Shown here: one piece after another, positions 1 through 44,804 of the stretch
Layout of the letters: each line of letters begins with the position of its first letter
How positions within the stretch are numbered: the first letter of the stretch is position 1
The notes under the pieces: generated by a model
The model's input: the letters and a program-made list of their open reading frames with translations, nothing else
Told to the model about the DNA's origin: nothing
Databases searched by the model: none
NCBI GenBank assembly: GCA_025451455.1
Contig: JANWKI010000080.1
Span: forward strand, 1-44,804
Direction of reading: 5' to 3'
DNA: 44,804 nt
Origin: Ignavibacteria bacterium
Lineage (GTDB): Bacteria > Bacteroidota > Ignavibacteria > Tepidaquicellales > OLB5
Made by a program: the position numbers and the translations under genes

Positions 1-444
1 CTTGTTTCCGAAATGCCGGATACGGGGATCGGGGTTGATGTAATTGTCGGCTTCCCCCAGGAAACTGATGAGAGCTTTGAAAACACGCTCAGTTTTCTTG
101 ATTCATTGCCAGTCAGTTATCTTCATGTATTCTCTTATTCCGAAAGAAAAAATACACACGCCGTAACGCTTGCAGGCAGAGTTGATATTACCAAAAGGAA
201 ACAAAGAAGCAGGATACTGAGAGACCTTTCAAATAAAAAAAGGCTCGCCTTCCACCGGAAAAATACCGGGGCGGTTCATAATGTGCTGTTTGAAACAATC
301 CGGGAAGATGATCATATATACGGCTTCACTGAAAATTACATAAAAGTAAGAGTTCCTGCAAAGCAGGAGCTTGAGAACAGGATAGTCCCCTGCAGGATAA
401 CAGAAACAGATTCATACAGCTTTGCAGAAGGCGGAGAGGCCTGA
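1..444 (+). CDS. mtaB: MiaB/MtaB-family tRNA methylthiotransferase, C-terminal part (5' end outside window)
   Basis: Frame open to the window edge; GVDVIVGFPQETDESFENTLSFLDSLPVSYLHVFSYSERKNTHA is typical of the radical-SAM MtaB C-terminal half, followed by a TRAM-like tail. Confidence 0.8.
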   Translation, partial: LVSEMPDTGIGVDVIVGFPQETDESFENTLSFLDSLPVSYLHVFSYSERKNTHAVTLAGRVDITKRKQRSRILRDLSNKKRLAFHRKNTGAVHNVLFETIREDDHIYGFTENYIKVRVPAKQELENRIVPCRITETDSYSFAEGGEA

Positions 445-448
445 AGAT

Positions 449-958
449 ATGGATCTATATATAGTAAGGCACGGAGCGGCTGCAGAGCTTGACAGCGAAA
501 TTGCTGAAGACGCATTTAAGTATTTAACAATTCATGGCAGGAATCACTGTAAGATCGTTGCGCAAAGGTTAAAGGACCTGAAGGTAAAGTTCGATGTCAT
601 GATATCAAGTCCTTTGGTTAGGGCTGTTCAAACAGCAGAGGTATTTGCCTCAGTTCTGAAGTATGATGCTGTAATAAAAACTGCGATCGAGCTTATAGGC
701 GGCAATTCGTATAGCCGCTTCCTCCAGCTCCTGAAGCGGAATTCTCATCATGATACTATCGGGATCTTCGGTCATGCGCCCGATGTTAATTCATTTGCTT
801 TAAATCTTGTTAAAAATGATAATTGTAAAGATCTGCAGTTAAATTTTAAGAATGCAAGCGTTTGCAAGATCAATTATGACCCCGCTTCAGAAACAGGTAC
901 ATTCAAATGGTTCCTCAATTCCGAGAACATGAAGCTCACCGAGTATACACCAAAATAA
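449..958 (+). CDS. SixA-type phosphohistidine phosphatase / histidine phosphatase family protein
   Basis: MDLYIVRHGAA N-terminal RHG motif, SSPLVRAVQTAEV, GHAPDVN; ATG at 449 preferred over the upstream TTG at 422. Confidence 0.8.
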   Translation: MDLYIVRHGAAAELDSEIAEDAFKYLTIHGRNHCKIVAQRLKDLKVKFDVMISSPLVRAVQTAEVFASVLKYDAVIKTAIELIGGNSYSRFLQLLKRNSHHDTIGIFGHAPDVNSFALNLVKNDNCKDLQLNFKNASVCKINYDPASETGTFKWFLNSENMKLTEYTPK

Positions 959-980
959 ATTTCCGGAAAATTTGTTGCGC

Positions 981-1997
981 CTAAAAATCCGTAAAGGGTA
1001 CAGGTGTAAATGACATTACAAACATAACGAGAGCAAAGAGTCCCCATAATTTTCTAACCCCGCCGATAGGTTCCGGATCGTAGAACGGCGGATGATCGAT
1101 CCTTATAATAAAGAATATCAGCACTGCCCATACCAGCCAGTTCAATAAACCGTATTCAGCAAGAACGTTTATTCCGGCATAAGGCAGGAGCCCGAGAATT
1201 CCCAATCCTAAAATTATTCCGAAAAACGGCCGTGCGATAAATTTGCTTTTTCCTTTGAAGAGAGCGTATATTATGTGACCGCCGTCAAGCTGGCCGACAG
1301 GCAGGAGGTTTAATGCAGTAACAAATAACCCGAACCACCCGACACATAAAAACGGGTAATGGTACATCTCATTCATAGGCGGCAGGAAAACATTGGGGGA
1401 GCTTGTGAATATTTTTGCGAATATTACATAAAGCAGGTTCGGGCCGAATGAAAAACCGTTTGTTGGAACTCCTGTTGTAGAATATTCAGGGTGAATGCTG
1501 AAAATATGTTCGAACGGCGGCAAGTGGGTCATGCCAAATATTAACATACCTGCAGCAGCAATGAATCCCGCAACAGGCCCCGCAATACCGATATCAAAAA
1601 GCGCTTTGCGTGATTTAATTTGATCTTTTATCCTTATGACTGCTCCCATAGTGCCAAACGGATTAAGCACCATCGGGAAGGGAATATAAAATGGGAGGGT
1701 AACTTTCACTTTATGGATTTTCGCTGCGAAGTAATGCCCGAATTCATGAAAAGTCAAAAAAGTAAGTATAAGGATTGAATAAGTTATACCAAGTGTGAAG
1801 TTACTGATATCAAAGGGGTCACGGTTCAGCCATGCAGCCCCGGCCATAATGGTTGTAATAACTGTTAATCCAAAAAGAAGAATGTTCAGCCAGATTCCAA
1901 AACCTTTCTTTTTCTCTGGTTCCAGGGGGTTTGTAGTATAAGGTTCCTGATGTACTTCCTGATACTGTTCTTCCTTAAATTGCTCTATTTCTGACAA
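981..1997 (-). CDS. M50-family membrane metalloprotease (site-2 protease)
   Basis: HEFGHYFAA (HExxH) and LPVGQLDGGH motifs with multiple hydrophobic segments. Confidence 0.85.
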   Translation of the reverse strand: MSEIEQFKEEQYQEVHQEPYTTNPLEPEKKKGFGIWLNILLFGLTVITTIMAGAAWLNRDPFDISNFTLGITYSILILTFLTFHEFGHYFAAKIHKVKVTLPFYIPFPMVLNPFGTMGAVIRIKDQIKSRKALFDIGIAGPVAGFIAAAGMLIFGMTHLPPFEHIFSIHPEYSTTGVPTNGFSFGPNLLYVIFAKIFTSSPNVFLPPMNEMYHYPFLCVGWFGLFVTALNLLPVGQLDGGHIIYALFKGKSKFIARPFFGIILGLGILGLLPYAGINVLAEYGLLNWLVWAVLIFFIIRIDHPPFYDPEPIGGVRKLWGLFALVMFVMSFTPVPFTDF

Positions 1998-2093
1998 ATT
2001 ATACTATTAATTATTACAAAATTACACAGAGTTTCATTACTTAAAAGGAAATTACACCTGCATAGGTTCCATATTGCCATAATCATCCGTAGC

Positions 2094-2112
2094 GACCGCT
2101 CTCCGAGCGGTC
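2094..2112. repeat. Short palindrome gaccgct-ctccg-agcggtc (dispersed repeat-like)
   Basis: 7-bp perfect inverted repeat; related 'cgggcggtcatta' sequence recurs at ~11785-11805 and ~12045-12060. Confidence 0.6.
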
Positions 2113-2263
2113 ATTATAATAGATTTACGACCACACATTTATTACTCCAATTGTATGCAGTTCAAACAGAGATATTTTTATGAATTAAATTAGTCAAAAT
2201 TTTCATATAAATTTGTTAATTAACATTATTTAACCGGTAAATAAAACAATAACTTAACATTCA

Positions 2264-2680
2264 ATGAAAGAAAGATCACTTGCCATTTTAAAACCTGACT
2301 GCCTTGAAAAGAAAGTCCAGGGAAAGGTCATACAGCATATACTCGATGCAGGATTTGAAATAAAAGGAATGCGGCTGATGAAGCTGACGAAGGAGTCCGC
2401 GCAAAAATTCTACGCAGTTCATAAGGAAAGGCCGTTTTACGGTGACCTTGTTGCATATATGACATCAGGCCCGGTAATACCGATCTGCATGGAAAAAGGA
2501 AATGCGGTTATGGATTTCAGGAAACTCATCGGCGCAACGAATCCCGAGAATGCAGAAGAAGGAACGATCCGCAAAATGTACGCTGATTCGATCGAGCGGA
2601 ATATAGTTCACGGTTCGGATTCACCCGAAAATGCTAAAAATGAAATTGCGCATTTCTTCAATGAATCTGATTTAGTTTAG
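2264..2680 (+). CDS. ndk: Nucleoside diphosphate kinase
   Basis: ERSLAILKPDCLEKK..., GATNPENAEEGTIRKMYADSIERNIVHGSDSPENA canonical NDK active-site region. Confidence 0.95.
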   Translation: MKERSLAILKPDCLEKKVQGKVIQHILDAGFEIKGMRLMKLTKESAQKFYAVHKERPFYGDLVAYMTSGPVIPICMEKGNAVMDFRKLIGATNPENAEEGTIRKMYADSIERNIVHGSDSPENAKNEIAHFFNESDLV

Positions 2681-2732
2681 CAGCATTCAGATAGTAGAGT
2701 TCAGTTAGTATACTTAGATTTAGTATTTTTTA

Positions 2733-2831
2733 CACACCCCGTCCCGATTTTCACCGGACACCCCTCTCAAGAGGGGAATAAAATATCCATTCCCCTCTCG
2801 AGAGGGGAGGGAGCGAAGCGGAAGGGGTGTG
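2733..2831. repeat. ~99-bp MITE-like palindromic element with terminal CACACCCC/GGGGTGTG
   Basis: Outer inverted ends 2733-2740 and 2824-2831; internal cccctctcaagagggg and cccctctcgagagggg palindromes; related sequence at 10779-10830. Confidence 0.75.
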
Positions 2832-2916
2832 TTATCAAGCGGAAACTAAATACAGACAGGACATTTTCATCCATCCCCGAAAAGCAGAAAACCCCAGTAC
2901 GACATTTAATTAACTA

Positions 2917-2947
2917 TTGACAAAATGAACACTTTGCCTTATCTTTG
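2917..2947 (+). promoter_or_regulatory. Bacteroidota-type sigma-ABfr promoter for lrp-glnA
   Basis: TTG(2917-2919)-N20-TATCTTTG(2940-2947), matching TTTG/TTG-N19-21-TAnnTTTG upstream of the ORF at 3023. Confidence 0.65.
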
Positions 2948-3022
2948 CAGGTATAATATCATTACAACCTTATTAAATAAGTTTATTTAATAGTATTTCC
3001 TTAATAATTTAGGAATATTCAG

Positions 3023-3496
3023 ATGACATCTGCATTTGACGAAACAGATATTAAGATCCTTGAGCTTTTACAAACTGATGGAAGGATCAAGCGAAGCGAA
3101 ATAGCCGAGAAGATCGGGCTCTCGCTCCCCTCTGTCACCGACAGGATGAATAAGCTTGAAGCATCCGGAATAATTGAAGGCTATTTTACAAAGCTCGCAC
3201 ACAAATCCCTCGGCAAAGATATTACTGCATTCATATTTGTAACAAGCGATTCATCTTCTCATTATAAAGATTTTATTAACCATACCCTGAGTACAACCGA
3301 AATCTTTGAATGCCATTCAATAACCGGCGACGGTTCTCACATACTTAAGATACGGACAGAGAACACCTCGTCGCTGGAAAAACTGCTTGCAAAGATACAG
3401 TCATGGAAGGGCGTCCGTTCAACAAGAACATCAATAGTCCTTTCTTCACACAAAGAAAATTTTACCCTGGATCTGAAAAACTTAAAAAAACATTAA
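3023..3496 (+). CDS. Lrp/AsnC family transcriptional regulator
   Basis: DETDIKILELLQTDGRIKRSEIAEKIGLSLPSVTDRMNKLEASGII wHTH followed by a RAM-like domain. Confidence 0.9.
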   Translation: MTSAFDETDIKILELLQTDGRIKRSEIAEKIGLSLPSVTDRMNKLEASGIIEGYFTKLAHKSLGKDITAFIFVTSDSSSHYKDFINHTLSTTEIFECHSITGDGSHILKIRTENTSSLEKLLAKIQSWKGVRSTRTSIVLSSHKENFTLDLKNLKKH

Positions 3497-4884
3497 TGAA
3501 AAACTCCGCCATACAAATTCAAAATATCGAGAAGCTTATAAAAGAAAAGAAAATCGAGATAATCGACATTAAATGCATCGATCTTACAGGCAGGCTGCAT
3601 CACGTATCACTTCCGGTTTATAAGAATATTATTCCAGACATGATAAATGAGGGTGTTGGATTTGACGGCTCCAGCTATGGTTTCAGGAAAGTCGAAAAGA
3701 GCGATATGATACTTATCCCCGACCTTGAAACGGCATTCGTTGACCCGTTCAGGGAAACCGCCGCACTCAGCTTTTACGCAAATATCTTCCTTACCGATGA
3801 TAAAAGGACTCCGTTCTCGCAGGATGGCAGGCACCTTGCAAAAATGGCAGAAGCCCTGGTGAAAAAATATACGGGCAGTGACCTCTCCTGGTGGGGGCCT
3901 GAATTTGAGTTCTACATATTCTCAAAGGTAAAATACGATACGCGTACATCGGCTTCATTCTACGAAGTTGAGCACGCCGAGGAATTCTTCTCGAATGCAT
4001 ACCACGCTGTAAACCCGTTTGATGTATATGATGATTTCCGTGATAAGGCGTGCAAAACACTTAAAGATTTCGGCATAAGGGTGAAATACCATCACCACGA
4101 AACCGGCGAGCGCGGCCAGCAGGAAATTGAAACTTATTTTGAGCCGCTTCTTAAGACAGCAGATAATATTGTCACAGTAAAATATGCACTCTTTAATCTC
4201 GCTAAACAAAATGATATTTTCATAACATTCATGCCAAAGCCGATGTTCAAGCAGCCGGGCAGCGGGATGCATCTGCATACTTTCCTTACATCAAAGGGAA
4301 AGAACTCATTATACAAAAAGGGTGAGTATGGCAATATCAATCAAACAGGAAGATATTTCATCGGCGGCCTGCTGAAAAACGGCAGAGTGCTTTCTGCATT
4401 CACAAATCCAAGCACTAATTCATACAAGAGGCTTGTCCCAGGATTTGAAGCGCCGGTAGCATTGACGTACAGCAAGGGCAACCGGTCATCGGCTATCAGG
4501 ATACCATCTTATATTTCAAATCCGGAATTGACTAGATTTGAATACCGCCCGCCGGACTCAACAGCAAATCCATACCTTTGCCTTTCAGCAATTTTAATGG
4601 CAGGAATTGACGGCATCATAAACAAGATCGATCCGGTAAAAGAAGGCTTCGGTCCGTTTGACAAGAATATTGTAGACCATTCACACAGCGAGAAAGTTCA
4701 TTTCCTCCCGCGCAACCTGGAGGAATCGCTGGATGCATTGGAATCAGACAGCGAGTTCTTAAGGCGCGATAATGTTTTTTCCGGTGAGCTTATCAGCCAG
4801 TGGATAGAGAACAAGCACCGTGAGATCAATTCCATAAACACGATGCCTCACCCGTTTGAATATAAAATGTATTTTACATTATAA
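3496..4884 (+). CDS. Type-I glutamine synthetase paralogue lacking the adenylylation Tyr
   Basis: [62 protein letters not shown] at 3496 overlaps the lrp stop (TAATG). Confidence 0.9.
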   Translation: MKNSAIQIQNIEKLIKEKKIEIIDIKCIDLTGRLHHVSLPVYKNIIPDMINEGVGFDGSSYGFRKVEKSDMILIPDLETAFVDPFRETAALSFYANIFLTDDKRTPFSQDGRHLAKMAEALVKKYTGSDLSWWGPEFEFYIFSKVKYDTRTSASFYEVEHAEEFFSNAYHAVNPFDVYDDFRDKACKTLKDFGIRVKYHHHETGERGQQEIETYFEPLLKTADNIVTVKYALFNLAKQNDIFITFMPKPMFKQPGSGMHLHTFLTSKGKNSLYKKGEYGNINQTGRYFIGGLLKNGRVLSAFTNPSTNSYKRLVPGFEAPVALTYSKGNRSSAIRIPSYISNPELTRFEYRPPDSTANPYLCLSAILMAGIDGIINKIDPVKEGFGPFDKNIVDHSHSEKVHFLPRNLEESLDALESDSEFLRRDNVFSGELISQWIENKHREINSINTMPHPFEYKMYFTL

Positions 4885-4907
4885 AATAACACAGCTTCTC
4901 TATAGTT

Positions 4908-4926
4908 CCCTCCCTTTCGGGGAGGG
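4908..4926. repeat. Short inverted repeat ccctccc-tttcg-gggaggg between the two GS genes
   Basis: 7-bp stem directly visible; resembles the CT/AG-rich dispersed palindrome family. Confidence 0.5.
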
Positions 4927-4961
4927 TTATGGAGGGGTTAAAAAAAGGAGAAAGGAATTAA

Positions 4962-6389
4962 ATGGCAGCAAACTCCGCAGCAATCAAAAACGTACTTGCT
5001 ATGGTTAAAAAGTATGACGTCAAGATGATAGATTTTCGCTTTACAGATATGCCCGGCCAGTGGCAGCATTTCAGCATACCCGCTAAACTGCTCGATGAAG
5101 GGGTTTTCAAAGAGGGGCTTGGTTTCGACGGCTCTTCTATCAGGGGATGGAAATCCATTAACGAATCCGATATGCTTATCTTTCCTGACCCTGAAACGGC
5201 GAATATCGATCCGTTCATGAGCACAAAGAATCTATCCATGATTTGCGATATTGTTAGCCCCGCAACGAACGAGCCTTACAGCCGTGACCCGCGGTACATT
5301 GCCAAAAAAGCAGAAGAATACCTGCGCTCAACTAAAATTGCCGATACTATTTACTGCGGACCCGAAGCCGAATTCTTTATCTTAGACCATGTTGCCTATA
5401 ATGTGAATGAATACAGCAGCTGGTATAAGGTTGATTCCCGTGAAGCATATTGGAACACTGGCACCGAGCTTGAGGTAAATCTCGGCCACAAGATCCGGCA
5501 GAAGGAAGGTTACTTCCCTGTTCCGCCGGCTGACTCAACCAACGAGATCAGGAATGTAATGGTTCAGCATTTGATTGATGCGGGAATTGAAGTTGAGACA
5601 CAGCACCATGAAGTTGCAACAGGCGGACAGGCTGAAATTGATTACAAGTTCTGCCCGATGGTTGAATGCGCCGATAAGCTGATGATGTTCAAATACATCG
5701 TGAAAAATACTGCTCGGAGCTTTGGGAAAACAGCGACATTTATGCCCAAACCCATATTCGGCGATAACGGCAGCGGAATGCATACACACCAGAGCCTGTG
5801 GAAGGGCGGCAAGCCGCTTTTTGCAGGAAATGAATATGCAGGCCTTAGTAAAATCGCTTTATATTATATCGGCGGATTATTGAAACATGCGCCGTCACTT
5901 CTCGCATTTACGAATCCGACAACAAATTCATATAAACGGCTTGTACCCGGTTACGAAGCGCCGGTGAACCTTGCATATTCCAAAGCAAACAGGAGCGCAG
6001 CTATCAGGATACCAATGTACTCGAACAGCCCGAAAGCAAAGCGAGTCGAGTTCCGCTGCCCCGATGGCACATCGAATCCATACCTCGCATTTTCTGCAAT
6101 GCTTATGGCGGGAATTGACGGAATTAAGAATAAGATAGATCCGGGCAAAGCTATGGAAATGGATATTTATCATTTGAGCAGCAAGGAACTGAAGAATATT
6201 CCCCAGGCTCCCGATAACCTTGAGCATGCACTCAAAAATCTCGAAAACGATAATAAGTATCTGAAACAGGGCGGAGTATTTACCGATGACCTGATAGAAA
6301 CATGGATTAACTACAAAATGGAAAACGAGATAAAGCCAATGGCATTAAGGCCGCATCCGTATGAATTCCATTTGTATTATGAAGTGTAA
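4962..6389 (+). CDS. glnA: Glutamine synthetase, type I
   Basis: [93 protein letters not shown]. Confidence 0.95.
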
Positions 6390-6458
6390 AAGGAAAAAAT
6401 AAAAAAGCAAAAATAAAAAAAGAAGCATAAAACAAGAGTAAAGGACTTTATTGTATAG

Positions 6459-6482
6459 AACAAGGGGGCATGCCCCCTTGTT
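6459..6482. repeat. 24-bp perfect palindrome aacaagggggcatgcccccttgtt (copy 1)
   Basis: Perfect self-complementarity; degenerate second copy at 8006-8030. Confidence 0.8.
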
Positions 6483-6503
6483 TCGTTTCCAAATCATTTA
6501 AAA

Positions 6504-6555
6504 ATGCAGAGTCCCTCCCTGCAGCAGGCAGGTCTTCGGGAGAAGGTCTCTGCAT
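6504..6555. repeat. Inverted repeat ATGCAGAG...CTCTGCAT with internal cctgcagcaggcagg core
   Basis: 8-bp outer arms 6504-6511/6548-6555; core shared with 12003-12021. Confidence 0.65.
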
Positions 6556-6567
6556 AAATTTTTATGT

Positions 6568-7065
6568 TTACGCGCCGGCAGGAGGAGCTGCAACATTCTT
6601 GCTTCTCTCGATCGATTGCAATACGAGGTAGTTTGTCCCGAACTTCGCAATATTATCAAGCTCTGTATCATACTGCTGGTAATGTCTTTCTTCATCTGCA
6701 ACAAGGGATTCAAACAGCTGCTTGGAAATTGCATCGGCATTTGCCGAGCATTCATTTGCCCATAAATTATAATCTCTTGCGCTTCCTTCTTCCATACTCC
6801 GCGCACGCTCCAGCATTCCTTTTACATCAGTAATGTACTGTGTTTTTTCGGCAGGTATCATTTCCACATCGCCTTTGAGGAACAGAATTCTCTCCGCAAG
6901 TTTTTCTACGTGCATCATTTCTTCAATTGCAGTACGTTTGAAAAGTCCCGCAAGAAGGTCATACCCCAGGTCATCAAGGTGAAAATGAAAATACATATAT
7001 TGGTGTACTGCGCTGAGCTCATCGGCTGCTGCTTTGTTCAGTAATTCTATACTTTTTTCATGCAT
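6568..7065 (-). CDS. Bacterioferritin / ferritin-like di-iron protein
   Basis: AAADELSAVHQYMYFHFHL... AIEEMMHVEKLAERILFLKG ... LVADEERHYQQYDTELDNI: ferritin-like helices with E, ExxH, ExxH ligands. Confidence 0.85.
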   Translation of the reverse strand: MHEKSIELLNKAAADELSAVHQYMYFHFHLDDLGYDLLAGLFKRTAIEEMMHVEKLAERILFLKGDVEMIPAEKTQYITDVKGMLERARSMEEGSARDYNLWANECSANADAISKQLFESLVADEERHYQQYDTELDNIAKFGTNYLVLQSIERSKNVAAPPAGA

Positions 7066-7217
7066 AATAGGTTTTGTTTAAATTGAAAGATCAACTTATT
7101 TATGTTCAAAATTACACAAAATCGGGGCTTTATACTATGATTTGGGTCAGTATTGAGGGAACATTCGGTCTTTCAGCAGAGTAAACAATCTATGAATCAA
7201 CATATATCAAATTTAAT

Positions 7218-7976
7218 ATGACACACGAAAATCTGTTCAAAATCCACATTCCAGAGCCATGCCATGAAGATTGGGGTAAAATGACTCCGAACGAAAAAGG
7301 GGCTTTCTGCAAGGTATGCTCCAAAACCGTTGTTGATTTTTCCAAAAAGAATGAAGCCGACATTCAGAAATTCCTGCTAGAGAATATGGATAAGAAGGTC
7401 TGCGGCAGATTCCGTACCGAACAGCTCGAAGGTGAAACGGCGGAGGTTCCAAGGCTTAAGCTGGAAATTGATGCACCGAAATTTTATTTTCCGGGATTTT
7501 TATTACCGGTTTTAACACCTTTCAGGGCAACAGCGCTTGCACTGATATTATTTGCTTCAGCGGCATTATCAGGATGCGGGAATTCAGGTTATGGAGGCGG
7601 TGAGTATAAAGAGTTACAGGGCGCTGTCGAAATAGTGGATTCAACCAGTAAACCAATTAATTACAATGGTGATACAAATTCAATGCCCCCGAATTTTAAT
7701 GAAAAGACAATGGGTGCAGTAAACTGGAACATGGTGAAGGATTCAACCTGTAAAATAAATAATTCGAATAATGATGACGATATGACTGTCGGGAAAATTG
7801 CTCCGATACAGCTTACTGATACCATCAAAACTGATACAACCGAAAGAATAATACAGGGCGAAATTCAGCAGAAAGATCCTGAACCGAAAATTAAAATGGG
7901 CATGTTGAAGCGAGTTGAACCTGAAGAGCATGATTACAAAAAAGGTGATGTAAAGATAGAAAGAAAAGAAGAGTAA
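7218..7976 (+). CDS. Membrane-anchored hypothetical protein with N-terminal CHxxW...FCxxCxKxVxDF...CGRF motif
   Basis: MTHENLFKIHIPEPCHEDWGKMTPNEKGAFCKVCSKTVVDFS...KKVCGRF, then a hydrophobic segment; N-terminal pattern is common in Bacteroidota. Confidence 0.7.
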   Translation: MTHENLFKIHIPEPCHEDWGKMTPNEKGAFCKVCSKTVVDFSKKNEADIQKFLLENMDKKVCGRFRTEQLEGETAEVPRLKLEIDAPKFYFPGFLLPVLTPFRATALALILFASAALSGCGNSGYGGGEYKELQGAVEIVDSTSKPINYNGDTNSMPPNFNEKTMGAVNWNMVKDSTCKINNSNNDDDMTVGKIAPIQLTDTIKTDTTERIIQGEIQQKDPEPKIKMGMLKRVEPEEHDYKKGDVKIERKEE

Positions 7977-8005
7977 TTTACACTAAAATTGTTTCAATTT
8001 TCGGG

Positions 8006-8030
8006 AACAGAGGGGCCTGCCCCCTTGTTT
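8006..8030. repeat. Degenerate second copy of the aacaagggggc/gcccccttgtt palindrome
   Basis: aacagaggggcctgcccccttgttt versus aacaagggggcatgcccccttgttt at 6459. Confidence 0.7.
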
Positions 8031-8101
8031 CATTAATATACGTTGCATAAAACCTCTAAAATAGATTGACTCCATTGAAAAATTATTATATTTTATTCCC
8101 G

Positions 8102-8731
8102 ATGAAATTCAGGATCATATTAACATTATTATTTCTTTTCGGTATATTTTTCAATGTACCCGGTACTTATTCCCAGGATAGAAAAAAACTTCCCATTCCC
8201 GGCCTCTACAATACGGGAGTTGATAATAATAAGTACCCCGTTGCAGATGGCGAAACTGATCCGCATTATTTCCTTTCAGCAAGTGCTGATGCAGGATTTC
8301 CCGGTCCCGATGTTAAGGTAGTTTATTCCGGAGCATTCCCTATCGGGCCATGGATTCAAAATGACAATGAATCAAAATGGATAGCTCCGAGGGCTGATGC
8401 AGGCGAATTTAACGCTCCGGGTGTTTATGTTTATACGCTGGTATTTTCCCTTGATGGATTCAAACCCGAAACAGCCGAAATACGGGGTTATTGGACAAGT
8501 GATAATAACGGCAGCGGCATTATGATTAACGGAAATAATACAAATAACTTCACTCTTTATAATGCCTTTGAAACGGGGTTATTTCCATTTGAGATAAAAG
8601 AAGGTGAAGGGTTTCGTGCAGGTATGAATTCGATTTCATTTATAGTCTATAACGGAGAGGCGCCAACAGGGCTGCGTGTGGTAATTTATGGCGAAGCTGA
8701 ACCGATTGATGTTGCCCTACTCATCCGATGA
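8102..8731 (+). CDS. Secreted hypothetical protein
   Basis: Signal peptide MKFRIILTLLFLFGIFFNVPGTYSQ; start moved to the ATG at 8102 before the signal sequence. Confidence 0.6.
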   Translation: MKFRIILTLLFLFGIFFNVPGTYSQDRKKLPIPGLYNTGVDNNKYPVADGETDPHYFLSASADAGFPGPDVKVVYSGAFPIGPWIQNDNESKWIAPRADAGEFNAPGVYVYTLVFSLDGFKPETAEIRGYWTSDNNGSGIMINGNNTNNFTLYNAFETGLFPFEIKEGEGFRAGMNSISFIVYNGEAPTGLRVVIYGEAEPIDVALLIR

Positions 8732-8749
8732 CTTGAAGTCATCGGATGA
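8721..8749. terminator. 14-bp perfect stem TCATCCGATGACTT-G-AAGTCATCGGATGA between convergent genes
   Basis: Perfect odd palindrome overlapping the stop codon of the 8102-8731 CDS; degenerate half-copy at 8757-8769 overlaps the stop of the minus-strand gene. Confidence 0.6.
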
Positions 8750-8759
8750 ATAATCTAAG

Positions 8760-11708
8760 TCATCTGATTACTGATTTCACCTTTCCCTGCAAAAGATTAA
8801 TTTCTATATCACACCAATTGGTAAACCCCTGATTAACTGACTTATTCTTCCTTTGCTTTATTGCTTCACATAGATTTATAATAATTGCATCACTTTCAAA
8901 AACAGGTGAAAGCTTTATGAAGCTTTCAAATATCATGAAATCTGTTTCGCTGAGCTCACCCAATGACTGGATAAAAGCAACAAGCGGGATTATCTCCTGC
9001 GGAAAGTTGGGAAAGCTGTTATCTGTTGCGGTGAGTAACCGAAGCTGGTCGAACTTCGAAAGATTTCCTGCTGCTACAAATCTTGCACCATAGTATGAGT
9101 CGTCCAGCATTCCCATAAGAGCATCAAAACTTTCATTGGAGATGTAATTTCCAAGAGCAAATGCTATATCTTTGCTGTATAATTTCCTTTCGTTCTTTTC
9201 TCCGGCCAAACCGCTCAGCCTTGCAGAAACATTTTTAATAAATTCGGTATCTTGCCTGTCATACTTTATCTTTCCCAGCGCATTTATTGCCGATGTCCTC
9301 ACCCTGTAATTTTCATCATAAGTCAATTGCAGCAAAATATCTTTACCGGCCGGATTCCCTGTTTCGCCGAAAATATAACATGCAAAGCTTACCTCCGGCT
9401 GTGTCATTTCAGTTTTGCCTGCAATGTAATCATTTAATTTTCCGAGTATTGCATCAGCAACCGGTTTCTGCAGCTTCTGTGAAAGCACTCTCAACACCTG
9501 GGTTACACGGTGGTCATCAGTTCCGAGCTGCGTCAATACATAATTAGCGGAATTCAGGCTGTCTTCTATCAGCTTCCTGAAACCATATTCCTGCCAGAGA
9601 GAAAATCTGGGCTCGATAGTCATTGCCATTTTGAAATACTGCTCGGTTGAATAATGACCATTATGACTTTCTGTAAAGTAGCTGCCTTCCTTCAATTCGG
9701 CGGGATCAATATTTTTTGCTGAATCAACTTCAACCTTAAAATTATCACCGCTTACCTGTGATGGCAGATCGGCAAGATAAAAATCATTTACAATTCCCCA
9801 CTGTGATGAGTTGATAAGAGTGCTGTCATAACCGGGCTGGGAATAATAATCTGTTCCGGACATATCAAGGAACACACCAATGCTTCCGTACTCTCTTCTC
9901 GGATTGCCGTAACCACGCGTTAAGCCGGGATATTTATTCAGGTAACCGTCAACCCCGCTTTCGTCTATCAAAATGCCGATACCATCAGCATTACCTGCAC
10001 CCTGTGAGAGCGAATAAGCCGAAAAATTATCGTTACCCTTAACATCCCAAAGCATGCCGAATCCAAAATCATGGCCGCAGCCCTGTGATACCCCATTTGA
10101 CTGGTAGAAATCCCACCCGTCATAATCTTTCAGGAGTCCGACCGCCAAGTGAATACCCGCACCCTGCGAGTACTGGTAGCCGTTGTACTTATCATGACCG
10201 GATTTATCTACAATAGCACCGAGTGAATACCAGTATGCCCCGCCCTGCCCGAAGATATCAGTATTATAGATATCATTTCCTTCTCCTTCTATAATAAGCC
10301 CGATACCGCCCGCGTAATAGGGCCGTAGACCGAGTCCATACCCCTGGCACATTGAAACATAGTGATCGTTGTATCTGCCAATATCGAGTGAACGAGAATC
10401 AACAAGGTATGAATCATTGCCCTTATTATCAACAATAGCTCCAACGCCTTCGGTCATCCCAAAACCTTGTGAATATGAGTTTGCTATGTAGAAATCATTG
10501 CCTTCTCTATCAACCAAAAGTCCGACACCAAAACATCCGGCCCCGATGGAAAATGAAATTCCTTTGTAAGTATCGTTGCCCTTTTCATCGTAAAGCAGAC
10601 CTAAGCCGCCAATTGCCGCACCTAGATTTCCGCTGCCCTTTGATTCGTAAAAATCATCGCCTTCTTTATCAAATATAAATGATGATGAAAAGAGTCCCCC
10701 TGCTAAAGCAAAATCACTGGAGGTAGTATAGTAATCGTTACCGGACATATCGATAATACACGAAAAACCGCTATTGTTTAATTCCCCTCTTGACAGGGGT
10801 GACTCGCCCTGGCGAGTGGTGGGGTGTCCATCAATATTATAAATATCATCGCCGCCTATATCAAAGATATAATCAAATCTGCCGGTGTAAATATTTCTAC
10901 CGGGTCCGCCGATGGCTATACGGATGCCATTATTATCAGAATAATAAAAGAAATTTCCTGATACCGAACTATTATTAATTTCAAAATGTTCATCTGATCT
11001 TTTAATAAATGACCTCACCCATTCATTGATTTGCATTACATAATATAAGTCAGAATAAGAAGAATTTCTCATATTCTTTCTGCCGTCTTTCTTGATCTCC
11101 GGATCGAAAAGAGAGCTCAAAAGATCCATGACTTTTTTAGTTGTGATGATTGATGAATCACGGCGGTTATTATACTGAAAAATATTTGTTTCATCTGGGT
11201 AGTCTTCATTTCCCTCATCTATAATTGATAGCAGTTTTTTCTCTAAAAACTTTTTATCATTATTTGATAGTTTTGACAATAATTCATTTCTAGTAATTCT
11301 GTTTTTTATCAGGTTTTTCTCAAGTTCGTTTGTTAAATGATTCAAATCTTTAAATATCATTTCATACTCAATTTCTTCACTGTTACTTCTTTTATCCCCA
11401 ATCATCTCAAAAAGGTTAGCTGCGAGTTTTTCTTTATACATTTTATCAAACTCACTAACACTATCAAGCCAGGTCATGCTTCTTAGGGGATTTACCATCA
11501 TATCTTTAACAAGCGGCAGTATCAGCTTTGAGTCATTGGTGGGTGATTTCTCCGCAGCAGAAAAGAATTCGATGGGGATGGTAATATCCTGTCTTGTCAA
11601 GCCCCGGCAGAGCAGCGTATAATCCAGTACATCATTCACATTCCGCTCCTGCGCTTTTATGCAGACAGCAAGGAACAAAAAATAAATAACAAATAAGTGT
11701 TTTATCAT
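8760..11708 (-). CDS. Large secreted repeat protein: ~12 G-[NDHWVT]-D-x-[YF] repeats plus C-terminal HEAT-like repeats
   Basis: Signal peptide MIKHLFVIYFLFLAVCIKAQ; units such as YDEKGNDTYKGISFSIGAGCFGVGLLVDREGNDFYIANSYSQGFG; VRTSAINALGKI and GARFVAAGNLSKF HEAT-like segments. Confidence 0.8.
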   Translation of the reverse strand: MIKHLFVIYFLFLAVCIKAQERNVNDVLDYTLLCRGLTRQDITIPIEFFSAAEKSPTNDSKLILPLVKDMMVNPLRSMTWLDSVSEFDKMYKEKLAANLFEMIGDKRSNSEEIEYEMIFKDLNHLTNELEKNLIKNRITRNELLSKLSNNDKKFLEKKLLSIIDEGNEDYPDETNIFQYNNRRDSSIITTKKVMDLLSSLFDPEIKKDGRKNMRNSSYSDLYYVMQINEWVRSFIKRSDEHFEINNSSVSGNFFYYSDNNGIRIAIGGPGRNIYTGRFDYIFDIGGDDIYNIDGHPTTRQGESPLSRGELNNSGFSCIIDMSGNDYYTTSSDFALAGGLFSSSFIFDKEGDDFYESKGSGNLGAAIGGLGLLYDEKGNDTYKGISFSIGAGCFGVGLLVDREGNDFYIANSYSQGFGMTEGVGAIVDNKGNDSYLVDSRSLDIGRYNDHYVSMCQGYGLGLRPYYAGGIGLIIEGEGNDIYNTDIFGQGGAYWYSLGAIVDKSGHDKYNGYQYSQGAGIHLAVGLLKDYDGWDFYQSNGVSQGCGHDFGFGMLWDVKGNDNFSAYSLSQGAGNADGIGILIDESGVDGYLNKYPGLTRGYGNPRREYGSIGVFLDMSGTDYYSQPGYDSTLINSSQWGIVNDFYLADLPSQVSGDNFKVEVDSAKNIDPAELKEGSYFTESHNGHYSTEQYFKMAMTIEPRFSLWQEYGFRKLIEDSLNSANYVLTQLGTDDHRVTQVLRVLSQKLQKPVADAILGKLNDYIAGKTEMTQPEVSFACYIFGETGNPAGKDILLQLTYDENYRVRTSAINALGKIKYDRQDTEFIKNVSARLSGLAGEKNERKLYSKDIAFALGNYISNESFDALMGMLDDSYYGARFVAAGNLSKFDQLRLLTATDNSFPNFPQEIIPLVAFIQSLGELSETDFMIFESFIKLSPVFESDAIIINLCEAIKQRKNKSVNQGFTNWCDIEINLLQGKVKSVIR
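10779..10830. repeat. Palindromic repeat element inside the 8760-11708 CDS
   Basis: taattcccctcttgacaggggtgactcgccctggcgagtggtggggtgtcca; its reverse complement resembles the 2733-2831 intergenic element (caccccTgtcaagaggggaattaaa vs cacccctctcaagaggggaataaaa). Confidence 0.75.
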
Positions 11709-11779
11709 ACCTTAAATATAAAATTCGGGTTTTAATTAAACTATCTTAAAAATTGTGTAGAGGTTCCCAATAAACTTTG

Positions 11780-12125
11780 TAGCGTCCGACCTCCGGGCGG
11801 TCATTATCACCAAAACGGACAGGGACGCAGGCTTGTCCCTACAAAACATAAAAACTTCGGCCACGAATTGTACGAATTTCACTAATCAGTCTTTTTCATA
11901 TATTCTAATTTGTTCAATTCGTGAAAATCTGTGTACATTAGTGGCAGATCTCTTTTTTCCAAATTAATCCACAGTCGGTCACGGAGCGGAAACATCATCC
12001 TTCCTGCCTGCAGCAGGCAGGCGACAGGCTCAGGATGAGGAAACCTCCGGGCGGTCATTAATGAATGGATGACCCAGAGAGTACCCCCGACGGAGTTTAT
12101 CCCGCACTTGATGCGGGACGGGAAT
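11780..12125. repeat. Composite intergenic block of short palindromic/dispersed repeats
   Basis: agggac-gcaggctt-gtccct (11821-11840), catcctt..cctgcctgcagcaggcagg..caggatg (11995-12038), cgggcggtcattaatgaatg, atcccgcacttgatgcgggacgggaatgac. Confidence 0.6.
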
Positions 12126-12269
12126 GACAAAATCAAAAGAGGGCTTTGTGACTTTGTGCCTTCGTGGCTGTTTTCTGTTCTGACATCAAATAAATAAGTA
12201 CTTTTACCTATGAAACAAAATCAAATTATCAGCAGTATACAAAATAACAAAACCCGTGAGGTTACAGAA

Positions 12270-13214
12270 ATGAAATACACAAAAACATTACTTTTAGCAT
12301 ACATTCTGCCTTTTATAGTGGTACTGAATGCCTGCCAGACATCAGATAAACAGCCGCCCCAAAACCAGAAAATTTCAGGCATCTCCGATTTAGAGGTTCC
12401 CCCGACAACGGTAACAAATGATGAAGTATCATCACCAAAAAACAATGTAATGCTAAGATCCGGTGAAAATAAACCTGACGGCGATATAAAGCAAATAAGC
12501 TACCAGCAGCAGAGTGAAAATTACAATACACAGGATAAACGAATGATAATCCGCTCCGGCACCATGAATCTCGAGGCAGATAATTTCGGTGAAACGGAAG
12601 CTAAGGTTAAACAAATTGCCGGAGGACTCGGCGGATACATAACTAATTCATCGGCGGTGGTAAATCCAAGCGGGAAGAAGCAGGGCGCTGTAACAATACG
12701 CGTAGCTGCTGATAAATTCGATGCACTCATCGATGAGCTTGGCAAAATTGGCAAGGTAATGAACCAGAACATCAACGGGCAGGACGTTACAGAAGAGTTT
12801 ATGGATTCGGAAGCCAGGCTTAAAACACAGCAGGAGCTTGAATCCAGATTACTAAAGCTGCTTTCGGAAAAAACCGCAAATCTTTCAGCAATTGTTGAAG
12901 TCGAGCAGAAGCTTGCCTCTGTCAGAGAGAACATAGAAAAAACACAGGGCAGATTGAGAATGCTCAAGGACAAAGCATCTTATTCAACATTAACGGTAAG
13001 CATTTTTGAGCCTGCAATACTTAATACCTCTTCAGGTGGTGGATTCTTCTATGAGCTCGGGCTTGGAATAGAAAAAGGGCTTTCGGGATTCACTTCGGTA
13101 CTCAGCGGGATAATAACTTTTATAATTGCTCTGTCACCGATTATTGTGATATTCGGACTCATAATATATATACTTGTAAGATACATAAAGAAAAGAAAGC
13201 TTGTAAAAGCTTAA
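12270..13214 (+). CDS. DUF4349-type lipoprotein
   Basis: Lipobox-like LLLAYILPFIVVLNACQTS; MIIRSGTMNLEADNFGETEAKVKQIAGGLGGYITNSS, coiled-coil region, C-terminal TM: DUF4349 architecture. Confidence 0.75.
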   Translation: MKYTKTLLLAYILPFIVVLNACQTSDKQPPQNQKISGISDLEVPPTTVTNDEVSSPKNNVMLRSGENKPDGDIKQISYQQQSENYNTQDKRMIIRSGTMNLEADNFGETEAKVKQIAGGLGGYITNSSAVVNPSGKKQGAVTIRVAADKFDALIDELGKIGKVMNQNINGQDVTEEFMDSEARLKTQQELESRLLKLLSEKTANLSAIVEVEQKLASVRENIEKTQGRLRMLKDKASYSTLTVSIFEPAILNTSSGGGFFYELGLGIEKGLSGFTSVLSGIITFIIALSPIIVIFGLIIYILVRYIKKRKLVKA

Positions 13215-13259
13215 TTATGATAATGCTCTGCTGCAACCGGCAGAGTTCCCCAGAAAACA

Positions 13260-13302
13260 AATAGAACACCAAAGGGGTCTTGAAAAAGACCCCTGTTCTA
13301 TT
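13260..13302. terminator. Bidirectional intrinsic terminator
   Basis: AGGGGTCTT-GAAA-AAGACCCCT stem-loop with outer AATAGAACA/TGTTCTATT arms between convergent genes. Confidence 0.8.
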
Positions 13303-13330
13303 TAAATCCATTATTTACAAAAAAACACAT

Positions 13331-13903
13331 TTACCTGATGCGCTCTATCGGTTTTTTCCTTTCATTCTTCTGATCAATAGTTTCAATTATCTTAAGCATT
13401 CTTTGAGCATCCTCATAATTCGGATCGCTCTTCGGAACGTTCCTCAGGTACTTCCCCGCAAGCCTGTATTCCTTTTGTTCGAATAATTTGACTCCCCTCC
13501 TGTAATGAATTGAAGTTTCCGGGTCGATTTCTTTGGGTGGCTCGGTAATTGAAACCGAGTCAGTTGTAATAGTTTCTTCCTTTGTATCTCTCTTGTATTC
13601 AGTATCTTTCTTTTTATCAACGGTTCTGTCATCTGATCCATTAATAAGGAAAAACACTGCAGCTCCCCCAATGGCAATAACCATCATAACTGCCGATAAT
13701 AGTATGCTCCTCCCGGCACAGCCTGATCTTTTCCCGGAGGAGGTTTCACCTCCGGCTCGGAACGGGTTGCTGTAGAACGGCTGGATAAATTCTTTATAAT
13801 AAGCCGGGTCGTTCTTCTTATAATGTTCGGCAAGTTCATAAAAATACTGACGGCTTGACTGCCAGTACATTTCCAGTTCCTGTTTTGAGGGACCGCTTGC
13901 CAT
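13331..13903 (-). CDS. Single-TM hypothetical protein, paralogue 1
   Basis: MASGPSKQELEMYWQSSRQYFYELAEHYKKNDPAYYKEFIQPFYSNPF; central TM (SILLSAVMMVIAIGGAAVFFLI); C-terminal TPR-like tail. Confidence 0.7.
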   Translation of the reverse strand: MASGPSKQELEMYWQSSRQYFYELAEHYKKNDPAYYKEFIQPFYSNPFRAGGETSSGKRSGCAGRSILLSAVMMVIAIGGAAVFFLINGSDDRTVDKKKDTEYKRDTKEETITTDSVSITEPPKEIDPETSIHYRRGVKLFEQKEYRLAGKYLRNVPKSDPNYEDAQRMLKIIETIDQKNERKKPIERIR

Positions 13904-13922
13904 TATATAATTTCAATATTCA

Positions 13923-14498
13923 TCATTTATCGTATTTTCTCAGGAACTTAAGGCTCTCAAGAAGCTGTTTTGACTGTTCGTAATACTGCGTGCCGGGCTT
14001 GACCTGTTTTAAGTGGTACTCTGCCTTATCGTAATCTTTTTCCCCGATCTTCTTCGAGCCGATTATGAAATGATCATCGGATGAAAGTGAGGAATTATCA
14101 TCCTTATCGGAATCATCGTTCTTTGAAGTTTTAGTATCATCTTTCTCTTTAGTTACAACTTTATCTTTCTGATCCGATTTACGGTCTTCCTTATCCGGTT
14201 TATCAATAGATTCCGTTTCATCTGTGGAGTACTTACTGATCACAAAATACGCAGCAACTCCGCCAATCCCCAGAATAAAGAAGAATATCACTATTACAAC
14301 GAGTAGTTTTGCCGCTCCGCTGCTTCCGGTTTTACCGCCAGTGGATGCATTACCCATTGGGTTATCATAAAAGGGCTGCATATTAGTTCTGTAATATTCG
14401 GGGTCAGCCTGTTTATAATATGCTGCCAGTTCATCAAAATACTGACGGCTTGATTGCCAGTACATTTCCAAATCCTGTTTAGATGGTCCGCTTGCCAT
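13923..14498 (-). CDS. Single-TM hypothetical protein, paralogue 2
   Basis: MASGPSKQDLEMYWQSSRQYFDELAAYYKQADPEYYRTNMQPFYDNPMG; same architecture as the neighbouring gene. Confidence 0.7.
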   Translation of the reverse strand: MASGPSKQDLEMYWQSSRQYFDELAAYYKQADPEYYRTNMQPFYDNPMGNASTGGKTGSSGAAKLLVVIVIFFFILGIGGVAAYFVISKYSTDETESIDKPDKEDRKSDQKDKVVTKEKDDTKTSKNDDSDKDDNSSLSSDDHFIIGSKKIGEKDYDKAEYHLKQVKPGTQYYEQSKQLLESLKFLRKYDK

Positions 14499-14595
14499 TT
14501 TATTATTTATATGATTAAAAAATTAATACAATTTAAAATTTAGTCAGTTAATTTCAAATGAAATCAATTGAGCAAAGCTCTGAATTTGAAAAAGC

Positions 14596-15090
14596 CTATG
14601 GACACGAAGGCGGAGAGTATAATCTTCTCAAGGTATCTGTCCAGCACGAAAAATTCAGGTTGCCGGTTCCTGCAGCTGTTGGGACAGTTACCTTGATACT
14701 GCTTGTGCAATTGTAGAGAGTATCACAGCCATAAGTGCCCAATACTCCTCTGACACAGTTATCAGAGCTTCTTATCCACACAGCACCAATGTAATAATCG
14801 GCAGAAGCCAGTCCGGAGATCTTATAGTATGCCGTGGCAGTGTTTCCTGAAATGCTGATATCTACCGAATCAATTGCCAGCGGGTTCTGGCTGAAAGGAT
14901 TTGCTGCATCTGAGTAAACCGATACTCCGTAGTATCCTCCGGTGGTCAATAAATTTGTATTTTTAAATGTGATGGTCCCGCTCACAAAATCCTGCTCCGG
15001 GTTTAATGCATCATCACCGCACTGCTGAAACGAGATCATACAAGAAACTAAAAGTACTGCTAAAGAAAGCTCCTTCACAAATTTTTGCAT
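14596..15090 (-). CDS. Lipoprotein, hypothetical
   Basis: MQKFVKELSLAVLLVSCMISFQQCGDD lipobox-like start; start moved to the ATG at 15090. Confidence 0.6.
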   Translation of the reverse strand: MQKFVKELSLAVLLVSCMISFQQCGDDALNPEQDFVSGTITFKNTNLLTTGGYYGVSVYSDAANPFSQNPLAIDSVDISISGNTATAYYKISGLASADYYIGAVWIRSSDNCVRGVLGTYGCDTLYNCTSSIKVTVPTAAGTGNLNFSCWTDTLRRLYSPPSCP

Positions 15091-15377
15091 TGATGATTCC
15101 TCCCTTGGGCAAAAATAAAACAATTAATTTTAATATTAAGGGCAGATATTGTCTTTTTATCATAAAGATATTTTAACACGGTATAAGCTTTTTCACTTGC
15201 CATATTATTGGAATCCCTGTTGGAAAAGGGAGTGTAAATCACCCAATAAATACCCCTTTTTTGCAAAAAATTTAAGGTTTTTGAGGGTAATCTGGCAACG
15301 TCAATTCATAACGGCAGGTTTATTCACAACAGGTTTTTATTGTTGCGATATTTGTCATAATACCAAATTTTGTCCTA

Positions 15378-15407
15378 TTGACATAAAGCAAGAAATTATT
15401 ATATTTG
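15378..15407 (+). promoter_or_regulatory. Bacteroidota-type promoter for the ncRNA candidate
   Basis: TTG(15378-15380)-N19-TATATTTG(15400-15407). Confidence 0.65.
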
Positions 15408-15412
15408 CAATA

Positions 15413-15546
15413 GAGTAACACAAAGAGAAACACGGTTCTTTTTATAATATAAAGATTATGGCAACGGGAGTTAGCTAGGTAAGGGTGGCTAACGTTTTTA
15501 GTAAGAATGCTCCCAGTATTCTGAAAGAACCTGTTGCCTTTTTATT
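15413..15546 (+). ncRNA. Candidate structured small RNA with terminator-like 3' end
   Basis: No convincing ORF; nested stems ggcaac/gttgcc (15460-15465/15533-15538), gggag/ctccc (15466-15470/15510-15514), ttagc/gctaa (15471-15475/15488-15492), then a T-run; crossing pairing ggttcttt/aaagaacc (15434-15441/15524-15531); promoter immediately upstream. 5' end is inferred. Confidence 0.6.
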
Positions 15547-15696
15547 TATGCGGGACGATCTGCTTTAATTTTTAGAAATTAAAAAAAGCCATCTCATTGT
15601 ATTGAATGGTATGGCCTTTTAAAGGATCTTTTCAGGATTTTCAGTCAACGGGAGATTATTAGATTTCCGAAGAAAATCCTCATGTGCTTATTTTTG

Positions 15697-15939
15697 CTAT
15701 TCACCCAATTTCTTTTTGATCAGTTGAACTGCATTTCCCACAACTTCAATTCCATTCTGGTCTCCGGCTTCATAAGGTAAACCGAAGAATTGTTCCAATT
15801 CAACAATATATTGAATGAGATCTTCTTCGCTTTGAATTCCAATGCTGCTGTAGGATGTCGAATCATCAATTGAGCCCGGTGACTGCCCGACGTATTCAGC
15901 TGTAAAATCTATCACTTGCTGATTAATATTGTTTGGCAT
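15697..15939 (-). CDS. Divergent acyl-carrier-protein-like protein
   Basis: VIDFTAEYVGQSPGSIDDSTSYSSIGIQSEEDLIQYIVELEQFFGLPYE...GNAVQLIKKKL matches the ACP pattern with QSEEDL in place of DSL. Confidence 0.5.
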   Translation of the reverse strand: MPNNINQQVIDFTAEYVGQSPGSIDDSTSYSSIGIQSEEDLIQYIVELEQFFGLPYEAGDQNGIEVVGNAVQLIKKKLGE

Positions 15940-16069
15940 ATTCTATCCCTTTCTTTTTAGGTTTTTACATAAAGCAATTGGCGAAACCATTTCCCTAAAT
16001 ATACTAATAATTCAGAAAAAATGCAGTCTCGCCATTACATTGGCTCGGGGGCTGATACCTTTAGTTATA

Positions 16070-16321
16070 TTATGAATTACCTAACTTATCAAAATCTATT
16101 ATTTCTTCCAGCATTCCGTTTGCATCGCATATTCTAAGCTCTGCTTTCTGCATGCATAAAATATCTTCGGCAAAGTATAAAAGCATTAATTTGTACTTAG
16201 CTTTTTTCATTATGCTGTTTGAACCTTCTTTTCTGAGTACCCATCCGTTGAGTAGACTGGGCTCTATATAATACCGCTGCTTGATTATATAGTTAGTTAT
16301 TCCCTGTTTATTTTGTTTCAT
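16070..16321 (-). CDS. Small hypothetical protein, possibly DUF2188-like
   Basis: GWVLRKEGSNSIMKKAKYKLMLLYFAEDILCMQKAELRICDANGMLEE resembles the W-V-x-K-x-E-G ... A-E-L-x-I-x-D-x-x-G pattern. Confidence 0.4.
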   Translation of the reverse strand: MKQNKQGITNYIIKQRYYIEPSLLNGWVLRKEGSNSIMKKAKYKLMLLYFAEDILCMQKAELRICDANGMLEEIIDFDKLGNS

Positions 16322-16562
16322 AAAATTTCCTTATTTACAGGTGCCTGAAAGCCTGTTCAATTTAGTCTTAGCTTCAGATATTGCAAGTATGTTTTTGATA
16401 AAAATATTTAATCTTTCAATCATAATGCACGCCCCTTTACAACAAATATATATTATTGAAACTTGTTATGTAAAAGAAAGATTTTCAGCGTTGTCGAATG
16501 CGGTCATAGCGATATTATTGGATTCTGTACAAAAAATAAGGTATTATAGGGTAATTTGTCGA

Positions 16563-18014
16563 ATGAACATGGAACTTGAAGACTCAAAATTAATTATCAT
16601 GCTGAAAGCTTTCGATAAAAATGAACTCGAAAAGCTTGAAAATTACATAAATTCGCCATTTTTTAACACCAGCGAACAGCTAGTCACGTTTTTCAAAATG
16701 CTTAAGAAAGAATACCCTCACTTTGAAGGTTTGGATAAGAGGGCAATTTTCAGTAAGATATATCCAAAAGAAGAATTCATGGATAAGAGGATCCGTGACC
16801 TCCAGTCAAGAATGCTGGGGCTTGTTGAGAATTTCCTGGCGCAATTGGAGTTCATGAAACAGGATTTGCTTATCAGCAGGCTGACATTGCAGCAGCTGGC
16901 TGAGAGAGACCTTGAAAGACATTTCACAGACAAGATCAAAGAAACCGGTAAAAAGATGGATAAGGGAAAAATTATAAACAGCATGAACCTTTTTTCCAGG
17001 TATTCATTCTTCAAGCAAAAAAGAAGCTATATGCAGAAATTCAAAGCTCTTGGCAAAAGAAATGAGAACTATGAAGACATAACGGAAGAAATTGACCTCT
17101 TCGTTGACTATACGGTTTATAAAATTCTTAAATATGCACTTATATCCAAAGGCCAGGATATGAGTATAAAACAGGATTATGATTTCAAGATGCTGAATTA
17201 CATTCTTGAATATCTTAAAGACCGCCCGCTTGAGGATAATCCTGTAATAAAGATCTTAATCAACATGATAATCTTAAGCAATGACGAAGATGACGATGCT
17301 GCATATTACATAATAAGAGATCTGCTTAAAGATAATATTGATTTTATAGATAAAGAGGATCTGAGATATATTTATATAGAACTTTATAATTTTACAAAAA
17401 TCCGTTCACTTAAAGATAAGCCCGAATTCAAGAAGGAAAACTACAGGATATTAAAAGAGTCAATTGAAAACGGCCTTTATCCTTTGGATGGAAAATACCT
17501 GGCAGAAAGTTCATACATGACCATCATCGGTTCCGGGTTACAGGAGGGTGATTTTGAATGGACTGAGAATTTCATGGAAAAATATAAAAACATGCTTCAG
17601 CCGGAACTAAGGAACAATGCATATGATTTCTGTAAAGCCACCTTCAATTACAGGAAAGGGAATTACGGAGAAGCTTTGAAAGGGCTTTCTAAGGTTTCTA
17701 TTGATGATTTCTATTACCAGCTAAGGGTAAAGAATCACCAGCTTAAGATATATTATGAGACCGGTGATTTTGAAATGGCAAAGAACATTATTGATTCTTA
17801 CCGGCATTTTCTCTCTACAGCTAAATTCCTTCCTGATTTCGTTAAAACCAGGTTTGTAAACTATGTTAATTTCACAAGCAGGCTTGTAAATATTCAATTA
17901 GGCGGAGAAAGGAAAAACCTCGGAGATATTACAGAAGAGATCAATCATATCAACCCTAGTGTTATAGAGAACAAGTCGTGGCTGCTGGAGCAGATCAGTA
18001 AGTTTAAAATGTAG
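16563..18014 (+). CDS. Alpha-helical hypothetical protein (TPR-like)
   Basis: Long ORF; MNMELEDSKLIIMLKAFDKNELEKLENYINSPFFNTSEQLVTFFKML looks like a Bacteroidota conserved hypothetical; start moved to 16563. Confidence 0.6.
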   Translation: MNMELEDSKLIIMLKAFDKNELEKLENYINSPFFNTSEQLVTFFKMLKKEYPHFEGLDKRAIFSKIYPKEEFMDKRIRDLQSRMLGLVENFLAQLEFMKQDLLISRLTLQQLAERDLERHFTDKIKETGKKMDKGKIINSMNLFSRYSFFKQKRSYMQKFKALGKRNENYEDITEEIDLFVDYTVYKILKYALISKGQDMSIKQDYDFKMLNYILEYLKDRPLEDNPVIKILINMIILSNDEDDDAAYYIIRDLLKDNIDFIDKEDLRYIYIELYNFTKIRSLKDKPEFKKENYRILKESIENGLYPLDGKYLAESSYMTIIGSGLQEGDFEWTENFMEKYKNMLQPELRNNAYDFCKATFNYRKGNYGEALKGLSKVSIDDFYYQLRVKNHQLKIYYETGDFEMAKNIIDSYRHFLSTAKFLPDFVKTRFVNYVNFTSRLVNIQLGGERKNLGDITEEINHINPSVIENKSWLLEQISKFKM

Positions 18015-18057
18015 TTAAATACAGCCCCTTTATTCAGAAAAATACCTGTTTTTAATC

Positions 18058-18088
18058 TTGACTTTTTTGTATAGATAGAGTATCTTTG
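18058..18088 (+). promoter_or_regulatory. Bacteroidota-type promoter for the suf operon
   Basis: TTG(18058-18060)-N20-TATCTTTG(18081-18088), ~40 nt before the sufB ATG. Confidence 0.7.
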
Positions 18089-18127
18089 TTCATTAATTAA
18101 TGCAGAAAAACTAAATATTCCGCCAAA

Positions 18128-19582
18128 ATGAGCACAGAAGTAAGCAATGTTGAAGAGCTTGCCATAAAGGATTACAAATATGGCTTTCAGACAGAAATAG
18201 AGACTGATGTCATCCCGAAGGGGCTTTCTGAAGAGACAGTAAGGGCAATATCTTTGAAAAAAGATGAGCCTGAATGGATGCTTGAATGGAGATTAAAGGC
18301 TTTCCGCCACTGGCTGACTATTACGAAAGAAAATGAGCCCGCTTGGGCAAATATTTCTTATCCGGAAGTGGACTTTCAGGATATCATTTATTACGCCGCC
18401 CCGAAACAGAAAATATCTCTCAACTCGCTTGATGAGGTTGACCCTGAATTACTTAAGACCTTCGAAAAGCTCGGCATATCGCTTCAGGAACAGAAAAGAT
18501 TAACAGGAGTTGCTGTTGATGCAGTATTTGACAGCGTTTCGGTTACGACAACTTTTAAGGCAGAACTCTCGAAGCTTGGGATAATTTTCTGTTCGATGAG
18601 TGAGGCTGTTCAGGAGCATCCGGATCTTGTAAAAAAATACATCGGTTCGGTGGTTCCTTATACAGATAATTTTTACGCTGCGTTAAACTCTGCAGTTTTC
18701 AGTGATGGTTCGTTCTGCTACATACCAAAAGGAGTAAGATGCCCGATGGAGCTATCCACGTACTTCCGCATAAATACCAGCGGCACCGGGCAGTTTGAGC
18801 GCACACTGCTTATCGCTGATGAAGGCGGATACGTAAGTTACCTCGAAGGATGCACAGCCCCGATGAGAGATGAGAACCAGCTCCATGCTGCAGTGGTTGA
18901 GCTGGTTGCACTTGATGATGCAACAATAAAATATTCAACAGTACAAAACTGGTACCCGGGTAATTCAGAGGGATTGGGCGGGATATATAATTTTGTTACC
19001 AAGCGCGGAGCATGCAGAGGGAAAAATTCAAAGATCACATGGACACAGGTTGAAACCGGCTCTGCAATAACATGGAAATATCCAAGCTGCATTCTGCAGG
19101 GCGATAATTCTGTCGGAGAATTCTATTCCGTAGCTGTAACCAATAACCGCCAGCAGGCTGATACAGGCACGAAGATGATCCATTTGGGCAAAAATACAAG
19201 GAGCACCATAGTTTCCAAAGGCATCTCAGCCGGTAAGAGCAATAATTCATACCGCGGTTTGGTAAGAGTGCACAAAAAAGCAGAAAATGCGCGCAACTTT
19301 ACACAATGTGATTCACTCCTTATAGGCGATAAATGCGGTGCACATACTTTCCCCTACATAGAAGTAGCTAACAAGTCTGCGAAAGTAGAGCATGAAGCAA
19401 CAACTTCAAAGATAGGCGAAGACCAGCTATTTTATTTGAGGCAGCGCGGCATAGCAATGGAAGATGCGATCAATATGATAGTGAACGGATACTGTAAAGA
19501 TGTATTCCGTGAACTTCCAATGGAGTTTGCCGTCGAAGCGCAAAAGTTGTTAAGCATTTCGCTTGAAGGAAGCGTGGGATAA
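18128..19582 (+). CDS. sufB: Fe-S cluster assembly protein SufB
   Basis: [43 protein letters not shown]...; [41 protein letters not shown]. Confidence 0.97.
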
Positions 19583-19674
19583 CAATTATCAATTGGCAAC
19601 TAACAATTATCAATAATACAATAATAAAAATAAACTCAAGTCATCTCCATTCGGGGAAATTGAGAGGAAAATAA

Positions 19675-20439
19675 ATGTTAACAGTAAAAGACTTATACGT
19701 AAGAGTTGAAGATAAAGAAATACTTAAAGGAATTAACCTGCAGGTAAACCGCGGAGAAGTGCATGCAATTATGGGGCCAAACGGTTCAGGTAAAAGCACG
19801 CTTGCCAACGTAATTGCAGGCAAAGAAGGCTACGAAATAACAGGCGGAGAAGTCACTCTAGACGGCAAAGACCTGCTTGATATGCTTCCTGAAGAAAGAG
19901 CGCGCGAAGGCGTGTTTCTGGCATTCCAGTACCCCGTGGAAATACCCGGGGTAAGCAATGCATCGTTCCTTAAGACTGCACTCAACGAGATCAGAAAGCA
20001 CAAGGGGCTTGAGGAGCTTGACGCCATGCATTTCCTGAAATTCATGAAAGAAAAAATGAAAATGGTGGGTATTGATGATAACCTTATCAACCGCCCTGTT
20101 AACCAGGGTTTTTCGGGCGGCGAAAAAAAACGCAACGAGATATTCCAGCTTCAGATGCTCCAGCCTACACTTGCAGTACTTGATGAAACCGATTCAGGGC
20201 TTGATATCGATGCACTGAAGGTCGTTTCACATGGCGTAAACCTGTTCAGGAATAAAGATAATGCAGTTGTAGTTGTAACGCATTACCAGCGTTTGCTTAA
20301 TTATATTGTCCCCGATTTTGTGCACGTACTGGTGAGCGGCAGGATAGTAAAATCAGGCGGAAAAGAACTTGCTTTGGAACTTGAAGATAAGGGCTATGAC
20401 TGGGTAACAAATACTGTTCCCGCTGCCGAAACAGTTTAA
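19675..20439 (+). CDS. sufC: Fe-S cluster assembly ATPase SufC
   Basis: Walker A MGPNGSGKSTL; FSGGEKKRNEIFQLQMLQPTLAVLDETDSGLDIDALKVV. Confidence 0.97.
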   Translation: MLTVKDLYVRVEDKEILKGINLQVNRGEVHAIMGPNGSGKSTLANVIAGKEGYEITGGEVTLDGKDLLDMLPEERAREGVFLAFQYPVEIPGVSNASFLKTALNEIRKHKGLEELDAMHFLKFMKEKMKMVGIDDNLINRPVNQGFSGGEKKRNEIFQLQMLQPTLAVLDETDSGLDIDALKVVSHGVNLFRNKDNAVVVVTHYQRLLNYIVPDFVHVLVSGRIVKSGGKELALELEDKGYDWVTNTVPAAETV

Positions 20440-20453
20440 TTACAGAAGGAAAA

Positions 20454-21758
20454 ATGGAAAATACACGATCAAAAGACTGGTATATATCAAGCTTTAAGAA
20501 AATAGAAGAAAGCCTGAACGGCGAATCAAAAACTCCGTTTCACGAGCTGAGGAAAAATGCTATCTCTAAGTTCGAAGAGTTTGATTTTCCTACTATTAAG
20601 AACGAGGAATGGAAATACACTAACATTGCACCTCTTTTAAAATACAATTTTAAGCAGGTAACGGGAGTTAAGATCTCTAAAAAAGATATTGAAAAATTTC
20701 TCATTCCCGGGCTGAAAGTAAATCTTGCAGTAATTGTAAACGGTAATTATGTACCAGAGCTTTCTCATTTTTATAAACAGCCTTCCGGAGTGAGAATAGA
20801 AAGTTTCAGAAATATGGTTCTTAATGACCCTGAGTTTTTGATGAAATATTTCGGCAAGTATGCGTCTATCGATAATGGATTTGTTGCGCTAAATACAGCT
20901 TTTGCATTTGATGGAACGGTTCTTTATGTGCCTGATGGAGCAATTATCGAAGACTATATACATATCCTGAATGTATCAGGCGCTGAAGGAGAGAATGTAC
21001 TTTCACAGCCCAGGAATCTGGTTATTACAGGCAGTAACTCGAAAGTCAGGATCATTGAAAGTTATCACAGTATGGCCGATAATGAAAACCTGACAAATGT
21101 TGTTAATGAAGTGATAGTGGGTGAAAATGCTGATGTTGAAATTTATAAGCTGCAGAATGAGAACATGAAGTCATTTCATGTAAACCGCACTCAGGCATAT
21201 CAGAACAGAGGTTCTGTTTTTACTCATTACAGTGTTACATTCGGCGGAAGTATCGTTAGGAATGACACCAATACACTTCTGGATGCCGAAAACTGCACCG
21301 GCAACCTGTATGGCTTATATTTAACAGAAGGCTCGCAGCATGTAGATAACCATACGCTGATAGATCACGCCAAACCGCACTGCCAAAGCAATGAGATGTA
21401 TAAAGGAGTGTTAAATGATTCCTCCAGGGGAGTCTTCAACGGAAAAGTTTTTGTCAGGGTTGACGCTCAAAAGACCAATGCATACCAGTCAAACAAAGCT
21501 ATATTACTGACAAGCGATGCAATGATAGATACAAAACCGCAGCTTGAAATCTATGCAGATGACGTAAAGTGTTCCCACGGTGCCGCTATCGGCCAGCTTG
21601 ATGAAGAAGCAGTTTTCTATCTCCGGTCCCGCGGTATTGGTGAAGAGCTTGCAAGAACAGTGCTTATACGTGCATTTGCAAATGATATCTTCGAAACACT
21701 CACAAGCCAAATTTTGCACGATCATTTGAATCATATTGTCTATGCAAAACTGAAATAA
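20454..21758 (+). CDS. sufD: Fe-S cluster assembly protein SufD
   Basis: FDFPTIKNEEWKYTNI...; HGAAIGQLDEEAVFYLRSRGIGEELARTVLIRAFANDI. Confidence 0.95.
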   Translation: MENTRSKDWYISSFKKIEESLNGESKTPFHELRKNAISKFEEFDFPTIKNEEWKYTNIAPLLKYNFKQVTGVKISKKDIEKFLIPGLKVNLAVIVNGNYVPELSHFYKQPSGVRIESFRNMVLNDPEFLMKYFGKYASIDNGFVALNTAFAFDGTVLYVPDGAIIEDYIHILNVSGAEGENVLSQPRNLVITGSNSKVRIIESYHSMADNENLTNVVNEVIVGENADVEIYKLQNENMKSFHVNRTQAYQNRGSVFTHYSVTFGGSIVRNDTNTLLDAENCTGNLYGLYLTEGSQHVDNHTLIDHAKPHCQSNEMYKGVLNDSSRGVFNGKVFVRVDAQKTNAYQSNKAILLTSDAMIDTKPQLEIYADDVKCSHGAAIGQLDEEAVFYLRSRGIGEELARTVLIRAFANDIFETLTSQILHDHLNHIVYAKLK

Positions 21759-23000
21759 ATGGAAGCAGTAATAACAAAAAAAATATTTGATTCAGATAAA
21801 GTAAGGAAGGACTTCCCTATTTTACAAAGGGCAGCGGGCGGCAAACCTTTGGTTTATTTTGATAACGCAGCGACCTCGCAAAAGCCGAACAGTGTAATAA
21901 ACGCTATCGGTAATTATTACAAAAACTATAACGCAAATATACACCGCGGACTTTATTCCATAAGCATCGAAGCCTCCGAAGCATATGATAAGGCAAGGGA
22001 AAAAGTAAGAGAATATATAAATGCCCGTGAAGCACGCGAGATAATCTTCACCCGCGGTACAACAGAAGCGGTCAACCTTGTGGCTTATTCATACGGCAGG
22101 CAAAATATTAAAGAAGATGATGAAATAATAATTTCTGCAATGGAGCATCATGCTAACATTGTTCCATGGCAGGTATTATGTGAAGAGAAAAAAGCAAAAC
22201 TTAAGATAATTCCTGTAAACGATAAAGGCGAACTGTTAATTAATGATTATAAAAAACTGATCTCCCCGCGAACTAAGCTGGTCGCTGTTTGCCATATTTC
22301 AAATTCGCTCGGAACAATCAACCCGGTCAAGGAAATAGTATCGCTTGCCCATGAAAAGAATATTCCCGTTTTAATTGACGGAGCTCAGGCTGTTCACCAC
22401 ACAAAAGTAGATGTCCGGTCGCTTAACGCAGATTTTTACGCATTTTCAGGGCATAAGATGTATGCTCCGATGGGAATCGGTGTTCTTTACGGAAAAGCAA
22501 AGCTGCTTGAGACAATGCCTCCCTACCAGACGGGTGGTGACATGATTAGCTCGGTTAGTTTTGAAAAGACTTTATATAATGAAATCCCGATGAAGTTCGA
22601 AGCAGGTACTCCAAATGTAGAAGGCGCAATCGGACTTGGAGCAGCTATTGATTATATAAATTCTATTGGACTGGAAAATATCAGTGAACACGAATCCGCA
22701 CTGCTGAATTATGCCACAGATGAAATAAGCAAGATTGAGGGAATCAGGATAATCGGAACTGCAGAAAACAAAGCAAGCGTTCTTTCCTTTGTTGTTGAGG
22801 GGCTCAATGCGCTTGATATCGGCATTATGCTGGATACTTCCGGTGTTGCCGTGCGCACCGGACAGCACTGCACCGAACCGCTAATGGATTGGTTCGGCAT
22901 CCCGGGGACTGCCAGAGCTTCATTTGCATTCTATAATACAATTGAAGAAGTTGATTTTTTTATAGACGCATTGAAAAATGCTGTCAGGATTTTGAAGTAG
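21759..23000 (+). CDS. sufS: Cysteine desulfurase SufS
   Basis: VYFDNAATSQKP, DFYAFSGHKMYAPMGIGVLYG, AVRTGQHCTEPLMDWF. Confidence 0.97.
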   Translation: MEAVITKKIFDSDKVRKDFPILQRAAGGKPLVYFDNAATSQKPNSVINAIGNYYKNYNANIHRGLYSISIEASEAYDKAREKVREYINAREAREIIFTRGTTEAVNLVAYSYGRQNIKEDDEIIISAMEHHANIVPWQVLCEEKKAKLKIIPVNDKGELLINDYKKLISPRTKLVAVCHISNSLGTINPVKEIVSLAHEKNIPVLIDGAQAVHHTKVDVRSLNADFYAFSGHKMYAPMGIGVLYGKAKLLETMPPYQTGGDMISSVSFEKTLYNEIPMKFEAGTPNVEGAIGLGAAIDYINSIGLENISEHESALLNYATDEISKIEGIRIIGTAENKASVLSFVVEGLNALDIGIMLDTSGVAVRTGQHCTEPLMDWFGIPGTARASFAFYNTIEEVDFFIDALKNAVRILK

Positions 23001-23003
23001 CAA

Positions 23004-23450
23004 ATGGAAACAAAAACAATTGAAGAAATAGAGGATGAGATTACCGAAGAATTCGGTTTTTTTTCAGACTGGCAGGATAAATACGAGTATATTATTGAAC
23101 TTGGCAAAAAGCTAAAAGGTTTCCCGGAAGATAAACGCACTGATGACAATAAAGTAAAAGGCTGCCAGTCAAGTGTCTGGCTGACAACCGGGATCGAAAA
23201 CGGCTTGATTATTTTTAAGTCAGATAGTGACTCAGTAATTGTAAAAGGGTTAATCGCACTTTTGATAAGAGTTCTCTCCGGAAGATCACCGGAAGAAATA
23301 ATAAATGCGAAACTGGAATTTATTGATAAGATAGGGCTGAAACAGCATTTGGCGGGCACACGTACTAACGGGCTTGCCGCGATGATAAAACAGATGAAAA
23401 TGTATGCGATGGCTTACAAAGCCAAAGAGCAACTGGAACATAAAATTTGA
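23004..23450 (+). CDS. sufE: SufE-like sulfur acceptor
   Basis: VKGCQSSVWL catalytic Cys region; adjacent to sufS. Confidence 0.92.
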   Translation: METKTIEEIEDEITEEFGFFSDWQDKYEYIIELGKKLKGFPEDKRTDDNKVKGCQSSVWLTTGIENGLIIFKSDSDSVIVKGLIALLIRVLSGRSPEEIINAKLEFIDKIGLKQHLAGTRTNGLAAMIKQMKMYAMAYKAKEQLEHKI

Positions 23451-23495
23451 ACAAGGTGTTGTAATACCTTGATAAAACAAAAACAGATTTTTGAT

Positions 23496-23849
23496 ATGTC
23501 AGATACCGCAGAAAATAAAATAATTGCAGCAGATAAGGTCGATAAGGCTGATCTTAACAACAGCATTGTTGAAGCACTGAAGAGCATATATGACCCTGAA
23601 ATCCCGGTCAATATTTATGAACTTGGACTTATTTATACGATAAACATTGAAGATAACGGCAAGGTTGAAATTGAAATGACATTAACTTCTCCTGCCTGCC
23701 CTGTTGCAGGCTCACTGCCGCCGGAAGTTGAAGGAAAGATAAGATCAATTCCCGGGGTTAACGGGTGCACGGTAAAAGTAGTATGGGAGCCGACCTGGGG
23801 TATGCATATGATGAGCGAAGAAGCGAAGCTTCAGCTTAACTTATTCTGA
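23496..23849 (+). CDS. sufT: SufT-like / MIP18 (DUF59) family protein
   Basis: SIYDPEIPVNIYELGLIYTINI, SPACPVAGSLPPEVEGKI; ATG at 23496 preferred to the upstream TTG. Confidence 0.88.
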   Translation: MSDTAENKIIAADKVDKADLNNSIVEALKSIYDPEIPVNIYELGLIYTINIEDNGKVEIEMTLTSPACPVAGSLPPEVEGKIRSIPGVNGCTVKVVWEPTWGMHMMSEEAKLQLNLF

Positions 23850-23934
23850 AATATAATACAAAAGGTATTACGTTTACCTGATCAGAATACAAAGAGTAAT
23901 TAGATTTTTTATAAACCAAAAAAATAATAATAAA

Positions 23935-24471
23935 ATGTTCCAGATAAATCAAAGAGTCCCTATTTACGATCCGCAGGCTGTTCAGCCAATGAGAGATGAG
24001 CTTACTGCCGCAGGTTTTGCGGAATTGCTTACTCCGGCAGATGTTGATGCTTACCTTGGCGCTAAAGAGGGTACAACGCTTGTAATGATAAACTCCGTTT
24101 GCGGATGTGCTGCCGGAAGCGCTAGGCCGGGCGTAACGCTCGCGCTTCAGAACAATGTCATCCCTGATAGAGTTGTAACTGTATTTGCTGGGCAGGATAG
24201 AGATGCTGTTGATCATTTAAGAAGCTCATATCTTCCGGGAATCCCCCCTTCATCGCCATACATGGCGCTTTTTAAGGGCAGTGAGCTTGTTTTCCTTATG
24301 CAGAGAATGAACATCGAGGGTAAAACCGCAGATATGGTTGCAGATGAACTTATTGCTGCATTCAATGAGCACTGCAAAAAAGAAGGTCCGTCCGTTCCGA
24401 AAGAACAGTATGATGCAATACTGCATGCCAAAGCATGCGGATCAAAGATACCGAAGTTCGAAGGTAATTAA
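23935..24471 (+). CDS. Bacilliredoxin (BrxA/BrxB, YphP/YqiW family)
   Basis: INSVCGCAAGSARPG CGC active site, VTVFAGQDRDAVDHLR, PPSSPYMALFKGSELVFLMQR. Confidence 0.93.
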   Translation: MFQINQRVPIYDPQAVQPMRDELTAAGFAELLTPADVDAYLGAKEGTTLVMINSVCGCAAGSARPGVTLALQNNVIPDRVVTVFAGQDRDAVDHLRSSYLPGIPPSSPYMALFKGSELVFLMQRMNIEGKTADMVADELIAAFNEHCKKEGPSVPKEQYDAILHAKACGSKIPKFEGN

Positions 24472-24536
24472 TTGTATTGATATCAAATGCAGAGGAGGTA
24501 TATGAAACTCTGCTGATTTAACCGGTAATAGAATAA

Positions 24537-25016
24537 ATGAAATTCAGTACACAGGAAGAATTCGGATTAAGGTGTTTGCTCCGCGTTGCCAAACAGGGCA
24601 GCGAGAAAGGACTCACCATACCCGAAATAAGCAAAGCCGAAGGCATTACCACGCATAACACAGCAAAAATATTGCGTGCATTGAGAATGGGGGGATTCCT
24701 CGATAGTTCACGCGGACAGATAGGCGGTTATAATTTAAGCCGTCCTGCGGGTGAAATTTTGATCAAGGATGTGCTTGACGCTCTTGGAGGAAAACTATAT
24801 GACGGGGATTTCTGCAATGAACATCGCGGTACAGTTAGCGTCTGCACTCATTCAATTGATTGTTCGATCCGCTCACTTTGGCAAATGCTCCAGGGAGCAG
24901 TTGACGGTGTCCTGAAAAACCTGACACTAAAAGACCTTATCTCTTCCGAAGAGGTTCTATTATCAAATATCCCGATTATTCCTGATTTCCGAAAAGCCGA
25001 AACAGCAAAGTTATAA
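24537..25016 (+). CDS. Rrf2-family transcriptional regulator, likely Fe-S binding
   Basis: MKFSTQEEFGLRCLLRVAKQG...GLTIPEISKAEGI wHTH; three cysteines C-x9-C-x5-C. Confidence 0.88.
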   Translation: MKFSTQEEFGLRCLLRVAKQGSEKGLTIPEISKAEGITTHNTAKILRALRMGGFLDSSRGQIGGYNLSRPAGEILIKDVLDALGGKLYDGDFCNEHRGTVSVCTHSIDCSIRSLWQMLQGAVDGVLKNLTLKDLISSEEVLLSNIPIIPDFRKAETAKL

Positions 25017-25049
25017 AAGATATCCGCAAAAGATTTTTAGAAAATCAAA

Positions 25050-25076
25050 AAAGGGCAGAATTGTATTCTGCCCTTT
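25050..25076. terminator. Bidirectional intrinsic terminator at the end of the suf operon
   Basis: AAAGGGCAGAAT-TGT-ATTCTGCCCTTT, 12-bp perfect stem flanked by A/T-rich tracts. Confidence 0.85.
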
Positions 25077-25115
25077 CATTTGTGATCAGGGAATTAAATT
25101 AAAAAAGTAACGGGT

Positions 25116-27146
25116 TTATTTAATCATTATCATTTTCTTTACATCTCTGAATATCTTGCCGGTAGCAATCTCAGTTGCTCTTATTTCATAATAATAAACG
25201 CCTGAAGAAATATTGGTCCCGTCAAAATCTGCAGTGTACCTGCCCGGGTCACTGACTCCGTTGAATACAGTCCTTACGATCCTTCCTGTAATATCATAAA
25301 CTGATATCTCAACATTAGCCCGTTTTGGAATATCAAATCTGATATTTGTTACAGGATTGAAAGGATTGGGGTAATTTTGTCCGAGAGAGAAAACTCCGGG
25401 TACTTCCTCATTATGAGCAGTAATACCAACTGTTCCTGCAGTTGTTGTCCCCTGTTTCAGTACGATGTCATTGTTCGGGTCAAATGCAAATGCAGTGGGC
25501 TGGCGGTTAAACTGCCAGAAGTACACCTGGTTATTCAGGTCATTCATAGCCAAAATGGTAGTATCAGGACCGCTTGAGAAACTTATCCTTAATGTTAGCG
25601 GCATCTTGTGGAAAGGCGTATTTACCTGAGTTTGTCTTGCCTGGAATCCGACGCTCCAATTGCCTCCTCCAATATTTGTGAACTGGTAATAGTTCTGATA
25701 AACAGGATGATTCGGCTGTTTTACCCACTCATCTATGAACCATGTGAGGTCCTGTCCTGCTATAGAGCTGATCTTTGCGGTAAAGTCGTCAGTCACTGAA
25801 TTTTTATACCTGAAGTTTGCAGTATCAAGGGCGTATCCCCTTAAGCAGTTAAAAAATACAGTGGTATCCTGCAGTACATATCTCAGCATATGAAGAACAC
25901 ATGCGCCTTTTGCGTAAGTAATTGCGTAATTAAACAGATCATTGTTATTTGGTGTTATAATAGCCCACTGCGGATTATACATCGGCCATCCCGGATTTCC
26001 TGATAAATAAGAGCTGGCGTCTGAATTAATATCACTCTTATACGAACTGTAACCTCCTGTATGTTCAAGCCAGAGCGCCTCGGCGTATGTTGCAAATCCT
26101 TCATTGAGCCATATATCTGCCCAAGTTCCGCAGGTAATCATATCGCCATACCACTGGTGCGCATATTCATGCGAAATAAGGCTCGCCTGCCAGCAGCCTG
26201 CGCAGAGTGTTGTCAGTGTCTGGTTTTCCATCCCGCCCCATGTAAATCCGGAGGCAGGAGCAGTAGTAAATCCGTTCTTTTCAAAACCATGTTCACCGAA
26301 TCTCTGTGAGTAATATGTTGTCATATCTCCAATGATATTCTGCATACTGGTAGGGTTCTCTCCGGCATTAAAATAAAATCTGATCGGTATACTGTCTGCC
26401 GGGTTAGAAAGCTTGTGCCAGTAAACAATATTCAGATTGTAATTTACTTTCCCGGTTAGTACGGTAAGATAAGTTGAAACGGGGTCGCGGCTCACCCAGT
26501 GATAATAAATAGTATCACCTGTCATCAATGAGTCTTGTAATCTACCGTTGGAGCCGATCTTAACATTACCCGGTACTTTAACGATCATATCAACAGTTGC
26601 TTTGTCAGATGGTTTATCCCAGCATGGGAACCATTTTCTTGCTCCTTCAGGCTCTGCATCTGTAAATACTCCGCCGCCGCCGGTATAAAATGCCTGGTCG
26701 GTTACATTAAGATGCTGGTAATATATCTGTACTTCAACAATTTCATTCGGATTGTATGTTCTGTTCAGTGTAATTGTCAGAATATTCCCCGTATGTGTAA
26801 AAGAAACACCTGCCAGTGAAACTGTATTTATTACCATGGAAGTGTTTACTGCGTTCAGTGTTATCTGGCTTAGAGCTGTATCAACCCTGAACTTTATTTT
26901 TACATATCCGTAAAATGACTTGGGATAAGGTGTAATGAAGCACGCCCTTATATCCAGGTCTATCTTATAGTCAAGCACATCAAAAGTATGCTTTGGGGTA
27001 TTAGGTGAATCCCCAAGATCCAATACACTTGGAGCGTTCATTTTCTTATGAGAACAGTATTCGCTTCCCTTTTGAAAGGTCAACTGTGAATAGATCATAG
27101 AAGTTGTAAGGAATAATACTAATGCAGTTAATATCTTTGCTTTCAT
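25116..27146 (-). CDS. Secreted M1-family aminopeptidase with T9SS type-A sorting domain
   Basis: GGMENQTL, SHEYAHQWYGDMITCGTWADIWLNEGFATYAE (HExxH-x18-E); C-terminal SLGQNYPNPFNPVTNIRFDIPK...SGVYYYEIRA. Confidence 0.93.
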   Translation of the reverse strand: MKAKILTALVLFLTTSMIYSQLTFQKGSEYCSHKKMNAPSVLDLGDSPNTPKHTFDVLDYKIDLDIRACFITPYPKSFYGYVKIKFRVDTALSQITLNAVNTSMVINTVSLAGVSFTHTGNILTITLNRTYNPNEIVEVQIYYQHLNVTDQAFYTGGGGVFTDAEPEGARKWFPCWDKPSDKATVDMIVKVPGNVKIGSNGRLQDSLMTGDTIYYHWVSRDPVSTYLTVLTGKVNYNLNIVYWHKLSNPADSIPIRFYFNAGENPTSMQNIIGDMTTYYSQRFGEHGFEKNGFTTAPASGFTWGGMENQTLTTLCAGCWQASLISHEYAHQWYGDMITCGTWADIWLNEGFATYAEALWLEHTGGYSSYKSDINSDASSYLSGNPGWPMYNPQWAIITPNNNDLFNYAITYAKGACVLHMLRYVLQDTTVFFNCLRGYALDTANFRYKNSVTDDFTAKISSIAGQDLTWFIDEWVKQPNHPVYQNYYQFTNIGGGNWSVGFQARQTQVNTPFHKMPLTLRISFSSGPDTTILAMNDLNNQVYFWQFNRQPTAFAFDPNNDIVLKQGTTTAGTVGITAHNEEVPGVFSLGQNYPNPFNPVTNIRFDIPKRANVEISVYDITGRIVRTVFNGVSDPGRYTADFDGTNISSGVYYYEIRATEIATGKIFRDVKKMIMIK

Positions 27147-27340
27147 GGCAGATTTTTTAAAATAGATTTTACATATACTTTTTGTAAAATTAGCCTTTTT
27201 TAGGGAAAATACCTATGATTTCTATCATAAATTATATGAGTTTTGTATGTTATTTTTGAGATGTAAGATGCATAGTTTCTTGAGTAATTTTTGATGATTT
27301 TGCAGTAAAAGCTAAGAATTCAAGTAGGAAACAGGAAAAT

Positions 27341-27724
27341 ATGAGAAAATTCAACCCATCTAAAACCGACCCCGGCAAAGTAAAGATTCTCGAAACATTC
27401 GAAAATTCTTTCCCAGCAAGGGATTACCTGATTATTCACAAAACTTCAGAGTTTACATCTCTTTGCCCCAAAACCGGGCAGCCTGATTTTGGCACGATTA
27501 CTATTACTTACATTGCAAACAAAGCATGTGTCGAGCTGAAATCGCTGAAGTTTTACCTTCAGTCATTCAGAAATGAAGGCATTTTCTATGAAAATGTCAT
27601 CAACAGGATACTTGATGACCTATCGGGATTATTAAAACCAAAATGGATGGAAGTAAAAGGTGAATTTTCTCTCAGGGGCGGGCTCTCTTCTACTGTTATT
27701 GCCGCCTTCGGCAGGAAGAAATAA
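27341..27724 (+). CDS. queF: NADPH-dependent 7-cyano-7-deazaguanine (preQ0) reductase
   Basis: FTSLCPKTGQPDFGTITITYI and VELKSLKFYLQSFRNEGIFYENVINRI QueF signatures. Confidence 0.93.
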   Translation: MRKFNPSKTDPGKVKILETFENSFPARDYLIIHKTSEFTSLCPKTGQPDFGTITITYIANKACVELKSLKFYLQSFRNEGIFYENVINRILDDLSGLLKPKWMEVKGEFSLRGGLSSTVIAAFGRKK

Positions 27725-28830
27725 TGAAAACGATCAGCAAAGATAGTTTAGATAAGATTATCGGTTACTTAAAATACAAAGGTTATAAAGTAATTGGACC
27801 TTCTGTAAGAGACGGGGCAATTATATACGATGAAATCAGCTGCATCGAAGATCTGCCGGCTGGATGGGGAGATGAACAGGAAGCCGGGCACTACAGGCTT
27901 AGAAAAAGAAATGATGGTGCACTTTTTGGTTATGCTGCCGGCCCCCAGTCATGGAAAAAATTCCTGTTCCCGGGAAAGCTGAAGTTATGGGAAGCCGAAA
28001 AAAATTCCAAAGGCTTCGAGATAACTCCTGCAAACGGACAATTTCCCAAATATGCATTTATCGGTGTGCGCTCTTGCGAGCTGCATGCTGTGTTCATTCA
28101 GGATAAGGTTTTTAATAACGGTATGTTCTCTGATACATATTATAACAAAATCCGGAAAAACATTTTTATTGCAGCTGTTAACTGTGCTGAAGCCGGCAAG
28201 ACCTGTTTCTGTGTTTCCATGAAAACCGGGCCTAAAGCTGAAGAAGGTTATGATATTGCTTTAACTGAGATAATCAATCAGGATGAACATTATTTTGTTG
28301 TTGATGAAGGTACGCCAAAAGGCAGCGAGCTGATGGAACAAATTGAATCCCTGACCTCAACAGAAGAACAATTAGCTGCAGCTGATGATGCTCTAAAGAA
28401 TGCAGAAAGTAACATGGGGAGGACTTTGGAAACCGATGGGATTAAGTCATTGCTTTATAAAAACCACGCTAACACTGTTTGGGATCAAATTGCAAAGAGG
28501 TGCCTTTCATGTGCAAATTGTACAATGGTTTGCCCGACCTGTTTTTGTTCTAATGTAGAAGATGTTACAGATCTCTCCGGAGATCACACTGAAAGATGGC
28601 GCACGTGGGATTCATGCTTCAACCTTGATTATTCAAAAGTAGCCGGCGGTAACTTCAGAACTTCTATCAAAGCAAGATACAGGCAGTGGATGACTCACAA
28701 ACTAGCTTCATGGATAGATCAATTCGGCATCTCAGGCTGTGTTGGGTGCGGAAGATGCATTACATGGTGCCCCGTTGGTATTGATATTACAAAAGAAGTA
28801 TCAAATATAAGAAAATCTCTAAAAAATTAA
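27724..28830 (+). CDS. hydB: Group 3b [NiFe] hydrogenase / sulfhydrogenase beta subunit (Fe-S)
   Basis: FIGVRSCELHAVFIQDKVF..., two 4Fe-4S motifs (CLSCANCTMVCPTCFC, CVGCGRCITWCPVGID); ATG overlaps the queF stop. Confidence 0.9.
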   Translation: MKTISKDSLDKIIGYLKYKGYKVIGPSVRDGAIIYDEISCIEDLPAGWGDEQEAGHYRLRKRNDGALFGYAAGPQSWKKFLFPGKLKLWEAEKNSKGFEITPANGQFPKYAFIGVRSCELHAVFIQDKVFNNGMFSDTYYNKIRKNIFIAAVNCAEAGKTCFCVSMKTGPKAEEGYDIALTEIINQDEHYFVVDEGTPKGSELMEQIESLTSTEEQLAAADDALKNAESNMGRTLETDGIKSLLYKNHANTVWDQIAKRCLSCANCTMVCPTCFCSNVEDVTDLSGDHTERWRTWDSCFNLDYSKVAGGNFRTSIKARYRQWMTHKLASWIDQFGISGCVGCGRCITWCPVGIDITKEVSNIRKSLKN

Positions 28831-28841
28831 TTATTTAAGTC

Positions 28842-29300
28842 ATGGAAGACCTTTCAGGAGTGCTGCGAAATCATCCGTTCATAAAGGACCTGGATGAAAA
28901 TTATCTCAAACAAATTACAGGATGTGCATCCAATGTCCTTTACCATGAAAACGATATCATTTTCAGCGAAGGTGATGAAGCTGTACAGTTTTACCTGATA
29001 AGAACCGGAAAGGTAGCTCTTGAAATAAACGGAAGAGAAAAGGGAAACGTAAGGATCCTGACAATGGGCCCCGGGCAGATACTGGGCTGGTCCTGGATAA
29101 TTTCGCCATATAAATGGCATTTTGAGGCGCGAGCGCTGGAAGATGTAAGGGCTATAGCCCTTGACGGTGAATGCCTGAGGAATAAATGCGAAGAAGACCC
29201 GAAACTTGGCTACGAAATGCTTAAAAGATTCTCTCACATTCTTGAACAGCGCCTTCAGTCAACAAGGATGCAGCTTCTGGATGTTTACAAAAGAGGTTAA
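28842..29300 (+). CDS. Stand-alone cyclic-nucleotide-binding (CAP_ED) domain protein, no HTH
   Basis: FSEGDEAVQFYLIRTGKVALEINGREKGNVRILTMGPGQILGWSW; protein ends right after the domain and a C-helix. Confidence 0.85.
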   Translation: MEDLSGVLRNHPFIKDLDENYLKQITGCASNVLYHENDIIFSEGDEAVQFYLIRTGKVALEINGREKGNVRILTMGPGQILGWSWIISPYKWHFEARALEDVRAIALDGECLRNKCEEDPKLGYEMLKRFSHILEQRLQSTRMQLLDVYKRG

Positions 29301-29317
29301 AAAAACAGGTTTAGATC

Positions 29318-30184
29318 TTGGAAAAAATATTGGAAAAAAATATCAGTATTTCACAAGTCGATCCTATGATACCCCGCCAGGTAAGGGTGAAAAAGATCTT
29401 CTGGGAAACTGAAGATGTTTTTACTTTAGAGCTTGTTTCTGAAGATTACCCGATGAGCGAATTTTATTTCAGACCCGGACAATTTAATATGCTTTATGCT
29501 TTCGGAGTCGGAGAGGCAGCAATTTCCATCAGTTCCGATTCTGCTAAGAAAAATTCAATTCTTCATAGTATTCATAAAGTTGGTTATGTAACTAATGCTC
29601 TTTCAAAACTTAAAAAAGGCGATGTTATCGGCATTCGCGGACCTTTTGGCAAAGCGTGGCCTCTTGAAGAAATTAAAGGGTATGATATTTGTATTATGGC
29701 CGGCGGCATCGGACTTGCACCGCTCAGACCTTCGATCTATTACATCCTGAAACACAGGAAACAATATGGCAAGTTTACACTTCTCTACGGAGCAAGGTCT
29801 CCGCGGGATATGTTATACCCTGTTGAACTTGAACAATGGGCCAAAAAGCATGATATTCATATCGAAACAATTGTTGATCGTGCCGATAGCATGTGGCGCG
29901 GACAGGTCGGGGTAGTGACAGAGCTGATTGATTATGCAGAGCTTGATCCTGAAAGAACAAGGTCTATGGTCTGCGGCCCGGAGATAATGATGAAATATTC
30001 GATTGATGAATTGAAAAAAAACGGTTTGAATGAAGACCAGATATATCTCTCGCTTGAAAGGAATATGAAATGCGCTCTTGGATTCTGCGGCCACTGCCAG
30101 TATGGCCCGAGTTTTGTATGCAAGGAAGGACCCGTGTTTAATTTTTCAAAGGTTAAAGATATATTTGAGATCAGGGAGTTGTAA
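29318..30184 (+). CDS. hydG: Group 3b hydrogenase gamma subunit, FAD/NAD(P)-binding oxidoreductase
   Basis: [52 protein letters not shown] 2Fe-2S motif. TTG start at 29318; ATG at 29366 is the alternative. Confidence 0.9.
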
Positions 30185-30186
30185 TT

Positions 30187-30963
30187 ATGGCAAACAAGAA
30201 ACCTAAATTTGCGGTTTTTAAGATGTCTTCATGCGACGGATGCCAGCTCTCACTGCTTGATGCTGAAGATGAACTGCTTGAATTGCTGGGCGGAATTGAA
30301 CTTGCTTATTTCCCCGAAGCATCAAGCAGAATGCTCAAAGGCCCGTATGATATTGGCCTTGTTGAAGGAAGTATTACAACGCCGCGAAATGTGGAAGAGA
30401 TCAGGCAGATAAGAAAAGAATGTAAAATTCTTATCACAATCGGAGCATGTGCAACAGCAGGCGGCATACAGGCGCTCAGAAACTGGAAAGATGTCAAAGA
30501 GTTTACTAAGATAGTTTATGCATCTCCCGAATATATTTCCACGCTTAACAGGTCTCTGCCTGTAAGCTCGTATGTACATGTTGATTTTGAACTGCGCGGG
30601 TGCCCTATAAATAAATATCAGCTTATCGAAGTTCTGAAAGCATTTCTCAATCACAGGAAACCCAATATTGCCACGCGAAGCGTTTGCGTTGACTGCAAAT
30701 TGAAGGGTAATGTCTGCGTAATGGTCGCCCGCAGCACTCCCTGCCTTGGACCTGTAACACAGGGCGGCTGTAATGCTCTTTGTCCCTCTTATGACAGGGG
30801 CTGCTTCGGATGCTACGGGCCTATGGATTCGACAAATACTTCTTCTCTTGCTGCTGAGTTCAGGGAAATGGGCGAGACAAATTATGAGATCATGAATGTG
30901 TTCCGGAGTTATAATGCTTATGCTGAGCCGTTTAGAAAAGAAAGCGAAGCAAATGAAAAGTAA
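30187..30963 (+). CDS. hydD: Group 3b [NiFe] hydrogenase small (delta) subunit
   Basis: [67 protein letters not shown]. Confidence 0.92.
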
Positions 30964-32242
30964 GACCATAAAAGTTGATTATATGGCACGCGTCGAAGGC
31001 GAGGGTGCGCTTTATCTGAAAATAAAACAGGGAAAAGTTGAAGACGTTAAGCTGAAGATATTTGAACCGCCAAGATTTTTTGAAGCTTTCTTAAGGGGAA
31101 GGTCATACAAGGAAGCACCGGATATTACCGCAAGGATCTGCGGTATTTGCCCTGTGGCTTACCAGATGAGCGCCGTTCATGCAATAGAATATGCATTCGA
31201 AACAAAGATATCGCCTGAGGTCAGGGAATTAAGAAGGCTGCTTTACTGCGGCGAGTGGATAGAAAGCCACACGCTTCATCTCTACATGCTTCATGCTCCG
31301 GATTTCCTTGGATATGACGATGTTGTGCAGATGTCAAAAGACCACCCCGAGATCGTTAAAAAAGCGCTGCGTCTCAAAAAGACAGGCAACGATATAATGA
31401 ACCTGGTTGGCGGAAGAGAAATTCATCCTATCAATGTTAAAGTCGGCGGATTCTATAAGACTCCGGCCAAAAAAGAGCTCATGGCAATGTATGATAATAT
31501 TAAATGGGCGCGTGATGCAGCAATTGATACAGTAAGGTTTGCAGCAACCTTTCAATTCCCGGATTTCGTACAGGATTATGAATGCGTCTCTCTTGTTCAT
31601 CCCGATGAATATCCTTTCAATGAAGGAAGAATAATATCAAACAAAGGGGTCGATATCCATCCCAACCAGTATGATTATTTTTTCAGGGAAGAACATGTTG
31701 AGCATTCACATGCGCTTCATTCAAGAATAAGGGAAAGAGATAATTATCTCGTAGGCCCGATAGCAAGGTATAACCTGAATTATGATAAGTTAACCAACAC
31801 CTGCAAAGAAGTGGCAGCGGAAATCGGCCTTGGCACTGAATGCTGTAATCCTTTTAAGAGTATTATTATAAGGGGTATCGAAACCCTTTATTCCTGTGAA
31901 GAGGCGCTGAGGATCATCGAAAATTATGAACAGCCCGAATTTCCTGCAGTTGAAGTAGAGCCGAAGGAAGCTGCCGGTTATGCCTGCACAGAAGCTCCAA
32001 GAGGTATGATCTACCACAGCTACAGGATAGGGAGCGACGGATTGATAGAAGACGCAAAGATAGTTCCGCCGACATCACAGAACCAAAAAACAATTGAAAA
32101 CGATTTGAGGAATTTTGTACCAATGTACGCAGATCTTCCGGATAAAGATCTTGTCTGGAAGTGCGAACAGGCTGTAAGGAATTATGACCCGTGCATTTCG
32201 TGTGCGACACATTTTCTTAAACTAAACATAGTGCGTGAGTAA
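30953..32242 (+). CDS. hydA: Group 3b [NiFe] hydrogenase large (alpha) subunit
   Basis: L1 [15 protein letters not shown] and L2 [14 protein letters not shown] at 30953 overlaps the end of the small subunit. Confidence 0.94.
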
Positions 32243-32259
32243 AACCCGCATTAAATACA

Positions 32260-32742
32260 ATGAAAGATTCACCCGTATTAATAATTGGAATTGGCAACGA
32301 ATACAGATCCGATGACGCAGCAGGGCTGCTGGCAGCAAGAAAGATAAGAACACTTGGCATAAAAGGACTTGATGTAACAGAAAATAACGGCGACGGTGCA
32401 GATCTTATTGAGAAATGGACCGGCAGGAAACTTGTTATCCTGATAGACGCAGTTTTATCCGGCTCTGCCCCGGGCACCATCCACAGATTCGACCTTCCGG
32501 GACCCGAGCTTCCCCCGGAATTATTCAGATTTTCAACTCACCTTTTCAGCGTAAACCAGGCTATATATCTTTCAGCTTCTCTGGGTAAATTACCCGGAAA
32601 ACTTGTCGTCATAGGCATTGAAGCAGCTTCATTTGATGCGGGCACGGGCCTTACGGCGGAAGTTGAATCAGCAGTTAATAATATTGAGCATATTCTACAA
32701 AATGAAATCATAAAACCTAAAACCAAAGGAGTAAATTATTGA
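32260..32742 (+). CDS. Hydrogenase maturation protease (for the 3b large subunit)
   Basis: LIIGIGNEYRSDDAAGLLAARKI; HupD/HyaD-like. Confidence 0.9.
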   Translation: MKDSPVLIIGIGNEYRSDDAAGLLAARKIRTLGIKGLDVTENNGDGADLIEKWTGRKLVILIDAVLSGSAPGTIHRFDLPGPELPPELFRFSTHLFSVNQAIYLSASLGKLPGKLVVIGIEAASFDAGTGLTAEVESAVNNIEHILQNEIIKPKTKGVNY

Positions 32743-33389
32743 TGGATACGACCATTGATGTTAAAGCGTTTGCACCAAGTGGGGCTACAAATGGCTACAG
32801 GGATATACACAGAAAAATTAAATATGAAAGCGAATTAAATAAAGGATTTAAGAACCGGGTTGCTGAGCTTTCTCATGGTGAAAAACTCTACAGCTGTATA
32901 CAGTGCGGCACCTGCAGCGCTGCATGCCCGGTAAGCCATTACATGGATTATACGCCCCGAAAGATAATTCAGATGGTTAGAGAAGGATTTAAGAGCGAGG
33001 TTTTGAGCAGCTCAACAGTATGGCTTTGCGCATCATGCTACGCCTGTACTCAGGAGTGCCCAAAGGGAATTAAGATAACCGATGTTATGTATGCTCTCAA
33101 AAGAGAAGCAATATCAGGCGGTATCTATCCAAAACGTTTCCCCTCTGCTGTACTTGCTGGCAGTTTTTTTAAGCAGGTACTTAGCTTTGGCAGAAACAGC
33201 GAAGGCCCGCTTTTACTGAAAATGTACATGAAAACCAACCCATTAATGCTCTTTAAAAATATGAAACTCGGCTTTAAACTGTGGAAAACCGGAAGGCTCT
33301 CGCTGAAGACTGAAAAAACATGCAAAAAAGGAGACCTTAAAAAACTGCTGAGTGATATTGATAAACAGAGGGAGGAAGTAACTTTATGA
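32742..33389 (+). CDS. hdrC: Heterodisulfide reductase subunit C-like protein
   Basis: CIQCGTCSAACPVS and CASCYACTQECPKGIK; ATG at 32742 in TGATG overlap with the protease. Confidence 0.92.
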   Translation: MDTTIDVKAFAPSGATNGYRDIHRKIKYESELNKGFKNRVAELSHGEKLYSCIQCGTCSAACPVSHYMDYTPRKIIQMVREGFKSEVLSSSTVWLCASCYACTQECPKGIKITDVMYALKREAISGGIYPKRFPSAVLAGSFFKQVLSFGRNSEGPLLLKMYMKTNPLMLFKNMKLGFKLWKTGRLSLKTEKTCKKGDLKKLLSDIDKQREEVTL

Positions 33390-34288
33390 GATATCTATAT
33401 TATCCGGGATGCTCGCTAAAGTGCACCGGAAGGTCGTATGAAGAATCACTGCTTCCTGTATTTGATGAATTAAAGATCGATTACGTTGAGTTAAATGACT
33501 GGAATTGCTGCGGTGCAACCGCTTACATGGCAGTAGATGAAGCAAAAGCATTTGCAATCGCCTCCAGAAATCTTGCTCTTGCAGAAGAACAGTTCAAAAA
33601 CGAAAAGGAAATTAATATAATCGCTCCCTGCAGCGCATGCTATATGGTCCTTCTTAAAACCAAGAATTACCTTGACTCAAACAAATTTGAACTCGCAAAG
33701 ATAAAAGCCGCACTCAGGGAATCCGGATTGAATTATGAGGGAAAAGTCAGGATACGCCATCCGCTTGATGTGCTGGTTAATGACCTTGGTGTAAAAGAAA
33801 TCGCAAAAGCAGTCAAATACCCCTTAAAAGGTATTAAAGTAGCATCATATTACGGATGCCAGACTGTCAGGCCCATCTCTACATTTGACGATGCAAGAGA
33901 TCCCCATACAATGGATGATCTTGTAAAGGCAATTGGCGCAGAACCAGTTGACTGGCCGCTAAAGACAAGGTGCTGCGGCGCCAGCTTAACCGGAATTGTT
34001 GAAAAGGTCGGTTTACCCTTAAGCTATGTTATCCTTAACGAAGCTGCTAAGAGAAGAGCAGATGTTGTTGCTACTTCGTGTCCTTTATGCCAGTTTAACC
34101 TGGAATGCTATCAGACAAACATTAATACTAAATATCAAAGCGATCTTCGTATTGGTGTGGTATATTTCTCACAGCTCATGGGCCTTGCTCTTGGCATCAG
34201 CCCCAAAAAGCTGGGAATGGACAGATTATTTATCAAACCTGAAATTGTATATAAGGCCGTGAAAGGAGGCGAAACAGTTTATGTTTAG
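33386..34288 (+). CDS. hdrB: Heterodisulfide reductase subunit B-like protein with two CCG domains
   Basis: YYPGCSLKCTGRSYEES..NWNCCGATAY..APCSACYM and YYGCQTVRP..TRCCGASLTG..SCPLCQFNLE. Confidence 0.93.
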   Translation: MRYLYYPGCSLKCTGRSYEESLLPVFDELKIDYVELNDWNCCGATAYMAVDEAKAFAIASRNLALAEEQFKNEKEINIIAPCSACYMVLLKTKNYLDSNKFELAKIKAALRESGLNYEGKVRIRHPLDVLVNDLGVKEIAKAVKYPLKGIKVASYYGCQTVRPISTFDDARDPHTMDDLVKAIGAEPVDWPLKTRCCGASLTGIVEKVGLPLSYVILNEAAKRRADVVATSCPLCQFNLECYQTNINTKYQSDLRIGVVYFSQLMGLALGISPKKLGMDRLFIKPEIVYKAVKGGETVYV

Positions 34289-36314
34289 TACTAACGGAAA
34301 TAATACTCCAAGAATCGGGTTCTATGTTTGCCATTGCGGTCATAATATTGCATCGCTTGTGGATGTTGAGGAAGTACGGAAATATGTTGCAACGCTTCCC
34401 GGTGTTGTTGTTTCTCGGGATTATAAATATATGTGTTCCGATCCCGGCCAGGAACTTATTCAGCAGGATATTAAAGAAAACAAGCTCAACAGGATAGTTG
34501 TAGCATCATGCTCTCCCCTCCTTCACGAGCATACTTTCCGCGTCGCTACAGAAAAAGCGGGGCTGAATCCTTACTTTTTCCACATGGTTAATATCAGGGA
34601 AAATGTTTCCTGGGTTCTTGATAACAGGGAAATTGCTACCGAAAAATCCAAAGACCTTGCAAGAGCGGCTATCAGGAGAGTATTCTTCCACAAACCGCTT
34701 GAAAAAAAGACAGTACCGATAAATCCGGCTGTATTAATTGTGGGCGGAGGAATTGCAGGTATTCAAGCTGCATTGACTATAGCTAACGCCGGCAAGAAAG
34801 TTTACCTTGTCGAGCGCGATGCCACCATCGGAGGCCATATGGCAATGTTCGATAAGACATTTCCGACCCTTGACTGCGCGGCATGTATTTTGACACCAAA
34901 AATGTCGGCGGTCAAATCACATCCAAATATTACACTCTGGACATACTCAGAAGTCGAAAAAATTGACGGATTTGTAGGCGACTATCATGTAAAAGTAAAA
35001 CGCAAACCCCGTTACGTAATTGAAGACCTTTGTGTTGGCTGTATGGATTGCATCGAAGCATGTATCTATAAGGAAGCAAAGTACCCTGATGAATTTAATC
35101 AGGGTCTGAGCAAAAGGAAACCGATTTACATTCCGTTCCCGCAGGCTACTCCAATGGTTGTTCTTTTCGATCCTGAAACCTGTATTGATTTCAAGAGCCA
35201 CAGATGCAAGAAAACATGTATCGAGGCTTGCGACAGAGATGCAATTGATCTTAAGCAGGTTGCAACTTATGAAAATATCAATGTAGGTACTGTCATACTT
35301 TCAACCGGGTTTCAAACTTATGATGCTAAACTCTCACCGCAATACGGTTACGGCAAGTTCCCGAATGTTTACACATCACTTGAAGTCGAGCGCCTTGTTA
35401 ACGCATCGGGACCTACGGGAGGTGAAGTAATAACCAGGGACGGAAAGAGACCGAAATCTGTGGGCATAATCCATTGTGTTGGTTCACGCGATGAAAAGAG
35501 CCATAAATGGTGTTCGCGTGTTTGCTGCATGTATTCTCTTAAACTCGCGCACCTGATAAAAGAGCATACCGGTGCAGAGGTCTATAACTTCTACATTGAT
35601 ATGAGGACTCCCGGAAAGGGATATGAAGAATTCTACGATAAACTGATGAATGAAGGTGTTCATTTTGTCCGGGGGCGTGTTGCTGAAGTTACTGACTGGG
35701 CAATTATACCAGAGGAAGAACAAAAACTCACTATAAGGGTCGAAGATACACTTATCGGTGTAGTTAGAAGGATACCTGTTGATATGGTGGTTCTTGCAGT
35801 TGGTATGGAGCCGAAAGATGACGCTTCGGAGATCAGGAGATTGTTCAATATCTCCTGCTCAAACGAAGGATTTTTCCTTGAGCGTCACCCGAAACTCGCC
35901 CCGGTAAATACTTTTACTGACGGCATATTTATTGCCGGTGCATGCCAAGGGCCGCGTGATATTCCGGATACAGTTGCGCAGGCAGGTGCTGCTGCAGCAG
36001 AGTGTCTCTCGCTTATCAGCGCAGGCAGTATTGAACTTGAACCTAACACGGCAAGTATAATAGAAAAATACTGCTCGGGATGCAAATCATGCATTCCGCT
36101 TTGCCCTTATACCGCGATATCTTTCAAGGAAGATATCAAAAAAGCATATATCAACGAGGCATTATGCAAAGGCTGCGGAACCTGTGTTGCAGCTTGCCCG
36201 TCCGGTTCTATTTTGCAGAATCTGTTCGAAGATGATCAGATATTCAGTGAAATTGACGGACTCTTGAAATTCGCAGGTATTGAACCAGAGAAAAAGGAGG
36301 TTTTACATGCATAA
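34281..36314 (+). CDS. hdrA: Heterodisulfide reductase subunit A-like FAD/Fe-S protein
   Basis: GFYVCHCGHNIASLVD, VGGGIAGIQAALTIANAGKKVYLVE, LDCAACILTPKM, multiple CxxCxxCxxxC motifs. Confidence 0.95.
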   Translation: MFSTNGNNTPRIGFYVCHCGHNIASLVDVEEVRKYVATLPGVVVSRDYKYMCSDPGQELIQQDIKENKLNRIVVASCSPLLHEHTFRVATEKAGLNPYFFHMVNIRENVSWVLDNREIATEKSKDLARAAIRRVFFHKPLEKKTVPINPAVLIVGGGIAGIQAALTIANAGKKVYLVERDATIGGHMAMFDKTFPTLDCAACILTPKMSAVKSHPNITLWTYSEVEKIDGFVGDYHVKVKRKPRYVIEDLCVGCMDCIEACIYKEAKYPDEFNQGLSKRKPIYIPFPQATPMVVLFDPETCIDFKSHRCKKTCIEACDRDAIDLKQVATYENINVGTVILSTGFQTYDAKLSPQYGYGKFPNVYTSLEVERLVNASGPTGGEVITRDGKRPKSVGIIHCVGSRDEKSHKWCSRVCCMYSLKLAHLIKEHTGAEVYNFYIDMRTPGKGYEEFYDKLMNEGVHFVRGRVAEVTDWAIIPEEEQKLTIRVEDTLIGVVRRIPVDMVVLAVGMEPKDDASEIRRLFNISCSNEGFFLERHPKLAPVNTFTDGIFIAGACQGPRDIPDTVAQAGAAAAECLSLISAGSIELEPNTASIIEKYCSGCKSCIPLCPYTAISFKEDIKKAYINEALCKGCGTCVAACPSGSILQNLFEDDQIFSEIDGLLKFAGIEPEKKEVLHA

Positions 36315-36804
36315 TATAGAAAAGAAATGGGAACCAAAGATAATTGCATTTTTCTGCAACTGGTGCACATATACTGCTGCTGATCTTGCAGGAGTATCCC
36401 GGCTTAAATACGCTCCGAATGTCAGGGTCATCAGGATAATGTGTTCCGGAAGGGTTGATCCCCAGTTCATAATGCAGGCTTTGGCAAGCGGCGCTGATGG
36501 TGTCCTGATCGGCGGCTGTCACCCAGGTGATTGCCACTATTCTGAAGGTAATTACAAAATGCTCCGGCGATTCCGCCTGCTGCAGAGGGTATTCAAGTCA
36601 ATGGGAATTGATGAAAAAAGATGCCGGCTTGAATGGATCTCTGCTTCCGAAGGCGATAAAGTAAAAACAGTTATCAACGATATGGTAGAACAAATTCAGA
36701 AACTCGGACCATTGGCTCTTCCCGAAAGAATGGCAGATCTAGATAAAGAGATAGAGGAAATTGAAAAAGAAATCAGTAAAGAGGAGGTGGTTGAACATGC
36801 CTGA
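36307..36804 (+). CDS. mvhD: MvhD-type iron-sulfur subunit
   Basis: FFCNWCTYTAADLAGVSRLKYAPNVRVIRIMCSGRVDPQFIMQALASGADGVLIGGCHPGDCHY; ATG at 36307 with AGGAGG 6 nt upstream. Confidence 0.93.
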   Translation: MHNIEKKWEPKIIAFFCNWCTYTAADLAGVSRLKYAPNVRVIRIMCSGRVDPQFIMQALASGADGVLIGGCHPGDCHYSEGNYKMLRRFRLLQRVFKSMGIDEKRCRLEWISASEGDKVKTVINDMVEQIQKLGPLALPERMADLDKEIEEIEKEISKEEVVEHA

Positions 36805-37786
36805 TAAACCTAAAATTGGATTCTACTGGTGTGCTTCATGCGGCGGATGCGAAGAATCAGTTGTTGATCTCGCCGAAGATATATTAATGGTAGCCGGCGC
36901 AGTTGATATAGTCTTCTGGCCGGTCGCAATGGATTTCAAAAAATCAGATGTGCAGGCTATGGAAGACCGCTCAATTCTTGTAACTATGATAAACGGTGCC
37001 ATAAGGACTTCCGAACAGGAAGAAATGGCAAGGCTTATAAGAAGAAAAAGCAAGCTGATCATAGCTTACGGTTCATGCGCACATCTCGGAGGTATCCCCT
37101 CGCTTGCAAACGAATTCGAAAGAGCTGAAATATTAAAATACATATATGATGATGCGCCCTCGGTGATAAACGAAGAAAGGACCCGGCCGCAGACTGAGTT
37201 TCGGCATAATTCAAGGAACATCACGCTTCCGGAATTCAGAAATATGGTGCGCACACTTGACCAGGTAATTGATGTTGATTATTACCTGCCGGGTTGCCCC
37301 CCAACACCAAAGCTGCTTAAGCAGGCTGTGCTTACTTTACTTTCGGGAGAGCTTCCGCCAAAAGGCACGGTACTTTCTCCGGATACAGCTCTTTGTGAGG
37401 AATGCCCGAGGAAGGATTCTAAACCTACAGACCTTTCCTTCACTCATTTTACAAGGCCGCATATGATACTCTTTGATAACACTAAATGCATGCTCGCACA
37501 GGGCCTTGTTTGTATGGGTCCGGCTACAAGGGCAGGATGCGAAGCTGTTTGCATTAACGGCAATATGCCGTGCAGCGGATGCTTTGGCCCGACATCCAGG
37601 GTAAGAGATCAGGGAGCAAAAATACTTTCTTCAATATGCTCTAATATGCATTCAAACACCGAAGAAAAGATAGACCTGGTGCTTGATGAGATTCCCGATC
37701 CGGTAGGAACGTTTTACAGGTACGGACTTGCAGCTTCACTTCTTAGAAAAAAAATAGTGGAAGGACAGTTAGAAGATGATAAATAA
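36797..37786 (+). CDS. mvhG: Group 3c-type [NiFe] hydrogenase small subunit
   Basis: FYWCASCGGCEESVVDLAEDIL, AYGSCAHLGGIPSLAN, PGCPPTPKLLKQ, CSGCFGPTSRVRDQGAK; ATG at 36797. Confidence 0.92.
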   Translation: MPDKPKIGFYWCASCGGCEESVVDLAEDILMVAGAVDIVFWPVAMDFKKSDVQAMEDRSILVTMINGAIRTSEQEEMARLIRRKSKLIIAYGSCAHLGGIPSLANEFERAEILKYIYDDAPSVINEERTRPQTEFRHNSRNITLPEFRNMVRTLDQVIDVDYYLPGCPPTPKLLKQAVLTLLSGELPPKGTVLSPDTALCEECPRKDSKPTDLSFTHFTRPHMILFDNTKCMLAQGLVCMGPATRAGCEAVCINGNMPCSGCFGPTSRVRDQGAKILSSICSNMHSNTEEKIDLVLDEIPDPVGTFYRYGLAASLLRKKIVEGQLEDDK

Positions 37787-39299
37787 AATTCAGGAAAATT
37801 GGAATGAGGGGATGTTAAAAGCCAATGATTCATATATGAAAACTCGAAGGATAACCATTGATCCCATTACCAGGCTTGAAGGGCACGGAAAAATTGATAT
37901 ACTTCTGGATGAAAAAGGAGAAGTGGAAAGGGCTTATTACCAGATCCCTGAGCTGAGGGGATTTGAAATATTCTGCAAAGGACGGCCTGCCGAAGATATG
38001 CCGCAGATAACAAGCCGTATATGCGGTGTATGCCCTACTGCTCATCACATGGCAGGCACAAAAGCGCTTGACGATCTGTATAAAGTCGAACCGACATCCC
38101 CTGCAAAAAAGATCAGGGAGCTTATTTACAATCTTTTTATGCTTGAAGACCATGCACTTCATGTTTACGTGCTTGGCGGACCTGATTTCATAGTCGGCCC
38201 CAATGCTCCCAAAGATAAAAGAAATATTCTCGGTGTTATTGAAAAAGTCGGGCTTGATGCAGGCAAGAAAGTGATAATGATGCGCAGGAAGATTCGCGAA
38301 ATGATAGCATACCTTGGCGGAAAAGTTATTCACCCTGTTTTCGGGCTTCCGGGCGGAGTCTCAAAGGGTATTGCTCCAATTGATCTGGTAAAATTCGAGG
38401 AAATTGCAAAAGATGCGCTTGATTTTGCAAAGTTCACACAGGATGTGTTCAGGGATATTGTGTTGAAAAACGAAGTTTATATGAAGATCATTACCTCAAA
38501 TACTTATACTCATAAAACATATTATATGGGTATGGTCGATGAAAATAATAAAGTAAACTTCTACGATGGCAAGATCAGAGTAGTTGATACCAAAGGAAAG
38601 GAATTTGTCAAGTTTAATGGCGGCGAGTACCTTGAGCATATTGCTGAGCACGTTGAACCATGGAGCTATGTTAAGTTTTGCTATCTTAAAAAACTAGGGT
38701 GGAAAGGCTTTAAAGACGGCGAAGGTACAAGCATATTTTCGGTTGCGCCGCTTGCAAGGCTAAACGCTTCCGATGGAATGGCAACACCTGAAGCTCAAAA
38801 GGCATATGAGGAATATTTCTCAACGCTGGGCGGCAAGCCGGTTCACCATACACTTGCCAATCACTGGGCGCGGGTAGTTGAAATGGTTTATGCAGCCGAA
38901 AGAATAAATGAACTGGTTAAAGATCCCGAAATTACAAGCGATAACATAAGGTTATTACCGACGGTTAAGCCTCAAATTGGCGTTGGTGTGGTTGAAGCTC
39001 CGAGAGGTACATTATTCCATCATTACGAAACAGATGAGAATGGTGTTATAACTAAGGCAAACTTAGTTGTAGCAACTCAGAACAATTCCGCAAGGATTGC
39101 AATGAGTGTAGACAAGGCTGCTAAAGGATTGATACATGAGGGAATTGCATCGGATGGATTACTTAACAGTATAGAAATGGCCTTCAGAGCATATGACCCC
39201 TGCAATGCATGTGCAACACATTCTTTGCCTGGAAATGTCCCGATAGTATTAAATCTATGGGATAAAGACAGGAAATTAATACGTCAAATATCAAGATGA
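37776..39299 (+). CDS. mvhA: Group 3c-type [NiFe] hydrogenase large subunit
   Basis: ITIDPITRLEGHGKIDI, L1 SRICGVCPTAHHMAG, L2 YDPCNACATHSLPG; start 37776 or 37836. Confidence 0.93.
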   Translation: MINKIQENWNEGMLKANDSYMKTRRITIDPITRLEGHGKIDILLDEKGEVERAYYQIPELRGFEIFCKGRPAEDMPQITSRICGVCPTAHHMAGTKALDDLYKVEPTSPAKKIRELIYNLFMLEDHALHVYVLGGPDFIVGPNAPKDKRNILGVIEKVGLDAGKKVIMMRRKIREMIAYLGGKVIHPVFGLPGGVSKGIAPIDLVKFEEIAKDALDFAKFTQDVFRDIVLKNEVYMKIITSNTYTHKTYYMGMVDENNKVNFYDGKIRVVDTKGKEFVKFNGGEYLEHIAEHVEPWSYVKFCYLKKLGWKGFKDGEGTSIFSVAPLARLNASDGMATPEAQKAYEEYFSTLGGKPVHHTLANHWARVVEMVYAAERINELVKDPEITSDNIRLLPTVKPQIGVGVVEAPRGTLFHHYETDENGVITKANLVVATQNNSARIAMSVDKAAKGLIHEGIASDGLLNSIEMAFRAYDPCNACATHSLPGNVPIVLNLWDKDRKLIRQISR

Positions 39300-39805
39300 A
39301 CGAAAAAAATAAGGAAATATTGGTATTGGCTCTTGGAAATGATATTATGGGTGACGATGCAGCGGGCATTGATGCAGCAAGGATATTAAGAAAAGATTTC
39401 GGAAGAAGGATAAATATATTTGAAGTTTCTTCTGCCGGATTCCTTCTGCTTGATATTATGGAAGGGTATGAAAAAGTACTGATCATTGATTCAACTCCAG
39501 TAGCAGCAGGCGGCAGGGCAGGCACAATAAGGGAGCTTGATAAAGTCGATCTTTCTAAAAAATTCTCTACTTCTCCGCATTACGTGGGGCTGCCGGAATT
39601 AATTGAGCTTGCCGGAAGGCTGGAAATAAAATTCCCAAGGATAATCAAAGCCCTGGTAATTGAGATCCACGATTCGGGAATAATAAGAGAGGGTTTGAGC
39701 CCCGAAATTGAAGTAAGAATACCCAGTTTGGTAGAAAAAGCCTCCATTATTCTGAATAAATGGCTTGTTGAAGAAGTTTCACATAACGGTGTCCTTTGTG
39801 TATAA
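39296..39805 (+). CDS. Hydrogenase maturation protease (for the 3c large subunit)
   Basis: VLALGNDIMGDDAAGIDAARILRK; ATGA overlap with mvhA. Confidence 0.9.
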   Translation: MNEKNKEILVLALGNDIMGDDAAGIDAARILRKDFGRRINIFEVSSAGFLLLDIMEGYEKVLIIDSTPVAAGGRAGTIRELDKVDLSKKFSTSPHYVGLPELIELAGRLEIKFPRIIKALVIEIHDSGIIREGLSPEIEVRIPSLVEKASIILNKWLVEEVSHNGVLCV

Positions 39806-39812
39806 AGACACC
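39788..39812 (+). terminator. Possible hairpin ggtgtc...gacacc at the mvhA-protease/hyp junction
   Basis: 6-bp stem extended by ttt/aaa with one bulge; overlaps the protease stop; no immediate T-run. Confidence 0.35.
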
Positions 39813-39845
39813 GCTTAAGTAGTATGCATTTTTGCTTTATCGTAT

Positions 39846-39873
39846 TTTGGGAGGCCAAATAGAACTATATTTG
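39846..39873 (+). promoter_or_regulatory. Possible Bacteroidota-type promoter for the hyp genes
   Basis: TTTG(39846-39849)-N16-TATATTTG(39866-39873); -7 box perfect but spacing shorter than the 19-21 consensus. Confidence 0.4.
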
Positions 39874-39886
39874 CAGGGTCAAGATC

Positions 39887-40243
39887 ATGCATGAATTATC
39901 ATTAGCACGCGATATTATAGATACAGTTCAGCAAAACGTACCCAAAGAGGAAATTTGCCGGATAAAATACGTTGTAGTAAAAGTAGGGGCATTTTCAGGA
40001 GTTGTTACAGATTCCCTTAAATTTTCATTCCAGGCAATTACCTCCGATACAGAACTCTACGGCGCTGAGCTTGAAATCATCGATATTCCGTTCTTGCTTA
40101 AATGCAATACTTGCGGAAAAACAACAACCAATGAATTCGGAATGATGATCTGTTCCGGTTGCGGTTCTGTTGATACGGAAATGATATCAGGGAATGAACT
40201 GCAGGTTGTAGAAGTAAAAGTAGAAACAATGGAGGAAATATAA
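39887..40243 (+). CDS. hypA: Hydrogenase nickel incorporation protein HypA
   Basis: MHELSLARDII and CNTCGK...CSGCGS zinc site. Confidence 0.95.
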   Translation: MHELSLARDIIDTVQQNVPKEEICRIKYVVVKVGAFSGVVTDSLKFSFQAITSDTELYGAELEIIDIPFLLKCNTCGKTTTNEFGMMICSGCGSVDTEMISGNELQVVEVKVETMEEI

Positions 40244-40899
40244 TGGATGTAATAACTATCGAAAGAAAAGTTCTGCAAAAGAACGATGAGATCGCTTCGA
40301 AGAACAGGGAGTTCTTTATACAAAAGAATTTATTTACCATTAACCTGGTAAGCTCTCCCGGATCAGGAAAAACGAGCCTTGTTGAAAGAACAATCGAAAA
40401 AATAAAAGATAAAGTAAGCATTGCCGTCATTGAAGGCGATGTACAGACTGATATTGATGCCAAAAGGGTTTCCAATTACAACGTGCCTGTTGTGCAGATT
40501 ATCACAAACGGCGCCTGCCACCTTGAAGCAAATTTGGTGAAAGATGCGCTGGCAAACCTGGAAGGCAAGCTTGATAATGCCGGCCTTTTGATAATCGAAA
40601 ACGTGGGTAACCTTGTCTGCCCGGCAGGGTATGATCTTGGTGAAGACCTGAAAGTTGTAGTGATCAGTGTAACCGAAGGCGATGATAAACCGCTTAAGTA
40701 TCCCAAGATGTTCATGAACTCCGAAGTGCTTGTAATAAATAAAATTGACCTGCTTCCATATGTTAATTGCAGCATTAAGGACCTCAGGGCAAATGCTCTA
40801 AAGATAAATCCGAAGTTAAAGATATTTGAAACATCCTGCACAAGCGGCGAGGGTATTGACAAGTGGTGCGGATATTTAACGGGGAGCATAAAAAAATAA
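40243..40899 (+). CDS. hypB: Hydrogenase nickel incorporation GTPase HypB
   Basis: NLVSSPGSGKTSLVERTIE, VIEGDVQTDIDAKR, NGACHLEANLV, NKIDLLPY; TAATG overlap with hypA. Confidence 0.95.
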   Translation: MDVITIERKVLQKNDEIASKNREFFIQKNLFTINLVSSPGSGKTSLVERTIEKIKDKVSIAVIEGDVQTDIDAKRVSNYNVPVVQIITNGACHLEANLVKDALANLEGKLDNAGLLIIENVGNLVCPAGYDLGEDLKVVVISVTEGDDKPLKYPKMFMNSEVLVINKIDLLPYVNCSIKDLRANALKINPKLKIFETSCTSGEGIDKWCGYLTGSIKK

Positions 40900-40903
40900 G
40901 TCC

Positions 40904-43180
40904 GTGAAACAAAGAGTTAAAATCGTAATAAGAGGCGCCGTACAGGGCGTCGGATTCAGGCCTTCTGTCTACCGCCTTGCCGGTGAGCTTGATATCAAAG
41001 GCTGGATCATTAATTCTTCGCAAGGTGTTTTCATAGAGGCAGAAGCTAACGAGGAAGTACTGGATTCATTTCTTAAGAGGCTGGATACTGATAAGCCCAA
41101 AAATTCCTTTATACAAAGCTTCGAACATTCCGTTTTGGATTATTACGGCTACACTGATTTTGAAATAAGGGAAAGCTCCGAAAACGGAAGCAAGACCGCC
41201 CTTGTATTGCCTGATATATCAACATGCCCTGATTGCCTTGGTGAAATCTTAGATCCGGCCAACAGAAGATATTTATACCCGTTTACTAACTGCACAAACT
41301 GCGGCCCCAGGTTTTCTATTATAAAAGACCTGCCTTACGACAGGGCAAACACAACCATGGGTGAGTTTGAAATGTGCCCGGAGTGCCTCGCAGAATACAA
41401 AAACCCGGCTGACCGCCGTTTTCATGCTGAACCTACTGCATGCCCGAAATGCGGGCCTGAACTGTTCCTGCTTGAGAGCACAGGAAAGCCGATAGCTGAC
41501 AGGCTTGACGCGATGTATCAATCGGTAATTTACATAAATGAAGGCAAGATAATTGGGCTCAAAGGCATTGGCGGATTTCAGCTTATCTGTGATGCGCGCA
41601 GCGATCTGGCGGTTTCTGAGCTCCGCAAAAGAAAAAGAAGAAGCGAAAAGCCTTTTGCACTCATGTTCCCCAATATGGAAACGATAAAACAGGAGTGCGA
41701 GGTTTCCCCTGCCGAAGAAAGACTCCTCCTTTCGGTAGAGGCACCGATAGTACTTCTCAAAAGGAAAAAGAATATTAAGTCAATTGTTTCCGGTGAAACG
41801 GCCTCGGGTAATCCCTATTACGGCATAATGCTCCCATATTCACCATTGCATCATTTGCTTATGAGAGAATTAAATATTCCGATAATTGCAACAAGCGGGA
41901 ATATTTCCGAAGAACCAATTTGCACTGACGAGTATGAGGTGATAGAAAAGCTAAAGGGTATAGCTGATTATTACCTTGTTCACAACCGAAAGATACAGCG
42001 CCATGTCGATGATTCAATTGCCCGCATTGCCGCAGGCAGGCAGATGATTCTCCGCCGGGCAAGAGGATACGCGCCGCTTCCGGTTACTGTTAAGGGAATT
42101 AAGAAACCTTACCTTGCCTTCGGCCCGCATTTAAAAAATACAATTGCAGTAAATAAGGGTGATAATGTTTTTATAAGCCAGCATATAGGTGATCTTGAAA
42201 ATATCGAATCAATAAATGCGTTCAAAAAAGTCACACGCGATCTGCAGAGTTTCTATGAAATTAAACCGGAGAAAATAATCTGTGATATGCACCCCGATTA
42301 TATTTCGACCAAATACGCAAAAGAGCTGGATAAAGAAGTAGAACAGGTTCAGCACCATTACGCGCATATACTTTCATGCATGGCTGAAAATAATCTTGAA
42401 TGCACCGATGATGTTAGGGAAATTCTCGGTGTATCATGGGACGGTACAGGTTACGGAATTGACGGCACTATCTGGGGAAGCGAATTCCTGCAGCCTAAGG
42501 GCAAATATTTCAACAGAGTTGCATTTCTTAAACCGTTTATGCTGCCGGGCGGAGAAAAGGCTATTTGCAATGTGTGGCGCATTGGTTTTGCCCTTCTATA
42601 TGATATATATGGTGAAAAAGTATTTGAGCTTAAGGGAATTGAATTTTTAAACAAAACTCACGAGATTGAACTTATTAAGCAAATGCTGGATAAAAGAATT
42701 AATTCTCCGTTAACAACCAGCATGGGAAGACTTTTTGACGGGATCTCCTCAATTATAGGCATTAAAAACGAAGCAAATTATGAAGCGCAGGCCGCAATGG
42801 AGCTTGAGTTCGCAGCCGATGACTGTGTAACTGATGAACATTACAATTACAGCATTTTGGTAAAACCTGATAACTCCTGCATAATATGCTGGCATGAAAT
42901 TATCCGGGGAATTATTGCAGATATGACAGCGGGTGTTTCAAAACAAATTATTGCCGCTAAATTCCATAATTCACTTGCTGAAATAATAATTGAGATCTCA
43001 AGAAAATTCAAACCAAAGAAAGTAATTCTCTCAGGAGGCTGTTTCCAGAATAAATACCTGCTTGAAAGAGCGGTTAACAGATTAAGAGAGGAAGAATTCA
43101 AAGTTTACTGGCACCAGAGAGTTCCGACAAACGACGGGGGTATTTCTCTCGGTCAGATCAAATATTCAGCCTATTTGTGA
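40904..43180 (+). CDS. hypF: Carbamoyltransferase HypF
   Basis: Acylphosphatase domain RGAVQGVGFRPSVYRLA; Zn fingers CPDCLGEI..CTNCGPRFSI; ILSGGCFQNKYLLERAV. Confidence 0.96.
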   Translation: MKQRVKIVIRGAVQGVGFRPSVYRLAGELDIKGWIINSSQGVFIEAEANEEVLDSFLKRLDTDKPKNSFIQSFEHSVLDYYGYTDFEIRESSENGSKTALVLPDISTCPDCLGEILDPANRRYLYPFTNCTNCGPRFSIIKDLPYDRANTTMGEFEMCPECLAEYKNPADRRFHAEPTACPKCGPELFLLESTGKPIADRLDAMYQSVIYINEGKIIGLKGIGGFQLICDARSDLAVSELRKRKRRSEKPFALMFPNMETIKQECEVSPAEERLLLSVEAPIVLLKRKKNIKSIVSGETASGNPYYGIMLPYSPLHHLLMRELNIPIIATSGNISEEPICTDEYEVIEKLKGIADYYLVHNRKIQRHVDDSIARIAAGRQMILRRARGYAPLPVTVKGIKKPYLAFGPHLKNTIAVNKGDNVFISQHIGDLENIESINAFKKVTRDLQSFYEIKPEKIICDMHPDYISTKYAKELDKEVEQVQHHYAHILSCMAENNLECTDDVREILGVSWDGTGYGIDGTIWGSEFLQPKGKYFNRVAFLKPFMLPGGEKAICNVWRIGFALLYDIYGEKVFELKGIEFLNKTHEIELIKQMLDKRINSPLTTSMGRLFDGISSIIGIKNEANYEAQAAMELEFAADDCVTDEHYNYSILVKPDNSCIICWHEIIRGIIADMTAGVSKQIIAAKFHNSLAEIIIEISRKFKPKKVILSGGCFQNKYLLERAVNRLREEEFKVYWHQRVPTNDGGISLGQIKYSAYL

Positions 43181-43234
43181 TTAGCATGGCAAATGCGGGC
43201 TTTTGATTGATAAGAAAAACTAAACAACAATAAT

Positions 43235-43483
43235 ATGTGTCTTGCAGTACCCGGAAAAATTATAAGCATCGATTGCGGTATGGAAGAATTAATGCGCTTT
43301 GGCAAGGTTAACTTTGGCGGAATAGTCAAAGATGTGAACCTTGCTTACGTTCCCGAAGCAAAGATCGGTGATTATGTAATAGTGCATGTTGGTTTTGCCC
43401 TGAACACTGTCGATGAGGCCGAAGCACAAAAGGTTTTTGAATACCTCAGGGAAATGGATAGTCTGGATGAATTGAAGGAATGA
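43235..43483 (+). CDS. hypC: Hydrogenase assembly chaperone HypC
   Basis: MCLAVPGKIISID; VNFGGIVKDVNLAYVPEAKIGDYVIVHVGFALN. Confidence 0.95.
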   Translation: MCLAVPGKIISIDCGMEELMRFGKVNFGGIVKDVNLAYVPEAKIGDYVIVHVGFALNTVDEAEAQKVFEYLREMDSLDELKE

Positions 43484-43487
43484 TTAA

Positions 43488-44573
43488 ATGAAATTCATAG
43501 ATGAATACCGCGACCGGGGAGCCGCCGAAAAATACTCACACATGATCCATGAGATAACTACCAGGAAATGGAATATCATGGAAGTCTGCGGCGGCCAAAC
43601 TCATGCAATAGTAAAATTCGGAATTGACGAGCTTCTGCCTGAAGGTATAAACCTCATTCACGGGCCGGGCTGTCCAGTATGCGTTACCTCGCTTGAGCTT
43701 ATCGATAAATCAATAGAAATTGCCTCAAGGAAAGATGTTATATTCTGCTCATTCGGAGATATGCTCCGCGTACCGGGCTCTAAGAAAGACCTGCTTCAGG
43801 TCAAAGCCGAAGGCGGCGATGTGCGGATGTTATACTCCCCTATTGATTCGCTCAAAATAGCAAAAGATAATCCTGATAAAGAAATAGTTTTCTTTGCAGT
43901 CGGCTTTGAAACAACTGCGCCGGCAAATGCAATGGCTGTTTACCAGGCAAAAGTACAGGGCCTGAAGAATTTTTCAATTCTTGTTTCTCATGTGCTTGTA
44001 CCGCCTGCAATGGAGGCAATACTTTCTTCAAAGAATAATCTGGTCAAAGGATTTCTCGCGGCGGGTCATGTTTGCACTGTGATGGGTTACAATGAATATT
44101 ACCCGCTTGCCGAAAAATACAGAGTCCCGATAGTTGTAACAGGCTTCGAGCCATTGGATATACTGCAGGGAATATACATGTGTGTTAAGCAGCTTGAAGA
44201 AGGAAGGTATGAAGTTGAGAACCAGTATTCCCGTGCGGTAAGCCGTGAGGGAAATCGGGGGGCGCAGGAAATTATCAGTAAAGTATTTAAGATAGGCAGC
44301 AGAAAGTGGCGCGGTATCGGCGAGATACCCGATAGCGGGCTGGTGCTGCAGGATGAATATATTGAATTTGATGCGTCGCTTAAATTCGGGCTTGCGGAAA
44401 TGACTGTTGAAGAACCAAAGGAATGCATCAGCGGGTTGATATTACAAGGATTGAAGAAACCGTTCGAGTGCGGTGCATTCGGCACAAAATGCACACCCGA
44501 AAGGCCGCTTGGCGCAACAATGGTCTCATCTGAAGGCGCCTGCGCGGCATATTACAGGTATCGTAAGAAATAG
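43488..44573 (+). CDS. hypD: Hydrogenase maturation factor HypD
   Basis: [51 protein letters not shown]. Confidence 0.96.
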
Positions 44574-44582
44574 AGCAGTTTT

Positions 44583-44605
44583 GAGACAGGTCACAGACCT
44601 GTCTC
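44583..44605. repeat. Palindrome gagacaggtc-aca-gacctgtctc in the hypD-hypE spacer
   Basis: 10-bp perfect arms, followed by tacaaaag; the gtccctacaaaa tail recurs at ~11835-11846. Confidence 0.8.
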
Positions 44606-44638
44606 TACAAAAGCAGACCTATAGAAAAATTTTAGATT

Positions 44639-44804
44639 ATGAAAGACTTCTCATTACAGTGTCCGATTCCAATTAACGATTACCCCAAAGTGCTCCTTGC
44701 GCACGGCGGAGGCGGAAAGCTGATGCATCAATTGATCGAAAAAATGTTTTCTTCGGCGTTTAGTAATGAACTGCTTGCCCAGAACCATGATTCTACAATG
44801 CTGA
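44639..44804 (+). CDS. hypE: Hydrogenase expression/formation protein HypE (3' end outside window)
   Basis: Translation [55 protein letters not shown]; open to window end, directly after hypD. Confidence 0.9.

Follow-up and report, generated by a model that had tools for sequence, protein, structure and literature searches.

Organisation of the locus

The window, a stretch of 44,804 nucleotides from an Ignavibacteria bacterium, contains a compact transcription unit at positions 15378–15546, which can be divided by sequence inspection into a promoter, a roughly 50-nt leader and a core with secondary structure (15460–15543); all features described below lie on the + strand unless stated otherwise. 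The predicted promoter (15378–15407) comprises TTGACA at 15378–15383 and TATATTTG at 15400–15407. Comparison of 14 orthologous loci shows a putative promoter of the housekeeping type, with TTGAC and TATATTTG invariant in all of them, and the Bacteroidota-type promoter recognised in a preliminary description of this DNA is confirmed by these key bases. The stretch had also been described as non-coding with a terminator-like 3′-end, and both statements hold: an ORF check of the window found no ORF of at least 40 amino acids covering the core, and the closing stem of the fold (P1) is followed by a T-run at 15539–15543, forming an end that resembles an intrinsic terminator and whose T-rich character is conserved. 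Because P1 runs directly into the T-run, the RNA would serve as its own terminator. The predicted folding energy of the 142-nt stretch is −36.8 kcal/mol, compared with −27.0 ± 3.4 kcal/mol for shuffled sequences (z = −2.86). Positions 15378–15546 are best read, at the level of sequence, as a real and strongly conserved small RNA gene with a predicted product of about 85 to 135 bases.

At the primary locus, a gene on the opposite strand lies upstream of the RNA. Downstream come an acyl-carrier-protein-like gene, likewise on the opposite strand and recognised by eye from its sequence (Pfam gave no match), then a small gene, a long one of unknown family, and sufB. The RNA gene and the acyl-carrier-protein-like gene are convergent, and no same-strand gene starts within about 0.85 kb in the window, which indicates that the primary RNA is not a leader. 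Two tandem paralogous genes of unknown family on the minus strand (13331–13903 and 13923–14498) both encode proteins starting with MASGPSKQ, and at most primary loci their relatives flank the RNA gene. Between the RNA gene and sufB, most primary loci conserve a 557-amino-acid ORF (16341–18014 in the window) that has no Pfam match.

A covarying three-way junction

A core of 81–84 nt is common to about 25 copies of the RNA, and consists of P1 ending in U's, P2, a short P4 and P3. In alignment A4 (21 sequences, 18 of them distinct), the four stems comprise eight (P1; nine in the window), six (P2), four (P4) and six (P3) pairs, and 96.9% of cells are paired. Changes on both sides with pairing retained were found at 17 of the 24 pairs, the number of double-change cells was 65 as against 19.8 ± 3.3 in shuffles, and pairing fell to 38–53% when the partners were slid by one to three columns. 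This covariation makes a firm case for a predicted three-way junction, in which P1 and P4 would stack toward P3 while P2 branches off.

The two strands of P1, GGCAACGGG (15460–15468) and CCTGTTGCC (15530–15538), covary and are paired in 97% of cells. The P2 hairpin (15470–15493) has the stem GTTAGC/GCTAAC, with two-sided changes at five of its six pairs and 99% pairing, and a loop at 15476–15487 (TAGGTAAGGGTG). This 12-nt loop, UAGGUAAGGGUG, is the same in every copy except the diverged copy L061. In P4, TTTT (15496–15499) pairs with AGAA (15526–15529), and the second of these pairs is double-changed in eight of 18 sequences. The P3 hairpin (15505–15521), GAATGC-TCCCA-GTATTC, also shows changes on both sides at five of its six pairs (94% paired) and exposes UCCC in its loop. 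The loop UCCCA is conserved with minor changes: every copy other than L061 (AUCCC) reads CUC[CU]C, and two copies have UCUC. The loop has five nucleotides at most, and a U-A closure may shrink it to three in the minimum-energy fold. In L061 (G008:C84:1534–1613) the P2 loop has changed to UAGUUAGGGUA, but this copy retains GGAG, P4, the UCCC part and the CGUUCUUAGUA joiner; it is possibly decaying, or has a changed partner.

The fold differs in part from that proposed in the preliminary description, which comprised four stems. Two of these, ggcaac/gttgcc and ttagc/gctaa, correspond to P1 and P2 and covary, whereas the pairing of ggttcttt (15434–15441) with aaagaacc (15524–15531), which was thought to cross the outermost stem, is complete only in the copy of the window: the relatives mostly carry AAAAAACC or AACGAACC opposite the invariant GTTCTTT, and the 3′ letters of the proposed helix covary instead with P4 at 15496–15499. 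The crossing pairing is absent from the relatives, and the pseudoknot or switch between two conformations built on it is not supported. The remaining stem, gggag/ctccc, overlaps and competes with P1 and P2. Its GGAG and CUCC are nearly invariant and pairable in 98.6% of cells, but no covariation was seen, which is explained by bases that hardly vary; the columns concerned in a GGG/CCC loop-loop contact and a GGAG/CUCC pseudoknot are likewise nearly invariant. On the core, the earlier nested fold was calculated at −14.7 kcal/mol and the minimum-energy fold at −31.2 kcal/mol, a difference of 16.5 kcal/mol in favour of the latter. A pseudoknot or two-state switch, whether formed by ggttcttt/aaagaacc or by gggag/ctccc against the nested fold, is therefore highly unlikely even though the window has complementary sequences for both pairings, as the first is broken in relatives with its segments accounted for by P4 and a boxA-like motif, and the second clashes with P1 and P2. 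Elements additional to the earlier fold are P3, the boxA-like motif, the invariant 12-nt loop and the extra genomic copies.

Distribution of the RNA family

The window gave no match to Rfam 15 at gathering thresholds and no meaningful match at E-values up to 10, the best chance match being to a snoRNA (15.2 bits, E = 8.7). By BLAST, the RNA was found in all 15 genomes of its own GTDB family, which span its three genera; the genome of the window, 64% complete, contains a second copy. A covariance model (R1) built from 13 copies detected 25 clear places in the 15 family genomes (61–106 bits, one to five per genome), two of which are contig-end fragments in one genome.

Outside the family, the sister family and about 390 genomes of the class yielded only weak model hits and no credible homologue. 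The weak hits at the level of the order lacked the P2 loop, a class-level match (L062) overlapped the end of a TolC-like ORF, and a match in Treponemataceae (L076) gave no hit with the covariance model; the latter two were rejected as chance matches. A pattern scan of one genome per species across about 85,000 species returned 21 stretches from Ignavibacteria and two chance matches. The P2-loop pattern immediately ahead of a 16S rRNA gene of Gemmatimonadota (L067, 5684–5709) suggested a link to rRNA leaders, but was also discarded as chance, the corresponding sequence in relatives being CAGGTAAGAGTG or lost. L067 is a 16S leader in which the exact P2-loop pattern occurs shortly behind the boxA, but is not conserved in relatives. 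The RNA family thus appears to be restricted, within the genomes searched, to one uncultured family of Ignavibacteria. Standalone small RNAs (sRNAs) are a known kind of bacterial gene; this family, however, is absent from Rfam and appears to be new. The suggestion that the locus encodes a novel sRNA is upheld by the lack of an Rfam match, the presence in 15 of 15 family genomes, the covariation, and the conserved promoter and terminator of its own.

Genomic context of the primary and additional copies

Each g1 and g2 genome contains one syntenic copy with the invariant promoter and the boxA-like motif. The extra copies lack the boxA-like motif and adjoin unrelated genes, including those for S6/UvrA, an Omp28-like protein, YchF, a DUF2958 protein and a secreted protein, with no common downstream gene; two of the places recur, each in two genomes. 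A −10-like element (TATATTTG, TATAAT or a close variant) begins 10–13 nt ahead of P1 in seven of ten extra copies. This places the predicted transcription start of the paralogous copies at or next to P1, which makes the 84-nt core the probable working part; the comparison of copies points to the core as the functional RNA, with a leader specific to the main copy.

Each genome has between one and five copies at unrelated sites, which could suggest the RNA of a self-spreading mobile element or guide system. Such an origin is extremely unlikely, since no recognised transposase, recombinase or mobile-element nuclease domain was found among the neighbours scanned, no copy was detected in viral contigs, phages or plasmids, and the primary copy is syntenic.

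The “orphan switch” of the preliminary description, if it is taken to act in cis, is contradicted by the gene context. A compact junction with nearly invariant loops does resemble an aptamer, and P1, followed by a T-run, could be pictured as a ligand-stabilised terminator. A cis-acting riboswitch or attenuator would nevertheless be expected at a conserved position upstream of functionally related genes, whereas the gene beyond the primary copy is convergent with it, and the extra copies share no downstream gene. Gene context largely refutes this reading, which is rated highly improbable.

In two species, orthologous copies (L002, 233–313; L027, 1506–1586) lie 25–35 nt past the stop codon of an Omp28-like gene, and may therefore also end that mRNA. 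Together with P1 and its T-run, this position could indicate an elaborate terminator or 3′-end stabiliser without a function in trans. A terminator would, however, have no need of a 12-nt loop that is almost invariant, nor of a further conserved hairpin, and the primary copy, with its own invariant promoter, terminates only itself, making this explanation very unlikely.

A boxA-like motif in the leader and complementarity to 16S rRNA

The segment of the 5′ leader previously assigned to a pseudoknot arm, GGTTCTTT (15434–15441), contains the motif GTTCTTT (15435–15441). GTTC[TA]TT is invariant across the 14 primary loci, which represent two genera, while the rest of the leader varies in length and sequence. 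The published boxA consensus is GYTCTTTAANA (PMC5725501), and the 16S leaders of three family genomes carry ACGTTCTTTCAACAA at the expected place. Since the leader motif fits both GYTCTTT and the family's own 16S leaders, we infer that it is a boxA; in the primary copies only, the RNA carries the consensus near its 5′-end, as the rRNA leader does. The three 16S leaders (L088, L089 and L090) are strongly conserved; behind ACGTTCTTTCAACAA they have a hairpin rich in A/T and a CTTCTTGAGTT element. Known boxA elements occur in rRNA operons and mRNAs such as suhB, whereas the unit described here is about 135 nt long and has its own terminator; non-coding RNAs were left out of account in the published list of boxA targets (PMC5725501).

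The P2 loop contains UAGGUAAGG, which has nine contiguous bases complementary to a conserved 16S segment, CCUUACCUA (approximately E. coli positions 979–987), and ten in the primary copies. Shuffled P2 loops reach nine in 0.7% of cases in 16S rRNA and in 3% in the rRNA operon. This complementarity is a lead only. It would suit an RNA tied to ribosome production, in which a boxA-like leader, sharing GTTCTTT with the 16S leader, precedes a loop that pairs with 16S rRNA during assembly or sequesters an assembly or Nus factor. The match was found post hoc and is of modest significance, however, and the invariance spans 12 nt rather than nine. The most diverged copy, L061, breaks the 16S match, and the extra copies do without boxA. 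In addition, the 16S segment concerned is paired in the mature 30S subunit. A link to ribosome production is accordingly considered unlikely, and slightly less credence is given to its more specific form, a boxA-tagged, lineage-specific sRNA acting through the near-invariant loop on ribosome assembly, with the 16S precursor or a Nus or assembly factor as its partner.

A probable trans-acting sRNA

The own promoter and terminator, the absence of an ORF and the lack of a conserved same-strand downstream gene are the sequence features of a trans-acting sRNA. The most probable explanation, held with moderate confidence, is that the locus is the main copy of a family of independently transcribed, trans-acting sRNAs specific to this family of Ignavibacteria, with a P2 loop that recognises a constant partner, a UCCC seed and synthesis coupled to Nus factors. 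Action in trans would take place without Hfq, which was undetected in 15 family genomes by a search that found it in five of 14 controls, including E. coli and B. subtilis. The near-invariance of the 12-nt P2 loop suggests one constant partner, either a protein or a constant RNA, for which the loop may be the docking site. A 10% sample of one genome showed no enrichment of P2-loop complements at start regions, in a comparison of low power. Judging from its sequence and position, the boxA-like motif of the main copy may tie synthesis of the RNA to the Nus factors acting on rRNA.

The UCCC loop of P3 could function as a seed, by analogy with Gram-positive sRNAs such as LhrC, RNAIII and RsaE, pairing with the Shine-Dalgarno (SD) sequences of the SD-bearing minority of mRNAs and thereby lowering their translation. 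The 16S tail retains CACCUCCU. Among 188 long ORFs, 12.8% are preceded by GGAG, as against 1.6% in a control interval; SD sequences are thus present, but only at a minority of genes, and a UCCC seed could select a subset of mRNAs. The invariance of both loops could equally reflect the binding of a ligand or protein only.

UCCC as an SD-binding seed and a multicopy design are established for LhrC of Listeria, whose stability and binding to lapB are independent of Hfq (PMC4132741). LhrC and the other UCCC-loop sRNAs RNAIII, RsaE, SprD and FsrA (PMC4132741) resemble the present family in being multicopy and terminator-ended and in exposing UCCC in a hairpin loop that, here, is conserved among copies. 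They differ in that the RNA described here forms a three-way junction, has an additional 12-nt loop that is almost invariant, and belongs to a lineage whose genes mostly lack an SD sequence; the likeness does not extend to a demonstrated relation in sequence or fold. Chlorobi-1 (RF01696), Chlorobi-RRM (RF01697), Bacteroidales-1 (RF01693) and Flavo-1 (RF01705) are likewise lineage-restricted structured RNAs recognised by comparison, with functions that are not known, but none of them matches the window. 6S RNA (RF00013, RF01685) is also a small standalone RNA, but has no match at the locus, and its long rod with a central bubble contrasts with the branched junction and the several copies found here. 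No 6S RNA above the cut-off was detected in seven genomes of the family or five of the sister family, and because it is undetected in both, the idea that this RNA replaces 6S draws no information from its absence.

No paper on the sRNAs of Ignavibacteria was found in a literature search. The RNA described here is a well-supported family absent from Rfam, in a lineage for which that search found no described sRNAs and in which Hfq is undetected, and it comes with a covariance model ready for use, as well as a defined primary locus and two conserved loops. It is unusual for a short non-coding RNA to bear a conserved boxA-like motif. If expression is confirmed, the family would offer a route to sRNA action without Hfq in a lineage with few SD-bearing genes, and if the ribosome-assembly reading were true, it would represent a trans-acting sRNA linked to the rRNA antitermination machinery.
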